Source: Dyella sp. A6 (lineage in GTDB: Bacteria; Pseudomonadota; Gammaproteobacteria; Xanthomonadales; Rhodanobacteraceae). Taken from it: DNA of 64,000 bases. Each line of letters begins with the position of its first letter. Positions within the stretch are counted from its first letter, which is position 1. A program made the position numbers and the translations under genes. The stretch covers positions 3,224,001-3,288,000 of the forward strand of contig NZ_CP132911.1 in NCBI RefSeq assembly GCF_036320485.1, given 5' to 3'. The notes below the pieces were generated by a model that was given only the letters and a program-made list of their open reading frames with translations, was not told the DNA's origin and did no database searches. This document shows, one piece after another, positions 1 to 64,000 of the stretch.

Positions 1-2
1 TG

Positions 3-98
3 GTCGCCGGCCTGTACGGCGGCCTCACCACCTCGCGCCGGGTGCTATGGATACAGGCCCTGCCGGCGGCCATCGCGCTGGCACTGCTGCTGGCATGA
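3..98 (+). CDS. C-terminal end of a membrane protein (partial)
   Basis: The last 31 codons of a gene that begins before the window. The peptide has a hydrophobic stretch (IQALPAAIALALLLA) just before the stop, consistent with a final membrane helix. Its TGA (96-98) overlaps the ATG of the next gene at 95 (ATGA), so the two are probably translationally coupled. Too little is present to name a family. Confidence 0.55.
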   Translation, partial: VAGLYGGLTTSRRVLWIQALPAAIALALLLA

Positions 99-805
99 AC
101 CGGACCGAAGCCAGCATGCGCCAGCCCACCCGTGAGGCCGTCGGCAAGCGCTTCGACCCGGCCCTGATGCAGCAGGCCCGCGCCAAGAGCTGGGCCGCAC
201 TGCACGCCATCAGTGCGCGGATGCATCCGGGCATCAGCGAACCCGAGGCGCACGCCGAGGCCGACGCGGTGTTCCGCGCGCTAGGCGTCGAACGCCTGTG
301 GCACCCGGTAATCATCCGGATCGGCGAAAACACCACCCGGACCTTCCGCCAGCGCTCGAAGCCGGATGTCCGCCTGGGTGAAAACGACAGTTACTTCATC
401 GATCTCGGCCTGGTCTTCGACGGCCACGAGGGCGATGTCGGCGACACCTTCGTGACTGGCCGGGCGCCCGAACGCAAGGCCTGCGCCGAAGCCGCGCGCA
501 CGCTGTTCCACGAGGTCGCCGCCGCCTGGCGCGAGCGCGACCTGAGCGGACAGGCGCTGTACGCCTTTGCCGCCGAATGCGCCGAGGCCATGGGCTGGCG
601 CCTCAACCATGCGATCAAGGGGCACCGCGTCGGCGATTTCCCGCACTCGATCCACAAGGCCGGCGACCTTGGCGACCTGGACAACCCGCCAGCGGACGGC
701 CTGTGGATCCTGGAAATCCAGCTAGCCCACCCGAGCGAGCCGTTCGGCGCGTTCTTCGAGGACCTGCTGACGCGGCAGCCCCTGACTGACCCGCCTGCAA
801 CCTGA
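95..805 (+). CDS. M24-family metallopeptidase (Xaa-Pro aminopeptidase-like)
   Basis: A 236-residue protein with a pita-bread peptidase fold. Visible metal-ligand motifs are the first Asp in FIDLG, the second in GDVGDTF, a His in the HAIKGHRVGDFPHSIH segment, and a Glu in LWILEIQLAHP. The family removes N-terminal residues or uses the fold for other hydrolytic roles; the substrate here is unknown. It is shorter than classical aminopeptidase P and lacks a creatinase-like N-domain. The start at 95 is chosen because it overlaps the stop of the upstream membrane-protein gene; an in-frame ATG at 47 would lie inside that gene and one at 116 is also possible. Confidence 0.75.
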   Translation: MNRTEASMRQPTREAVGKRFDPALMQQARAKSWAALHAISARMHPGISEPEAHAEADAVFRALGVERLWHPVIIRIGENTTRTFRQRSKPDVRLGENDSYFIDLGLVFDGHEGDVGDTFVTGRAPERKACAEAARTLFHEVAAAWRERDLSGQALYAFAAECAEAMGWRLNHAIKGHRVGDFPHSIHKAGDLGDLDNPPADGLWILEIQLAHPSEPFGAFFEDLLTRQPLTDPPAT

Positions 806-1173
806 ACGTCCTCGAAAAAGCCGCCCAGCCGAGTCCTGGCCGGCCTGCCGCGAACGCCCGAGTGCCCTGAAGCCCCACCACGACAGCACCTGCAGAGCCC
901 ACCGGCGCCCGGTCCGCCCTCTCGGCCCGGACCGTACCGGGCACCCGATCTGCCCGCGTGGAACACCCTCGCCTCAAGCGCTGCTACACTTATGGATCAG
1001 CTAAGCGAGGCAACCGGGCGAAACGACGCCTATTTCGCGCAGCTCGGCTGATTCGCCCTTTACCCGTTGGTTTCGCGCACGCGCCCGCCCCATTGAAAAA
1101 TGTCGCGGCGGCCGGCACGTGAGCGGTCCGACTCGCGCCTGTGTCCGCGCAGGCATTCACGGAACTCCACATC
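806..1173. other. Intergenic region upstream of EF-G
   Basis: A 368-bp stretch without a convincing gene. It should hold the promoter for the downstream EF-G gene. A TACACT hexamer near 985 could be a -10 element, but I see no good -35 partner. No long hairpin or RNA gene was recognised. Confidence 0.4.
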
Positions 1174-3315
1174 ATGGCCCGCCAGAAACCGCTGAACCTG
1201 TACCGCAACATCGGCATCATCGCCCATATCGACGCCGGCAAGACCACCACCACCGAGCGCGTGCTCTATTACACCGGCAAGAAGCACCAGATCGTCGACG
1301 TGCACGACACCAAGGACGGCAAGGGCTCGACCACCACCGACTATCTGGAGCAGGAGCGCAAGCGCGGCATCACCATCCAGTCGGCCGCCGTGTCGACCGA
1401 GTGGAAGGGCCACCAGATCAACGTGATCGACACCCCCGGGCACGTGGACTTCACCATCGAGGTGAACCGTTCGCTGCGCGTGCTGGACGGCGCCGTGGTG
1501 GTGTTCGACGGCGTGGCCGGCGTGGAACCGCAGACCGAGACCAACTGGCGCCTGGCCGACCAGTACAACGTGCCGCGCATGTGCTACATCAACAAGATGG
1601 ACCGCATCGGCGCCAGCTTCGCGCATTGCGTGAAGGGCATCCGCGAGCGCCTGGGCGCCAACGCGCTGCTGTGCCAAGTGCCGCTGGGCAGCCATGACGA
1701 CTTCATGGGCATGGTCGACCTGATCGCGGGCGTCGGTTACATCTGGCTGGGCGACGACAAGGACAGCAAGTGGGAAACCATTCCGCTGGACGAAGTCGCC
1801 GCGCACCCGCGCGTGCAGGCCCTGAGCAACGCCGCCGACAAGCAGTGGGTGGCCGACCTGGCCAAGCTGCGCGAGCAGAGCATCGAGAGCGCGGTCGAAG
1901 CCGACGACGAAGTGATGGACGCCTACCTGTCCACCGGCGAGACCCCCTCGCTGGAAACGCTGAAGAAGTGCATCCGCAAGGGCTGCGTGGCCGGCAATAT
2001 CGTGCCGGTGTTCTGCGGCTCGTCCTACCGCAACAAGGGCGTGCAGCAGCTGCTCGACGGCGTGATCGACTACATGCCGTACCCGGGCGAGAACGGCGGC
2101 ATCTCGATGGTGGACGAAGACGGCAACGTGATCGGCGAGCAGATCGTCACCGACGACGCACCGGTGCGCGCACTGGCGTTCAAGGTGATCAACGACCAGT
2201 TCGGCACGCTCACCTTCACCCGCATCTACTCCGGCGTGATCAAGAAGGGCGACACCCTGCTCAACGTCACCCGCGACAAGAAGGAGCGCATCGGCCGCAT
2301 CGTGGAAGTGCAGGCCAATGCCACCAAGGAAATCGACGAAGTCCGCGCGGGCGACATCTGCGCCTTCGTGTCGCTGAAGGAAACCGAGACCGGTGACTCG
2401 CTGACCGACCAGGCCCATCCGGTGCTGCTGGAGCGCATGCGCTTCCCCGACCCGGTGATCAGCGTGTCGGTGGAGCCGAAGAGCCGCAACGACATCGACA
2501 AGATGTCCACCGCGCTCTACAAGATGGTGAAGGCCGACCCGTCGCTGAAGATGGAAGTGGACAAGGAAACCGGGCAGACCGTGCTGAAGGGCATGGGCGA
2601 ACTGCACCTGGAAATCACCATCGACCGCATGAAGACCGAGCTGGGCGTGGAAGCCAACATGGGCAAGCCCAAGGTCAGCTTCCGCGAAGCCTTCGGCAAG
2701 ACGGTCGAGCACACCTACACCCACAAGAAGCAGTCCGGCGGGTCGGGCCAGTTCGCCGAAGTGAAGATGATCTTCGAGCCGGGCGAGTCGGGTTCGGGCG
2801 TGGTCTTCTCCGACGAGATCGTCGGCGGCCGCGTGCCGCGCGAATACATCCCGGCGGTCGAGCACGCGATCCGCACCGAGGCGCTGCAGGGCCAGGTGGC
2901 CGGTTACGAAGTGCTGGACTTCAAGGCACGCCTGGTGGACGGCAAGTTCCATGACGTCGACTCCTCGGCACTGGCCTTCGAAATCGCCGGCCGCGCCTGC
3001 TTCCGCGAAGCCCAGCGCATGTCGAACGCCAAGCTGCTCGAGCCGGTCATGAGCCTGGAAGTGGTAACCGAAGCCGACTACCTCGGCGACGTCATCGGCG
3101 ACATCAACCGTCGTCGTGGCTCGGTCAGCGAACAGGGCCACCGTGGCGCGCAGGCCTACGTGCAGGGCTTCGTGCCGCTGTCGGAAATGTTCGGCTACAT
3201 CAACTTCCTGCGTTCGGCCACCAGCGGCCGCGGCAACTTCACGATGATCTTCGATCATTACGAGGAAGTGCCGTCGCACCTGGTCGAGAAGCTTATGGAG
3301 AAGGAGGCGAAGTAA
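1174..3315 (+). CDS. fusA: Elongation factor G paralogue (stand-alone)
   Basis: A translational GTPase of 713 residues that moves the ribosome along mRNA or acts at a related step. GTPase motifs are in order: G1 [12 protein letters not shown], effector region [13 protein letters not shown]3 DTPGHVDF, G4 NKMDRI. Domain IV and the C-terminal [12 protein letters not shown] and ARG-side PLSEMFGY motifs are present, so all five EF-G domains are complete. The gene stands alone: none of the usual str-operon neighbours (rpsL, rpsG, tuf) are here, so it is probably a second EF-G copy. The start at ATG 1174 gives the [15 protein letters not shown]-terminus; a GTG at 1141 would add eleven residues. A strong terminator follows. 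Confidence 0.9.
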
Positions 3316-3337
3316 GCCTTCGCTCTTCCTGTTCCAC

Positions 3338-3368
3338 AAAAAGCCCGGGGCACCACCCCGGGCTTTTT
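3338..3368 (+). terminator. Rho-independent terminator after EF-G
   Basis: A perfect 13-bp stem, AAAAAGCCCGGGG (3338-3350) with CCCCGGGCTTTTT (3356-3368), and a 5-base loop. The A and T tracts on both sides would let it work in both directions. Confidence 0.9.
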
Positions 3369-3446
3369 GCTTGCCGCCGCCGCAACCATCTGGCATTCCG
3401 CCGGTCGGTCGCATCAATCCCTCCCCTTCCCTGCTAGCGTTCGCGC

Positions 3447-4169
3447 ATGAACACCCCCACCGACCTACCCGACCTGCACTCGACGCTGCGGGACAACGGC
3501 TTCGCCTTTGTCGACGCCGATGCCATGCGCAACGCACTCGACGCGATTTCGCTGGACGACTGGCCCGCCTTCGCGGCCAGCTGGAACGACCTCGGTGACG
3601 ACACCTATCTCGCTGCCCGCGGTCGTCATCGCCGACGCCGGCACGCAGTGTTCGCCGCGGCTGCCGACGGCACGATCCGTCGCCAGCCGCACCAGCCGCA
3701 TTACCAGAGCCTGACCTACAACCGCCTGCAAGGCGACATCGAACGCTGGTTCGCGCCGGTGGAGCCCGCCATCACGGACAGCCGCAGCCTGCAGCGCGTC
3801 CTGGCGTTCTGTCGCGAAAGCTTCGGCCCGCTGTCGCCCGACGCCCGCAACTGGCACATCGAAGTCCACCAGTTCCGCATCGAGGCCCGCGCGGACGAGG
3901 CCGGCGAACCCACGCCCGAAGGGGTCCATCGCGACGGTGTCGATTACGTGCTGGTGCTGCTGGTCGACCGGGTCAACATCGAACGCGGCACCACCACCAT
4001 CCATGCGCCGGACGGACGGGAGCTGGGGCAGTTCACCCTCACCCATGCATTCGACGCCGCGCTGGTGGACGATCACCGCGTGTTCCACGGCGTCACCGCC
4101 GTGGTGCCGAAGGATCCGCTCCAGCCCGCCTACCGCGACGTGCTGGTGGTGACGTTCAAGGCGGCCTGA
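3447..4169 (+). CDS. 2OG-Fe dioxygenase family protein (PF10014-like)
   Basis: A 240-residue protein. The iron-binding facial triad is visible as H-x-D in [10 protein letters not shown] and a distal His in DDHRVFHGV, followed by an Arg in [10 protein letters not shown] suited to the 2-oxoglutarate carboxylate. This layout matches the 2OG-Fe dioxygenase family that includes bacterial amino-acid hydroxylases (isoleucine dioxygenase type) and E. coli BsmA. Substrate is not predictable. The gene has its own space between the EF-G terminator and prfC and is probably monocistronic. Confidence 0.7.
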
Positions 4170-4234
4170 GCCGCTGCCCGGCCCCGCTGCCGATCCACGC
4201 TACAATAAGCGGTTCGCATACCACCGAAACGCCC

Positions 4235-5836
<1,602 letters not shown>

Positions 5837-5847
5837 GACACAGCATC

Positions 5848-5900
5848 GCCATTCGGCGGGTGGTAATCGCTTCCTGCGGCTACCCACCACGCCGAACGGC
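5848..5900 (+). terminator. Imperfect hairpin downstream of prfC
   Basis: Arms at 5848-5865 and 5881-5900 are complementary over about 17 pairs with one mismatch and two bulges. There is no following T-tract, so it is a weak intrinsic terminator or mRNA 3'-end structure. Confidence 0.4.
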
Positions 5901-5984
5901 GGTTAAGCTGCCTGCTGCCGCGGCGACCGCCGCCCCTGTGGCGACGGCCTTGCGTGGCGTTCCATCCAGGCACAGGTTGCAGGC

Positions 5985-8900
5985 ATGAACGGTTCGAGCA
6001 GCGCGAGACCCCGTCGATATTCCTGGCTTGCCCACCAGCCGATGCAGCACAAGATGCTGCTCGCAATCGGCCTGCTACTCGGCCTGTTCATGCTGGACAG
6101 CACCGTCACCCTGCATTCGCTGAACCAGGAAAGCTACAGCCGTCACTGGACCCAGCATACCTACCGGGTACTGCTGGAACTGGGCCAGGCGCAACGCGCG
6201 GCGGAATGGAGCGAAGGCTCGGTCCGAGGCTACCTGCTGAGCCCCGAACCGAACGGGCTGAGCGAGGTGCGGCAGAGCCTGGCGCTCATCACCAGCGACC
6301 TCGCCCGCCTGCGCAGCCTCACCTCGGACAACGCGCTGCAACAGACCCGCCTGGACCATATCGACACGATTGCCTCCGAATGGCGCCAAAGCGTGCAGCA
6401 GCAGGTGATCGACCCGATCAGCCGGCTCAGCGTGACCGCCGCGACCCGTTCGCAGGTGCTGGCGCCGATCCAGGATGCTTTCTGGGCCAGCAGCAACACA
6501 CGTATCGGCAACCTTTCCAGCGACCTGGAGCAGATGGCCGCCACCGAGCATGCCCTGCTGGCAAAGCGTGATGCACAGCTGGACGACAACTTCAGATTCA
6601 CGCAGCTGGCCAACGGGGTGTTCGCCGTGCTCGGGCTGCTGCTGGGGCTGGCGGTGCTGTCGATGACCGCCAGCATGATCACGCGGCCGCTGCGCCGGAT
6701 CACTGACCTGATGAACCGGCTGACCCGGCAGGAACGGGACGTCCAGATCCGTGGTGTCGAACGGCGCGACGAGATCGGCGAGATCGCGCGTGCACTCGAA
6801 GTGTTCAAGCAGATGGTGATTCAGACCCATGACCGGGTCTGGCTCAAGGGGCGCATCGCGGAAATCGCCCACAACCTGCAGGAAACCACCACGCACCGCG
6901 ACTTCGGCACGACCCTGACCGCCAAGCTCGGCCCGCTGCTGCAAGCCGGCGTGGGGCTGTTCTACAGCTACGACGAAAACTCGCAGCGACTCGATCTGCT
7001 GGGCAGCTACGGCCTGCGGCTGGGCAGCCCGGCATCGCCCAACTACGTGCCGGGCGAGGGCCTGGTGGGACAATGCGCGCAGAGCAGGCAGCTGATCGAA
7101 CTGGACGAGGTGCCACCGGACTACGTCGCGATCGATTCCGGCAGCGGCCACGCCAGACCCGGGCACATCACCATTCTGCCGGTACTGCTGCGCGACCATC
7201 TGCTGGGCGTGTTCGAAGTGGCCGGCTTCCACAAGCTGACTCCGCTGCAGCGTGAAATGCTCGACGAACTGCTGCCGACGGTGGCCCTGACCCTGGAGAA
7301 CCTCAACCGCGCAGTCACCACGCAGGACTTGCTGGAACAGTCCCGCGAGCAGGCCAACGAACTCCGCCTGTCCGGCGTGACCCTGCGCCAGCAGCAGGAC
7401 GCGCTGCGGACGGTCAACGACAACCTGCATCACAAGACGCTGGAACTGGAAGAGCAGTCGCAGCGCCTGCTTGCTTCGGAAGAGGAGCTGCGGGTGCAGG
7501 CGGAGGAGCTGCAGGAATCCAACGACGAGCTGCGCGAAAAGAGCCAGGCGCTGCACGAACAGACCCGTACCCTGCAGGTGCTGCAGCAGGAAACCGAGCA
7601 GAAGGCGCAGGAACTGGCCCAGGCCAGCCGCTACAAGAGCGAGTTCCTGGCCAACATGTCGCACGAATTGCGCACCCCGCTGAACAGCCTGCTGATCCTG
7701 TCGCACAGCCTGGCCGAAAACCGCGAAGGCAACCTCGATGCCGAACAGGTGGAGTCGGCGCAGATCATCCATGGCGCCGGCAGCAGCCTGCTCAAGTTGA
7801 TCAACGACATCCTCGACCTGTCCAAGATCGAGGCCGGCAAGATGGAACTGGTACTGGAAGACCTGCCGCTGACGCAGTTCACGCGACGCCTGCGCCGCAC
7901 CTTCGAGCACGTCGCGCGCGAGCGCAGCCTGAACTTCACGGTGTCGCTGGACGAAAGCCTGCCGGAATCCATCCATACCGACCCCACGCGATTGGAACAG
8001 GTGATCAACAACCTGCTGTCCAATGCGTTCAAGTTCACCGCGGAAGGCTCGGTGCAGGTGGCCATTGGTCGCCCGACCGAAGGCCAGGAGATCCCCGCTG
8101 CACTGGCCGACAAACCGCTGCTGGCGATACGCGTGCGCGACACCGGCATCGGCATCCCGCAGGACAAGCAGGCCCGTGTGTTCAACGCCTTCGAGCAGGT
8201 CGATGCCAGCACCAGCCGCCAGTACGGTGGCACCGGCCTGGGCCTGTCGATCTGCCGGCAGATGTGCGCGCTGCTGGGTGGCGAACTGCACCTGCGCAGC
8301 CAGCCCGGCGAAGGCAGCGAGTTCACCGTGCTGTTGCCCGAGCGCATCGAGGCACCGGCCGCAACCGCAACGACGACGGACCGCGAGACACCCGCGCCGC
8401 TGGCCACGCCGGCCCTGCAGACACCGCTATCCAACGGCATTCCGGACGACCGCGAGCGCCTCGCCGCAGGCGACGAGCCGATCCTGATCGTGGAAGACGA
8501 CCTGGCCTTCGCGCGCATCCTGGCCGGCATGGTCCGCGACAAGGGCTACAAGGTGCTGCATGCCGCCGACGGCGAGAGCGGATTCGGGCTGGCCCGACGC
8601 TACCGTCCGCTGGGCATCCTGCTCGACGTGATGCTGCCGGGCATGGACGGCTGGGCCGTGATCGAGCGCCTCAAGGAAGACCCCGCCACCCAGCACATCC
8701 CGGTGCATTTCCTTTCCGCCACCGGCGAGGTCTCACGCGGACTCGAGCTGGGCGCGGTCGGCTTCCTGACCAAACCGGTGAGCCGCGAGGCCATCGAGGA
8801 AGCCTTCGAGCGACTGCAGCACTTCGCCGCCGGACGCACCCGTCGCCTGCTGGTGGTGGAAGACGACGGCGGTGCCCGCCAGGTGGTGCGCAACCTGTTG

Positions 8901-9644
8901 CGGCACGACCAGGTGGAGATCGACGAAGCCGGCACGGCGGAACAGGCGCTGGAGATGATCGCGAGCACCGGCTACGACTGCATGGTGCTCGACCTCGGCC
9001 TGCCGGGGCTGTCCGGCCTGGAACTGCTGGAACGACTGGCGCAGCGCGGCAACGTGCCGCCGGTGGTCATCTATTCCGGCCGTGAGCTGAGTCACGAGGA
9101 AAACCTGCGGCTGCGCCAGTACACCGACAGTATCGTGATCAAGGGGGCCCGTTCGCCTGACCGGCTGCTCGACGAAGTCAGCCTGTTCCTGCACAGCATT
9201 CGCCGTCCCGGTGGTGCCCCGGCCGCACCGGAAGGCGATCCGGCCACCGACGGCGAACTGCAGGGTCGCCGCGTGCTGCTGGTGGACGACGACATGCGCA
9301 ACCTGTTCGCGCTGTCCAAGGTGCTGCGTAGCTGGGGTCTGCAGGTGGCGATGGCGCAGGACGGCTACAAGGCGCTGCAGGCTCTTGACCAGGAACCTCT
9401 GCCCGAGCTGGTGCTGATGGACATCATGATGCCCGGCATGGACGGTTTCGAAGCGATCCGCGCGATCCGCGAACAGCCGCGCCTCGCCGCGCTGCCGGTT
9501 ATCGCGCTCACCGCCAAGGCCATGCGCGGCGACCGCGAGCAATGCCTCGAGGCGGGTGCCAACGACTACCTGTCCAAACCGGTCGACCTGGACAAGCTGG
9601 CTTCGATGATCCGCGTGTGGCTGCGCGGCTCGACCCCGGCATGA
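5985..9644 (+). CDS. Hybrid histidine kinase: CHASE3-HAMP-GAF-coiled coil-HisKA-HATPase-REC-REC-REC
   Basis: A 1219-residue inner-membrane sensor kinase. TM1 is near residues 25-43. A periplasmic CHASE3-like helical domain follows (HTYRVLLELGQAQRAAEWSE and a GYLLS motif), then TM2 near 206-230, HAMP to about 287 and GAF about 295-442. A long Glu/Gln-rich coiled coil (about 450-550) leads to HisKA with phospho-acceptor His560 in SHELRTPLNS, then a HATPase with DTGIGIP and GTGLGLSI boxes. Three receivers follow with phospho-Asp 881, 1003 and 1146. The middle receiver diverges at its helix-4 face. The stop overlaps the CheR start (ATGATG), and four genes are coupled this way. The long coiled coil could be a methylation target of the CheR/CheB pair, by inference. 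Confidence 0.93.
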   Translation: MNGSSSARPRRYSWLAHQPMQHKMLLAIGLLLGLFMLDSTVTLHSLNQESYSRHWTQHTYRVLLELGQAQRAAEWSEGSVRGYLLSPEPNGLSEVRQSLALITSDLARLRSLTSDNALQQTRLDHIDTIASEWRQSVQQQVIDPISRLSVTAATRSQVLAPIQDAFWASSNTRIGNLSSDLEQMAATEHALLAKRDAQLDDNFRFTQLANGVFAVLGLLLGLAVLSMTASMITRPLRRITDLMNRLTRQERDVQIRGVERRDEIGEIARALEVFKQMVIQTHDRVWLKGRIAEIAHNLQETTTHRDFGTTLTAKLGPLLQAGVGLFYSYDENSQRLDLLGSYGLRLGSPASPNYVPGEGLVGQCAQSRQLIELDEVPPDYVAIDSGSGHARPGHITILPVLLRDHLLGVFEVAGFHKLTPLQREMLDELLPTVALTLENLNRAVTTQDLLEQSREQANELRLSGVTLRQQQDALRTVNDNLHHKTLELEEQSQRLLASEEELRVQAEELQESNDELREKSQALHEQTRTLQVLQQETEQKAQELAQASRYKSEFLANMSHELRTPLNSLLILSHSLAENREGNLDAEQVESAQIIHGAGSSLLKLINDILDLSKIEAGKMELVLEDLPLTQFTRRLRRTFEHVARERSLNFTVSLDESLPESIHTDPTRLEQVINNLLSNAFKFTAEGSVQVAIGRPTEGQEIPAALADKPLLAIRVRDTGIGIPQDKQARVFNAFEQVDASTSRQYGGTGLGLSICRQMCALLGGELHLRSQPGEGSEFTVLLPERIEAPAATATTTDRETPAPLATPALQTPLSNGIPDDRERLAAGDEPILIVEDDLAFARILAGMVRDKGYKVLHAADGESGFGLARRYRPLGILLDVMLPGMDGWAVIERLKEDPATQHIPVHFLSATGEVSRGLELGAVGFLTKPVSREAIEEAFERLQHFAAGRTRRLLVVEDDGGARQVVRNLLRHDQVEIDEAGTAEQALEMIASTGYDCMVLDLGLPGLSGLELLERLAQRGNVPPVVIYSGRELSHEENLRLRQYTDSIVIKGARSPDRLLDEVSLFLHSIRRPGGAPAAPEGDPATDGELQGRRVLLVDDDMRNLFALSKVLRSWGLQVAMAQDGYKALQALDQEPLPELVLMDIMMPGMDGFEAIRAIREQPRLAALPVIALTAKAMRGDREQCLEAGANDYLSKPVDLDKLASMIRVWLRGSTPA

Positions 9645-10504
9645 TGCGCGACATCGCCGCCATCGAGCGCGAGGTCATCGAAGTCGACTTGTTCGTGCGC
9701 GCCCTGCAACGGGCCTACGACTACGACTTCGGCCAGTATGCACCCGCGTCCCTGCAGCGCCGGATACGCCAGCTTGCGGTACAGCTGGAATGCCCCAGCA
9801 TCAGCGCACTGACCGCGCGTGCGCTGCACGAGCCCGAGCTGCTGCCGCGCCTGCTGGAAGGGCTGACGGTGCCGGTATCGGAAATGTTCCGCGACCCGGC
9901 CGTATTCCGCGCACTGCGCGAGCAGGTACTGCCGGTGCTGGCCTCGTATCCGCACATCAACATCTGGCAGGCCGGCTGCGCCCGCGGCGAGGAAGCCTAT
10001 TCGCTGGCGATCCTGCTGGAAGAAGCGGGACTGTACGAACGCAGCCGTATCTACGCCACCGATCTCAGCGCCGACGCGCTGCGACGTGCCGAGGAAGGCA
10101 TCTACTCGATGCAGGAAGCGCAGCAGTGGTCGCGCAATTACCAGGCGTCCGGCGGCACCCATTCGCTGGCCGACTACTATCGTGCCCGTTATGGCCTGCT
10201 GAAGCTTGACCAGCGATTGCGCCGCAACATCACGTTTGCCCAGCACAACCTGGTTTCGGACAAGGTGTTCTGCGAAGCGCACCTGGTGATGTGCCGCAAC
10301 GTGCTGATCTATTTTTCCAACCCGCTGCAGAACCGCTGCCTGGGGCTGTTCCGCGATTCGCTGGTGCGCGGCGGCTTTCTCTGCCTCGGGCTGCGCGAGA
10401 GCATCGACTACGCCAGCAATGCCGCACACTTCGTCGCACTTGATCCGCGCTTGCGCCTTTATCGACTGACGGGCCTACCGACTGCCACAGGCCTCGCCCG
10501 ATGA
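9641..10504 (+). CDS. CheR-type protein-glutamate O-methyltransferase
   Basis: A 287-residue SAM-dependent methyltransferase. The N-terminal helical domain has DFGQYAPASLQRRIRQL and the SEMFRD motif. The SAM-binding site shows AGCARGEEAYSLA, the ATDLS acidic loop and CRNVLIYF, all CheR hallmarks. CheR normally methylates glutamates of chemoreceptors, but no receptor, CheA or CheW gene is here. The first ATG (9641) overlaps the kinase stop; a second, at 9644, is also possible. Its own stop overlaps the ATG of the CheB gene (10501-10504), so kinase, CheR and CheB should be made together. Confidence 0.9.
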   Translation: MMRDIAAIEREVIEVDLFVRALQRAYDYDFGQYAPASLQRRIRQLAVQLECPSISALTARALHEPELLPRLLEGLTVPVSEMFRDPAVFRALREQVLPVLASYPHINIWQAGCARGEEAYSLAILLEEAGLYERSRIYATDLSADALRRAEEGIYSMQEAQQWSRNYQASGGTHSLADYYRARYGLLKLDQRLRRNITFAQHNLVSDKVFCEAHLVMCRNVLIYFSNPLQNRCLGLFRDSLVRGGFLCLGLRESIDYASNAAHFVALDPRLRLYRLTGLPTATGLAR

Positions 10505-11070
10505 AGCAACCGCAGGCCATCGTCATCGGCTGCTCGTCCGGCGGGCTGGACGCGCTGCGGACCGTACTTGCCGGCCTCGACCCCGATCTGCCGCAGGCCG
10601 TGCTGGTGTGCTGCCATACCGGCTCGGAAACGGTGGAACTACTGTGCGGCCTGCTCGGCCGCGTCTCGACACTACCGGTCATCGAGGCGGAGGAGCGGCA
10701 TGCCGTGCTGGGCGGCACCGTGCAGCTCGCACCCAGCGGCTACCACCTGCTGATCGAGCGCGACCGCCACTTCGCACTTTCCGCCGACCCGAGGGTCAAC
10801 CACTCCCGGCCGTCGATCGACGTACTGCTCGCCTCCGCCAGTGCGGTATGGGGCGAGTCGCTGATCGGGGTCGTCATGACCGGCGCCAATGCCGACGGCG
10901 CCGACGGCCTGCGCCGGATGCGCGAGGCCGGCGGCATCGCCATCGTGCAGTCACCGGCCGACGCGGAGGTGTCCGCCATGCCACAGGCCGCGCTCGACCA
11001 GGCCGGCGCCGACTACTGCGTCGAACTTCACGCCATCGCTCCACTGCTCAACCGACTCTGCCTATCATGA
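10501..11070 (+). CDS. CheB-type protein-glutamate methylesterase without receiver domain
   Basis: Contains only the methylesterase domain (189 residues). The catalytic triad is visible: Ser12 in IGCSSGG, His39 in CCHTG, Asp132 in TGANADGADG. Classical CheB carries an N-terminal receiver that gates the esterase; here that domain is absent, so control must come from elsewhere, possibly from the kinase or the receiver-GGDEF partner. ATGA overlaps on both sides place it third in a four-gene operon. Confidence 0.88.
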   Translation: MKQPQAIVIGCSSGGLDALRTVLAGLDPDLPQAVLVCCHTGSETVELLCGLLGRVSTLPVIEAEERHAVLGGTVQLAPSGYHLLIERDRHFALSADPRVNHSRPSIDVLLASASAVWGESLIGVVMTGANADGADGLRRMREAGGIAIVQSPADAEVSAMPQAALDQAGADYCVELHAIAPLLNRLCLS

Positions 11071-12071
11071 ATCCTGCACGCCCCAAGATCCTGGTCGTCG
11101 ACGACACCCGCGCAAACCTGGTCGCCATGCATCACCTGCTGGCCGATTCGGGTGCCGAACTGGTCGAGGCCAACAGCGGCAACGAAGCACTGGCACTGTG
11201 CCTGGACCACCACTTCGCACTGATCCTGCTCGACGTGAACATGCCGGACATGGACGGCTTCGAAGTCGCCAGCCTGCTCGGCGAGGCCGAACAACTCAAG
11301 GACACGCCGATCATCTTCGTCACCGCCGCATATGCCGACGACCTCAACAAGCTCAAGGGATACCACTCCGGCGCGGTGGACTACATCGCCAAACCCATCA
11401 ACGATGCCATCCTGCGCTCGAAGGTCCGTGTATTCCTGGACCTGTACAACGCACGCATGCAGCTCGAACAGGCCATGGGCGAACTGGCCGAACGCAACCG
11501 CCAGCTGAAAGTGGAGATCGACGAGCGCGAGCGGATCGAGGCACAGGTGCGCCATCAGGCGACGCACGACATGCTGACCGGGCTGCCCAACCGGGTGCTG
11601 TTCCACGAACGGCTATCCACGGCGCTGGACACGTGCCGTGACTCGGCAGACCGGTTCGCCCTGGCCCTGCTCGACATCGACGGCTTCAAGGGCGTCAACG
11701 ACACCTGGGGGCATCCGGCAGGCGACGCGCTGCTGAAAGCCATCGCCGGACGCCTTCGCTCACATGTGCGCGAACACGACACCATCGCACGACTGGGTGG
11801 CGACGAGTTCGCACTGGTCGTGGCCGAGATCGGCGACGAAGCGGCCCTGCTGGCACGCTGCCAGGAACTGTGCGGCATGCTCGGACGCCCCTACGCCCTG
11901 CAGGGTCCGCACGGCGCCTTCCTGGCGCATGTCAGCGCCAGCATCGGCATTGCCGTGAGCGACAACGAGTGCGACGACGAACAGTTGATCCAGGCGGCAG
12001 ACCGTGCCTTGTACAAGGCCAAGGCCGACGGCAAGAACCGCTGCGTGCTGGGACCGCCGGATGCCGGCTGA
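11067..12071 (+). CDS. Response regulator with GGDEF output (diguanylate cyclase)
   Basis: A 334-residue protein: receiver domain (residues about 7-125, phospho-Asp56 in LLDVNMPDMDG, Lys in YIAKP), a coiled-coil linker (about 130-160), then a GGDEF domain with intact active site GGDEF at 244-248. An RxxD inhibitory site (REHD) lies just upstream, so the enzyme is predicted active and product-inhibited. It would turn kinase phosphotransfer into c-di-GMP. It is the last gene of the ATGA-coupled operon; its own ATG overlaps the CheB stop. Confidence 0.92.
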   Translation: MNPARPKILVVDDTRANLVAMHHLLADSGAELVEANSGNEALALCLDHHFALILLDVNMPDMDGFEVASLLGEAEQLKDTPIIFVTAAYADDLNKLKGYHSGAVDYIAKPINDAILRSKVRVFLDLYNARMQLEQAMGELAERNRQLKVEIDERERIEAQVRHQATHDMLTGLPNRVLFHERLSTALDTCRDSADRFALALLDIDGFKGVNDTWGHPAGDALLKAIAGRLRSHVREHDTIARLGGDEFALVVAEIGDEAALLARCQELCGMLGRPYALQGPHGAFLAHVSASIGIAVSDNECDDEQLIQAADRALYKAKADGKNRCVLGPPDAG

Positions 12072-12187
12072 AACAACCCAGTCACAGCCTCGCTATTGAT
12101 CGCGCAGGGCATGTGTGAGCCTAGCGGGATGACAACCGTCACTATGGCCGACGTGCCGCGTCGGTCAGACTGAAAGCCGTCCACCGC

Positions 12188-13132
12188 ATGGAGCCGCGCA
12201 TCATGTCTACCGGAATGCCCACCTCAGTCGCCTTCGTCACGCCGGCATCGGCACCTGCCTGGAAACGCTGGCTGCTGTATTCGCCGCTGGCCCGCATGCT
12301 GATTTTCGCGGTGCTGTTCGTGGCCGGTTCGATGGTGATGGGCGTCCTGCTTCACCTGTGGCTTGGCATGGACAAGGCCATGCTGGCAGGCAAGGGCACC
12401 ATGACACTGAAGTTCGCCCTGGCCCAGTTGCTGATGCGCGTTCCGCCTGCGCTGCTCGCCTACCTGGTGCTGGTCAAGCTGGTCGAACGCCGACCCATGA
12501 CCGAGCTGGCACCACGCCGGCTGGTGCCGGACAGCCTGCGCGGCATCGCAGCGGGCACGCTGCTGCTGACGGCGATCGTCGGCGTGCTGTGGCTGCTGGG
12601 CAGCTACCACGTCGTCGGCTTCAACCCGCATGCCGCATGGTTGCCGGCCTTGCTGATGGTGGGCATCAGTGCTGGCATCAGCGAGGAACTGATCTTTCGC
12701 GGTGCACTGTTCCGTATCGTCGAGGAAGGCCAGGGCACCTGGGTGGCCCTGCTGGTCTCGGCGCTGTTCTTTGGTTTTGCGCATACCTTCAACCCCGGCG
12801 CCACGGCATGGAGTTCGATGGCCATCGCGATCGAAGCCGGTGTGCTGTTCGGGCTGGTCTACCACGTCACCCGCTCGCTGGCGGTCTGCATGGGCCTGCA
12901 TGCGGCCTGGAATTTCTGCGAAGGCACGCTGTACGGCAGCCCGGTGTCGGGCCTGAAGGCCAATGGCTGGCTGGTGTCCACCCGTACCGGCCCGGACTGG
13001 CTCAGCGGCGGGGTGTTCGGGATCGAAGCCTCGGTCGTGGCACTGGCGCTGTGCATCGCATGCTCGATCGCGCTGCTGCTGCTGGCCTTGCGCAGGCATT
13101 CCATCGTGGCACCGGCCTGGCGCCGACGCTGA
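12188..13132 (+). CDS. CPBP-family intramembrane glutamic protease
   Basis: A polytopic membrane protein of 314 residues with the CPBP (Abi/CAAX-protease-like) motifs: motif 1 EELIFRG, motif 2 FGFAH, and the HAAWN motif in the last core helix. Eukaryotic relatives cleave prenylated proteins; bacterial roles are mostly unknown. Roughly eight hydrophobic segments are visible. An alternative start at 12203 (MSTGMP) would shorten it by five residues; neither has a clear ribosome-binding site. It is convergent with fadE across a long inverted repeat. Confidence 0.85.
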   Translation: MEPRIMSTGMPTSVAFVTPASAPAWKRWLLYSPLARMLIFAVLFVAGSMVMGVLLHLWLGMDKAMLAGKGTMTLKFALAQLLMRVPPALLAYLVLVKLVERRPMTELAPRRLVPDSLRGIAAGTLLLTAIVGVLWLLGSYHVVGFNPHAAWLPALLMVGISAGISEELIFRGALFRIVEEGQGTWVALLVSALFFGFAHTFNPGATAWSSMAIAIEAGVLFGLVYHVTRSLAVCMGLHAAWNFCEGTLYGSPVSGLKANGWLVSTRTGPDWLSGGVFGIEASVVALALCIACSIALLLLALRRHSIVAPAWRRR

Positions 13133-13139
13133 TCTTTCC

Positions 13140-13184
13140 GCACATGCAAACGGGGCGCCCGATGGGCGCCCCGTTTGCATGTGC
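13140..13184. terminator. 21-bp perfect inverted repeat between convergent genes
   Basis: Arms 13140-13160 and 13164-13184 are perfectly complementary (start GCACATGC, inner end GGGCGCCC) with a 3-base loop. It lies between the CPBP gene stop (13132) and the fadE stop (13200). No T-tract follows on either strand, but the position fits a bidirectional transcription stop or mRNA-end stabiliser. Confidence 0.7.
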
Positions 13185-13199
13185 GACGGCCGGGGAAAC

Positions 13200-15671
13200 T
13201 CAGGCGGCCGCGTCCAGTTTCTTGCGCTCGTCCGCACGGGTCACCGCCGCGCGCAGTTCGGACGGGTCGAAATCGTCCACCGAAATGAACTCGAACACGG
13301 CCGCGTGCACACGCTTCAGCAGGTCGTGCTCGGCCTGGCTGAGCACGCCGGCCTGCAGCGCCTCGGCCAGCTGGCCGTCATATTCGTGCGCCGTGAACTG
13401 GCCGGCTTTCAGGCCCTTGATGAACTTCCGCTCCACCGGCTCGGCAGCGATCACATCGGGCAGCAACGCATTCATGCGACCCACCGTGTTGTGCGTCGAC
13501 GGCGTCAGGTAAACCCACTCGGTGAGGCGACCGCGCGCCTCGTTCGGCGTGGTCAGCAGGGCGGCGACGCGGCGGCCCAGACGATCCGACGGCGGCACTT
13601 CGCGACGGCCCAGCGGAAACACCAGCACACGCAGCAGCCATGCCACCGGGCGTACCGGGAAGTTGCGGATGGCACCGTCGAGAGCGTTCTGGATCAGCCA
13701 CATGCACTCATGGAAACCCCAGGCCAGGAACGGACGATCGGCCTCGGGACGGTCAGTGTCCTCGTAGCGCTTCAGCATGCTGCTGGCGATGTACAGGTAG
13801 CTGAGCACGTCGCCCAGCCGCGCGGACAGTTTCTCCTTGAACTTGAGCTTGCCGCCCAGCACGCCCATGAAGGTGTCGGCGCACAGCGCCAGCGCGGCGG
13901 AATAGCGGTTGAGCTTGCGGTAATAGCGGCGGGTATAGGCATCGCCCGCGGCATCGCCCATGCGGCCACCGGACAGCCCCATGGCAAAGCTGCGCACGGC
14001 GTTGGAGATGCCGAACCCGATATGGCCGAACAGGGCCTTGTCGAAGGTGCGCAGGCGCTCGCCGTAGTCGGCGATGGACAGCGCCTGCATTTCCTTCAGC
14101 ACGTAGGGATGGCAACGGATCGCACCCTGGCCGAAGATCATCAGGCTGCGCGTCATGATGTTCGCGCCTTCCACGGTGATCGCAATAGGCACGCTCGACC
14201 AGCCGCGCCCGGCATAGTTCTTCGGACCCAGCTGGACCGCCTTGCCGCCGTGCACGTCCATGGTGTCGCCGGCGACCACGCGCGCCCACTCGGTCGCGTG
14301 GTACTTGGCGATGGCCGAGGGCACGGCCGGCTTCTCGCCACGATCCACCGCGGCAGCGGTGGCCCGCGACAGTGCGGCGGTGGCGTAGGTCAGGCCACCG
14401 ATGCGGCCCAGCGCTTCTTCCACGCCCTCGAAACGGGCGATCGCCAGGCCGAACTGCTTGCGCATGCGCGCATAGGCTCCGGTGGCAGCCGCCGAGGCGC
14501 GCATCGCACCGGTGGCATTGGAAGGCAGCGAGATCGCACGCCCCACCGACAGGCACTCCACCAGCATGCGCCAGCCGTGCCCGGCCATCTGCGGACCGCC
14601 GATCAGGGTACTGATCGGGGCGAACACGTCCTTGCCGTGGATCGGGCCGTTCTGGAACGGGATGTTCAGCGGGAAGTGGCGACGGCCGATCTCCAGCCCC
14701 GGCGTGGAGCGCGGCAGCAGCGCCAGGGTGATGCCGAGGTCGTCCTTGTCGCCCAGCAGGTGCTCCGGGTCGTACATGCGGAAGGCCAGACCGACCACGG
14801 TGGCGACCGGCGCCAACGTGATGTAACGCTTGTCGAAGGTGAGCTTCACGCCCAGCGTCTCGACACCGTCGACCACCTGCTTGCAGACGATGCCGTAGTC
14901 CGGGATCGAGGTCGCGTCGGAGCCTGCATACGGACCGGTGAGCGCGAAGCAGGGAATCTCCTCGCCGACCGCCAGCCGCGGCAGGTAGTAGTCCTTCTGC
15001 TCGTCGCTGCCGTAGTGCAGCAGCAGTTCGGCCGGACCCAGCGAATTGGGTACAGCGACCGTCGACGACAATGTGGCCGATACCGTGGACAGCTTCTGCA
15101 GCACCGCCGAATGCGCCAGCGCAGAGAACTGCAGGCCGCCGTACTGCTTGGGGATGATCATGCCGAAGAATTTGTGCTTCTTGACGAATGCCCACACCTC
15201 CGGTGGCAGGTCCGCCAGCTCGTGGGTGATCTGCCAGTCGTCGACCATCGCGCACAGTTCTTCGACCGGGCCATCGAGAAAGGCCTGTTCCTCGGTGCTC
15301 AGCTCGGGACGTGGCTGGCGCAGCAGGTTGCTCCAGTTCGGCTTGCCGGAAAACAGCTCGCCCTCGAAACCCACGGTGCCGGCTTCCAGTGCGGTCTGCT
15401 CGGTCTCGGAAAGCTTGGGTGTGACCTTGGCGAACATTTTCAGCAGCGGCGCGGTGATCTGCCGGCGCCGGAACACCGGCATCAACAGGGGCAGACCGAT
15501 GGCCAGCTCGATCACTACCAGCAGGGCCATGGTCCAGGGTGCGTGCGCCAGCAGGCCGACCACCACGGTGGCGACCACGGTGGCGACCGCCCAGGTGCGC
15601 AGGCTGGTGCGATGGTAGGCGCAGGCGCCGCTCGCGATGAGCGCGGCCAGCAAGGTCAGTATCACGGACAT
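13200..15671 (-). CDS. fadE: Acyl-CoA dehydrogenase, FadE type
   Basis: First oxidation step of fatty-acid beta-oxidation: acyl-CoA to trans-2-enoyl-CoA, with electrons passed to ETF. The 823-residue length is that of the FadE subgroup. Two hydrophobic N-terminal segments (residues about 1-22 and 27-66) suggest membrane anchoring. The flavin fold shows IIPKQYGG, SLGPAELLLHYG, LTGPYAGSD and TMDVHGGKAVQLG, followed by the FadE-specific C-terminal extension. It lies 19 bp after the alpha/beta-hydrolase gene on the same strand, probably in one operon under the divergent TetR regulator. Electron acceptor genes (ETF, ETF-QO) are 30 kb away in this window. Confidence 0.95.
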   Translation of the reverse strand: MSVILTLLAALIASGACAYHRTSLRTWAVATVVATVVVGLLAHAPWTMALLVVIELAIGLPLLMPVFRRRQITAPLLKMFAKVTPKLSETEQTALEAGTVGFEGELFSGKPNWSNLLRQPRPELSTEEQAFLDGPVEELCAMVDDWQITHELADLPPEVWAFVKKHKFFGMIIPKQYGGLQFSALAHSAVLQKLSTVSATLSSTVAVPNSLGPAELLLHYGSDEQKDYYLPRLAVGEEIPCFALTGPYAGSDATSIPDYGIVCKQVVDGVETLGVKLTFDKRYITLAPVATVVGLAFRMYDPEHLLGDKDDLGITLALLPRSTPGLEIGRRHFPLNIPFQNGPIHGKDVFAPISTLIGGPQMAGHGWRMLVECLSVGRAISLPSNATGAMRASAAATGAYARMRKQFGLAIARFEGVEEALGRIGGLTYATAALSRATAAAVDRGEKPAVPSAIAKYHATEWARVVAGDTMDVHGGKAVQLGPKNYAGRGWSSVPIAITVEGANIMTRSLMIFGQGAIRCHPYVLKEMQALSIADYGERLRTFDKALFGHIGFGISNAVRSFAMGLSGGRMGDAAGDAYTRRYYRKLNRYSAALALCADTFMGVLGGKLKFKEKLSARLGDVLSYLYIASSMLKRYEDTDRPEADRPFLAWGFHECMWLIQNALDGAIRNFPVRPVAWLLRVLVFPLGRREVPPSDRLGRRVAALLTTPNEARGRLTEWVYLTPSTHNTVGRMNALLPDVIAAEPVERKFIKGLKAGQFTAHEYDGQLAEALQAGVLSQAEHDLLKRVHAAVFEFISVDDFDPSELRAAVTRADERKKLDAAA

Positions 15672-15690
15672 CTCGACATCCTCGTTGCGT

Positions 15691-16587
15691 TTAGCCGACG
15701 CCCTGGCCGATCCGGGCGCCCTCGTCGTTCTTCAGTGTGTTGATGAAGCCTGCGATCTCGCGCGTGAACGCGTCGTTCGCATCGCCGGCCACCATGTGCG
15801 TGGCACCGGCCACCTGCACATGGCGCGCATGCGGCACCAGGTGCAGGAATTCCTCGACAGTGGCATGTGATACCACGTCGCTGCGCTCGCCGGACAGCAA
15901 CAGCACCGGCACGTCCACGTTCGCAGCCGCAGCCAGCAGGCGTGGCTGGTAACGCTCGCTTTCGCGCACCAGATCGCCGGCCAGCAAGGCCGGATCCCAG
16001 TGCCAGCGCAGACGACCATCCCGGCCTTCGCGCAGCAGCGGCTGCAGCTGCGCTTCGCTCTTGCGTCCGGCACGATGCGGCAGATAGGCAGCGATCTGCG
16101 CCGCGGCGTCCGCATAGTCGGCAAAGCCGTCCGGATGCGCCTGCATGAAGGCGAGAATCCGCTCCACGCCGGAGGTCTCCCAGCGTGGCGTGATATCCAC
16201 CAGCACCATCGCACGGAACGGTGACGGTCGTGTCTCACCGGCCACCACCAGGCCCAGCAGGCCACCCATCGACGCGCCGACCAGCACCGGCGGCTGCACC
16301 TGCGCGCTGGCCAGCGCCAGCAGGTCGTCGGCAAATTGCTGCATGTGGTACCTGCCATCGGCCACATGGGCACTTTCGCCGTGACCGCGCGCATCGTAGG
16401 TCACGCACGGATAGCCCTGGCGCGCCAATGCATTCGCCGTACCGCCCCAGGCACCCCGGGTCTGGCCAAAGCCATGCGCAAACAACAGCGGCAGCGCACC
16501 GGCAGCATCATGCGACTCCACCGCCAGCTGCGTGCCGTCGGGGGATGCGAAATGCTGCATCTGGCCAGTGAACTTATCCATACGCAT
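15691..16587 (-). CDS. Alpha/beta-hydrolase
   Basis: A hydrolase of up to 298 residues. The nucleophile elbow is GASMGG, the oxyanion region LLFAHGFGQ, the acid Asp is in SGERSD and the catalytic His in GATHMV. This fits a small esterase or thioesterase; linkage to fadE suggests an acyl-ester or acyl-CoA substrate, by inference. Start choice is uncertain: the two first in-frame ATGs (16587, 16581) fall inside the palindromic operator, and Met10 (16560) is a third option. None has a good Shine-Dalgarno sequence. Confidence 0.85.
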   Translation of the reverse strand: MRMDKFTGQMQHFASPDGTQLAVESHDAAGALPLLFAHGFGQTRGAWGGTANALARQGYPCVTYDARGHGESAHVADGRYHMQQFADDLLALASAQVQPPVLVGASMGGLLGLVVAGETRPSPFRAMVLVDITPRWETSGVERILAFMQAHPDGFADYADAAAQIAAYLPHRAGRKSEAQLQPLLREGRDGRLRWHWDPALLAGDLVRESERYQPRLLAAAANVDVPVLLLSGERSDVVSHATVEEFLHLVPHARHVQVAGATHMVAGDANDAFTREIAGFINTLKNDEGARIGQGVG

Positions 16588-16597
16588 GAGTATGGAT
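16576..16597. promoter_or_regulatory. Perfect palindromic operator, probably for the TetR regulator
   Basis: ATCCATAC (16576-16583), a 6-base spacer, then GTATGGAT (16590-16597): 8-bp arms with no mismatch, 22 bp overall. It sits between the divergent hydrolase-fadE and tetR genes and overlaps the first possible hydrolase start codons. This is the classic size and place for a TetR dimer site. Binding is inferred. Confidence 0.7.
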
Positions 16598-16687
16598 TGG
16601 TCAGGCCGACATCGTCAACCGTCGGTATTAGGGCCCCCTGTGCAGACAGCCCTGCCCGGCCCACCCGGTCTGGGCTACCATACGGCC

Positions 16688-17266
16688 ATGAATGTCACCA
16701 GCAAACCGGAACGCTCCCGCCTCTCCGCCGAGGATTGGGAAGAAGCTGCCCTCGTCCTGATTGCCGAACAGGGCGTCGGCGCACTGGCCGTCGAGGCCCT
16801 GGCCCGCCAGCTTGGCGTCACCAAGGGCAGTTTCTACTGGCACTTCCGCACCCGCGAAGCCTTGCTTCAAGCCGCACTCGAACGCTGGGAGCAGTATGGC
16901 GAGCGCGAGGTGCTGGGCCAGATCGAGGCCATCGCCGATCCACGCGAACGCCTGCCGGAGCTGTTCCGGCGCGTCGCGCACGAACTGCAGCCGCATCGGG
17001 TGTACGCCGCCCTGCTGAAAGCGCTGGACCACCCGCTGGTGGTGCCGGTGATGGCGCGCGTGTCACAGCGACGTACCGAGTTCCTCAACACCGCGTACCG
17101 CGAAGCGGGTCTGCCGCCCAAGGAGGCGATCAACCGCGCACGCCTCACCTATGCCGCCTACGTTGGTTTCCTGCAGCTGAACTTCACGCTGGGTCTGCCG
17201 CGTCTGGGGCACGACGAATTCGATGCCTACGTCGAACACATGATCCATACCCTGATCCCGTCGTGA
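16688..17266 (+). CDS. TetR-family transcriptional regulator
   Basis: A 192-residue repressor. The N-terminal helix-turn-helix is clear: VEALARQLGVTKGSFYWHFR at residues about 38-57. The C-terminal ligand domain is helical and typical in size. It is divergent from the hydrolase-fadE pair with 100 bp between the genes, and a perfect 22-bp palindrome lies in that region. A role as repressor of fatty-acid or ester catabolism, relieved by an acyl ligand, is a reasonable inference. The start at 16688 puts the HTH at the usual distance; an intrinsic terminator follows. Confidence 0.9.
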   Translation: MNVTSKPERSRLSAEDWEEAALVLIAEQGVGALAVEALARQLGVTKGSFYWHFRTREALLQAALERWEQYGEREVLGQIEAIADPRERLPELFRRVAHELQPHRVYAALLKALDHPLVVPVMARVSQRRTEFLNTAYREAGLPPKEAINRARLTYAAYVGFLQLNFTLGLPRLGHDEFDAYVEHMIHTLIPS

Positions 17267-17291
17267 TCGAGGCAAGCCTCTGATCCATCGC

Positions 17292-17318
17292 AAAAAGGCG
17301 CCCTTGCGGCGCCTTTTT
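17292..17318 (+). terminator. Rho-independent terminator after tetR
   Basis: Stem AAAAAGGCGCC (17292-17302) with GGCGCCTTTTT (17308-17318), 5-base loop and a T-tract. It separates tetR from pckG. Confidence 0.92.
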
Positions 17319-17400
17319 GCTGCGCACGACCTTGCAATGCCAATTTGCGTAACTTAGCGTTTTAGCTCTTTTTTGGCTAAAGACCATCCGAGGAGCACGC

Positions 17401-19170
17401 ATGCCGAGCACGCTGGAAGCACTTACCCGCTGGGTCGACAAAGTAGCCTCGCTGACCCAACCGGCACAGATCCACTGGTGCGACGGTTCCGAGTCCGAGT
17501 ACCGCGCACTGGTGCAGCAGATGCTGGCAGACGGCACTTTGATCGAGCTGAACCAGCAGAGCCACCCGGGCTGCTATCTGCACCGCTCGAACCCGGGCGA
17601 CGTGGCACGGGTGGAACACCTCACGTTTGTCTGCCATGCCAGACGCGAGGACGCTGGCCCCAACAACCACTGGATGGACCCAGCCGAGGCGCACGCGAAG
17701 ATGGACGCGCTGTTCGACGGCTGCATGGAAGGCCGCACCCTTTACGTGATCCCCTATTGCATGGGCCCGATCGATTCACCGCTGTCGCGTTGCGGCGTGG
17801 AGATCACCGACAGCCCGTACGTGGTCGCCAACATGCGCATCATGACCCGCATGGGCGCCGCCGCGTTGAAACGCATCGAACGCGAAGGCACGTTCGTGAA
17901 AGGCCTGCACTCGACCGGCGAGCTCGACCCGGAACGCCGCTTCATCATGCATTTTCCGGAAGAGCGCACTATCAAGTCCTACGGCTCCGGTTACGGTGGC
18001 AATGCCCTGCTCGGCAAGAAGTGCCATGCCCTGCGCATCGCCAGCCACCAGGCCCGCGACGAGGGCTGGCTGGCCGAGCACATGCTGATCGTGGGCATCG
18101 AAAATCCGCAGGGCGAGACCCACTACATCGCCGCAGCCTTCCCTTCCGCTTGCGGCAAGACCAACCTGGCCATGCTGATTCCGCCCGAAGGCTATCGCCG
18201 CGATGGCTGGAAAGTATGGACGGTCGGCGACGACATCTGCTGGATGCGTCCCGGCCAGGATGGGCGCCTGTACGCGATCAACCCCGAAGCGGGCTTCTTC
18301 GGCGTGGCACCGGGCACCAGCGACAGCACCAACCCCAATGCGCTGGCTACCGTGGCACACGACACCATCTTTACCAACGTCGCTGTCACCGCCGACAACC
18401 AGCCCTGGTGGGAAGGCCTGCCGGGGCAACCGGTCACCGACTGGCGGGGCCGTCCCTACGACCCCGCCAACGGCCCGGCCGCGCACCCCAACTCACGCTT
18501 CACGGTCAGCGCGAAGCAGTGCCCCACCTGGTCGCCAAAAGCAGAGGATGCCCAGGGCGTGCCGATCAGTGCGATCGTCTTCGGCGGTCGTCGCCCCTCC
18601 TTGCTGCCGCTGGTGATGGAGGCGCGCGACTGGTCCCATGGCGTGCTGATGGGCGCCGCCATGGGCTCCGAAACCACCGCTGCCGCAACTGGTGCAGTCG
18701 GCGTATTGCGCCGTGACTCGATGGCGATGAAACCGTTCTGCGGGTATCACTACGGCGACTATTTCGCGCACTGGCTTTCCTTCGACAAGGCCGGCGCTGT
18801 CTTGCCGAAGGTGTTCCACGTCAACTGGTTCCGCAAGGACGCCGAGGGCCGCTTCCTGTGGCCAGGCTTTGGCGAGAACCTGCGCGTGCTGGAATGGATG
18901 ATCGCCCGCGTGAAAGGCGACGCACCTGGTGTCGACACGGCCATCGGCATCCTGCCGGCCCGCGACGAGCTGAATCTCGATGGCCTGTCGCTGACGCCCG
19001 GACAGCTCGACGAACTGCTCGCCGTGGACAGCGAGGGATGGCAAGCCGAGCTGGAGGCGATTGGCGATTACCTGCAGAGCTTCGAACCGCGCCTGCCGAC
19101 CCGCCTGCGTCGCGAGCAGCAGGACATCGCCACGTCACTGGAAGGCCGGACCGCTGCCGCCAGCGCCTGA
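17401..19170 (+). CDS. pckG: Phosphoenolpyruvate carboxykinase (GTP)
   Basis: Converts oxaloacetate and GTP to phosphoenolpyruvate, the gateway to gluconeogenesis. The 589-residue length and motifs fit the GTP class: the P-loop region FPSACGKTNLAM with its reactive Cys, the R-loop region LHSTGE, and the metal site GDDICWM. GAGGAG just upstream of the ATG at 17401 is a good ribosome-binding site. Upstream (17361-17381) an imperfect operator-like repeat TTTAGC-N9-GCTAAA lies in the leader. Together with fadE it fits growth on fatty acids. Confidence 0.97.
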   Translation: MPSTLEALTRWVDKVASLTQPAQIHWCDGSESEYRALVQQMLADGTLIELNQQSHPGCYLHRSNPGDVARVEHLTFVCHARREDAGPNNHWMDPAEAHAKMDALFDGCMEGRTLYVIPYCMGPIDSPLSRCGVEITDSPYVVANMRIMTRMGAAALKRIEREGTFVKGLHSTGELDPERRFIMHFPEERTIKSYGSGYGGNALLGKKCHALRIASHQARDEGWLAEHMLIVGIENPQGETHYIAAAFPSACGKTNLAMLIPPEGYRRDGWKVWTVGDDICWMRPGQDGRLYAINPEAGFFGVAPGTSDSTNPNALATVAHDTIFTNVAVTADNQPWWEGLPGQPVTDWRGRPYDPANGPAAHPNSRFTVSAKQCPTWSPKAEDAQGVPISAIVFGGRRPSLLPLVMEARDWSHGVLMGAAMGSETTAAATGAVGVLRRDSMAMKPFCGYHYGDYFAHWLSFDKAGAVLPKVFHVNWFRKDAEGRFLWPGFGENLRVLEWMIARVKGDAPGVDTAIGILPARDELNLDGLSLTPGQLDELLAVDSEGWQAELEAIGDYLQSFEPRLPTRLRREQQDIATSLEGRTAAASA

Positions 19171-19325
19171 CCAGCCATGCCGTGCACCGCACGGGACAAA
19201 GCCGATGAACCAGTCCGGCCCGCCCTGTCGAAGGCGGTGACCGGACTCGTCACGATCATTGATCACAAGCAATCGTCGCCGCGGACTTAAACCTTCGTGC
19301 GCATGGCGGCATCCAAGCTGGCAAG

Positions 19326-19904
19326 ATGGATACAGCCTGCCTTGCCACCGGACACTTGATGCCAGCTGCGACCGTCGCGGAATACCCGGATGCGGCCGAC
19401 GTACTGGCTGCGGCCGGTGGTGACCGCCTGGCATTCAGGCGGCTTTACCAGCGCCATGTCGCGCGTGTGCACGGCGCCATCTACCGACTGTGCGGCTACG
19501 ATCACGCCCGCGCCGAGGACCTGACCCAGGAAGCCTTCGTTCGCGCCTGGCAGAAGCTCGGCAGTTTTCGTGGCCAAAGCGCCTTCGGCACCTGGCTGTA
19601 CCGACTTGCGGTGAATGTCGCGCTGATGGACCTGCGGGCGCGTGGTGCCGATCCGGTCGGCTTCATGGACGAAGAGGATCTGCCCGAACCGGGCGAAACG
19701 CCGTTCTGCGCAGCCGAACGCGACGAACTCGCGCGCGCGATCAGCCAGCTTCCGCCTCGCGCCCGTGCCGTGCTCGTGCTGCACGACGTGGAAGGCTGGA
19801 CACATGAAGATATCGGCCTCGAACTGGGTATGGCGACAGGCTCGTCGAAAGCGCAGCTGCACCGCGCTCGTGGCCTGCTGCGCAAGCTACTGGGAGCATC
19901 GTGA
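19326..19904 (+). CDS. ECF-type RNA polymerase sigma factor
   Basis: A 192-residue sigma-70-family factor. Region 2 is clear (residues about 38-100, with DLTQEAFVRAWQKLGSF), and region 4 carries the HTH (PRARAVLVLHDVEGWTHEDI) followed by SSKAQLHRAR. Group-4 sigma factors direct genes of envelope or stress responses and are usually held by a membrane anti-sigma factor. The next gene, overlapping its stop, encodes such a candidate. Starts at 19326 and 19359 are both possible. I could not identify a convincing autoregulatory -35 element. Confidence 0.9.
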   Translation: MDTACLATGHLMPAATVAEYPDAADVLAAAGGDRLAFRRLYQRHVARVHGAIYRLCGYDHARAEDLTQEAFVRAWQKLGSFRGQSAFGTWLYRLAVNVALMDLRARGADPVGFMDEEDLPEPGETPFCAAERDELARAISQLPPRARAVLVLHDVEGWTHEDIGLELGMATGSSKAQLHRARGLLRKLLGAS

Positions 19905-20332
19905 TGAACGAATTCGAATGGCTACGCCAGATGCGCGAACTGCGCCAGCCGGTCGCGCCCAGCAACGATCTGTGGGAACGCATCGATGCCACGCTCGTCA
20001 ATCCAGACGCGCCCGCCGTCGCGCCCCGCCGTCGCCATCCTTGGCGGATCGTCGCCGGCATGGCCGCCGCGCTGGTGCTGGCGAGCGGTATCGGCTGGCG
20101 TCTCCAGCATCACGCGGCATTGACCGCGGCACCTCCCGTCATCGCCAGCGTCACCCCATGGAAACCGGCCGACCCGCGGCTGGCCGGTGCGGCGATCGAA
20201 CTCAATGCCGCGCAGATCGAACTGCGCCAGGCCATCCAGCAGGCGCCTCGCTCGCCCATGTTGCGCCGCCTGCTCGCCCGCACCCAACAACAACAAACCA
20301 GTCTGCGCCTGCTCGAACGCAATGCCAGCTGA
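19904..20332 (+). CDS. Putative membrane anti-sigma factor
   Basis: A 142-residue single-pass membrane protein: cytoplasmic N-terminus (about 45 residues), a membrane helix IVAGMAAALVLASGIGW, and a small periplasmic domain. The ATG shares a base with the sigma-factor stop (TGATG), so the pair is coupled; a GTG at 19901 is an alternative. No zinc-binding HxxxCxxC motif is present. The assignment rests on gene order and topology, not on family recognition. Confidence 0.65.
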   Translation: MNEFEWLRQMRELRQPVAPSNDLWERIDATLVNPDAPAVAPRRRHPWRIVAGMAAALVLASGIGWRLQHHAALTAAPPVIASVTPWKPADPRLAGAAIELNAAQIELRQAIQQAPRSPMLRRLLARTQQQQTSLRLLERNAS

Positions 20333-20348
20333 GCTTACGAGGATTGCC

Positions 20349-21251
20349 ATGAAAACCGCCCGCCACCTTACCCTGCTGCTTTTCCTCGCCGCCACGCCGG
20401 CCCTCGCCGACACACCGATCCAGTTGCAGCACGCCGCTTCGCCCTCGGTACACGTCAGCATCAGCAATACGGTGGGCGACGTGCACGTGACCGGGTGGGA
20501 CCGCAATGAAGTCCAGGTGACCGGCGACCTGGGCAATGGCGCACGCCCGCTGGCGATCACCGGTGATGACAGCCACCTCGAGATCAAGGTGCAGCCCAAG
20601 GGCGGTGGTGGCTGGTTCAACTGGAACAGCAGCAACAGCATGGGGTCCACCACGCTGGACGTACATGTTCCGGTCGGTGCATCGCTCCACGTGAATGTGG
20701 TGAGCTCGTCGGCCGCGATCGACGGCCTGCGCGGCGGCAGCATCAAGCTCGACTCGATCAGCGGACGCGTACGCATAGACGCGCGGACACCCTCGCTGGA
20801 GGTCGACAGCGTGAGTGGTGGCGTCACCTTCTCGGGGCATGCGGATCATGCCGACCTGCAGACCGTCAGTGGCGATATCGTGGCGCCCTCGATCGGCCTC
20901 GATGCCAGCCTGCAGACCGTCTCCGGACACATCCAGGCCGGCGGCGGTCCATGGAAGCAGTTCAAGCTCAGCACGGTTTCCGGGGACGCCAATGTCAACG
21001 GCAGCATGGCCCCCGATGGGCAGATCGACATCGACAGCATGAGCGGGGATATCGACCTACGCCTGCCGACCGATCTCTCCAGCACGATCCACGCCAGCAC
21101 CTTCAGCGGCGACCTGCATAGCGACTTCGGCACGCCGAAGACCTCGCAACACGGGCCCGGCAGTTCACTTGTCGTGACGGTCGGCCAAGGCAATGGGTCG
21201 GTCAAGGCGGAAACCTTCAGCGGCGACCTGCGGATTCACAAGCAGAACTGA
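20349..21251 (+). CDS. Exported DUF4097-like beta-repeat protein
   Basis: A 300-residue protein with a signal peptide (residues 1-21, cleavage near ALA-DT). The body is a series of short repeats ending in S-G-D or S-G-x (SVSGGV, TVSGDI, TVSGHI, TVSGDA, SMSGDI, TFSGDL twice), typical of the DUF4097 beta-solenoid-like fold. It lies 16 bp after the anti-sigma gene and is probably part of that operon. Function is unknown; a periplasmic sensor or effector of the sigma/anti-sigma pair is a guess based on position. Confidence 0.8.
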   Translation: MKTARHLTLLLFLAATPALADTPIQLQHAASPSVHVSISNTVGDVHVTGWDRNEVQVTGDLGNGARPLAITGDDSHLEIKVQPKGGGGWFNWNSSNSMGSTTLDVHVPVGASLHVNVVSSSAAIDGLRGGSIKLDSISGRVRIDARTPSLEVDSVSGGVTFSGHADHADLQTVSGDIVAPSIGLDASLQTVSGHIQAGGGPWKQFKLSTVSGDANVNGSMAPDGQIDIDSMSGDIDLRLPTDLSSTIHASTFSGDLHSDFGTPKTSQHGPGSSLVVTVGQGNGSVKAETFSGDLRIHKQN

Positions 21252-21277
21252 CCCAGCGGCAGCGTGCCGCAACGGGA

Positions 21278-21303
21278 ACGGCCGACCACTCAGCGTCGGC
21301 CGT
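21278..21303 (+). terminator. Hairpin after the DUF4097 gene
   Basis: ACGGCCGAC (21278-21286) pairs perfectly with GTCGGCCGT (21295-21303), 8-base loop, no T-tract. It is placed 26 bp after the gene and before a convergent one. Confidence 0.5.
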
Positions 21304-21410
21304 CGTGCTGCACAGGCTGTCCGCCTGGCAACGGGACGACATGACGCAACGAACGCCCACCCTGTCGCGCAGCGACACAAGGGCCCGCGGACGATCAGGC
21401 GGGAAGGAAC

Positions 21411-22316
21411 TCAGAGATCCTGATGGTATTGCACGTAGGGCGTGCGCGACTGGTCCGGCTCGGGGCCGACGGGGGTAGTCGCCGACGTGCCTGACGACCA
21501 CACGTTCTGAGCGCCGAAGCTCAACGAACCCTGCCATGGCAGATGCCAGGTGACACCCAGGTCGATGCTGCTCCAGCGACGATCGCCATTGAACGTACTG
21601 TTCACGCCCGCTTCCGGTTGCATCACGCGGCCGATGATGTTGCCGCTGATCGGGCCGTGGTCGACACCGAAACTCAAGGCCTTCTGGTCCAGCGTATTCA
21701 AGCCGAGGGCATTGCCGGGCAGCAGACGGATACGACCCACGCTGGCGCCGATGTCGATGCCGCTGCCGATGCCGAGAGCCAGGCGCCCACGGGCATTCAA
21801 CTGGGTGCTGCTGTCGAAGTCACTCAGGCCATTCACGCTGGGCGTGATGCCCGGTAGGATCCGGGGCAGTGCGGCACTGTTCGGCGTGCCGTTGGCACCC
21901 ACGCTCACACCGAGGCTGTAGCGACCGGCGTCGTAACTGGCGCCCAGCTCGCTGCCGATGATGCGGGGCGCGGGGTTGGCCCACGACCGCTCGCTGACGC
22001 CTGCATGGGCGGTCAGATGCGACGTCAGGCCATAGTTGAGGTTGCTGGATGCCACCGTGCCGCCATCCAGCGGCCGGAACGACAGCGGGGTCCCACTTTG
22101 TGCCTCGGCCTCGGTTTCGAGGCTCGATTGCAGAGACAGTGTGTGATTGTCCGCGCCGGGCCACATCGGCAGCGCCGACGCATCCGCAGTGGCCTGGGCA
22201 GATGGCGCCTGCAGCAGGTCATCGGCCATCGACGAAGCCGCATTGCCGCCCAGCGACTGGCCTGCCGCACCCAGCGACATGAACAGCAATGGCAATGTGA
22301 TCAGCGAGCGACGCAT
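21411..22316 (-). CDS. Exported, barrel-like protein of unknown family
   Basis: A 301-residue protein with a signal peptide (RRSLITLPLLFMSLGAAGQS). The mature part is Gly/Ser/Asn-rich with many alternating-polarity strands, such as LGVSVGANGT and SLSFGAQNVW, suggesting an outer-membrane beta-barrel, though it does not end in an aromatic residue. I do not recognise a named family. The start at 22316 puts the signal peptide first; an upstream in-frame start at 22379 would spoil it. It is convergent with the DUF4097 gene. Confidence 0.65.
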   Translation of the reverse strand: MRRSLITLPLLFMSLGAAGQSLGGNAASSMADDLLQAPSAQATADASALPMWPGADNHTLSLQSSLETEAEAQSGTPLSFRPLDGGTVASSNLNYGLTSHLTAHAGVSERSWANPAPRIIGSELGASYDAGRYSLGVSVGANGTPNSAALPRILPGITPSVNGLSDFDSSTQLNARGRLALGIGSGIDIGASVGRIRLLPGNALGLNTLDQKALSFGVDHGPISGNIIGRVMQPEAGVNSTFNGDRRWSSIDLGVTWHLPWQGSLSFGAQNVWSSGTSATTPVGPEPDQSRTPYVQYHQDL

Positions 22317-22437
22317 GATGATCTGAAAAAGCAGCCCCGGTAAAACACGCACCCCCTGCAAAGGCAGGAAGTCCCACACCGCAAGCTTACAACTTTTTAC
22401 TTCTTTCTAACACCCTGAAATTGCGCCGGACAGCACG

Positions 22438-22482
22438 AAAAAAGGCTTCCACGGCAACCACCGACGACGCCCCCGAAGCCTT
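22438..22482 (-). terminator. Minus-strand hairpin with T6 tract (attenuator or small-RNA end)
   Basis: On the minus strand AAGGCTTC (22482-22475) pairs with GAAGCCTT (22449-22442) across a 25-base loop and runs into T6 (22443-22438). It lies 122 bp upstream of the minus-strand barrel-like gene, where no minus-strand coding region ends. It may be a leader attenuator of that gene or the end of a short RNA; a TATATA box on the same strand at 22526-22521 could be its -10. Confidence 0.45.
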
Positions 22483-22566
22483 GCCAGGCATACAAACTCA
22501 CCAAAGTTGGCGCTTCCGGATATATAGTCATGTCGACATCCGGTTACACAGACCCGATCGCACCCG

Positions 22567-25452
22567 ATGAGTTCAGTGCCTGACAGCGGTTCCGACCCGA
22601 CCTGCCGGCTCACCGGGGCTGAGACAGCAGTGCTGCGCGAGTGCGCGGAAAAGCTGTGCTGCGCATCCGACGCATCATCGATCCAGGACATATGCGCCGG
22701 GGCCGTGCAGCAGTTGGGCATTGCCGGCTACCTGCGCTGGCGGAAAACGCATGAAATTGCGGACAGCGCCGCACATGCAGTGGACCTGGCAACCGACCCC
22801 CAGGGCACCCGGACATTGTCACTGGTCACAGACCAGCCGCTCGAAGCGGCACATCGCGAAAACATGACCTGGCTGGGACGTCTGGCCACGAACCGGCTGC
22901 GTCAACAGGCCGAAACCGGACGTCTCTACGAGGCCATTTCCCGGCTTGCGTTGGCCGAACGCCTGCAGCGGGCGCTGTATGCGATTGCCGAGCAGGCCGC
23001 ATCGTCGCACTCCATGCCTGAGATGATGCGCGCGCTGCACAATATCGTGGCCAGCCTGATGTACGCGGAAAATTTCTTCGTCGTGCTGCAGGACCCCATG
23101 ACCGGCGCCGTGCGCTTCCCCTACTACGTGGACACGCTCGATCAGCACCCGCCCGGAGCCGAGCAGGACATTCCGTTCGAGGACATCCGCTACAGTCTGA
23201 GCTGGAACCTGCTCGAGGGCGGGCAGCCCATCATGGGCTCGATGCAGGAGCTCAAGCGCCAGTTCCACGGCCGCTTCAAGCTGATCGGCCCGGCCTGCGA
23301 GCACTGCCTGGCCGTCCCCTTGCGGCGCAACGACCGGGTCGCGGGCGGCATTGTCATCCAGAGCTACCGCACCGACACCCGCTACAACCAGCAGGACATG
23401 GAACTGCTCGGCTACGTGGCGCAACACGTGCAGACCGCGCTCGAGCGGCGCGAGGCCCAGTCTGACCTGGAGCACCGCGTCGCCGACCGCACGGCAGCGC
23501 TGCGCGCAGCCAACCGCGTACTTCGCCAGCAGGTCCTGCAACGGCAACGCGGCGAACAGCTGCAGGCGGCCCTGTTCCGCATTGCCGAACTGGCCAGCAC
23601 GCCGGAAAACCGCGAGGATTTCTATGCCGCCATGCACAGCGTGATCGGCAGCCTGCTGTACGCCCGCAATTTCTACATCGCCCTGTACGACAGCAAGGAA
23701 CAGCAGATCACCTTTCCGTATTCGGTGGACGAAATCGACACCGACCGGATGCCGCGCAAACCCGGCCGTGGTGCCACCGAATACGTGATGCGCCACGGCA
23801 AGCCGCTGCTGGCCGACCGCGAAACCTTCGACCGGCTCGCCGAAGATGGCGAGTGCGTACAGACCGGGGCGCGCTCGGTGTGCTGGCTGGGCGTTCCGCT
23901 GGTCTGGGACAACCAGGTGAAAGGCGCGCTGGTGGTACAGAGCTATTCGCCCGAGCATGTCTACGATGAGCGCGACCAGGAGCTGCTGACCTTCGTTGGC
24001 TACCACGTCGCCAATGCCCTGCAGCGCAAGCACATCGCCGACTCGCTGAAACAGGCCTATGCCGGCCTCGAGCGACGCGTCACCGAGCGCACCCGCGCAC
24101 TCGCACTGGCCAACCGCGACCTGCGCGAACAGATCGCCGAACGTGAGCGCGTGGAGCGGCGGCTCAAGTACGAGACCCTGCACGACTCGTTGACCGGGCT
24201 TCCCAACCGCACCTTCCTGCTCCAGCGGATGGAGCATGCGCTGCAGAAATATCTGAAGGATTCCGCGGCGTTGTTCGCGGTGCTGTTCATCGACCTGGAC
24301 CGATTCAAGGTCATCAACGACTCGGTCGGCCACCTGGTCGGCGACGACCTGCTGTTCCAGGTCGGTGGCCGTATCCGCGCCTGCCTCAAGACCCGCGACG
24401 TGGTGGCCCGCCTGGGCGGCGACGAATTTGCCGTCTTGCTCGGCAATGTGGACAGCCAGGCCACTGCCGTGCAGGTTGCCGAACGCATCATCAGCGAGCT
24501 GCAGATGCCTTTCCGGCTTGGTGCCAAGGAGGTATTCACCTCCGCCTCGGTCGGCATCGCCATCGCGGGCCCGCACTACCAGCGTCCGGAGGAACTGCTG
24601 CGTGACGCCGACTCGGCCATGTACCGGGCCAAGGACGCCGGCCGTCACTGCACGGCCGTGTTCGACGACCGCCTGCGCTATGAGGCGCTGTCGTTGCTGG
24701 AAATGGAGGGCGACCTGCGACGTGGGCTCAACCGCCGCGAATTTGTGCCGTTCTACCAGCCCGTGGTCACACTGGAAGATGGTCGCACCGTGGGTTACGA
24801 AGCGCTGCTGCGCTGGCGCCATCCCGAGCGCGGGTTGCTCACGCCCGGCGATTTCCTGGCGGTGGCCGAGGAGAGCGGCAGCGCCGAAAGCATCGACTGG
24901 CAGATCTTCGAACAGGTCTGCGTGCATGCGCGGTCGCTGGCCAGTGAACAGACCTTCATCAGCTTCAATGTCTCGGGCCGGCATTTCCGTTCGCCCGATC
25001 TGGACCGTCGACTGCTGGACCTGTTCAAGGCCCACCAGGTGTCGCCCAGCCATCTGCGCATCGAGGTCACCGAGCACACCCTGCTGGAAAACCCGGCGCA
25101 GGTCAGGCGCATCCTGGGCAACCTGCGCGCGCACGGCGTCGGCATCGCGCTGGACGACTTCGGTACCGGCTATTCGTCATTGAGCTATCTGCACCAGTAC
25201 CCGATCCAGACCCTCAAGATCGACCGCTCGTTCATCGTCGAGATGGAGCACGAGGGCGGCATCGCGGTGGTACGCGCAATCCAGGTGCTGGCGGACTCGC
25301 TGGGCATGCAGGTGATCGCCGAAGGCATCGAGGAAGAGCAGCAGCGCGAGGCGCTGCTGCAGATCGGCAGCCGTTACGGGCAAGGCTTCCTGTTTTCCGT
25401 ACCCCGCGCAGCCGAAGACTGGATCGGACGCGCGCTGGTGGCGGCCAGCTGA
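22567..25452 (+). CDS. GAF-GAF-GGDEF-EAL protein (c-di-GMP turnover)
   Basis: A cytoplasmic protein of 961 residues. Two GAF-like units (about 135-300 and 340-495) are clearly duplicates: each starts with an LQxAL-x-x-IAE motif and each ends in a coiled coil containing RV-x-x-RTxAL-x-x-ANR. The GGDEF domain has an intact GGDEF near residue 617, but the I-site reads KTRD instead of RxxD. The EAL domain keeps its catalytic set: EALL near 745, FNVSG, EVTEHT, DDFGTGYSSL, KIDRSF and AEGIE, so phosphodiesterase activity is expected. Either or both activities may be set by ligands at the GAF units. No membrane segment is seen. It is separated from Hsp33 by a convergent junction. Confidence 0.93.
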   Translation: MSSVPDSGSDPTCRLTGAETAVLRECAEKLCCASDASSIQDICAGAVQQLGIAGYLRWRKTHEIADSAAHAVDLATDPQGTRTLSLVTDQPLEAAHRENMTWLGRLATNRLRQQAETGRLYEAISRLALAERLQRALYAIAEQAASSHSMPEMMRALHNIVASLMYAENFFVVLQDPMTGAVRFPYYVDTLDQHPPGAEQDIPFEDIRYSLSWNLLEGGQPIMGSMQELKRQFHGRFKLIGPACEHCLAVPLRRNDRVAGGIVIQSYRTDTRYNQQDMELLGYVAQHVQTALERREAQSDLEHRVADRTAALRAANRVLRQQVLQRQRGEQLQAALFRIAELASTPENREDFYAAMHSVIGSLLYARNFYIALYDSKEQQITFPYSVDEIDTDRMPRKPGRGATEYVMRHGKPLLADRETFDRLAEDGECVQTGARSVCWLGVPLVWDNQVKGALVVQSYSPEHVYDERDQELLTFVGYHVANALQRKHIADSLKQAYAGLERRVTERTRALALANRDLREQIAERERVERRLKYETLHDSLTGLPNRTFLLQRMEHALQKYLKDSAALFAVLFIDLDRFKVINDSVGHLVGDDLLFQVGGRIRACLKTRDVVARLGGDEFAVLLGNVDSQATAVQVAERIISELQMPFRLGAKEVFTSASVGIAIAGPHYQRPEELLRDADSAMYRAKDAGRHCTAVFDDRLRYEALSLLEMEGDLRRGLNRREFVPFYQPVVTLEDGRTVGYEALLRWRHPERGLLTPGDFLAVAEESGSAESIDWQIFEQVCVHARSLASEQTFISFNVSGRHFRSPDLDRRLLDLFKAHQVSPSHLRIEVTEHTLLENPAQVRRILGNLRAHGVGIALDDFGTGYSSLSYLHQYPIQTLKIDRSFIVEMEHEGGIAVVRAIQVLADSLGMQVIAEGIEEEQQREALLQIGSRYGQGFLFSVPRAAEDWIGRALVAAS

Positions 25453-25462
25453 AACGACGCGG

Positions 25463-26371
25463 TTACTGCACCGTGGACGCGGTCGAGCCACCGCCGCCGG
25501 TCAGCAGGTGCTCCGCATCGATGCGGTCGAAGGTGTAGCGCTGGGCGCAGAATTCGCAGATCACCTCGATCTCGCCATCGCGCGCCTCCAGCGCGGCCTC
25601 CACTTCGGCACGGCCCAGCGAACGCAGCATCGCCTCCACCCGCTCACGCGAGCAACTGCATCCGAAGGCCAGCGGTCGCGGCTCGAACAGGCGCACCGAT
25701 TCTTCGTGGTACAGGCGGTACAGCAGCTGCTCCGGCGGCGTCGACAGCAGCTCTTTTGAGCCCAATGTCGCCGTGAGGTGCTCGATGCGCGGCCAGGCAT
25801 CCGCATCTTCCTCACCGGCGTCATGGCCACCCTCGCCGGGAAGCTTCTGCAGGATCAGGCCTGCCGCGTGCTCGCCGTCGGCCGCCAGCACGATCTTCGC
25901 GGGCAACTGCTCGGACTGGCGGAAATAGCCTTCCAGGGCACCCGCCAGATCGGCCTGGCGCAGATCGACCAGACCCTGGTAGCGCTGGCCGCGTTCGGCA
26001 TGGCCGATGGTGATCGCCATCACCGCTTTGGCCAGCTCGTCCAGGCGCAGCGGCGTTGCCACGTCGCCGTTCCAGCGGGCCAGCCCACGCAAGCGCCCCT
26101 GGTCGGTGCATTCGGCGAACAGCAGGTGCGGCGCACCGGCACTCTTCAGCTCGATCGAAAGTGCGCCATCGAACTTGATGTTGCCGGTAAGCAGCGCGCT
26201 GGCCGTCACGGCCTCGCCGAGCAGTTCACGCAGGGCCGCGGGGTAGTCGGCACGTCCGGCGATCTCGCGCCAGGCCGGCCCAAGCCGCACCAGCACACCA
26301 CGCACACCGGCACGCTCGAGCAGGAAGCGATGCAGCACATCTTCGACAAGCACGGTTTCCACGTCGGACAC
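25463..26371 (-). CDS. hslO: Redox-regulated chaperone Hsp33
   Basis: A holdase chaperone of 302 residues turned on by oxidation. The zinc-binding redox switch is intact: C238-S-C240 and, 31 residues on, C272-E-F-C275. The N-terminal domain shows HRFLLERAGVRGVLVRL and ALLTGNIKFDGALSIELK, typical of the family. I chose the GTG at 26371 (VSDVETVLVEDVLHRFLLE) because it puts the first helix at the family's usual position; an in-frame GTG at 26413 would add 14 residues. Confidence 0.95.
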   Translation of the reverse strand: MSDVETVLVEDVLHRFLLERAGVRGVLVRLGPAWREIAGRADYPAALRELLGEAVTASALLTGNIKFDGALSIELKSAGAPHLLFAECTDQGRLRGLARWNGDVATPLRLDELAKAVMAITIGHAERGQRYQGLVDLRQADLAGALEGYFRQSEQLPAKIVLAADGEHAAGLILQKLPGEGGHDAGEEDADAWPRIEHLTATLGSKELLSTPPEQLLYRLYHEESVRLFEPRPLAFGCSCSRERVEAMLRSLGRAEVEAALEARDGEIEVICEFCAQRYTFDRIDAEHLLTGGGGSTASTVQ

Positions 26372-26486
26372 CTCGATCAGGACAAGCCAGCGTACATGGG
26401 GGCAGCCTGACACATGGCAATACCGGCGCCATGGGAAATCATCGGCAGGCCCCTATACTTTTGCGAGCTTAGCTGCTTCGCCCGCC

Positions 26487-27224
26487 ATGTCCCTGCATCC
26501 CAAACTCCGCCGCCCGCTGCGCTGGCTGGCATACATCGCGCTCGTCTGGGTGGCGCTCACCTGGCTGCTGGTGCTGGTGATGCGCTTCGTCCACCCGGTC
26601 ACCTCGGCAGTGATGATCGAGCGCCGGATCAGCGCCTGGCGACACGGCGAGAAAGACTTCCACCTGCATCAGCACTGGGTCCCGTGGTCACAGGTCTCGC
26701 CCTGGGTGCCGCTGGCCATGGTGGCCGGCGAAGATCAGAAGTTCCCGTTCCATCATGGTTTCGACTTCGGCTCGATCCACCAGGCCATCGACGCTGCCGA
26801 GGACGGCCACCGCCTGCGCGGCGCCAGCACGATCAGCCAGCAGACCGCGAAGAACCTGTTCCTGTGGGAAGGCCGCAGCTACATCCGCAAGGGTCTGGAA
26901 GCCTATTTCACCGTACTGCTGGAGGCGACCTGGCCGAAGTGGCGCATCCTCGAGGTCTACATGAATATCGCCGAGCTGGGAAACGGCATCTACGGCGTCG
27001 GCGCCGCCAGCCGGATCTACTACCACGAGCCGCCTGCACACCTGACGCCCGAGCAGGCCGCCCGGCTGGCCGCGGTGCTGCCCAGCCCGCGCCGATTCCA
27101 CGTGGATCATCCCAGCCCCTACGTGCAACGCCGCGTCGACTGGATCGAACAGCAGATGCGACAGCTTGGCGGCCCCGCCTATCTGGATGCCCGGCACCCA
27201 CCACGGGACATCAGGCGCCAGTGA
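26487..27224 (+). CDS. mtgA: Monofunctional biosynthetic peptidoglycan transglycosylase
   Basis: Polymerises lipid II glycan strands at the inner membrane. The 245-residue length is typical. One N-terminal membrane helix (residues about 13-33), then the GT51 domain: catalytic Glu in MVAGEDQKFPFHHGFD, RGASTISQQTAKNLFLW, and the RILEVYMNIAELGNGIYG region. No transpeptidase domain follows. Start at 26487 fits the membrane helix. Confidence 0.96.
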   Translation: MSLHPKLRRPLRWLAYIALVWVALTWLLVLVMRFVHPVTSAVMIERRISAWRHGEKDFHLHQHWVPWSQVSPWVPLAMVAGEDQKFPFHHGFDFGSIHQAIDAAEDGHRLRGASTISQQTAKNLFLWEGRSYIRKGLEAYFTVLLEATWPKWRILEVYMNIAELGNGIYGVGAASRIYYHEPPAHLTPEQAARLAAVLPSPRRFHVDHPSPYVQRRVDWIEQQMRQLGGPAYLDARHPPRDIRRQ

Positions 27225-27296
27225 GCGACGCCGGCCATTCGCGATCCCGCCCCGGCTTTCGCTAGCATGTCGGTCTGCCCTTCCTGCGACACCACC

Positions 27297-28271
27297 ATGT
27301 CCAAGCTCACCGTTGTCGTCCCTGCCTACAACGAAGCCGCCGTGCTGGAGGCTTTCCATCAGCGGCTATGTGCCGTGCTGGGCAGCCTGCCGCAGACCTG
27401 CGACGTGCTCTATGTGGATGACGGCAGCCACGATGCGACCTGGACCATCATCAGCCAGCTGGCCGCGCGCGACGCGCGCTGCGGCGGGCTCAAGCTGTCG
27501 CGCAATTTCGGCAAGGAAGCCGCCCTGACCGCCGGGCTGGACCAGGTCGACGCCGATGCCGCAGTGGTGATTGATGCCGACCTGCAGGATCCGCCCGAAC
27601 TGATCCCGCAGCTGGTGGCCCGGTGGCAGGAAGGTTACGACGTGGTGTACGCCACTCGCAGTGCGCGTGCAGGCGAGAGCCGGCTCAAGAAGTTCACTGC
27701 CGCCGCGTTCTACCGCACCATGGAAAAGATGTCGGACACCAGCGTGCCGCGCGACACCGGCGACTTCCGGCTGATGTCGCGCCGGGCGCTGGACGCGCTG
27801 CACCAGCTGCGCGAACGCCAGCGCTTCATGAAGGGCCTGTTCGCCTGGATCGGCTACCGCCAGACGGCGGTCTACTACCAGCGCGACCCACGCCTGGCCG
27901 GGCAGACCAAGTGGAACTACTGGCGACTGACCCAGCTGGCGATCGAGGGCATCACCTCGTTCTCCACCGCGCCGCTGAAGCTGGCCACCTGGGTCGGTTC
28001 GGCCACGGCCCTGCTGGCCTTCGTCTACGGCCTGGAGGTCATCGTCAAGGCGCTGCTCTACGGCAACAACGTGCGCGGCTACCCCTCGCTGATGGTGGTG
28101 ATCCTGTTCCTGGGCGGCATCCAGCTGCTGGCCCTTGGGGTGATCGGCGAATACCTTGGCCGCAACTACGCCGAGAGCAAGCGACGCCCGCTCTACTTCA
28201 TCGAGGAAAAGCACGTTGCGCGCGACACCACGCCGGCTTCACATCCGCTCCGCACCAGCGCGCTAGACTGA
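27297..28271 (+). CDS. Family-2 glycosyltransferase, polyprenyl-phosphate type (GtrB/DPMS-like)
   Basis: Transfers a sugar from a nucleotide donor to undecaprenyl phosphate. The GT-A fold shows VVPAYNE, YVDDGSHDAT and DADLQDPP; the acceptor loop has a DTGDFRLMSRRAL motif. Two C-terminal membrane segments (LATWVGSATALLAFVYGLEV and LMVVILFLGGIQLLALGVIG) match GtrB/ArnC-type enzymes. Start at 27297 (MSKLTVVVPAYNE) matches the family; an ATG at 27267 would add ten residues with two cysteines. No flippase or GT-C partner is adjacent here, unlike the second GT2 gene at 55.2 kb. Confidence 0.88.
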   Translation: MSKLTVVVPAYNEAAVLEAFHQRLCAVLGSLPQTCDVLYVDDGSHDATWTIISQLAARDARCGGLKLSRNFGKEAALTAGLDQVDADAAVVIDADLQDPPELIPQLVARWQEGYDVVYATRSARAGESRLKKFTAAAFYRTMEKMSDTSVPRDTGDFRLMSRRALDALHQLRERQRFMKGLFAWIGYRQTAVYYQRDPRLAGQTKWNYWRLTQLAIEGITSFSTAPLKLATWVGSATALLAFVYGLEVIVKALLYGNNVRGYPSLMVVILFLGGIQLLALGVIGEYLGRNYAESKRRPLYFIEEKHVARDTTPASHPLRTSALD

Positions 28272-28312
28272 ACCGCACGCGGTCCGCCCGCGGCCGCCGG
28301 GGAGGCTTCGAC

Positions 28313-28741
28313 ATGCGTCAGGTCAGGCATTTGCTGGAACGAAAAGGCAGCGACATCTACGCCATCGCACCCGAAACACCCGTGCTCGAGGCGATCATGC
28401 ACATGGCCGAACGAGGCGTTGGCGCACTACTGGTGATGCGCGGCGAACACCTGCTCGGCATCGTTTCCGAACGCGATTACGCCCGCAAGGTGATCCTGCA
28501 GGGACGATCTTCGGCGCAGACCGCCGTGGCTGACATCATGACCGGCACTCCGCTCACCGTGGAGCCGGGCACGGATGTATTCGACTGCATGCGCCTGTGC
28601 ACCGACCGGCGAATCCGCCACCTGCCGGTGGTCGACGGTCACCATGTGATCGGCGTGATCTCGATCGGCGACCTGGTCAAGGAAGTGATCGACGCCCAGG
28701 CCGAGCAGATCGAACAACTGCAGCGCTACATCACCAGCTGA
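28313..28741 (+). CDS. CBS-domain pair protein
   Basis: A small protein of 142 residues made of two CBS motifs (about 8-60 and 72-125), the first ending GIVSERDYARKV and the second GVISIGDLVKEV. Such stand-alone pairs bind adenine nucleotides or SAM and act as energy-state sensors; no partner is evident. GGAGG (28301-28305) upstream of the ATG is a good ribosome-binding site. It lies 41 bp after the glycosyltransferase gene. Confidence 0.9.
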   Translation: MRQVRHLLERKGSDIYAIAPETPVLEAIMHMAERGVGALLVMRGEHLLGIVSERDYARKVILQGRSSAQTAVADIMTGTPLTVEPGTDVFDCMRLCTDRRIRHLPVVDGHHVIGVISIGDLVKEVIDAQAEQIEQLQRYITS

Positions 28742-28777
28742 AAGCACCCGGCCCGAAGCCGCTAGACAGACAGGCAC

Positions 28778-30085
28778 TCACGTACCCGATGCCGCCGTCG
28801 CCGATCGACCGGCATCGTCCGGCAGCAGGTCGGGCGAGCGGCCCGCCCTGCGGGCGACCCACGCCGCCAGACCGGACACGCCGGCTCCGACCGCGGCCAT
28901 GCCACCGATGCCGATGCCCACCGCCGCGAATACGTTGACGCCGCTAGTGACCACCACATCCCCGAGACGCCAGATCAGCGTCTCCACGACATTCTTGCCC
29001 TTGTAACGGGTTTCGCGCGGCACCCGGGTGTACAGCGCATCGGACGCCGGCTTGGTCATGCCATAGGCGAAACCGCGGGTCACGGCCATGGTCATCGCAA
29101 GCATCGGTATCGTCATGCCCCACAGCATGAAGGTGCCGCTGCCGTACACCATCACGACGACCATCAGCGCCAGGTTGACCAGCGCCGGCAGCACCAGTCC
29201 CCAGATCGCACCGCGACGAACCAGCAACCAGCGGGTCAGGGTCAGCTGCAGCACGATGCCGATCGTGTTGGTCACGCCGTCGATATGCGCATAGAGCTCG
29301 GTACGCTGCATGCTGGTCGCCAGGTGCACCTTCGCGTAGTTCGCCACGAACGCGTAGGCCAGGGTGCCGATACCGTCGCCGAGCAGCATCAGGATCGCCA
29401 TGTAGCGAAGGAACGGGCGTGTCCACAACTCGCGCACCCCGGCCCACAGCGAACCGCCGATGGCTTCCCCGGCGCCGCCTTCATGCATCTGGACGTCACG
29501 CACCGACAGCCGCAACAGCAGCAGCAACGCAACCCCGAGCATCAGCGCCGAGACCAGCAGCAGCGGTGCCACGCCCAGCACGCCGACCAGCAGGCTGGTC
29601 ACGCCCGGGCCGCATACCGCACCGGCCATGCCACCCAGCGCAATCATCGGAAACGTGCGACGCGCCTGCGCGCTGTCGAAGATGTCGGCCATGAAGCTCC
29701 AGAACAGCGACACCACGAACAGGTTGAACACGCTGACCCAGATGAAGAACACCAGGCCCAGCTCGCGTGCGCCGATCCGCGCCTGCGCCATGAACGCCGG
29801 CACGAAGGCGATCAGGCAGGCAATGAAGAAGGAATAGCTCCAGCCCAGCAGGCTGCGGCGCGGGAAACGCGCCACCATCGCGCCGAACACCGGCGTCAGC
29901 ACCACCATGGCCACCAGCGTGCCGGTGTAGAACAGCGGCAGTTCAACCGCGCCGACAGCGCCGCTCAGCTGGTCGCGTACCGGGCGGATGATGTAGTACG
30001 ACGTAAGCACGAAGAAGAACGCCAGTGCGGACAGCATGGCGGTCGAGCGCTCGCTCGCGACAACTTGTGGGGACGAGCTCACCAA
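28778..30085 (-). CDS. MFS-type transporter, possibly NTP/NDP-exchange-like
   Basis: A 435-residue integral membrane protein with about twelve hydrophobic segments. The opening motif SYYIIRPVRDQL and the segment SVFNLFVVSLFWSFMADIFD resemble proteins grouped near nucleotide (NTP/NDP exchange) transporters of the MFS superfamily, but the substrate cannot be stated. It is divergent from the GMC oxidoreductase gene (66 bp between starts) and convergent with the CBS gene. Confidence 0.75.
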   Translation of the reverse strand: MVSSSPQVVASERSTAMLSALAFFFVLTSYYIIRPVRDQLSGAVGAVELPLFYTGTLVAMVVLTPVFGAMVARFPRRSLLGWSYSFFIACLIAFVPAFMAQARIGARELGLVFFIWVSVFNLFVVSLFWSFMADIFDSAQARRTFPMIALGGMAGAVCGPGVTSLLVGVLGVAPLLLVSALMLGVALLLLLRLSVRDVQMHEGGAGEAIGGSLWAGVRELWTRPFLRYMAILMLLGDGIGTLAYAFVANYAKVHLATSMQRTELYAHIDGVTNTIGIVLQLTLTRWLLVRRGAIWGLVLPALVNLALMVVVMVYGSGTFMLWGMTIPMLAMTMAVTRGFAYGMTKPASDALYTRVPRETRYKGKNVVETLIWRLGDVVVTSGVNVFAAVGIGIGGMAAVGAGVSGLAAWVARRAGRSPDLLPDDAGRSATAASGT

Positions 30086-30151
30086 TGGTATCCAGCGTGG
30101 GTCCGCGCAAGCCTAGCATGCACGGCCATCATTCACGCCAGCAGGGGGCAT

Positions 30152-31780
30152 ATGGACTACGACTACATCATCGTCGGCGCCGGTTCGGCCGGCTGCGTGC
30201 TGGCCCATCGACTCAGCGCGATGCCGGGGCGGCGCGTGCTGCTGCTCGAAGCCGGACCATCGGACTGGAACCCGCTGATCCACATGCCGGCCGGCATCGC
30301 CCGCCTGGTCAACAACCGACGGCTGAACTGGAGCTACGTCACCGAGCCGGAACCCGCGCTGCAGGGACGTCGCCTGTGGTGGCCGCGCGGACGGACCCTG
30401 GGCGGCTCCAGCGCCATCAACGCGATGTGCTACGTTCGCGGCGTGCCCGGCGACTACGCGCGCTGGGCCGAGGCGACCGGAGACCCCCGCTGGGCGTGGC
30501 GCGACGTGCTGCCATGGTTCCTGCACAGCGAGGACAACAGTCGCGGTGCCGGCACGCTGCACGCGACCGGTGGCCCGCTTGGCGTCTCCGACCTGCGCCA
30601 TCACAACCCGCTGTCGGCCGCACTGATCGACGCGGCCAGCCTTGCCGGCCATCCCCGCAACGACGACTTCAATGGCCCATCGCAGGAGGGCTTCGGGCTG
30701 TACCAGGTCACCCAGCGCGACGGTGCCCGCTGCTCGACCGCCACCGGCTTCCTGGACCCGGTCCGGCACCGCCCGAACCTGACGATACGCACCCACGCCC
30801 TGGTCGAGCGCGTGCTGCTCGACGGCGACCGTGCCGTGGGCGTGGAGCTGCGCCACGGCCGTCAGCGGCAGCGCATCGAGGGCGGCGAGGTGATCCTTGC
30901 CGGCGGCGCGATCAATTCGCCGCAGTTGCTGATGCTGTCCGGTATCGGTCCGGCGGACGCGTTGCGCACACATGGCATCGCGATAGCCGCCGACCTTCCG
31001 GGTGTCGGCGGCAATCTGCAGGATCACCTGGACATCTGCACGCTGGACGGCTGTCGCCAGCCGGTCACCTACGACCATCTCAACGAGCTGACTACCGGCT
31101 GGCGCTGGTGGCGCCATCGCGATGGACCCGGCAGTTCGAACGTGGCCGAGGCCGGCGGTTTCGTGCGCAGCGCCCTGGCCGAGGACGAGCGCTGCGACCT
31201 GCAGTTCCATTTCGTGCCGGCCCTGCTCGACGATCATGGCCGCCATCGCCTGCCTGGCCACGGCTACACCCTGCATGCCTGCTACCTGCACCCGCACAGC
31301 CGCGGCCATCTGACATTGCAGTCGGCCGATGCGACACAGCCGCCAGCCATCCACGCCAACTACCTGAGCGATCCGGAAGGACTCGACCTGAAGCGGATGA
31401 TCCTGGCTGCCCGCCTGTCGCGGGAGATTCTCGACCAGCACACGTTCGACAGCTACCGCGGCGACCCCATCTTCCCGGAGCGTCGCCTGCACTCCGACGC
31501 CGAGTATGCCGACTTCATCCGGCGCAAGGCCGAGTCGATCTACCACCCGGTAGGTACCTGCCGCATGGGACACGATGCCCATGCCGTGGTCGACCACGCG
31601 TTCCGCGTGCACGGTATCCACGGCCTGCGCGTGGTGGATGCCTCGGTGATGCCCAGTCTGCCCACCGGAAACACCAATGCGCCGACCATCATGCTGGCGG
31701 AACGGGCCGCCGAACTGATCTGCAACGACAGCGCCGCCCACGACACGCCGACGGTCACAGCAGCCACCCCTCCGTCCTGA
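30152..31780 (+). CDS. GMC-family FAD oxidoreductase (choline dehydrogenase-like)
   Basis: A flavoenzyme of 542 residues. The FAD-binding motif YIIVGAGSAGCVLAHRL is at the N-terminus, the GMC signature 1 region is PRGRTLGGSSAINAMCYVRG, and the signature 2 region has GGAINSPQLLMLSGIGP. The catalytic His lies in YHPVGTCRMG, with the second active-site residue in the NTNAPTIM stretch near the end. Family members oxidise alcohols, including choline; the true substrate is unknown. A GGGGG stretch sits just upstream of the ATG at 30152. Confidence 0.92.
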   Translation: MDYDYIIVGAGSAGCVLAHRLSAMPGRRVLLLEAGPSDWNPLIHMPAGIARLVNNRRLNWSYVTEPEPALQGRRLWWPRGRTLGGSSAINAMCYVRGVPGDYARWAEATGDPRWAWRDVLPWFLHSEDNSRGAGTLHATGGPLGVSDLRHHNPLSAALIDAASLAGHPRNDDFNGPSQEGFGLYQVTQRDGARCSTATGFLDPVRHRPNLTIRTHALVERVLLDGDRAVGVELRHGRQRQRIEGGEVILAGGAINSPQLLMLSGIGPADALRTHGIAIAADLPGVGGNLQDHLDICTLDGCRQPVTYDHLNELTTGWRWWRHRDGPGSSNVAEAGGFVRSALAEDERCDLQFHFVPALLDDHGRHRLPGHGYTLHACYLHPHSRGHLTLQSADATQPPAIHANYLSDPEGLDLKRMILAARLSREILDQHTFDSYRGDPIFPERRLHSDAEYADFIRRKAESIYHPVGTCRMGHDAHAVVDHAFRVHGIHGLRVVDASVMPSLPTGNTNAPTIMLAERAAELICNDSAAHDTPTVTAATPPS

Positions 31781-31916
31781 ACCCCGCGTGCACGCAGGCG
31801 CATGTCGTCGTTGTGAACGGCATGGGCCTGCATGACAATCGGAGGATTACGGAGTCGATGCAGCCCGGTCCCTCCGTCACCCGACACGCCCAGCCGCCAG
31901 CCAATATCGACCACTC

Positions 31917-33221
31917 ATGCCGCTCCGCCCCAAGTCTCTGCTCCTTGCCTGCCTGCTCGGCTTGGCTGGCGCTTCTGCCAGCACCCATGCCGCCGAACCC
32001 ATCCGCCGCACCGCACCCGCCGAGTCGAGCCACGAGGCGATTCCGCCAGCCCGGCTCAAGCGTGCGCTGGCCGACTACACGCGCTGGCTCAACACGCTGC
32101 AACAGCGCAACGAGGTGGCCGGCATGGCCACGGCGGTGGTGTACGACGACAAAGTGATCTACGAGCACACGACGGGATACGCCGACACGACCACAGGTGC
32201 CCGGGTGACACCGAACACGGTGTTCCGGCTGGCGTCGCTGTCCAAGGCCTTCGCCACCGCACTGGCCGGCCTGCTGGTCGACGACGGCCGCTTCAGCTGG
32301 GACACCCGACTGATCGACATACTGCCGTTCTTCAAGCTGAAGGACGCGCAAGCCTCCAGCGAGGCGACGATCCGCGACATCCTCGGCCAGCGTCTCGGCC
32401 TGCCGCGCAACACCTACGACAACCTGCTCGAAGACAACGTCCCCTACGAGGAACTGGTCCGCAAGCTGGACCAGGTCGACCTCGCCTGCAACGTCGGCCA
32501 ATGCTACGGCTACCAGAACGTGGCATTCAGCCTGATCGGCGACGTGGTCTACGCCGAAACCGGCGACTTCTACTATCACCAGGTCGACAAGCGCCTGTTC
32601 TTTCCGCTCGGCATGCACTCGGCCAGCTATGGCCGGTCCGCACTGGAGATGAACAAGAACTGGGCCCGCCCGCATCGCAAGCTGCATGGCCACTGGGTCC
32701 CGTTCGAGCCGCGCGAAGCTTATTACCGCGTGGCACCGGCAGCAGGCGTCAATGCCAGTCTGCGCGACATGGAAAAGTGGCTGATCGCACAGATGGGTGG
32801 CCGACCCGACGTGCTCTCACCTGCACTGCTCAAGGTGCTGCACACGCCAGGCATCCCCACACCACCGGAACTGTATTCGGAACCGTGGCGCCGGGCCCGG
32901 CTGACCAAGGCCTATTACGCGCTCGGCTGGCGCGTGTTCACCTATGCTGACCAGACCCTGATTTTCCACACCGGCGCCGTGGAAGGCTACCGTACCTTGA
33001 TCGGCTTCTTCCCCAAGTACCGGTTCGGCGTGGTGATGTTGCGCGACTCGCCGGGACTCGCACCCTCGGACGTCGCACCGATGCTGTTCGACAGCGTACT
33101 CGGCCTGCCGCATGAGGACTGGGCCGGTGTGGAGCACGCGCTACCGAAGCCGCGCCCCGAACGTCGGCGTCGGCGCCACATCAGGCACATCCGCCACCAT
33201 CATCACTACCGCGGGCATTGA
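31917..33221 (+). CDS. Exported serine hydrolase, class C beta-lactamase-like
   Basis: A 434-residue periplasmic or secreted hydrolase. A signal peptide (about residues 1-26) precedes the penicillin-binding-protein fold. The catalytic S107-x-x-K110 (SLSK) and the Y199-Q-N201 motif are visible; the third motif is HTGAVEG in place of KTG. This combination is common in esterases and peptidases of the beta-lactamase class C group. The C-terminus is an unusual Arg/His-rich tail (RRRRRHIRHIRHHHHYRGH). It follows the GMC gene by 136 bp on the same strand. Confidence 0.85.
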   Translation: MPLRPKSLLLACLLGLAGASASTHAAEPIRRTAPAESSHEAIPPARLKRALADYTRWLNTLQQRNEVAGMATAVVYDDKVIYEHTTGYADTTTGARVTPNTVFRLASLSKAFATALAGLLVDDGRFSWDTRLIDILPFFKLKDAQASSEATIRDILGQRLGLPRNTYDNLLEDNVPYEELVRKLDQVDLACNVGQCYGYQNVAFSLIGDVVYAETGDFYYHQVDKRLFFPLGMHSASYGRSALEMNKNWARPHRKLHGHWVPFEPREAYYRVAPAAGVNASLRDMEKWLIAQMGGRPDVLSPALLKVLHTPGIPTPPELYSEPWRRARLTKAYYALGWRVFTYADQTLIFHTGAVEGYRTLIGFFPKYRFGVVMLRDSPGLAPSDVAPMLFDSVLGLPHEDWAGVEHALPKPRPERRRRRHIRHIRHHHHYRGH

Positions 33222-33234
33222 TCACGCTGTTTGT

Positions 33235-33274
33235 GCATCGGGGGCGGGACATCTCGATGTCCCGCCCCCGATGC
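33235..33274. terminator. 19-bp perfect inverted repeat between convergent genes
   Basis: GCATCGGGGGCGGGACATC (33235-33253) is the exact reverse complement of 33256-33274, with two central bases. It lies between the stops of the serine hydrolase (33221) and the TonB-like protein (33295). No T-tract follows; it probably ends or protects both transcripts. Confidence 0.65.
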
Positions 33275-33294
33275 GAGTCCCGCAGGACTGATGG

Positions 33295-34332
33295 TCAGCG
33301 GTTGTTGCCCAGTTTGAACTCGATGCGGCGACGCAGCTTGCTTTGCACCAGTTCGCCGTTGCGCATGGCCGGCTGGAAGCGCCAGCGATTGACGGCCTCG
33401 AGTGCCGCATGGTCGAACACATGGCGTGGCTGTGCATGCGCGACCCGTGCGTCATGCACTTTGCCGTCGGTCCCGACGGTGAAATCCACTTCCACCCAGC
33501 CTTCGACACCGGCACGTTGCGCCGAGGTCGGATAGCGGGGCAATGCCTGTCGGGTCAGGACTGCAGGACGGGTCTCTACGGTGGTAGCGGCCGGCGTGGC
33601 AGCTGCAGCTGTCTGCTGCGTCGGTTGCGACTTGCTCGCTTCCTCACGCTGCTGCTGGGCCAGCGCCGCTTCCTTCTGCTGCACCACCTTGGCCTGTTCT
33701 GCCTGCTGCTGTTCGAGCTGGGCCGCAGCTGCCTTCGCTGCAACCGCCTTCTGGGCGGCCAGCTGCTGCTGATGCTGCTGGTCGAGCTGCTGTTGCTGCT
33801 CCTGGTCCAGCGTCTTGCGCTGGGCATCCAGCTTGGAACGCAGGATGGTCAGGGTGAAGTTGGTCGGGTCCGCCTGTGCCAGCAGGTTGATCTCGCGCTG
33901 CGCTTCGGCGAAGTTGCGCTGGTTGATCGTCTGTTCGGCGGCCGAGGCGGCGAACGGGAAGGTTTCGCGCAATGCGTCACTGGCCACCCGGTTGCCTGGC
34001 TGCTTCTGCAACACGCGCAGGTAGAACTCGAAGGCATTGTTGCCGGCCGGCGCCAGGTAACGCTGCTCCTTCATGGCCTTGGCAGCCTCGGACAGCAGAT
34101 CGTTGACGCTCATCGCCTCGACATTGACCGGCGTCGCAGCGGCATGGCTGACGGTTACCGGCGAGGACGGATGACCGCCATTGTCAGTCGCGACCAGTTC
34201 CTGGTGCGGCCGAAAAATGAGGACCCATGAAGCCACGGCCAAGGCGGCAATGACGGCGATGACGGCTATCACTACGGGCCGTGCGGCCCCGCGCGCATGC
34301 TGGCGCGCTTTCAACGTATATCGGGTATCCAT
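33295..34332 (-). CDS. TonB-family energy-transducer-like protein
   Basis: A 345-residue protein. An N-terminal membrane helix (VVIAVIAVIAALAVASWVLIF) is followed by a helical domain with a repeat-like FAEAQREINLLAQADPTNF section. A Gln/Ala-rich coiled coil of about 70 residues follows, then a TonB C-terminal domain (YPTSAQRAGVEGWVEVDFTV, ALEAVNRWRFQPA). TonB proteins carry proton-motive energy to outer-membrane receptors; no exbB/exbD or receptor gene is next to it. The spanning region is Gln-rich rather than Pro-rich. The ATG at 34332 has GAGAGA just upstream; an earlier in-frame start (34395) is less likely. Confidence 0.8.
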   Translation of the reverse strand: MDTRYTLKARQHARGAARPVVIAVIAVIAALAVASWVLIFRPHQELVATDNGGHPSSPVTVSHAAATPVNVEAMSVNDLLSEAAKAMKEQRYLAPAGNNAFEFYLRVLQKQPGNRVASDALRETFPFAASAAEQTINQRNFAEAQREINLLAQADPTNFTLTILRSKLDAQRKTLDQEQQQQLDQQHQQQLAAQKAVAAKAAAAQLEQQQAEQAKVVQQKEAALAQQQREEASKSQPTQQTAAAATPAATTVETRPAVLTRQALPRYPTSAQRAGVEGWVEVDFTVGTDGKVHDARVAHAQPRHVFDHAALEAVNRWRFQPAMRNGELVQSKLRRRIEFKLGNNR

Positions 34333-34514
34333 GATCTCTCGCTGAGTGGCATCAGATACCCGCGCTTTCCCCCCTGTAATCCAGGAGCGGCGCATTCTTC
34401 GATACGCCGCAGCGCGGATTGCGGAAAGGTAGCTCTATTGGATCAACTCGGCAAATCGAAGCCGCAGCGACCATGCCCGCGAGATTTCGTTTGGCTGTGA
34501 CCGCAGAAACGAAA

Positions 34515-34578
34515 CGTCCCGGCAAAGGCCGGGACGAAGCTTTTCGAAACATCTCCCCGCGCTGGGCACCGCGGGGAG
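34515..34578 (-). terminator. Tandem hairpins downstream of the MetJ-H1 fusion gene
   Basis: Read on the minus strand, a first stem (34578-34570 with 34561-34553, CTCCCCGCG/CGCGGGGAG) is followed by a second (34536-34528 with 34523-34515, CGTCCCGGC/GCCGGGACG, 4-base loop), then TTTCGTTTCT. The second has the features of an intrinsic terminator. Confidence 0.7.
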
Positions 34579-34607
34579 ACAAGCTCGATACGATCTAGTT
34601 CTTGTGC

Positions 34608-35228
34608 TTACTTCTTGCTGGTTTTCGCACGCGGCTTGGCGGTACGGGTGGCCTTGACCACACGAGCCGGCGCAGCCTTCTTCACGGCAGCCTTCTTGCC
34701 GGCGGTCTTCTTCGCGCCGACCTTCTTCACCGCGACCTTCTTGACTGCAGCCTTCTTGGCAGCAGCAGGACGCTTGGCAGCCGCCTTCTTGGCGACCTTC
34801 TTCACGGCAGCCTTCTTTGCTGCCGGCTTCTTGGCCACCGGCTTCTTGGCGGCAACCTTCTTCGCGGCAACCTTCTTGACCGCGACCTTCTTCACCGCAA
34901 CCTTCTTTGCGGCGGTCTTCTTTACGGCTTTCTTGGCGGCCGGTTTCTTGGCGGCCGGTTTCTTGGCAGTGGTTTTCTTGGCGGTAGTAGCCATGGTTCG
35001 TCTCAGCTCCTCATCAGTTGGCAGTGGTTGCCCAGTAAAAGCGTGCAGGAACGCCTCGACCAGCAGATCGCTGTTGGTGGCGTGCCGAAGATTGTTGACC
35101 TGGCGGTAGGTACGCAAATCGGAAAGCAGCCTCAGTACGTGCATCGGAATGGAGACCGTGATCTTTCTTACTGACCCGGCCTTCTCTCCGTGCTCTACAT
35201 AAGGCTCGACGAATTTCGATGTTGCCAT
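34608..35228 (-). CDS. MetJ-like repressor domain fused to a histone H1-like Lys/Ala-rich tail
   Basis: A 206-residue protein in two parts. Residues 1-77 are MetJ, the SAM-dependent methionine repressor: the DNA-contacting beta strand is KITVSIP, followed by [19 protein letters not shown] and [10 protein letters not shown], nearly identical to E. coli MetJ. The Arg, Glu, His and Phe residues known to form the SAM pocket appear kept. The C-terminal helix of E. coli MetJ is missing; instead residues 79-206 are repeats of KKxA/VxKK type (Lys, Ala, Val, Pro), like AlgP or bacterial H1-like proteins. An ATG at residue 79 with AGGAG twelve bases upstream could start the tail on its own. Start chosen at 35228 ([16 protein letters not shown]) because it matches MetJ. 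Whether it regulates methionine genes or coats DNA is unknown. Confidence 0.88.
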
Positions 35229-35256
35229 GACGCCTGTTCCCCGTAACTTGAAGCGA

Positions 35257-35285
35257 AAGCTATTCCTGAAGGTTTCTTCTGTCAA
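35257..35285 (-). promoter_or_regulatory. Predicted promoter of the MetJ-H1 fusion gene
   Basis: On the minus strand TTGACA (35285-35280), a consensus -35, is followed after 17 bases by TAGCTT (35262-35257), a weak -10, about 28 bases before the ATG. An inverted repeat TTGATTT-N8-AAATCAA (35286-35307) abuts the -35 and could be an operator. Confidence 0.5.
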
Positions 35286-35307
35286 TTGATTTTAGCCTTG
35301 AAATCAA

Positions 35308-35658
35308 CCTGTTTCATCCACCTTCAAATACCCTGAAAATGGCTTTGCCATCGAATGGAAAAGGATTTTGAGTAAATAGTCATATGGACGTCTATACGCC
35401 CATTTTATTTACACCAAAAAACATGGCGAATCGCCAAACCCCGCACCACACAAGGCTTCACAGCCAACTACCAAGAGCGTGAACTGGCAAATCCACGCAT
35501 CACCAACTGGTCAAAGCACATGCCAGGAAGTCGAAATGACCGCATGCGAGCCACGCCACGCGCATGAACGGGAAGCGACCGATCCGCACATTTCGCGGCA
35601 TCGGATCATCGTGCAAATCGTACCCGTACGATGACATCCGGCTCGCTGCAACCATCAC
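35308..35658. other. AT-richer noncoding region with a possible met-box array
   Basis: About 350 bp with no supported gene, noticeably richer in A/T than its surroundings. At 35378-35401 three consecutive 8-mers AGTCATAT, GGACGTCT and ATACGCCC match the MetJ operator unit AGACGTCT at 5, 7 and 5 of 8 positions. The centre is 100 bp upstream of the predicted -35, farther than usual for repression. Otherwise nothing is recognised. Confidence 0.3.
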
Positions 35659-35694
35659 GAAAACGCCGCCGGCTGCTTGCGCGGCCGGCGGCGT
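35659..35694 (-). terminator. Rho-independent terminator after gcvH
   Basis: On the minus strand ACGCCGCCGGC (35694-35684) pairs with GCCGGCGGCGT (35673-35663), 10-base loop, followed by a short T-run (TTTT). Confidence 0.8.
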
Positions 35695-35711
35695 CGGAAG
35701 AAACGACTCGC

Positions 35712-36107
35712 TCAGTGATCCTCGTTTTCGATCAGCTCGGCATAGGCATCTGCGTCGAGCAACTCATTCAACTCGGCGCGATCGCTCATGCGTACCACGA
35801 AGATCCAGCCTTCGCCGTACGCGTCTTCATTGACCGTCTCCGGCTTGTCGCTCAGCATCTCGTTGACCTCGACCACCTCGCCGGACACCGGCGAATAGAT
35901 GTCCGAGGCCGCCTTGACCGACTCGAGCACAGCGGCGCCATGGCCAGCCTGCACGCTTGCGCCGATTTCCGGCAGCTCGACGTAGACCAGGTCGCCCAGC
36001 TGGCTCTGTGCATGGTCGGAAATACCCACGCGCACCAGGCCGTCGTCTTCGACGCGGGCCCATTCGTGGGACTTGAGGAATTTCAGATCGCCGGGAATCT
36101 CGCTCAT
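35712..36107 (-). CDS. gcvH: Glycine cleavage system H protein
   Basis: Carries the aminomethyl group on a lipoyl arm between GcvP and GcvT. The 131-residue protein shows [31 protein letters not shown] and the lipoylation site [15 protein letters not shown] (the Lys in SVKAASD). It follows gcvT on the same strand with a 96-bp gap; the glycine decarboxylase gcvP is not in the window. A strong terminator follows. Confidence 0.97.
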
Positions 36108-36203
36108 GATCGGGTTCCAGTCATGGAGGTTGGGGATGGGGCGACGGCGATTCTAGCCGCTTACGTCGCCCAGCAATATGTCGACGTGATGGATCGCGCG
36201 GTT

Positions 36204-37304
36204 TCAGATGCCTTCGCAGGGCTTGCCGTCGCGCACGAACGGATACTTGACCACGCGCACCGGTACCTCGCGACCACGGATATCCACCCGCACCGCACCG
36301 AGTTCGCCCGCCGGCACGCGTGCGAACGCCACTGCCTTTTCCAGCGTCGGAGCGAAGCTGCCCGAGAGGATCTCGCCCTCGCCGGCCTCGGTCAGCACGT
36401 TCTGGCCATGCCGCAGAACCCCTTTTTCGTCCAGCACCAGGCCGACCATCACACGCTTCACACCGGCAGCCTTCTGCTGCTCCAGCGCGGCGCGGCCGAT
36501 GAAGTCACGTCCTTCGTCCAGCGCGATGGTCCAGCCAAGGTTGGCCTCCCACGGCGAGACGTCCTCGTCCATGTCCTGGCCATAGAGGTTCATGCCGGCT
36601 TCCAGGCGAAGCGTGTCGCGCGCACCGAGCCCAGCCGGCTTCACACCCGCAGCCACCAATGCCTCCCACAACGCCACGGCCTGCTCGGCCGGCACGATGA
36701 TCTCGAAGCCGTCTTCGCCGGTGTAACCGGTACGCGCCACGAACAGCGGCATGCCGTGCGGCCCCTGTGCGGCGGCGGCGGCGAACTTGCCGAGCTTTTC
36801 GATCCGCGGGCGATCGCCCTCGTGCAGCAGGCCGAACACTTTCGCCCGCGCATTCGGGCCCTGCACCGCGATCATCGCGAAATCGGGACGCTCCTTGACC
36901 TCGACGCCGAAGGCCGCGGCCTGCTTCTCGATCCAGGCCAGGTCCTTCGCACGCGTGGCGGCATTCACCACCAGGCGGAAATGACTGTCGTCGAAGAAGT
37001 ACACGATCAGGTCGTCGATGACGCCACCCTGCTCGTTGAGCATGCACGAGTACAGCGCCTTGCCCACCACCTTGAGCTTGTCCACGCTGTTGGCCAGCAG
37101 ATGGCGGAGGAATTCGCGCGTGCGCGGACCGTGCAGGTCGACCACAGTCATGTGCGAGACATCGAACATGCCCGCGTCGCTGCGCACGGCATGATGCTCC
37201 TCGATCTGCGAGCCGTAATTGATCGGCATGTCCCAACCGCCGAAATCGACCATGCGTGCGCCATGCGCACGGTGGACGGCATTGAGTACAGTCTTCTCGG
37301 TCAT
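36204..37304 (-). CDS. gcvT: Glycine cleavage system T protein (aminomethyltransferase)
   Basis: Releases ammonia from the aminomethyl-lipoyl H protein and passes the one-carbon unit to tetrahydrofolate. A 366-residue protein of usual length with [56 protein letters not shown] and the [10 protein letters not shown] motif. The start at 37304 ([12 protein letters not shown]) is canonical. The leader before it is only about 20-25 bases if the predicted promoter is right, leaving no room for a glycine riboswitch. Confidence 0.97.
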
Positions 37305-37330
37305 GCGGGGATCGCCCTGAGGAAAGCGCG

Positions 37331-37360
37331 ATTATCGCCTGTCGCCGGAATCCAATCCAA
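37331..37360 (-). promoter_or_regulatory. Predicted promoter of gcvT
   Basis: On the minus strand TTGGAT (37360-37355) and GATAAT (37336-37331), 18-base spacer, about 26 bases upstream of the gcvT ATG. Confidence 0.45.
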
Positions 37361-37376
37361 GCGCAGCGCAACATAG

Positions 37377-38000
37377 TCAGCGCGGCGCGATCAGCCGAAA
37401 CGTGAGATTGATGCGTGGCGCGTCGACCCGACGCATCGCCGGCAGATCGTGCCGGTACAGACGCTGCGTGTCGCCCGCCATGCGCAACAGACTGCCGTGC
37501 GGCAGGCGCCACTCGCACGCATCGCCCGGTTGCGATGCCTCGCCGCGTGCCCGACGCCGCCGGAACCGGAAGCGCCGTTCGGCCCCCAGGCTCAACGAGG
37601 CGATCAGCGGCTGCGGCCCCAGTTCCGGCTCGTCGTCGCTATGCCAGCCCATCGAGTCATGTCCGTCGCGATACAGGTTCGCCAGCACGCTGTTGAAGCG
37701 TGCCCCGCAGGCCTGTTCTATGCGCTGCCGCAGGGCCAGCAGCGACGCCGGCCACGCTCGCGGCTCGAAACGCCGTCCCGAGTAGGTATAGCTGGCACCG
37801 GCATCGCCGATCCAGCAGCTGAGACGCGGCGATGCCACTTCACGGCCGAACATTCGCAGGCGATGCGTTTCCCATGGAATATCCGCGCGCAGCTGCTTGA
37901 ACAGGGCATCGGCCTCGGGCGCAGGCAACCAGTCTGCCGCGAGTGTGACGTCGGCACCGGGAAGGTCGAGCCTGATCCATGAAACGGTGAACTCAAACAT
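37377..38000 (-). CDS. alkB: AlkB-type DNA/RNA repair dioxygenase
   Basis: An Fe(II)/2-oxoglutarate dioxygenase of 207 residues that removes alkyl groups from bases. The iron site is H-x-D in GWHSDDE with a distal His in RHDLPA, and the 2OG-binding arginines are in the RINLTFR motif. The nucleotide-recognition lid region includes SYTYSGRRFEPRAWP. Architecture resembles the ALKBH2/3-like bacterial group. Start at 38000 (MFEFTVSW) is preferred; an in-frame ATG at 38033 would add eleven Arg/Gly-rich residues. Confidence 0.9.
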   Translation of the reverse strand: MFEFTVSWIRLDLPGADVTLAADWLPAPEADALFKQLRADIPWETHRLRMFGREVASPRLSCWIGDAGASYTYSGRRFEPRAWPASLLALRQRIEQACGARFNSVLANLYRDGHDSMGWHSDDEPELGPQPLIASLSLGAERRFRFRRRRARGEASQPGDACEWRLPHGSLLRMAGDTQRLYRHDLPAMRRVDAPRINLTFRLIAPR

Positions 38001-38146
38001 GCGACACCGCCATATGCGTCCTCGGCCGACCACTTCGTCGGCATGCCGGGATCACGGAATGGGACGCTACCGGATAAGTGCGCATGCTGACGACGTCACA
38101 AGCAAAAGCACGCATCACCATGTGCGCACCCGGAACATGCTGGCGT

Positions 38147-38177
38147 GGCTTCCGGCGCAGCTTCTGCGCCGGAAGCC
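38147..38177 (-). terminator. 14-bp perfect hairpin after cysNC
   Basis: GGCTTCCGGCGCAG (38147-38160) and CTGCGCCGGAAGCC (38164-38177) pair fully around CTT, just 7 bp past the cysNC stop. There is no T-tract, so termination efficiency is uncertain. Confidence 0.6.
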
Positions 38178-38183
38178 CGGGCA

Positions 38184-40073
38184 TCAGCCCTTCGACGCCG
38201 GCTCCAGCAGATAGGCCGACAGCTGCTCGACCAGCTGCTCGGTCCGCTGTCCGGACGTATGCAGGTGAACTTCGGGCGTCTCGGGCTGCTCGTACGGCGA
38301 GTCGATGCCGGTGAAATTGCTGATCTCGCCCGCCCGCGCCTTGCGGTACAGACCCTTCGGGTCGCGTCGCTCGCACTCTTCCAACGGCGTGTCGACGAAA
38401 ACCTCGACGAACTCGCCCTTGTCGAACAGCTCGCGGGCGAAGCGACGTTCGCTGCGGAATGGCGAGATGACGCACACCAGCACGATCAGGCCGGCATCGG
38501 CCATCAGGTGAGCCACTTCGGCTACGCGCCGCACATTCTCCACGCGCGCCTCGGCGGTGAACCCCAGGTCACGGTTCAGGCCATGGCGCAGGTTGTCGCC
38601 GTCCAGCAGGTAGGTGTGGTAGCCGAGCGCATGCAGGCGCCGTTCCAGCAGATTGGCAATAGTGGATTTGCCGGCACCGGACAGGCCGGTGAACCACAGG
38701 CAGCGGGGCTGCTGGCCCTTGCTCAGGCCACGCGTCTGCTTGTCGATATCGGTGTGCTGCCAGTGCACGTTGGCCGCACGGTGCAGGGCGAAGTCGAGCA
38801 TGCCGCAGGCCACGGTGGCATGGGTCTGGCGATCGATCAGGATGAAACCGCCGAGCACGGTGTTGTCGGCGTAGGACTCGAAAGCGATCGCATGGTCCAC
38901 ATCGAGGTTGCAATAGCCGACCTCGTTCAGCTCCAGCCGATGGGCCGCCAGTTCCGCCTGTGTGTTGACGTCCACCTTGTGCTTGATCGCGGTGACCCGG
39001 GCATTGACCGTGCGCGTGCCGATCTTCAACCAGTAGCTGCGGTTCGGCAGCAGCGCCGCATCGCCCATCCACAGCACGTGCGCCGCGAACTGATCGGCCT
39101 CCGGCGCGGGGTGCGCGGCCGTGGCGATGACATCGCCGCGACTGGCATCGAGCTCGCGATCGAGCGTCAGCGTGACCGCCTGGCCGGCATGCGCCTCGGG
39201 CAGGTCGCCGTCGGCAGTCACCACGCGCTCGATCCGTGCGCGCCGGTTGCCCGGCTGCACCACCACTTCGTCACCGGGTGCCACGCGGCCACCGCAGATC
39301 GTGCCCGCATAGCCGCGGAACGACTGGTCCGGCCGGCTTACCCATTGCACGGGCAGACGGAAATGGGCCGAGGTGGCCACTTCGGTGTCCGCGGTTTCCA
39401 GCGCCTCGAGCAGGGTCGGCCCGTCATACCAGGGCATCTGCGCGGAGCGGCGCCCCACGTTGTCACCAAGCAGGGCCGACACCGGCATGGCGACGACCGA
39501 CTGGATGCCCAGACTGCTGGCCAGCCCGCGGTACTCGTCCACGATGGCCGAGAAGACCGACGGGTCGTAACCCATCAGGTCCATCTTGTTGACCGCCAGC
39601 ACCACCTGGCGGATACCGAGCAGCGCACATATATATGTGTGTCGACGGGTCTGGGTCAGCACCCCCTTGCGTGCGTCGATCAGCACCACGGCCAGCTCGG
39701 CCGTGGATGCGCCGGTCGCCATGTTGCGGGTGTACTGCTCGTGGCCGGGGCAGTCGGCCACGATGAAGCTGCGCCGCGCCGTATGGAAGTAGCGGTAGGC
39801 CACGTCGATGGTGATGCCCTGCTGGCGTTCGGCATCGAGACCGTCGGTCAGCAGGGAGAAATCCAGCAAACCGGTATCGCCGTGATTGCGCTTGCTGTCG
39901 CGCTCCAGCGCTGCCAGCTGATCGTCCGGCAGCATGCCGGCGTCGTACAGCAAGCGGCCAAGCAGCGTGCTCTTGCCGTCGTCCACGCTACCGCAGGTGA
40001 TGAAACGCAGCAGGCCGCGCTCCTGGTTGTCGGCAGCGGCGTTCACCCCGGCCTGATCCGTCTGCGCCGTCAT
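38184..40073 (-). CDS. cysNC: Sulfate adenylyltransferase large subunit fused to APS kinase
   Basis: A bifunctional enzyme of 629 residues for sulfate activation. The N-terminal GTPase half (CysN, about 1-440) shows [27 protein letters not shown] and NKMDLM; with CysD it makes adenylylsulfate at the cost of GTP. The C-terminal half (CysC, about 445-625) has the P-loop GLSGAGKST and [15 protein letters not shown] and phosphorylates the product to PAPS. The start overlaps the cysD stop by one base (TGATG), so the two are coupled. NodQ-type fusions of this kind are common in proteobacteria. A hairpin follows. Confidence 0.97.
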
Positions 40074-40990
40074 CAGAAATAACCCTCCTGCTTCTTGCGC
40101 TCCATCGAGGCGCTAGGATCCTGGTCGATCACCCGCCCCTGCCGCTCGGAACTGCGCGTGTCGGCCATTTCCTCGATGACCTTGTCCAGCGTGTCGGCCT
40201 CCGACTCCACCGCCCCGGTCAGCGGGTAGCAGCCCAGCGTGCGGAACCGCACCATGCGCGTGTGCACCTGCTCGCCCTCGCGCAGCACGAAACGCTCGTC
40301 GTCCACCATGATCAGGGCGCCATCGCGCTCGACTACGGGGCGCGGCCGGGCGAAATACAAGGGCACCACCGGAATCGACTCGCGGCGGATGTACTGCCAG
40401 ATATCCATCTCGGTCCAGTTGGACAACGGGAATGCGCGCACGCTTTCGCCCTTGTGGATATGCGTGTTGTACAGGTGCCACAGCTCCGGACGCTGCTGCT
40501 TCGGGTCCCAGCGATGCTGGGCGTTGCGAAAGGAAAACACGCGCTCCTTGGCACGCGACTTCTCCTCGTCACGGCGTGCGCCACCGATGGCCGCATCGAA
40601 GCGGTACTTGTCCAGCGCCTGCTTCAGCGACTGGGTCTTCATGATGTCGGTGTGCACGGTGGCGCCATGGGTCAGCGGCGAAATGCCCTGCCGCACCCCT
40701 TCCTGGTTGATGTGCACCAGCATCTGTACGTCGCCGGTTGCCGCGACCTCATTGCGCATCGCGATCATCTCGCGGAATTTCCAGGTGGTGTCCACATGCA
40801 GCAGCGGCATCGGCGGCTTGGCCGGAAAGAACGCCTTGCGCAGCAGGTGCAGCAGTACCGAGGAATCCTTGCCGATCGAATACAGCATCACCGGCACCTG
40901 GAAGCATGCAGCCACCTCGCGGAAGATCTGGATGCTTTCGGCTTCCAGCTCGTCGAGATGAGAGCGGGAGGGTATGAGGCTTGCGGTCAT
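40073..40990 (-). CDS. cysD: Sulfate adenylyltransferase small subunit
   Basis: The catalytic ATP sulfurylase subunit, 305 residues. PP-loop-type motif [15 protein letters not shown], then [11 protein letters not shown] and [20 protein letters not shown], all characteristic. It works with CysN in the complex encoded next. Start at 40990 ([20 protein letters not shown]) has a CAGGA ribosome-binding site about ten bases upstream (41005-41001). Confidence 0.97.
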
Positions 40991-41153
40991 CGAAAATCGC
41001 TCCTGCTGAAACATGCGCGATGGGGCCGCACCAGGTCAGTGCTCCATGGTAACGGCGCCAGCATCGGCCCTGAAACAACCAGCCGCCATCGTAAGATGAA
41101 GACAAGGCATATCCAACGTTTGCCGCGACGATGGGATGACGCCCGAAGCCAAA

Positions 41154-42551
41154 TCAGGCGATCGCAGGGTATCTGGGCTCGGCGTCCAGCGTGGCCGCAC
41201 AGACGGACGCCAGCTCCAGCAGACGCAGGTCCGAACCGCGCGCACCCACCAGTTGCAGGCCCACCGGAAGACCGTTCGGCAAGGTGCCCATCGGGATGCT
41301 CACCGCCGGACAACCCGCAAGACTGGCGAAACTGGTCAGGTCGGCCTGCGACTCCGGCACCGGGCCGTCGAGCGGGAAGGCACCCTGCGGCGTGGTGGGC
41401 AACACCAGCACATCGACCTGGGCGAACAGCCGGCGCATCTTCAGGGTGGCAGCATCGAGCACGCGATCGGCCACCGCGTAATCGGCGGCACTCTTGCGCG
41501 CGGCGTAATCGAGCATCGTGCGGAAACGCTCCGAGACCGGGTGCGCGTCGTCGGCCAGATCACCGGCGAAGGTACCGAGCATTTCCGCTTCCATCAGCAG
41601 CAGGCCGGCACGGCGCGTGCGCGCAAACGGCCAGTCGTCGAAATCCACCGTGCGCCGCTCGCCCAGCTCGCGCGGCAGCTTCGCCAGCGCAGCCTCGAAG
41701 ACATCCACCACCTCCGGCTGCACGCCGATCGCGGCCAGGTCCGGCAACAGACCGCAGCGCAGGCGGCCCGGCTCCCAGTCCGGCGGTGCCAGCGCCACCC
41801 GGCGTCGGCGCGAACGCGCGTCGTCGGCATCGTAACCGGCCAGCACCTGCAGCAGCACGGTCAGGTCGGCCACGCTGCGTGCCAGCAGGCCCACGGCATC
41901 CAGGCGCCGGGCGGCAGGCACCATGCCGCGCGCGGAAATTTCGCCGTGGGTGGGCTTGAGCGCATAGATGCCGCAGTAACTGGCCGGAATACGTACCGAG
42001 CCCAGGCTGTCCGAACCCACCGCCGCCGCCGCCAGGCCAGCCGCCACCGCCGCCGCCGCGCCGCCCGACGAACCGCCGGCGCTGAAGCCGTGCTTCCACG
42101 GATTGTGCGTGGCACCGAAGTGCGGATTGTCGGTGGCCGCACCCAAGGCGCCTTCGTCCATGTTGGTCTTGCCGACCAGCACCGCACCGGACGCACGCAG
42201 GCGCGCCACCACATGGGCATCGTTCTGCACCGGCTGCGCGCGCCCCGGCAGGCCGGCGCGCGTGGACCAGCCAGCGATATCGAAGTTGTCCTTCAGGGCA
42301 ACGGGAATGCCGTCCAGGCGACCGATCACCCCCTCGCGACGGCGATGCTCGGCCGTGCGCGCCTGCTCTTCCAGCATGCCGGCACTCAGGCCCACGTAGG
42401 CATTGAGGGAAGGATTGATGCGATCGATCGCCGACTGATAGACCTCGGCAAGCACGCGCGGCTGCACCCTCCCGATGGCCAGCCAGTGCAGCAGCTGGCA
42501 TACGGTGGCTCGACGCAGGTCGAGGTCGGCGATCGGCGGCAATGCGTTCAT
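41154..42551 (-). CDS. Amidase signature-family hydrolase
   Basis: A hydrolase of 465 residues using the Ser-cisSer-Lys triad: Lys87 in ALKDNFD, the cis-Ser in GGSSGG (159-164), and nucleophile Ser185 in GSDSLGSVRIP. The nucleophile loop has SLGS where most family members have TGGS, a modest departure. The family includes GatA, indoleacetamide and allophanate hydrolases; the AtzF/allophanate-like layout is possible, but no urea genes are adjacent. GGGAG upstream supports the ATG at 42551. It is divergent from ETF-QO. Confidence 0.88.
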   Translation of the reverse strand: MNALPPIADLDLRRATVCQLLHWLAIGRVQPRVLAEVYQSAIDRINPSLNAYVGLSAGMLEEQARTAEHRRREGVIGRLDGIPVALKDNFDIAGWSTRAGLPGRAQPVQNDAHVVARLRASGAVLVGKTNMDEGALGAATDNPHFGATHNPWKHGFSAGGSSGGAAAAVAAGLAAAAVGSDSLGSVRIPASYCGIYALKPTHGEISARGMVPAARRLDAVGLLARSVADLTVLLQVLAGYDADDARSRRRRVALAPPDWEPGRLRCGLLPDLAAIGVQPEVVDVFEAALAKLPRELGERRTVDFDDWPFARTRRAGLLLMEAEMLGTFAGDLADDAHPVSERFRTMLDYAARKSAADYAVADRVLDAATLKMRRLFAQVDVLVLPTTPQGAFPLDGPVPESQADLTSFASLAGCPAVSIPMGTLPNGLPVGLQLVGARGSDLRLLELASVCAATLDAEPRYPAIA

Positions 42552-42724
42552 GAAATCTCCCTGGGCACGGGTCCGATTATCGCCATGTCCCGTGAAGCGA
42601 TTGCAAGTGTTGACGCAACACGCGTTGCCGCCCGGGGCGCGAACCCGGACAATGGAGCGTCTGAAATCCATACTTCGACGCACGGTTGTGTCCGTGCCTG
42701 TCCATATCGCATCGGGAGTCCGCC

Positions 42725-44326
42725 ATGAGCGAACGCGAAACCATGGAATACGACGTTGTCGTCGTCGGCGCCGGCCCATCGGGGCTGTCGTTTGCCATCC
42801 GTCTGAAGCAGCTCCAGCCGGAAACCACGGTCTGCGTGATCGAGAAGGCCTCGACCATCGGTGCGCAGATTCTTTCCGGCGCGGTGATCGAACCGCAGCC
42901 GCTGGACGCCCTGCTGCCCGGCTGGCGCGACAACCCGCCGCCGATCTGCGTGCCCGCGGGCGAGGACGAGTTCTGGCTGCTCGACAAGACCGGCGGCCGC
43001 AAGCTGCCGGTTCCGCCGGGCATGCGCAACCACGGCAACTTCATCGTCTCGCTGGGCGCAATGTGCGCATGGCTGGCGCCGCAGGCCGAGGCGCTGGGCG
43101 TGGACGTGTTTCCGGGCTTCGCCGCGGCCGACATCGTGTATGCCGAGAACGGCGCGGTCGCGGGCGTGCGCATCGGCGACATGGGCGTGGCGAAGGACGG
43201 CTCGCACAAGCCGGGCTACACCCAGGGCATCGACATCCTGGCCAAGGTCACGGTGCTGGCCGAAGGCGCGCGCGGCAGCCTCACCAAGCAGCTGATCAAG
43301 CACTTCAAGCTGGACGCCGACAGCGACCCGCAGAGTTATTCCATCGGCATCAAGGAACTCTGGCAGCTGCCGGCCGGGCGCGTCACGCCCGGCAAGATCG
43401 TGCACAGCTTCGGCTGGCCGGCCGACAACCACACCTACGGCGGCAGCTTCCTGTACCACCTGGACAAAGACCGGGTGGCGCTGGGCTACGTCAGCGGCCT
43501 GGACTACACCGATCCGAATTACCAGCCCTGGGAAGCCTTCCAGCAATGGAAGAACCACCCGCATGTGAAGGACCTGCTGGAAGGTGGCAACATCCTCTCC
43601 GCCGGCGCACGCGCCATCGTCACCGGCGGCTGGCAGTCGTTGCCCAAATGCGAGATGCCCGGCGCGCTGCTGATCGGCGATACCGCCGGCCTGCTCAACG
43701 TGCCCAAGGTGAAGGGTACCCACCAGGCGATCCGCAGCGGCATGCTGGCTGCCGAACACCTGGCTGGCAGCGGCCTGGATGCCACCGGCTTCGATGCGAA
43801 GCTGCGCGGCTCGGAGGCCATGACCGAGCTGAAAAAGGTGCGCAACATCAAGCCCGCCTTCAAGAAGGGCCTGTGGTTCGGCATGTTGAATGCCGCGTGG
43901 GAAACCGCCATCGGCGGGCGCTCGCCGTGGACGCTGAAGAACAAGGCCGACTCCACATCGCTGCACAAGCTGGGCCAGTGCGAGGAACCGAAGCGCGACT
44001 ACGTGCAGCGCGAACTGCCGCCGCGCGATCGCCTGGCCGGCGTCTACTTCGCCGCCACCGAGCACGACGAAGACCAGCCGGTGCACCTGCAGGTGGCCGA
44101 CACCTCGGTCTGCGTGACCCAGTGCGCCGAGGAATACGGCAACCCCTGCACCCGCTTCTGCCCCGCCAACGTCTACGAAATGGTGCAGGACGAAGCGGGC
44201 AAGCGACTGCAGATCAACGCCGCCAACTGCGTGCACTGCAAGACCTGCGACATCAAAGACCCGTACCAGATCATCAACTGGGTCACGCCCGAGGGCGGTT
44301 CCGGGCCCAATTACCAGAACATGTGA
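42725..44326 (+). CDS. Electron-transfer flavoprotein:ubiquinone oxidoreductase
   Basis: A membrane-associated FAD and 4Fe-4S enzyme of 533 residues that takes electrons from ETF and reduces ubiquinone. The FAD motif VVVVGAGPSGLSFAIRL starts it; the middle carries GDTAGLLNVPKVKGTH; the C-terminus holds the cluster cysteines in TRFCPANVYEM and NCVHCKTCDIKDP. Start at 42725 (MSERETMEYDVVV) follows GGGAG. It is normally close to etfAB; here three polysaccharide genes lie between. Confidence 0.96.
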   Translation: MSERETMEYDVVVVGAGPSGLSFAIRLKQLQPETTVCVIEKASTIGAQILSGAVIEPQPLDALLPGWRDNPPPICVPAGEDEFWLLDKTGGRKLPVPPGMRNHGNFIVSLGAMCAWLAPQAEALGVDVFPGFAAADIVYAENGAVAGVRIGDMGVAKDGSHKPGYTQGIDILAKVTVLAEGARGSLTKQLIKHFKLDADSDPQSYSIGIKELWQLPAGRVTPGKIVHSFGWPADNHTYGGSFLYHLDKDRVALGYVSGLDYTDPNYQPWEAFQQWKNHPHVKDLLEGGNILSAGARAIVTGGWQSLPKCEMPGALLIGDTAGLLNVPKVKGTHQAIRSGMLAAEHLAGSGLDATGFDAKLRGSEAMTELKKVRNIKPAFKKGLWFGMLNAAWETAIGGRSPWTLKNKADSTSLHKLGQCEEPKRDYVQRELPPRDRLAGVYFAATEHDEDQPVHLQVADTSVCVTQCAEEYGNPCTRFCPANVYEMVQDEAGKRLQINAANCVHCKTCDIKDPYQIINWVTPEGGSGPNYQNM

Positions 44327-44344
44327 TTCATACCCACCGTGCGA

Positions 44345-45616
44345 ATGAATCGCCTTCTTTACCTCGTGAACAGGGCCAGGGGCAGCATTGCCCAGCGTGG
44401 GTGGCGCGGTGCTTTCAAACGCTTCCTGGCACAGCACCGGACCGCATCTCCTTCGCCTGTCCCATCTGATACCGATCTGTCATCGACACACGTGGATGAC
44501 AGCGGCTGTACGCGCCGCCTGCTTGTCATTGACAGCGCCGCACCCGATCCGATGCGCGATTCCGGTTCCATGCGACTTGCCCACGTGCTCAGCCTGCTGC
44601 ACGCAGCAGGCTGGCGGATCGACTTTATAGCCGCGGATGGCTTCGTCAGGCCCGATGATGTCAAGCGTCTCGCCCGCATGGGGGCACATTGCCAGACCGG
44701 TAGTCCGGCCGAGTGGTTGGCCCGGAGGGGCGACACGGTGGACGCCGTCATGCTCAACCGCCTGCCCGTTGCATCTCAGTTCATCGATGCAACGCGTCGG
44801 CATGCACCGAAGGCCATGGTCGTGTTCGATACCGTGGACCTGCACTACGTCCGTGAAGAGCGGGCAGCCGCATTGACCGACAACCCGCGTCTGCGGCGCC
44901 ATGCGATGCGATCGCGGAGAAAAGAGCTGGGCATCATCGCGCGATGCGACACCACGCTCGTCGTCAGCCAGGAAGAAATGACAGTTCTTGCGAACGAGTT
45001 GCCCAAAGCCCGGATCGAGCTGCTCAGCAACATCCATGACGTACACGGTCGTCTGCAGGGTTTCGTACCCAGGCGTGACCTGCTCTTCATCGGCGGATTC
45101 GGCCACCCCCCCAACGCAGATGCCGTACGCTGGTTCGCCGAATCGATACTGCCACTGCTGCGTACCGAAGAACCAGCCATGATCCTGCATGTGGTTGGCG
45201 ACATCGACAAGGCATCGCGCAATGCACTGAAGCACGACGGGCTGCAGATCCATGGCCGCGTCCATGATCTGGAGCCATTGATGCGATCCTGTCGCGTATC
45301 CATCGCCCCCCTACGCTTCGGCGCCGGGGTCAAAGGCAAAATCAACCTTGCCATGAGCTACGGAATTCCCGTTGTAGCGACGACGGTGGCAGCCGAAGGC
45401 ATGCATCTCGAAAGCGGAACCAGCGCGATGATCGCCGATGAACCACGCGCGTTCGCACAAGCCGTGCTGGAACTGTATCGCAACGAAGCGCTCTGGCTAC
45501 GCATATCGGATGCGGCCATCGAGAATGTTCGCGACCATTTCTCGGTCGAACATGCGCGTATGGCACTTCAGCGCATATTCCCCACTCAGACGCCCACGCA
45601 TCGGCCAGCTGCATGA
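44345..45616 (+). CDS. Family-4-like glycosyltransferase
   Basis: A GT-B type transferase of 423 residues. A basic N-terminus (residues 1-30) is followed by the donor/acceptor Rossmann domains: DSAAPDPMRDSGSMRLAHVL, VVFDTVDLHYVREERAA, then RDLLFIGGFGHPPNADAVRW and APLRFGAGVKGKINLAMSYG. The last pair is typical of the donor-binding half. The substrate is unknown; context is lipopolysaccharide or capsule. A GTG at 44339 is an alternative start. Its TGA overlaps the ATG of the 75-residue gene. Confidence 0.85.
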   Translation: MNRLLYLVNRARGSIAQRGWRGAFKRFLAQHRTASPSPVPSDTDLSSTHVDDSGCTRRLLVIDSAAPDPMRDSGSMRLAHVLSLLHAAGWRIDFIAADGFVRPDDVKRLARMGAHCQTGSPAEWLARRGDTVDAVMLNRLPVASQFIDATRRHAPKAMVVFDTVDLHYVREERAAALTDNPRLRRHAMRSRRKELGIIARCDTTLVVSQEEMTVLANELPKARIELLSNIHDVHGRLQGFVPRRDLLFIGGFGHPPNADAVRWFAESILPLLRTEEPAMILHVVGDIDKASRNALKHDGLQIHGRVHDLEPLMRSCRVSIAPLRFGAGVKGKINLAMSYGIPVVATTVAAEGMHLESGTSAMIADEPRAFAQAVLELYRNEALWLRISDAAIENVRDHFSVEHARMALQRIFPTQTPTHRPAA

Positions 45617-45840
45617 AGCCGCTTCTGCTCTTGTTTAGGCAATGGCTGACTGCTCAGCCAAGACTCCGCCGCCTGATCACCCGTACTGTCTACCGGTTCC
45701 CGGCGCTGGACATGCACATACGCAAATTGCTGCATGCCGGTGCACATCAACGCTCGTCCCAGGGGCCCTGCAGCTCGCACCTGAGCGAACCGGTCCGGGC
45801 TGTCCTTGACCGCCTCCAAGCCAGGCTTCCTAAATCATGA
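45613..45840 (+). CDS. Small basic protein coupled on both sides to glycosyltransferase genes
   Basis: A 75-residue protein of unknown family. It has ATGA overlaps at both ends: its ATG with the stop of the upstream glycosyltransferase and its TGA with the start of the 1007-residue one. That double coupling and lack of room for other genes argue that it is real. The sequence is Leu/Arg-rich and amphipathic (LLLLFRQWLTAQPRLRRLI), resembling membrane-surface leader segments often seen at the N-termini of O-antigen transferases. It may be a detached leader or a peripheral membrane helper. Confidence 0.6.
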   Translation: MKPLLLLFRQWLTAQPRLRRLITRTVYRFPALDMHIRKLLHAGAHQRSSQGPCSSHLSEPVRAVLDRLQARLPKS

Positions 45841-48800
45841 AAATCCTGCTGGAAATGCAGGGCGTCCAGTGCCAGAGCCGTCATCGTGGCATCGGCCGCT
45901 ACACCCTCGAGCTGTCCCGAGCCTTCGCGACACTGGCCTCACCGCAGCATGATGTGCATTTTGCTTTCAACAGCGTGTTCGGCAATGTCACCGACCCGGT
46001 CATTTCGACCCTGCTGCCGCATGCGGATCGCGATCACCGGATGGTCTTCACATCGTTGCATGACGTGGCCGCACAGAACATCGGCGACCGCCGGCGCCGA
46101 CTGGCCGCCGAACAGGTCGTACGCCACGCCCTGGCCCAGGCATCTGCCGATGTGGTCTGGTACAGCAGCATGATCGAGGGCTATGTCGACGATGCGGTGA
46201 TCCCGAAGCCACCCATTCCCGGAGCGCTGTCTGTTGCCACGCTCTACGACCTTATTCCGCTGCACGACCCTGATGCTTACCTGGGTCACCCCCGTGTCCG
46301 GTCGTGGTACGACACCCAGATCGAGGCACTGGCCCAATGCGATCTGTTTCTGGCGATATCCGACTGGGTTCGCGACGACGCCATCGCCAGATTGGGCCTT
46401 TCGCCCGAGCGGGTGGTGAACATCGGCGCAGGTGTCGACCCGCGTTTTGTTCCAGCGACCGACGACCCGGCGACATCCGTCCGACTGCGCAGCGAACTGG
46501 GCATCAAGCGGCCGTATGTGCTGTACAACGGTGGCTTTGATCCACGCAAGAACGTAAAGAGCCTTATTCACGCATATGCGGCTCTGCCTGCGGAAATCCG
46601 CAATCGTCACCAGCTTGTGATCGTCGGACGAACGGCCGCCGAACAGCTGGCACAACTGAAGGCTGCAGCACGCAAGGCGCGACTTGGCGACTCCGAGGTT
46701 GTCTTCACCGACTTTGTCACGGATGAAGTGCTGATCCGCCTGTATTCGGAGTGTGCGCTCTTCGTCTTTCCATCCGTGATGGAAGGATTCGGGTTGCCAC
46801 CGCTCGAGGCCATGGCCTGTGGCGCTCCTGTCATAGCGAGCAATGCCAGCAGCCTGGCGGAAATCGTTGGCGATCCGGACGCCATGTTCGACCCACGTTC
46901 CCGCGAGGCGATTACTCGCCGGATGCGTGAGGTACTCGAACAGCCTGCGCTGGCAGATACTCTGCGCCAGAACGGCAAACGCCAAGCCACGAAATATTCA
47001 TGGAGTGCCGTGGCGCAACGTGCACTGCATGCCATCGAGCAACTACCCCGCAAACAGCACGCCAACCCCACGGCGCAATCCTTGTCCCGGCTCTGCTGTG
47101 TTCATGCATGCATGCCGCCCGCATGGCTAGACGGACTTTCGGCACACTACGAAGTCGATCGGGTTGATCTGGCCCCATACATCGGACACGCCCCGCGGGA
47201 CCTGGCCGACCGCCTGGGCAAGGCTGATCGCATCTTGTACATCGGTGGGCAGGATCAGCTGGAATCACTCGCCCAATGGATGCATATCTGGCCCGGTGTG
47301 CTTCTGGGCATGGGCTCCTGGAACGCATGCCATCCGGCACCAAGTACTCCCGCAGATGCTCACGCAACCTACCTTTCGCAGGGCTACGCTGGATTGCTTG
47401 GGGAAACACTTTGCGTGTTGGCATGTGCCGCCGTCGACGGCTGTCTGGGGCTGCTGCTTTCCGAAGCCATGCCACCCAACGTCACGGGTCCGGATGAGAC
47501 TCGCAAAGTTGCGGTGCTGCGATCCTCGAACGAAGCCGCCAACTGCCGACACCATCTCGAAGACTGGTATGCCACGTCGCAGTTGCCTGTCGAGGCGCGC
47601 CTGCTGGACATCCTCGCGCAGACTTTTGCTACCTCATCGAATGAAGACGTCCTGACCCAGGTCAGCGATTCCATCGTTGCCGCACGCCCAGCCGGCAAGA
47701 TCCGCCAGTGGCTGGTCGATGTCACCCAGATCGCACAGGACGATATCGGGACCGGCGTACAACGTGTCGTACGCTCGATATTGACGCAGTGGCTGCGACG
47801 CCCCCCTGAGCACATCCGCATCGAACCGGTGGCGTTTGTGGATGGCAGCTACCGCTATGCCAGACGCTTTGCACTCGGACTTCTAGGGCTTCCGGGCAAT
47901 CTCTTGTCCGACGGCTTCGTCGCCATGAATGCCGGCGACACCTATGTGGCGTTGGACTGGTGCCCGCATGCCCTGCCAGCCAGCGAACCGCTGCTGCGGG
48001 ACTGGCATCGCCGCGGGGTCGAAATGCACTTCATCGTGCACGATCTATTACCGATCACCCTGCCTGCAAGCTTTCACCCCTTTGCACGTGATCTGTTCAC
48101 GAACTGGTTGCGCCTGGCGTGCGGCGTGGCAGACCGGCTGCACTGCGTATCAGGTGCAACCGCCAGTGAGCTGGAGCGCTGGATGAAAAATTCCGGACCG
48201 GCCTATCAGTTCAACCGCCCCCCGTCGATCTACAACTTCACGCTGGGTGTCGACCCGGCACCGGTCAATAACATCCCGCGGGTGCTCCCGACCCCACTCG
48301 CCCAGGCTGTCGACCATCGCGCCACACTGCTGATGGTGGGCACGCTCGAACCGCGCAAGGCACATGCCTTCGCACTCGATGCCATCGAACGCCTATGGGC
48401 AACCGGGCACGACGTCAACCTGCTCATTGTCGGCCGTCATGGCTGGATGATGGAGCACTTTGTCAAGCGGCTTGAAGCACACCCGGAACGGAATCGCCGG
48501 CTGTTCTGGATCGACGACGCCGATGACTCCCTGCTCAATGCCAGCTACCGCGCAGCCACGGCGCTGCTGGCGACGTCGCTAGGCGAGGGCTTCGGCCTGC
48601 CGCTCATCGAGGCCGCCCGACACGGTTTGCCGGTGATCGCACGCAATCTGCCCGTTTTCCGCGAGATCATGGGCGAATACCCCTGTTATTTCGAATCCAC
48701 TGACCCGCACGAGCTGGCGCAGGTGATCGCCGGCTGGCTTGGATCCCGCCCGCAGCCGGGTCCACACCGGCCATGGACCCGCTGGGCCGAGTCCGCTGCT

Positions 48801-48860
48801 GCTCTGGCAGCGGCCATTCAGGGAGAGATGAGCACCCACGGGGTTCAAACGACCGTTTGA
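45837..48860 (+). CDS. Two-domain glycosyltransferase (GT4-like, dual catalytic modules)
   Basis: A 1007-residue protein. Module 1 (about 1-400) is GT4: MKILLEMQGVQCQSRHRGIG, NGGFDPRKNVKSLIHAYAAL and an EX7E motif EGFGLPPLE. A linker follows (about 405-620). Module 2 (about 625-1007) opens with DVTQ-x-x-x-DDIGTGVQRVVRSIL, then MVGTLEPRKAHAFALDAIE and a second EX7E, EGFGLPLIE. The opening and GT part of module 2 closely match the modules of the protein at 61.7-64 kb. Dual-headed enzymes of this sort often build alternating or repeated linkages of an O-antigen backbone. The stop codon lies within a hairpin. Confidence 0.88.
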   Translation: MKILLEMQGVQCQSRHRGIGRYTLELSRAFATLASPQHDVHFAFNSVFGNVTDPVISTLLPHADRDHRMVFTSLHDVAAQNIGDRRRRLAAEQVVRHALAQASADVVWYSSMIEGYVDDAVIPKPPIPGALSVATLYDLIPLHDPDAYLGHPRVRSWYDTQIEALAQCDLFLAISDWVRDDAIARLGLSPERVVNIGAGVDPRFVPATDDPATSVRLRSELGIKRPYVLYNGGFDPRKNVKSLIHAYAALPAEIRNRHQLVIVGRTAAEQLAQLKAAARKARLGDSEVVFTDFVTDEVLIRLYSECALFVFPSVMEGFGLPPLEAMACGAPVIASNASSLAEIVGDPDAMFDPRSREAITRRMREVLEQPALADTLRQNGKRQATKYSWSAVAQRALHAIEQLPRKQHANPTAQSLSRLCCVHACMPPAWLDGLSAHYEVDRVDLAPYIGHAPRDLADRLGKADRILYIGGQDQLESLAQWMHIWPGVLLGMGSWNACHPAPSTPADAHATYLSQGYAGLLGETLCVLACAAVDGCLGLLLSEAMPPNVTGPDETRKVAVLRSSNEAANCRHHLEDWYATSQLPVEARLLDILAQTFATSSNEDVLTQVSDSIVAARPAGKIRQWLVDVTQIAQDDIGTGVQRVVRSILTQWLRRPPEHIRIEPVAFVDGSYRYARRFALGLLGLPGNLLSDGFVAMNAGDTYVALDWCPHALPASEPLLRDWHRRGVEMHFIVHDLLPITLPASFHPFARDLFTNWLRLACGVADRLHCVSGATASELERWMKNSGPAYQFNRPPSIYNFTLGVDPAPVNNIPRVLPTPLAQAVDHRATLLMVGTLEPRKAHAFALDAIERLWATGHDVNLLIVGRHGWMMEHFVKRLEAHPERNRRLFWIDDADDSLLNASYRAATALLATSLGEGFGLPLIEAARHGLPVIARNLPVFREIMGEYPCYFESTDPHELAQVIAGWLGSRPQPGPHRPWTRWAESAAALAAAIQGEMSTHGVQTTV

Positions 48861-48866
48861 ACCCCG
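48839..48866 (+). terminator. 12-bp perfect hairpin spanning the stop codon
   Basis: CGGGGTTCAAAC (48839-48850) pairs with GTTTGAACCCCG (48855-48866), loop GACC. The glycosyltransferase stop codon (48858-48860) lies in the 3' arm. No T-tract follows; TTACAATGCATAAT just after could be promoter elements for etfB, so this may be an operator-like site. Confidence 0.45.
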
Positions 48867-48934
48867 TTACAATGCATAATTGAGGCTTTCGGTCGCCTCC
48901 GCTCCCCGCGGAAACGCAACTCAAGGATACACAC

Positions 48935-49681
48935 ATGAAGATTCTGGTCGGCTACAAGCGCGTCGTGGACTACAACGTGCGCATCCAGGTGAAGCCCGAC
49001 GGCACCGGCGTGGTGACCGACGGCGTGAAGCTTTCCGCCAATCCGTTCGACGACATCGCGCTGGAAGAAGCGCTGCGCCTGCGCGAGAAAGGCATCGCCG
49101 ATGAAGTGGTGGTCGTGGGCATCGGCCCGGCCGACCTTACCGCGCACCTGCGCAACGGCCTGGCCATGGGCGCCAACCGCGCCATCCACGTGGTGACCCC
49201 GAATGCGATGCAGCCGCTCACCGCCGCCCGCGTGTTCCAGAAACTGGTGGAGAAGGAACAGCCGGGCCTGGTGATCCTGGGCAAGCAGGCCATCGACGAC
49301 GACGCCAACCAGACCGGCCAGATGCTCGCTGCGCTGTGGGACCGCCCGCAGGCCACCTTCGCCAGCAAGGTCGAGATCGCGGACAACAAGGCCACGGTCA
49401 CCCGTGAAGTGGATGCCGGCCTGGAGACCATCGAAGTCGACCTGCCCGCCGTGATCACTACCGACCTGCGCCTCAACGAGCCGCGCTTCATCAAGCTTCC
49501 CGACATCATGAAGGCCAAGTCCAAGCCGATCGATGCCATCGAACTGGCTTCGCTCGGCGTCGACAGCGGCGATCACCTGAAGACCACTCACTACGCCGCG
49601 CCGGCCAAGCGCAGCAAGGGCGTGATGGTGAAGGACGCGGCCGAGCTGGTCGCGGCGCTGAAGCAGAAGGGCCTGCTCTGA
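48935..49681 (+). CDS. etfB: Electron-transfer flavoprotein beta subunit
   Basis: The 248-residue AMP-binding subunit of ETF. MKILVGYKRVVDYNVRI starts it, with NPFDDIALEEALRL and the ETF-beta signature region VEVDLPAVITTDLRLNEPRF. ETF accepts electrons from acyl-CoA dehydrogenases. AAGGA is upstream of the start codon at 48935. It is followed by etfA after 106 bp that hold a REP-like hairpin. Confidence 0.97.
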   Translation: MKILVGYKRVVDYNVRIQVKPDGTGVVTDGVKLSANPFDDIALEEALRLREKGIADEVVVVGIGPADLTAHLRNGLAMGANRAIHVVTPNAMQPLTAARVFQKLVEKEQPGLVILGKQAIDDDANQTGQMLAALWDRPQATFASKVEIADNKATVTREVDAGLETIEVDLPAVITTDLRLNEPRFIKLPDIMKAKSKPIDAIELASLGVDSGDHLKTTHYAAPAKRSKGVMVKDAAELVAALKQKGLL

Positions 49682-49745
49682 TCGCTCGCCATCTCTGCGC
49701 AGGCAGGGACCCGACGACGCTTACCTACATCAAGCCAAAGACACT

Positions 49746-49770
49746 GGATTCCGGCCTTCGCCGGAATGAC
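49746..49770. repeat. REP-like palindromic element between etfB and etfA
   Basis: ATTCCGGC-CTTC-GCCGGAAT (49748-49767) flanked by CTGG and GAC. This is the familiar short bacterial interspersed repeat of the form CTGGATTCC...GGAATGAC, common in Xanthomonadales and pseudomonad intergenic DNA. It can stabilise mRNA ends. Confidence 0.8.
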
Positions 49771-49787
49771 GGTACGAGGAATCGAAC

Positions 49788-50729
49788 ATGTCCAAAGTCC
49801 TAGTCATCGCCGAACACCTGGACGGCAAACTGAACTCTTCCACCGCGCGCGCCGTGAGCGCTGCGCAGGCCGTGAAGCCCGAGGCCATCGATGTGCTGGT
49901 GCTGGCCAACAGTGTCGCCGCACTGACCGCCGACGCTGCGAAAATCGACGGCGTGAGCCGCGTGCTCACTGTCGAGCGCGCCGAGAACGCCCACGCACTG
50001 GCCGCCGTGCTGGCGCCACAGATTGCCAAGGCCGCTGACGGCTACAGCCACGTGTTCTTGCCCTCCACCACCTTCGGCAAGGACCTGGCACCGCGCGTCG
50101 CCGCCCTGCTCGGCGTGGCACAGGTCAGCGACGTGATGAGCGTGGAAGGCGCGCACAGCTTCAAGCGTCCGATCTACGCCGGCAACGCCATCATCACCGT
50201 CGAAGCCGAGCCATCCCACGTGGTCGTCGCCACCATCCGCACCGCCTCGTGGCCGGTCGCCGGCAACGGCAACAGCGCCCCGGTCGAAGCACTGACGCTG
50301 GACGTGGCACCGCCCGCGCACACCCGCTTCGTCCAGTTGCAACAGGGCGCCAGTGACCGACCCGACCTGCAGAGCGCCAGCAAGGTGGTCTCCGGCGGCC
50401 GCGGTGTGGGCTCGAAGGAAAACTTCGACATCGTCTTCAAGCTGGCCGACAAAATCGGCGCCGCCGTGGGCGCATCCCGCGCAGCGGTAGACGCCGGCTA
50501 CGTGCCCAGCGACCTGCAAGTCGGCCAGACCGGCAAGATCATCGCCCCCGAGCTCTACATGGCCATCGGCATCTCCGGCGCCATCCAGCACCTCACCGGC
50601 ATCAAGGATGCTGGCACCATCGTGGCGATCAACAAAGACGCTGAGGCACCGATCTTCGAGGTGGCCGATTTCGGCCTGGTGGGCGACCTGTTCAAGATCA
50701 TTCCGGAGCTGGAGCAAGCCCTCAGCTAA
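49788..50729 (+). CDS. etfA: Electron-transfer flavoprotein alpha subunit
   Basis: The FAD-binding 313-residue subunit. The C-terminal FAD motifs are [40 protein letters not shown] and [20 protein letters not shown]. It works with EtfB and ETF-QO. The gene is a landmark: in Xanthomonas the variable O-antigen locus begins beside etfA, and here the insertion element and polysaccharide operon start 55 bp on. Confidence 0.97.
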
Positions 50730-50784
50730 CAAGGCGCAGCCGCTTCAGTGCTCTGGTAATCTCCTCGGAGGGAGGGTAATCCCC

Positions 50785-50800
50785 TGTCGACTCCCCGTAA
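50785..50800 (+). repeat. Left terminal inverted repeat of the IS3-family element
   Basis: TGTCGACTCCCCGTAA; a perfect match to the right end. Confidence 0.9.
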
Positions 50801-50857
50801 TCTTGATCCAGGCATAACTGGAGGTCTCCGGGCAAACTAGCCCCAAGGAGACCGAAG

Positions 50858-51124
50858 ATGCGCAAGAGCAAGTTCACCGAAAGTCAGATCGTCGCGACGC
50901 TGAAGCAGGTCGAAGGCGGTCGGCAGGTCAAAGATGTGTGCCGCGAGTTGGGCATATCGGACGCCACGTACTACGTGTGGAAGTCCAAGTATGGCGGGAT
51001 GGAAGCGTCCGACATACAGCGGCTGCGCGACGTCGAGGCGGAGCACGCCAAGCTCAAGCGGATGTATGCCGAGCTGGCGATGGAGAACCACGCGCTGAAG
51101 GATCTGATTGCAAAAAAGTTGTAG
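50858..51124 (+). CDS. IS3-family OrfA (DNA-binding subunit)
   Basis: An 88-residue protein with an N-terminal HTH ([28 protein letters not shown]) and a leucine-zipper-like C-terminal part. On its own it binds the element's ends. Near its end the mRNA carries the heptamer A_AAA_AAG (51112-51118), in the right phase for -1 frameshifting into orfB to make the OrfAB transposase. Confidence 0.92.
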
Positions 51125-51966
51125 ACCCGGCGCACAAGCGCCCGCTGCTGACGTGGTTGATGAATCACTACGGCTGGAGCGAGCGCCGGGCTTGTTCGGC
51201 GATGGGCTTGTCGCGATCAACGGCGCGTTACCGCCGCCGACCGGATCGGGACGAGGAAGTGATTGCGCTGCTCGCTGAACTGGCGGAACGGTTTCCAGAG
51301 CGTGGCTTCGGCAAGCTGTTTCAGCTGATTCGACGCCGCGGTCTGGTGTGGAACCACAAGAGGGTGTGGCGCGTGTATTGCCGGATGCAACTCAATCGCC
51401 GCCGACGCGGCAAGAAGCGTGTACCGAACCGGCATCCGATGCCCTTGGCGGCTGGCGAGCAGATCAACGCTAGTTGGTCGATCGACTTCATGTCCGACGC
51501 CCTGTGGGATGGGCGGCGCTTCCGGACGTTCAACGTGATTGACGACTTCAGTCGCGAAGCACTGGCCATCGAGGTCGACCTCAACCTGCCCGCCACGCGT
51601 GTCATCCGCACGCTGGAGCGGATTGCGGCCTGGCGCGGCTATCCGGCCAAGCTTCGCCTGGACAACGGGCCGGAATTCATCGCACTGGCGCTGGCCGAAT
51701 GGGCCGAGCGCAAAGGCATCACTCTGGACTTCATCGAGCCCGGCAGGCCCATGCAAAACGGCTTCATCGAGCGTTTCAACGGCAGCTTCCGCCGTGGCGT
51801 GCTCGACATGTACATCTTCCGCACGCTCACCGAAGTACGTGAGCACGCGGAACGGTGGCTGGCCGACTACAACAACGAGATTCCCCACGACAGCCTCGAC
51901 GGGCTCACGCCCGTCGAATTCCGACTTCAGAACGACCCGGCAACCTCTAATTTAGCTTGGCACTGA
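51112..51966 (+). CDS. IS3-family OrfB / OrfAB transposase catalytic part (via -1 frameshift)
   Basis: The DDE integrase part, about 284 codons read in the -1 frame from the slippery site; a free-standing ATG exists at 51160. Catalytic residues: Asp in SIDFMSD, Asp in LRLDNGPEF, Glu in [12 protein letters not shown]. No stop or deletion disrupts it. The stop lies just inside the right terminal repeat. Confidence 0.9.
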
Positions 51967-51967
51967 T

Positions 51968-51983
51968 TTACGGGGAGTCGACA
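51968..51983 (-). repeat. Right terminal inverted repeat of the IS3-family element
   Basis: Reverse complement of the left end over all 16 bases. Confidence 0.9.
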
Positions 51984-52065
51984 CGCGTCTCCGCGGAGTA
52001 GTTCGCTGACTTGCTCATCGCTCCATACTCTCAAAGTCTGGAGCCTCCGAGAAAGCCGGGGCGGT

Positions 52066-54615
52066 TCAATTCTTTTCAACGACCGCGATCGGGGCACTCC
52101 TGCTTACCTTAACAAGCCACGAACTTTCCCCTATTGGCATACCAAAGTCGTGAAACCAAAGAACACCCTCCTGCACCATGCTAGCCTCGACCTTATATAA
52201 GCCAGGCTTAGCCGGCGGCATCATTGAAATATCGGCAGAATAAACACCATTTGCAACAAGACCGCCATCCAGCTCCATTCGTGCGTCCCAGCCCGAGTCC
52301 GGAGAACCCTCTTTCCCAACCGGCACAAAACGCCAAGAAACACGAATTGGGTGCCCCTCATCCGAATGAAAACTTATGTAGTCTGAAGACTCATTCTTGA
52401 TATTTAATGTTGCCAACAAACTACCACGAACCACACTCGGGTGGAGCAAATCTAACCGTACGTGTTTAATAACCCCCGGCGGGACTCGCCCACGAAAGGA
52501 ACGAAGAACAATGTCATTCGACCTGCCCTTATTTACCTGAATCAGCGAATCACTCACACCAATAGGCATGCCAAAGTCCTGAAACCATAACACGCCCTCC
52601 TGGACCAAGCTGACTTCAACTCGATAAAGACCAGGCTTGCTTGGTGGAACCATTGAGATATTTGTGAAATAGTCTTTACCCACCATAATATCCCCATCCA
52701 GGTCCTTTCGGGGCTTCCAATCCGTGTCCGGAGGCGCCACAACACTTACTGGAACGAAGCGCCATGAAATCCGAATTGGATGACCATCATCGGAAATGGA
52801 GCTAAGATTTTTACTGGCGGCATTACTAATACCAATGGTCGCCAATATTCTGTCGTGAGAAGCGTGTAGCCCTATAACATCAATCCGCATTCTCTTGACG
52901 ACATCCAATGGGACCTTGCCACTAAAATGAGTACGGTGATACATAACACTATTCGGCAAGCAACCACTGCCATGTCCAACAACCACAACCCGACGCACCA
53001 GATCAGCAAACTTCGCATACCCAAGACCCGCCTCATGTGCGTACGCTGAAAGTCTATTGTTAACTACATAGCACGGCGGATGCTTCACTAAATAGAACAT
53101 ATTTGGCGCATTACCTGAATAGCCATTAAGGACCGGTCTATTTAAGGCAATGGAAAGCCTCATGCCATCAATTTCATTCTCCATCGAGAATTCGTCATCA
53201 CTACCAGGCGGCACATACACAATAGCACCACGCGAAAGTATCGACGGCGTTTTTGATAAAAGCCGATTCACTCTCTCATGAAGAGTCTTAAAAGGCACGT
53301 CATAGCTTCTAAAGGCCACTCCTTCAGCCACCATCAATAAAACCATGCCGACTGCAATTGCAGTCTTGAATCTGCTGTTCGAAGACACCAGTCTATCGAA
53401 CCCTAAAGCCCCCAACACCGCCACTGGGAACACCATAATCAAATTGATTCGCGACACCGCACGAATGGCATTAATCAATGGGAGCGTATGTACAAATGAG
53501 TAAAGACTATGGCCGCGCACATCCAAAGTAAAGAGAACAAGTATGACTAGCGCAGCGAATGTAATATTGCGCAAAGCTCCCTTGACTTTCAGGATGCCGA
53601 AAATTGAAAGCATCGAGGCCGCAGCACCAAAAAACATCTGCTGCTCCCAGCGCATGGGCACGCCTTGAATTCGGCTACTCCACCGCCCCCAGATCATTGA
53701 GTTGTCTGCAAGCAAGTAGCTCTGCAAACGAGGCAGCATCATGCTCATCTCATGATAATGCCGACGAAACTTATAAATATGCGCATAATACGCATATGGA
53801 TAAAACAAGCCCAACAATGCAATGAAGCATATTGCTAATATAGCGATTAGACGCCATATTTCGCGATCACTTGCGCTTTTGAATGATCGATTAATCGCTA
53901 CGTACGGCGCGCCGTACACAGCATGATTTTGCACAACATTCTTCCCTACCAAGAAATAGGCCAGAACGTAAGCCAACAGTAACAGGGAAAGAAAGTAGCC
54001 GAGATAAATGGAACAATAAAATTGAACTGTCACCCAAAAAATAGCAAGAGCTAAGTCTTTAAATGCACATCCCGCAATAAAATCCTGCAACGCCAGTACG
54101 GCAAGCGGAACAGCAAATCTGTACGCAAGCTGCGCATGCCCATCTTGGACTGATACATCCATCGAAAATGTGAAAATAAAGGCACCAACTGCAGCAGCGC
54201 GAGACGTAATCCCAAGTCGTCGGAGAACATAGTAGCAACAGAAGAAATTCAAGGGAATGGAAAACGTATACCAACCCGTAAATGCAGCTTCAGGCGTCAG
54301 ACCAGTAAGTCGCAGCAAAACATATGCAATGAAAGTACCAAAATGATTATCACTAAACGCCAAGACGCCAGGATATGGATAAAAGTATGGCGGCGACCAT
54401 AAAAACTTGTCCTTCCCGGTAATCCAACGAAATAGATGCTCAAGGATTACGTTATTGAACCTCGCATCCCCCATGTCACCAGGCATAGCGTGAAAGTAGC
54501 TTGACTGGTGAAGTGTGATGAAGACAAAGCCAATAATGAACAGAACCAGCGGCCAAAGCATGCCCGATGGCGTGGAAGCTAAAGTGGAACTTGTTTCGTA
54601 CTTGCCTTTCATCAT
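52066..54615 (-). CDS. Polytopic GT-C-like membrane protein with tandem C-terminal beta-sandwich-like repeats
   Basis: An 849-residue protein. Residues about 18-450 hold roughly ten membrane segments, with an acidic DARFNNVILEHLFRW loop after the first, a layout typical of GT-C transferases and YfhO-like proteins. After a soluble part come two related units of about 120 residues (577-700 and 720-840). Each contains a GHPIR-x-SWRFVPV stretch, a PG-L-Y-x-VE segment, VQEGVLWF and DFGMPIG. The QEGV-x-WF motif recurs in proteins of surface-polysaccharide loci. The gene is low GC (near 40%) and last in the operon, after gtrA. It probably transfers a lipid-linked sugar on the periplasmic side. Confidence 0.72.
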   Translation of the reverse strand: MMKGKYETSSTLASTPSGMLWPLVLFIIGFVFITLHQSSYFHAMPGDMGDARFNNVILEHLFRWITGKDKFLWSPPYFYPYPGVLAFSDNHFGTFIAYVLLRLTGLTPEAAFTGWYTFSIPLNFFCCYYVLRRLGITSRAAAVGAFIFTFSMDVSVQDGHAQLAYRFAVPLAVLALQDFIAGCAFKDLALAIFWVTVQFYCSIYLGYFLSLLLLAYVLAYFLVGKNVVQNHAVYGAPYVAINRSFKSASDREIWRLIAILAICFIALLGLFYPYAYYAHIYKFRRHYHEMSMMLPRLQSYLLADNSMIWGRWSSRIQGVPMRWEQQMFFGAAASMLSIFGILKVKGALRNITFAALVILVLFTLDVRGHSLYSFVHTLPLINAIRAVSRINLIMVFPVAVLGALGFDRLVSSNSRFKTAIAVGMVLLMVAEGVAFRSYDVPFKTLHERVNRLLSKTPSILSRGAIVYVPPGSDDEFSMENEIDGMRLSIALNRPVLNGYSGNAPNMFYLVKHPPCYVVNNRLSAYAHEAGLGYAKFADLVRRVVVVGHGSGCLPNSVMYHRTHFSGKVPLDVVKRMRIDVIGLHASHDRILATIGISNAASKNLSSISDDGHPIRISWRFVPVSVVAPPDTDWKPRKDLDGDIMVGKDYFTNISMVPPSKPGLYRVEVSLVQEGVLWFQDFGMPIGVSDSLIQVNKGRSNDIVLRSFRGRVPPGVIKHVRLDLLHPSVVRGSLLATLNIKNESSDYISFHSDEGHPIRVSWRFVPVGKEGSPDSGWDARMELDGGLVANGVYSADISMMPPAKPGLYKVEASMVQEGVLWFHDFGMPIGESSWLVKVSRSAPIAVVEKN

Positions 54616-54803
54616 GCGTCATCTCATCAAGAAGTTACCTACGCGGACACGCGATAGGCCGCCTCCAAAGTCTCAAGAGTTTAAGCCGCGCGTTACATGA
54701 TTGAGACTGGAGCAACTATTTTCTTCTAATCTTGTGAAGACTGTAGGATACCGACATCGTCTCATTTCTTTGATAAGCAGGACACTGATTTGATTTCGCT
54801 CAA
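54616..54803. other. AT-rich gap between gtrA-like and GT-C-like genes
   Basis: 188 bp with no gene. I see no clear terminator; an internal promoter for the GT-C-like gene is possible but not identified. Confidence 0.3.
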
Positions 54804-55202
54804 TTAAACTTGATTATGGCTGTTTAATGAAGTCTTAAAAACAAAATGTTTTCTCGCCGCGTAGTTCCAGAAAAAGACCACTCCAGTACCAATCAATTTC
54901 GAAACCAGTGGATGTATAGAAGCGATGTCAATGCAGGCCCATAAAACAGCTTGATTAATCATCAAGCCAATTGAGCTGACCAAAAAAACTGCCGAAAGCT
55001 CATGATGCTTGCGCACGAAGCGCGCACCGCTCTTGAAAACGAAACGAATTGAAAGTACGTAGTTGAAGAGGGTCGCAGCGGTAAAGCTGGCTATAGCACT
55101 CCAAAACCATGAGAGATGCACCACTCCGGTGAGCGCTGCGAATATCAAAAAATCCAAGGCTGCCGCAGCGCCGCCAACAAAGAAGTAGCGAACTATTTTC
55201 AT
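54804..55202 (-). CDS. gtrA: GtrA-family membrane protein (putative lipid-linked sugar flippase)
   Basis: A 132-residue protein with four membrane helices, opening [18 protein letters not shown] and carrying [14 protein letters not shown] and [12 protein letters not shown], both GtrA signatures. GtrA proteins are thought to flip undecaprenyl-phosphate-linked sugars to the periplasm. Its ATG overlaps the stop of the GT2 gene by four bases (55199-55202). Confidence 0.9.
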
Positions 55203-55888
55203 CGGAAAAGATTATATTTTACGATGCAGTAAACGGCACGAACACCGTCCCTCCAGCCGATTTTTTTCCCTTCTTCATATGTTCTTCCGTAATATGAAAT
55301 GCCGACTTCATATATGCGCGATTTTGTCTTCGCAATTTTTGCAGTGATCTCGGGCTCGAATCCGAAGCGGTTTTCTTCGATCACGATGCCTTGAATAATT
55401 TCTCGACGGAACACCTTGTAACAGGTTTCCATATCTGTCAGATCAAGGTTCGTGAACATATTAGAAAGGAGCGTGAGGAAACCGTTACCAAGACGATGCC
55501 AATAATAGAGAACTCGATGCGGCCGCCCGCCCATGAACCTAGAGCCGAAAACCACATCAGCCTTATCCTGTAAAATCGGCTCCACCAGCAACGAATACTC
55601 ATTTGGATCGTATTCCAAATCAGCATCTTGAATAACGACTACATCGCCGGTTGCAGCCTGAATACCGGTTCGCAGCGCGGCACCCTTACCTTGGTTTACA
55701 CCATGGTAAATGATCTTGTCGACCAATGACGATATTTCGCCCTCTAGAATTGCACGGGTATTATCTTTCGAGCAATCATCTACAATAATTATTTCTTTCG
55801 AATCGTAAGCCGAAGCGCGAACGGCATCCACTATGGTTCTAATGGTTTTTTCTTCGTTGTAGCAAGGAATCACAATCGAAAGCTTCAT
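55199..55888 (-). CDS. Family-2 glycosyltransferase, DPM1/GtrB-like without membrane segments
   Basis: A 229-residue GT-A enzyme: [36 protein letters not shown] and the DADLEYDP metal site, then the [13 protein letters not shown] stretch seen in dolichol-phosphate-type transferases. It lacks the two C-terminal helices of GtrB. It is coupled by four-base overlaps both to uxs upstream and gtrA downstream, so it probably loads the uxs product (xylose) or a derived sugar onto undecaprenyl phosphate; the sugar identity is inference. Confidence 0.85.
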
Positions 55889-56838
55889 GTTTTTACAACT
55901 CCCCTAAAATAAGCAATCGTCTCCTTGAGCCCATCCTCTAGGGATATTTTGGGCTCCCACCCCATTACAGCCTTTGCCAAACTAATATCAGGTTTTCTTT
56001 GTCGAGGATCATCTTGCGGAAGTGGCTCATGTATTACCTTGGATTTGCCGCCAGTCAGACGAAGCACCATCTCTGCAAGCTCCAGCATCGTAAATTCACC
56101 TGGATTGCCGATATTCACTGGACCAGTGAATTCTGAAGGCGTATCCATCGTGCGCAGTATTACTTCGATCAAATCATCAACATAACAAAAACTGCGTGTT
56201 TGGCTACCATCACCATAGATCGTGATGTTTTCATTTTTAAGTGCTTGCACAATGAAATTACTTACTACCCGACCGTCATTCGGATGCATGCGAGGGCCGT
56301 ACGTATTAAAAATACGCACCACCTTAATATCCAAATTGTGCTGCCGCTTGTAGTCAAAGAATAAAGTCTCTGCGCAGCGCTTCCCTTCGTCATAGCAGCT
56401 ACGAATTCCCACGGGATTTACGCGTCCCCAGTAACCCTCAGGCTGGGGATGGACCTCAGGGTCACCATAGACTTCGCTTGTCGAAGCCTGAAGTATCTTG
56501 GCGCCGACTCTCTTTGCAAGCCCCAGCATGTTGATTGCGCCATGCACACTAGTTTTGGTGGTTTGCACGGGATCAAACTGGTAATGTATCGGCGACGCAG
56601 GGCAAGCTAAATTGAAGATTTTATCAACTTCAACATGGAGAGGGAGAGTTACATCGTGGCGCATGACCTCAAAGCGCTGATCACTCATCAAATGAGCTAC
56701 ATTACTTTTGCTTCCTGTGTAAAAGTTATCAACACAAAGTACATCGCTCCCAGCAGCGAGCAAACGCTCACACAGATGTGACCCTAGGAACCCTGCGCCG
56801 CCGGTAACAAGAATCTTAGAAGCTTGTTGATAATTCAT
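55885..56838 (-). CDS. uxs: UDP-glucuronate decarboxylase (UDP-xylose synthase)
   Basis: Converts UDP-glucuronate to UDP-xylose. A short-chain dehydrogenase-type fold of 317 residues: NAD motif [16 protein letters not shown], active-site STSEVYGDP and Y-x-x-x-K in SCYDEGKR, substrate-side [16 protein letters not shown] and [15 protein letters not shown]. All are Uxs hallmarks. The supplier of UDP-glucuronate, ugd, precedes it by 18 bp. Four-base overlap with the following GT2 gene. Confidence 0.95.
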
Positions 56839-56856
56839 GCGAAGTCATCCATTAGA

Positions 56857-58179
56857 TTAGCGTCGACCGATTGAATGATATTCGAAGCCGCCAATTCTGA
56901 CCAGATCGGGACTATAGATATTGCGTCCGTCGAATATTATTGCTCGCCGAAGACTCCTTTTCACTGCATCAAAATCAGGATTTCTAAACTCTTTCCACTC
57001 AGTAATTATTATAAGTGCGTCCGCGCCCATACAAGCCTCGAGCGGTGATGCCGCAAAGCGTATTCTTGAATCCTCTCCATAAATACGTGCAGCTTCGTCC
57101 ATCGCCACCGGATCATAGGCAGTAACCGTCGCTCCGGACTCAAACAGGTCCTCAATGATCACACGACTTGCCGCTTCACGCATGTCGTCAGTATTCGGCT
57201 TGAAGGCCAGCCCCCAAATGGCGACATTAGCACCAGATAAAGCAGCTCCAAGTGAACCACGTACCTTGTCGACTAAAACATGCTTCTGTCGTTCGTTAAC
57301 ATCTTCTACAGCACTTAGAATATGTAAATGCTGCCCATGGTCTTTAGCAGTTTTCACCAAAGCCTTGACATCTTTCGGGAAACACGATCCTCCATAACCA
57401 CATCCGGGGTAGAGAAAGGAATAGCCGATGCGGGAGTCAGAGCCGATACCAAGCCGTACAGACTCGATATCTGCGCCGGTTTCTTCAGCCAGTAAGGCGA
57501 GTTCGTTCATGAAACTTATTCGCGTCGCAAGCATTGAGTTTGCCGCGTATTTTGTCAGTTCGGCTGAACGTGCATTCATGACGATCATGCGGTCATGATT
57601 GCGAACATATGGAGCATAGAGTGCGCGCATTATCTCAATCGCCTTAGGATCCTCAGATCCAATAACAACTCTATCCGGACTCATGAAGTCATCGATCGCT
57701 GCTCCTTCTTTGAGGAACTCAGGGTTAGATACAACACTGAATGACGTATCCAAGCCCCTCCTCACCAATTCAGCGCAAATGGCGCTCTTGACCTTATCAG
57801 CAGTGCCAACCGGGACCGTTGACTTGTCCACCACAACTTTATATCCATCCATATATTTGCCGATGCTAGTAGCAGCAGCAAGAACATATTGAAGGTCCGC
57901 AGATCCATCTTCGTCAGGAGGTGTTCCAACAGCAATGAATTGAATGGCACCATGCTTGACGGCAATCTCCGCACTAGACGTAAAATGCAGCCGACCCGCC
58001 TTTACATTACGCTGAATCAATTCCTTTAACCCTGGCTCATGTATAGGAACAACTCCATTGTTCAGCATGTCAATCTTGTCTTGATTAACATCAAAGCACA
58101 ATACATCATTTCCAGTTTCCGACAGGCAGGCACCGGAAACTAAGCCGACGTATCCCGATCCAATCACTGTTACCTTCAT
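56857..58179 (-). CDS. ugd: UDP-glucose 6-dehydrogenase
   Basis: Oxidises UDP-glucose to UDP-glucuronate. The 440-residue protein has the NAD motif [20 protein letters not shown], the catalytic Cys in [13 protein letters not shown], and the C-terminal [20 protein letters not shown] motif. Start at 58179 ([12 protein letters not shown]) is standard; an in-frame start five codons earlier lacks support. Low-GC like its neighbours. Confidence 0.97.
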
Positions 58180-58237
58180 TACCCACCTCAACAATATTCA
58201 AAGAAAGACTGAAACACCGCTCGTAGTCATTCTTTAA

Positions 58238-59593
58238 TTATGAACGATTGGAACGTATATAGCCACTTAACTCTACTGTCTTCGCCTTCATCAATTCCAC
58301 ATCAGCTACTGACTCGACATTCAGTCGAAGCAATGGCTCAGTATTTGACACTCTAACGTTAAACCGCCAATCACTGAACGCCAAACTAACTCCATCAGTC
58401 CGATTTAACGCACCACCTAGAGACTCGTATTTAGTCACAAGGTTATTCATTACCTGCGCCGCATCATCGACCGTGAAGTTAATTTCACCACTGCACGGAA
58501 ATGCCGCGATTCGCTCGGCAAGCATTTTTTTAAGGGATATGCCTGTGTGACTGATACGCTCGGCAATCAATAACCACGGAATCATTCCAGAATCGCAATA
58601 TGCGAAGTCACGAAAGTAATGATGCGCACTCATTTCACCGCCATAGATGGCATCCTCTGCCCGCATACGCTCCTTGATGAATGCATGACCTGTCTTGCTT
58701 TCTATCGGCACCCCACCGCTGGCATGCACCATATCAATGGTATTCCAGGTAAGCCTAGGATCGTGGATGATTTTCGACCCGGGATGCGTCTCAAGAAGCT
58801 GTGCAGCCAGCAGACCCACAAGGTAATAGCCTTCGATAAACTCTCCATCACTGTCGAAGAAAAAGCAACGATCAAAGTCTCCATCCCATGCAATACCAAA
58901 ATCTGCCTTTGCGGCAATTACTGCATCGCTCGTCGCCTGACGATTCTCAGGCAATAGCGGATTCGGGATACCGTGAGGAAATGTGCCGTCCGGATCGTGG
59001 CAAATGCGAATAAACTCAAATGGGAGGTGTTTAGCAAGCTCATCCACCACCAACCCGGCACCGCCGTTCCCTGCATTGACGACAATGCGAAGCGGCTTAA
59101 GTTGACCCACATTCACATAACTTAGCAGATGCTCGATATAGGCGCTTTTGTCCGTATCCCGCAATAGACCACCTGGTGTGGCGCTATCGGAAAACCGTCC
59201 CGACTCAACAAGATCTTCGATCTCACGTAGCCCCGTGTCCCCGCTAATAGGCCGTGAATCCCGGCGGACAAGTTTCATTCCATTGAAATCGATTGGATTA
59301 TGGCTGGCCGTCACCATAATGCCGCCATTGACGCTACGATGCGCCGTCTGAAAATACACTTCTTCGGTTCCACACAGCCCTATATCGATGACGTCGCAGC
59401 CAGCTTGACGCAGTCCATTTGTCAATGCTCGCGCCAGCCCAGGACTACTGAGCCTTACGTCGTAGCCTACAACCACTTCACCTTGGCCCACCACCTCGGC
59501 GTACGCTCGACCAACACGCTCAGCCATGGCTTCGTTCAACTCGTCGGGCAGTCGACCTCGAATGTCATAGGCCTTAAATGATTTCAATGGCAT
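58238..59593 (-). CDS. manB: Phosphomannomutase/phosphoglucomutase
   Basis: Interconverts hexose 6- and 1-phosphates, feeding GDP-mannose. A 451-residue protein with the phosphoserine loop TASHNPIDFNGMK, metal loop DGDFDRCFFFD, sugar-binding GGEMSAHHYF and phosphate-binding RVSNTEPLLRLN. It supplies mannose 1-phosphate for the gmd-rmd branch; the guanylyltransferase (manC) is not in the window. Confidence 0.95.
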   Translation of the reverse strand: MPLKSFKAYDIRGRLPDELNEAMAERVGRAYAEVVGQGEVVVGYDVRLSSPGLARALTNGLRQAGCDVIDIGLCGTEEVYFQTAHRSVNGGIMVTASHNPIDFNGMKLVRRDSRPISGDTGLREIEDLVESGRFSDSATPGGLLRDTDKSAYIEHLLSYVNVGQLKPLRIVVNAGNGGAGLVVDELAKHLPFEFIRICHDPDGTFPHGIPNPLLPENRQATSDAVIAAKADFGIAWDGDFDRCFFFDSDGEFIEGYYLVGLLAAQLLETHPGSKIIHDPRLTWNTIDMVHASGGVPIESKTGHAFIKERMRAEDAIYGGEMSAHHYFRDFAYCDSGMIPWLLIAERISHTGISLKKMLAERIAAFPCSGEINFTVDDAAQVMNNLVTKYESLGGALNRTDGVSLAFSDWRFNVRVSNTEPLLRLNVESVADVELMKAKTVELSGYIRSNRS

Positions 59594-59627
59594 TTTTAAA
59601 TATCCTCAGCAACGTCGGCATACGCCG

Positions 59628-60527
59628 TTACGCCGCATACATCCAGGACAGAGTCTGCTCCATCGGAACGACATCCAGCGGCCCGATAAGTTGTTCAAGC
59701 TTTTTGTTACATCCCGTGAGTCGTAGGACATCGTTTGCGCGTACAAATGCCGGATTGACCTGAATTTTTATTTGGTAGCCAGCAATCTTTTCGAGTATGT
59801 GGACGATATCCATCAAGGAGTGTGCCACACCCGAGCAAATGTTCACGACGTTGCCATTGCCACAGCTACGGGCCCCAAGTAATTGGCGGTAGGTTCGAGC
59901 GACGAAGCGCACATCCTGGAAATCGCGTGCTATGTCTATGTTACCAAGTTCGATTACGCGCTCGCCACGCCGGAAATGATTCACGATTTTTGGCAGCAGG
60001 AACTTCTCGTTCTGCCCAACACCCGTGTAGTTAAATGGACGAGTCAGAGTTATCGGTAGCTTATCCATCCATAAGCTTGCCATGTATTCCATGGCTAATT
60101 TGCTCACTGCGTAATCATTGGCTGGCGCAGGAGGCGTGTCCTCCGTGATCGGCTCGACATCAGCGTTGCCATACACATTGGCGCTGCTTGCCAGCACAAC
60201 CCGTTCCGGTCGCTTTTTTGCTGCGGCCAACGCCTCCAGCAGGTTGCGTGTACCGACCACATTGACGCGATACATTTCGTCGACGTCGCCATGCGCAACG
60301 AACGCGATCGCGGCCAGATGCAGCACGACGTCGGCATCGGCATCGGCGACCGCACGCTGGACCGCATCCCGGTCCAGCAGGTCCGCCTCGATCGTCTGGC
60401 CTGGAGCGTCGTCACTTGCCTGACTGGCGATGCCGATCACCTGGTAGCCCGCCTGTTCCAGTTCACGAGCCACATAGCGGCCCGTGAACCCCGTATGCCC
60501 GGTCAGAAGTGCGCGTGGCCTGACCAT
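59628..60527 (-). CDS. rmd: GDP-6-deoxy-4-keto-D-mannose reductase (GDP-D-rhamnose synthesis)
   Basis: An SDR reductase of 299 residues: [28 protein letters not shown] and the Y-x-x-x-K pair in [10 protein letters not shown]. With Gmd it makes GDP-D-rhamnose; adjacency to gmd (one base between stop and start) supports Rmd. Composition changes inside the gene: 60-base lines starting at 60181 and 60301 are 65% and 70% GC, those at 60061 and 60001 are 40% and 48%. An in-frame start at 60542 would overlap gmd. Confidence 0.88.
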
Positions 60528-60528
60528 G

Positions 60529-61563
60529 TCAGAACGAGGCACCGCGCTCGTTCCGAGCGAGGTCGGCCTCGACCATCATCCGGCAGAGCTCCTCGAGCGA
60601 CGTCTTCGGTTCCCAGCCCAGCTTCTCGCGCGCCTTGGAGGCTTCGCCGATCAACAGATCAACCTCCGCCGGCCGGTAGTAACGCGGATTGACGCCGACC
60701 AGTTCGCGACTGGTGGCTGCGTCGAAACCTCGCTCGTCCTCACCGCTGCCTCGCCACTCGATATCGATCCCGGCCGCCTTGAATGCCATGGTGACGAAAT
60801 CGCGCACAGTTTCCGTGCGGTTGGTGGCGAGCACATAGGTATCCGGCTCGTCAGCCTGGAGCATGCGCCACATGCCTTCGACATATTCCCTGGCATAACC
60901 CCAGTCACGCTTCGCGTCGAGGTTGCCTAGCTCGAGGCGATCCACCAGCCCCAGCTTGATCTTGGCCACGGTGTCCGTGATCTTACGCGTCACAAATTCA
61001 CGTCCGCGCAACGGCGATTCGTGATTGAACAGAATGCCACTGCATCCGAAGATGCCATAGGACTCCCGGTAGTTGACCGTGATCCAGTGCGCGTAGAGCT
61101 TCGCCACACCATAAGGGCTGCGCGGGTGGAACGGGGTGTCTTCCTTTTGCGGCACGGCCTGCACCTTGCCAAACATTTCCGATGTCGAGGCCTGGTAGAA
61201 GCGGATTTCCGGATTAACGATGCGAATCGCCTCGAGCAGGTTGAGCGCGCCGATACCGGTGATCTCGGCCGTGGTCACCGGCTGCTCGAAGGATACGCCG
61301 ACATAGCTCTGCGCTGCCAGGTTGTACACCTCGGTAGCACCGCTGGTCTGAAGCAGACGGATCGCCGCGGAAAGATCGGTGAGATCAAATTCCACCAAGT
61401 GTAGATTCGGATGTTTGTCGACCCCGAGCTCCGCCATGCGCCAGAAGTTCACCGAGCTGGTACGCCGATAAGTGCCGTACACCTGATAGCCCTTATCCAG
61501 CAGCAACTGGGCTAGATAGGCACCGTCCTGGCCGGTGATACCCGTGATGACCACCCTTTTCAT
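60529..61563 (-). CDS. gmd: GDP-mannose 4,6-dehydratase
   Basis: Makes GDP-4-keto-6-deoxy-D-mannose from GDP-mannose. A 344-residue protein with [20 protein letters not shown], the TSEMFGK active-site motif, and [19 protein letters not shown] with the catalytic Tyr/Lys. The [16 protein letters not shown] segment is diagnostic of Gmd. GC is core-like, unlike the genes downstream. It starts 110 bp after the modular glycosyltransferase. Confidence 0.97.
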
Positions 61564-61673
61564 GGTTACTCCTCAAAAACTCTTTTTGTTCGATTTCAGT
61601 GGTACGCCATCATGTCAACGGCCATGACTATCCGTAGTCCGGCGTCCCATAAACACGATGCTGCGTTCGATAT

Positions 61674-64000
61674 TTACTTACTGACCGCCGATGGCTCCAC
61701 ATTCACCCATTCGATGGCCTCTCCGGCAGTCTCGCCCTTTTCCCCCAACCACGCTACCTGCGCGCTTGGCGGCACTCCGTTGCCCAGCAGCAACGCCAGC
61801 AGGTTTTGAGCACTCTCGGCCCAGGTCAGACGCTGCATCCCTTCCGAGCGAACGTGATGCCCTTGCCGGTAGGCCTCAAGCCAAACCTCAATGGACCTTG
61901 CAAGGGTCTCGCTGTCGGCATGCTCAGGAAAGTATGTAGCATGGTTCTGTGCCACCTCACGGAATACCGGGATATCGCGAGCCAGTATCGGCAGGCCATG
62001 CTGTGCGGCTTCGATCAATGGCAGGCCAAAGCCTTCCCCTTCCGAAGCGGCGACCAGACATGCGCTTGAGGCATAGACCTGCTCCAGGTACTCGTCGCTT
62101 ATGCCTTCAAGCCAATGCAGCCTTCTGCCGAACTCCGGGTGCTTGCGCAAGCGCGCAGCCAGCTCATCGCTCTTCCAGCCCTGCTTGCCGACAATGACCA
62201 GATTGAAAGCCTCGCCACGCCGCCACAGTGCATCGCAGGCATCGAGCACTGCAGAATGCCCCTTGCGTGGCTCAATGGTGCCGACCATGAGTAGGCTCGG
62301 GCGTTCACGTAGGAGAGTCAGAATTTCAATGGCTCTCACGGGCATGCCACGACTCGGCGATGAGCTCTGGATATCAGCTCCATTATGAGACCAGCCGATG
62401 CGGGGATGTTGAGTCCGGTGCCGTTCGTCAAGCCAGTCGCTAAAGTCACGCGCCACTGCTTTGGAAACGGCGATAACCGTATTTGCGCCGGCAATTGTTT
62501 CAAGCCAATCCGCAAAACCGGCTTCTGCCCCTGCCGGAAAATGCTCCGGCATTCTTACACTAAGCAGATCGTGGATCAGGAATCCTACCGTTACACCCTG
62601 AGCCATCATCTCTTCAAAGTACTTCCGATGTGCGGACACCACAAGCGGCTGAAGGTCCAAGCCAAAAAAAACATCACCAGAGCCAAACTCAACTGGCGCA
62701 TCTTCAATATGCGCCCCGCCATGCCCGAAGAACTTCTCTGTAAACTTCCGCGCATAGCGATAACCTTGCGCATCAACTGACGCATATACAGGCTCCACTC
62801 GGTAATTCTGCGGCGGATTATTGAACCACTCTCCAAGAATGCTGCGCACAACACGCTGTATACCTGTTCCAACATCTCTTTTGATTAGTTCTGAGACGTC
62901 GACGAGAAACTGTTGTGAGCACACACCCTCGACCAATATGTCCTTGAGATGCTCCGCACTCTCGCTCCAGCTTAGCCAGTGCAAATTCTTGCTACGTGGA
63001 TGCTTTCCTGCAAGGTACAAGGCCAACCAATCAGTCAATGCGACTGCCAACTCCCGAGCATCAGCTCCACGAAAATAGTAAGCGTGGTCCCCAGCTACTT
63101 CGTGGAAAACCGGAATATCGCGCGCCACGATCGCAAGACCATGCTTAGCCGCCTCGACCAGCGAGAGGCCAAAGCCCTCGTTCAGACTGGCTGCGATCAG
63201 GCACGTACTGTACGCATAGATCTGCTCAAGATACTCGTCACTGATACCCCGCAGCCAGAACAGCCGATGTCCATTCTCGGGATGAGTTTCAATGCGTTTG
63301 GCCAACGCCTCCGTCTTCCATCCGGACTGGCCGACCAACACCAAGTTGACGTCTTCACCATCAGCCCAAAGCGCCTCGACAGCATCGAGGATCTGTTGCT
63401 GGCACTTGCGGGGTTCCAGGGTTGAAACGCAGAGGAAACTCGGTCGCGCACGCAATTTATCGAAAACCGAGTCAGCATCGTCTGGCAATCCCCTAGACGG
63501 AAGCGAGCCAGCGAGATCTCCACCTATGTGATTCCATTGCAAAGCAAACGCAGAATCTGTTGGCACATTCTCTTTCTTCAACCAATCAGCATAGGCCGAA
63601 GCGGTAGCCTCAGATATACATATCGCGCCATCTGTACCGGCAATCATGGCAAGCAGGCGAACATGATATGCGCTTAGGTCGCCTAACGAAAATAGTTCCG
63701 GAAACTGAATCGGCAACAGGTCATAGACAAGAAACTTGACCGTTACACCATCGGCTCGCAGTTGTCGATAGAAGTCCGCGTGTTTGAGCTGGACATGGTG
63801 CTGCAGGTCCAAACCGAAAAATATATCGCCACGCTGCCAGTCAATGATGCAGTCGTCTTCTTCCGCCGGCGCCTCGCCCAGAAGCTTCGCGGTAAAACGT
63901 CGCGCATAGCGATACCCCTGCTCCAGGGTCGCATAGACCGGCTCAACCGTATAACCGGCCGGTGGATTGGACAGCAGCGCAGCCAGGTAGCTGCGTACCA
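61674..64000 (-). CDS. Giant multi-module glycosyltransferase (5' end outside the window)
   Basis: At least 775 residues, open through the right edge. It consists of repeated units, each a leader (DVSELIKRDVGTGIQRVVRS in the second, then NPPxxYxVEPVYA and GYRYAR) plus a GT4 domain (VSTLEPRK or VGTIEPRKGH; EX7E as EGFGLSLVE and EGFGLPLIE). One complete unit occupies about 61.7-62.9 kb; a second spans 63-64 kb with its leader cut by the edge. The units match each other and module 2 of the 1007-residue protein. Such proteins likely polymerise the O-antigen backbone. No internal stop codon or frameshift is seen. Confidence 0.87.
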   Translation of the reverse strand, partial: VRSYLAALLSNPPAGYTVEPVYATLEQGYRYARRFTAKLLGEAPAEEDDCIIDWQRGDIFFGLDLQHHVQLKHADFYRQLRADGVTVKFLVYDLLPIQFPELFSLGDLSAYHVRLLAMIAGTDGAICISEATASAYADWLKKENVPTDSAFALQWNHIGGDLAGSLPSRGLPDDADSVFDKLRARPSFLCVSTLEPRKCQQQILDAVEALWADGEDVNLVLVGQSGWKTEALAKRIETHPENGHRLFWLRGISDEYLEQIYAYSTCLIAASLNEGFGLSLVEAAKHGLAIVARDIPVFHEVAGDHAYYFRGADARELAVALTDWLALYLAGKHPRSKNLHWLSWSESAEHLKDILVEGVCSQQFLVDVSELIKRDVGTGIQRVVRSILGEWFNNPPQNYRVEPVYASVDAQGYRYARKFTEKFFGHGGAHIEDAPVEFGSGDVFFGLDLQPLVVSAHRKYFEEMMAQGVTVGFLIHDLLSVRMPEHFPAGAEAGFADWLETIAGANTVIAVSKAVARDFSDWLDERHRTQHPRIGWSHNGADIQSSSPSRGMPVRAIEILTLLRERPSLLMVGTIEPRKGHSAVLDACDALWRRGEAFNLVIVGKQGWKSDELAARLRKHPEFGRRLHWLEGISDEYLEQVYASSACLVAASEGEGFGLPLIEAAQHGLPILARDIPVFREVAQNHATYFPEHADSETLARSIEVWLEAYRQGHHVRSEGMQRLTWAESAQNLLALLLGNGVPPSAQVAWLGEKGETAGEAIEWVNVEPSAVSK

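Follow-up and report, generated by a model that had tools for sequence, protein, structure and literature searches.

The window analysed here, a stretch of 64,000 nucleotides from Dyella sp. A6, carries on its reverse strand an uninterrupted open reading frame (ORF) in which a MetJ domain is joined to a histone H1-like tail rich in lysine and alanine:

34608..35228, reverse strand: metJ-H1 fusion ORF, 206 amino acids, with its ATG at 35228 and its stop codon ending at 34608
34995..35228, reverse strand: MetJ ribbon-helix-helix part, residues 1-78 (PF01340, 2e-34; 1cma, 7.5e-30)
34608..34994, reverse strand: H1-like Lys/Ala tail, 128 residues from Met79 (PF07382, 4.4e-10)

Residues 5-86 match the Pfam family MetJ (PF01340; 117.9 bits, cut-off 25), the NCBIfam equivalog MetJ model NF003622 is passed (122.3 bits, cut-off 110), and residues 4-80 match the E. 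coli MetJ chain 1cma in a search of solved structures. The tail matches the Pfam model HC2 (PF07382) at residues 81-201, where the score of 40.4 bits against a cut-off of 40 is marginal and aided by composition. The Burkholderia H1-like model NF038053 aligns its position 1 to residue 79 with 43.4 bits, under its cut-off of 80, and the NCBIfam cut-offs of both NF038053 and NF038052 are not reached by the tail. The C-terminal helix C was not found in these comparisons: the Pfam match stops at residue 86 and that to the E. coli chain at residue 80, after which the tail takes over. A sequence-only reading of this DNA had proposed that residues 1-77 are MetJ-like, that a Lys-rich tail of H1 type follows in the same protein, and that this tail replaces the usual C-terminal helix. 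The first proposal is borne out by PF01340, PF07382 and the uninterrupted ORF, the H1-like nature of the tail agrees with the marginal PF07382 match and with the alignment of NF038053 from its first position, and the replacement of the helix agrees with the point at which the MetJ match ends and the tail starts. A structure model of the fusion was uninformative (mean pLDDT 46.7, with 20 close relatives in the alignment). The genome of Dyella sp. A6 (3.72 Mb, one contig) holds a single MetJ match, and the metJ-H1 ORF is the orthologous metJ of the Rhodanobacteraceae.

MetJ was detected in 227 of 233 genomes of this family, including 190 of the 192 of good quality, and in 96 of 299 genomes sampled from the order, 20 of which belong to three other families; a sample of 369 genomes from the class gave five, two of them Rhodanobacteraceae. 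Among the family genomes whose ORF was read, the tail was fused to MetJ in all 88 with a complete ORF, representing 25 of 26 genera, and no stop codon or frame break separated the two parts in any of them; four further genomes, in which the gene is cut by a contig end, were excluded from this count. Likewise, when the best 80 of 190 named relatives were taken (Rhodanobacter, Dyella, Luteibacter, Fulvimonas, Frateuria and unnamed bins), the fusion was present in 77 of 77 complete loci, three more being cut; the named and unnamed sets overlap, so that the counts are not additive. One contig filed under Candidatus Eremiobacteraeota (L051) bears a Rhodanobacteraceae metJ fusion and is probably misbinned. 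The surroundings of the gene are fixed in 69 of 69 full-length named loci, with gcvT and gcvH on one side and TonB-like and beta-lactamase-like genes on the other, all named by reading their sequences. The gcvH- and gcvT-like genes (35712-37304 in the window) lie directly upstream of metJ, a possible one-carbon link. None of the 20 MetJ genes from those three other families carries the tail, and all of them stop shortly past the same point, by which the short C-terminus would seem the earlier state and the tail a later addition. In the available part of a published survey (PMC4239095), MetJ turned up in six other groups but not in any of the four Xanthomonadales covered, and Xanthomonas campestris 8004 is said, in the accessible text of another study, to have no metJ (PMC6230763). 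The two-domain architecture is already present in databases under the name MetJ, and a literature search, with subscription journals mostly outside its scope, turned up no paper, among those listed, that describes the fusion or an internal translation start within metJ.

Across 146 distinct fused genes the tail ranges from 34 to 309 residues, and it is strongly cationic, with 29-50% Lys+Arg and just seven acidic residues in all 146 tails together. It opens with MATTAKK in Dyella sp. A6 and mostly with MATAKK, also MATKK or MAMKK, in relatives, and methionine makes up 0.2% of the residues elsewhere in the tails. Relatives of the tail without MetJ, judged from the best 120 of 242 matches, are proteins with HC2 and SWIB domains, and MATAKK stands at or near the start of the four that we examined, as it does in most tails. 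The one other HC2 match reported for the Dyella sp. A6 genome (L036, 1-1677) falls on a Lys/Ala tail at the end of a protein that, from sequence reading alone, is topoisomerase I-like, which suggests a tail module shared between proteins.

Upstream of the fusion ORF, tandem MET boxes abut a promoter-like site, and a terminator-like hairpin follows the gene:

35378..35401, reverse strand: tandem MET boxes before metJ, probable autoregulation; 100 of 146 family genes have them at a comparable position
35402..35429, reverse strand: sigma-70-like promoter TCGCCA-16-TAAAAT abutting the MET boxes; 9/12 matches
34515..34536, reverse strand: intrinsic terminator-like hairpin downstream of the ORF, with a stem of 9 pairs, 8 being G-C

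Between 34500 and 35500 there are two sigma-70-like sites of the promoter's grade, against a shuffle mean of 0.3, and five terminator-like sites of the same kind, against a shuffle mean of 1.7. In those 100 genes the best 16-mer at -215 to -140 fits two MET boxes at 12/16 or better, as did 0.4% of 1460 shuffles. The best MET-box site of the Dyella sp. A6 genome lies at a putative met operon (C1:3035868-3036043, outside the window), where three boxes stand immediately before a TTGACA hexamer, which is followed by a SAM-I riboswitch; this operon is apparently under double SAM control. Its label rests on the riboswitch and on the next ORF, read as cystathionine-gamma-synthase-like, and the first gene gave an alpha/beta-hydrolase match only. 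With at most one mismatch, 12 places in this genome carry MET boxes, a level for which there is no control, and about five of them fit methionine-type genes: the met operon, metJ, metN (ABC_tran + NIL), aspartokinase and, less certainly, an aminotransferase. The other places include gltB-like, TonB-receptor-like (Plug), hemB-like (ALAD) and HAD-like genes, with L206, L207 and L209 left out. At three mismatches there is no excess of MET boxes in this genome, the forward pattern being rarer than its reverse (123/128 vs 270/262). At one mismatch or fewer, eight other genomes of eight genera gave 5-21 forward matches against 0-2 for the reversed pattern, and seven of 30 loci from them were recognised by eye: one gltB-, one metE- and one asd-like gene, two siroheme-synthase-like genes and two metJ. 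MET-box-like sites precede gltB-like genes in two genera (L203, L229), which may thus be unexpected targets of MetJ. In Rhodanobacter thiooxydans FW510-R12, the available part of one report gives MetJ and MetQ as rising and four methionine enzymes as falling with nitrate (PMC12146267), and the opposite movement of MetJ and the enzymes there is a correlation only. With MET boxes before metJ itself, the met operon, metN and aspartokinase, the fusion protein is most readily taken for a methionine repressor to which a tail has been added, and its MetJ half keeps the look of such a repressor.

As far as the accessible text of a study of E. coli MetJ goes, Glu39 and Arg42 are crucial partners of SAM (PMC2775130). 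Alignment to E. coli MetJ places their equivalents at 35106-35117 of the window, where the residues are Leu and Tyr, so the earlier idea that the SAM-touching residues are all kept fails at these two positions. Both Glu39 and Arg42 are retained in 86 of the 146 fused ORFs, one has Glu39 with His42, and 59 have Leu39, followed at residue 42 by His (35), Tyr (18), Glu (5) or Ser (1). A link between the loss of this pair and decay of the metJ boxes was tried and gave no clear answer, with mean box scores of 10.9 for Leu/Tyr (18 sequences), 12.7 for Leu/His (35) and 12.0 for Glu/Arg (86). Because Glu39 and Arg42 are replaced, the role of SAM as co-repressor in the Leu/Tyr clade is uncertain. The family also supplies naturally occurring MetJ proteins in which both main SAM contacts are gone, and these would help in asking how SAM activates MetJ.

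At the border of the two parts the nucleotides themselves are conserved, up to and including an in-frame start codon, a striking feature that the sequence-only reading had passed over:

34998..35042, reverse strand: constrained 45-nt stretch (15 codons), with its end 3 nt ahead of the internal ATG; seven codons frozen
35003..35013, reverse strand: extended Shine-Dalgarno match TGAGGAG.TGA; duplex -11.5 kcal/mol
34992..34994, reverse strand: internal in-frame ATG (Met79), the proposed start of a free H1-like protein

Synonymous identity between genera, calculated from the 71 of 146 sequences with a genus label (22 genera), is 0.79 in this block, 0.47 elsewhere and 0.56 in the best other 15-codon window. 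Seven of the 15 codons stand at 0.97 or higher and none of 54 other codons is above 0.88, whereas block codons +1, +4 and +6 vary as freely as codons elsewhere (0.47, 0.43 and 0.39). In 100,000 draws of random codon sets the block was never equalled; its limits had been picked post hoc, after the data had been seen. On a tree of the 146 sequences built without the block, synonymous changes per codon number 3.9 inside it and 20.4 outside, and the codons just past the ATG, with 16 and 11 such changes, are not frozen. GAGGAG is present in 145 of 146 sequences, while the other Glu codons of MetJ are GAG and GAA in a ratio of 242:231; codons -6, -5 and -1 are ACT, GGG and CCA in 144/145, and Arg is encoded by AGA in 138 of 138. 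Tailless MetJ genes of two other families have no such block at codons -8 to +3 (0.41 vs 0.48 in 13 genes; 0.54 vs 0.54 in six). A 30-nt core of the stretch is present as a single copy in 23 of 25 family genomes and is missing from G460 and from a 1.5-Mb genome that gave no MetJ match. It is also missing from all 16 genomes of other families, a weak control in that only one of the 16 had a MetJ match, and the tailless MetJ genes are the better comparison. Three other causes of the constraint were considered and set aside. An overlapping reading frame was rejected by reasoning rather than computation, as the variable sites are third positions of the main frame and changes there would alter an overlapping protein. 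Additional pairing with 16S rRNA was rejected because the longest match, 9 nt, lies within shuffles (mean 7.9, maximum 11). A conserved RNA fold was not convincing, the consensus fold of 107 distinct sequences being weak (-5.6 kcal/mol) and its pair changes, among those counted, mostly one-sided.

The codon at the junction is ATG in 145 of the 146 distinct fused ORFs and GTG, also a start codon, in the remaining one; in ten ORFs the codon before the junction is deleted and the ATG is retained. Methionine also occupies the junction in 164 of 164 scoreable cases among at least 182 fused proteins listed, a set that overlaps the genomes. Over the 146 genes the mean Shine-Dalgarno duplex is -10.6 kcal/mol for the internal ATG, -6.1 for the annotated start and -3.7 for other codons, of which 1.5% match the internal strength. 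The spacing from GAGGAG to the ATG is 12 nt, longer than ideal, and 9 nt where the codon is deleted. Folding energy over 80 nt is -14.3 at the internal ATG versus -24.7 at controls (49 of 146 sequences sampled), and in 39-nt windows the fold is only moderately weak, 14% of MetJ windows being equally weak or weaker. In G460 (L132), the only family member read with a GTG junction, GAGGAG and several of the fixed codons are gone as well, which makes it a natural test case for loss of the internal start. An internal ribosome start that yields a free H1-like protein is the simplest predicted reading of the stretch, and we put at roughly 60% the probability that metJ encodes two proteins, a tailed MET-box repressor and a free H1-like protein from Met79. 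Against it stands the abundance of Lys/Ala proteins in these bacteria anyway, HC2 being matched in 214 of 233 family genomes, in many of them several times and in some up to eight.

The conserved part from -47 to -19 goes beyond what a ribosome site accounts for, and two alternatives start from the stretch as a whole. It has been suggested, and disputed, that Shine-Dalgarno-like sequences inside genes slow ribosomes. The gene might accordingly give one product, the tailed MetJ, with the constrained codons tuning ribosome speed so that MetJ folds and dimerises before the tail emerges; the block lies exactly at the domain border and fixes codons, such as AGA, that are little used elsewhere in MetJ. 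We consider this unlikely, since exact codons are kept and not merely rare ones (ACT, GGG and CCA in nearly every sequence), and since the start codon survives the one-codon deletion with GTG as its sole substitute. Slightly more doubtful is that the stretch is a regulatory site of another sort, namely an internal promoter, a target of a small RNA or protein, or a site of RNA processing, which would give an mRNA for the H1-like part only or control the metJ mRNA. The reach of the conservation to -47, past the ribosome site, fits such a site, as does a GGCA-N5-TGCC inverted repeat present inside the stretch in 98 of 107 distinct sequences, which forms a small hairpin of 4-5 pairs in several of eight single-sequence folds that have no overall structure in common. 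On the other side, a simple consensus scan found no sigma-70-like site in the stretch, Rfam returned no family at gathering score in the window (weak matches near the stretch have E values of at least 0.18), and the weak consensus fold and the 16S match of shuffle length described above also count against it.

Other alternatives concern the role of the tail. The sequence-only reading had favoured a SAM-responsive nucleoid protein, or a repressor spreading along DNA from its operators, as the main role, and the strongly cationic tail and the similar tail on the topoisomerase I-like protein are in keeping with it. Such a main role is improbable: MET boxes stand at metJ, the met operon, metN and aspartokinase, methionine genes as for ordinary MetJ, the tail varies in length from 34 to 309 residues, and the two main SAM contacts are replaced in one clade. 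In Pseudomonas, the available part of one study states that the KPAA tail of AlgP is needed for the spacing of polyphosphate granules and that its fragments bind DNA (PMC9239181). By that precedent the tail might serve as an anchor, as in AlgP/PhaF, that holds the repressor on the nucleoid or on polyphosphate instead of covering DNA; this is very unlikely, as no feature noticed at the locus points to granules and the internal start would be left unaccounted for. Least credible of all is that Met79 is a fossil, left without a present function by an old fusion of metJ with a separate H1 gene: although the H1-like relatives examined do carry MATAKK at or near the start, a fossil would not hold synonymous sites constant over many genera.

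If metJ does encode two proteins, full-length dimers would bind MET boxes while their H1-like tails hold neighbouring DNA, the cationic tail in place of the C-terminal helix most likely adding a non-specific grip on DNA. Ribosomes would also start at Met79, guided by the Shine-Dalgarno sequence inside the MetJ frame, and release a free H1-like protein of 128 residues that may coat DNA without specificity. Because the metJ promoter has MET boxes, autoregulation by MetJ would set the level of both products, which would then rise and fall with methionine/SAM status. It is a more tentative proposal, possible and still short of probable, that metJ in this way couples methionine/SAM to the nucleoid, with both products autoregulated and DNA coating rising when SAM is short. 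A textbook repressor has been rebuilt across a family outside the groups for which the survey recorded MetJ. Should the internal start prove real, one gene would be nested inside another, and a specific regulator would have its reading frame and its feedback loop in common with a general DNA-coating protein.

Like E. coli MetJ, the protein of this family has a ribbon-helix-helix domain, MET-box operators, probable autoregulation and met-gene targets. It differs from E. coli MetJ in having an H1-like tail for the C-terminal helix and a probable internal start, and in one clade in being without Glu39 and Arg42. The Rhodanobacteraceae fusion lies outside the six groups named in the available part of the MetJ survey (PMC4239095). 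Pseudomonas AlgP and PhaF likewise join a separate N-terminal domain to a Lys/Ala/Pro tail thought to bind DNA, but their N-terminal part is not MetJ, and no internal start is mentioned in the accessible text (PMC9239181). With Hc2 (PF07382) and NF038053 the tail shares its Lys/Ala composition, the alignment of position 1 of NF038053 to Met79, and the MATAKK starts of relatives; unlike them, the H1-like part is here fused to MetJ and scores under the NF038053 and NF038052 cut-offs. In-frame internal starts are known from CheA, InfB and ClpB and from sites mapped with retapamulin. As in genes of the CheA, InfB and ClpB type, metJ would putatively give a long and a short product from one frame; unlike in those genes, the short product would differ in kind from the regulator, and the site is constrained at the level of its nucleotides.
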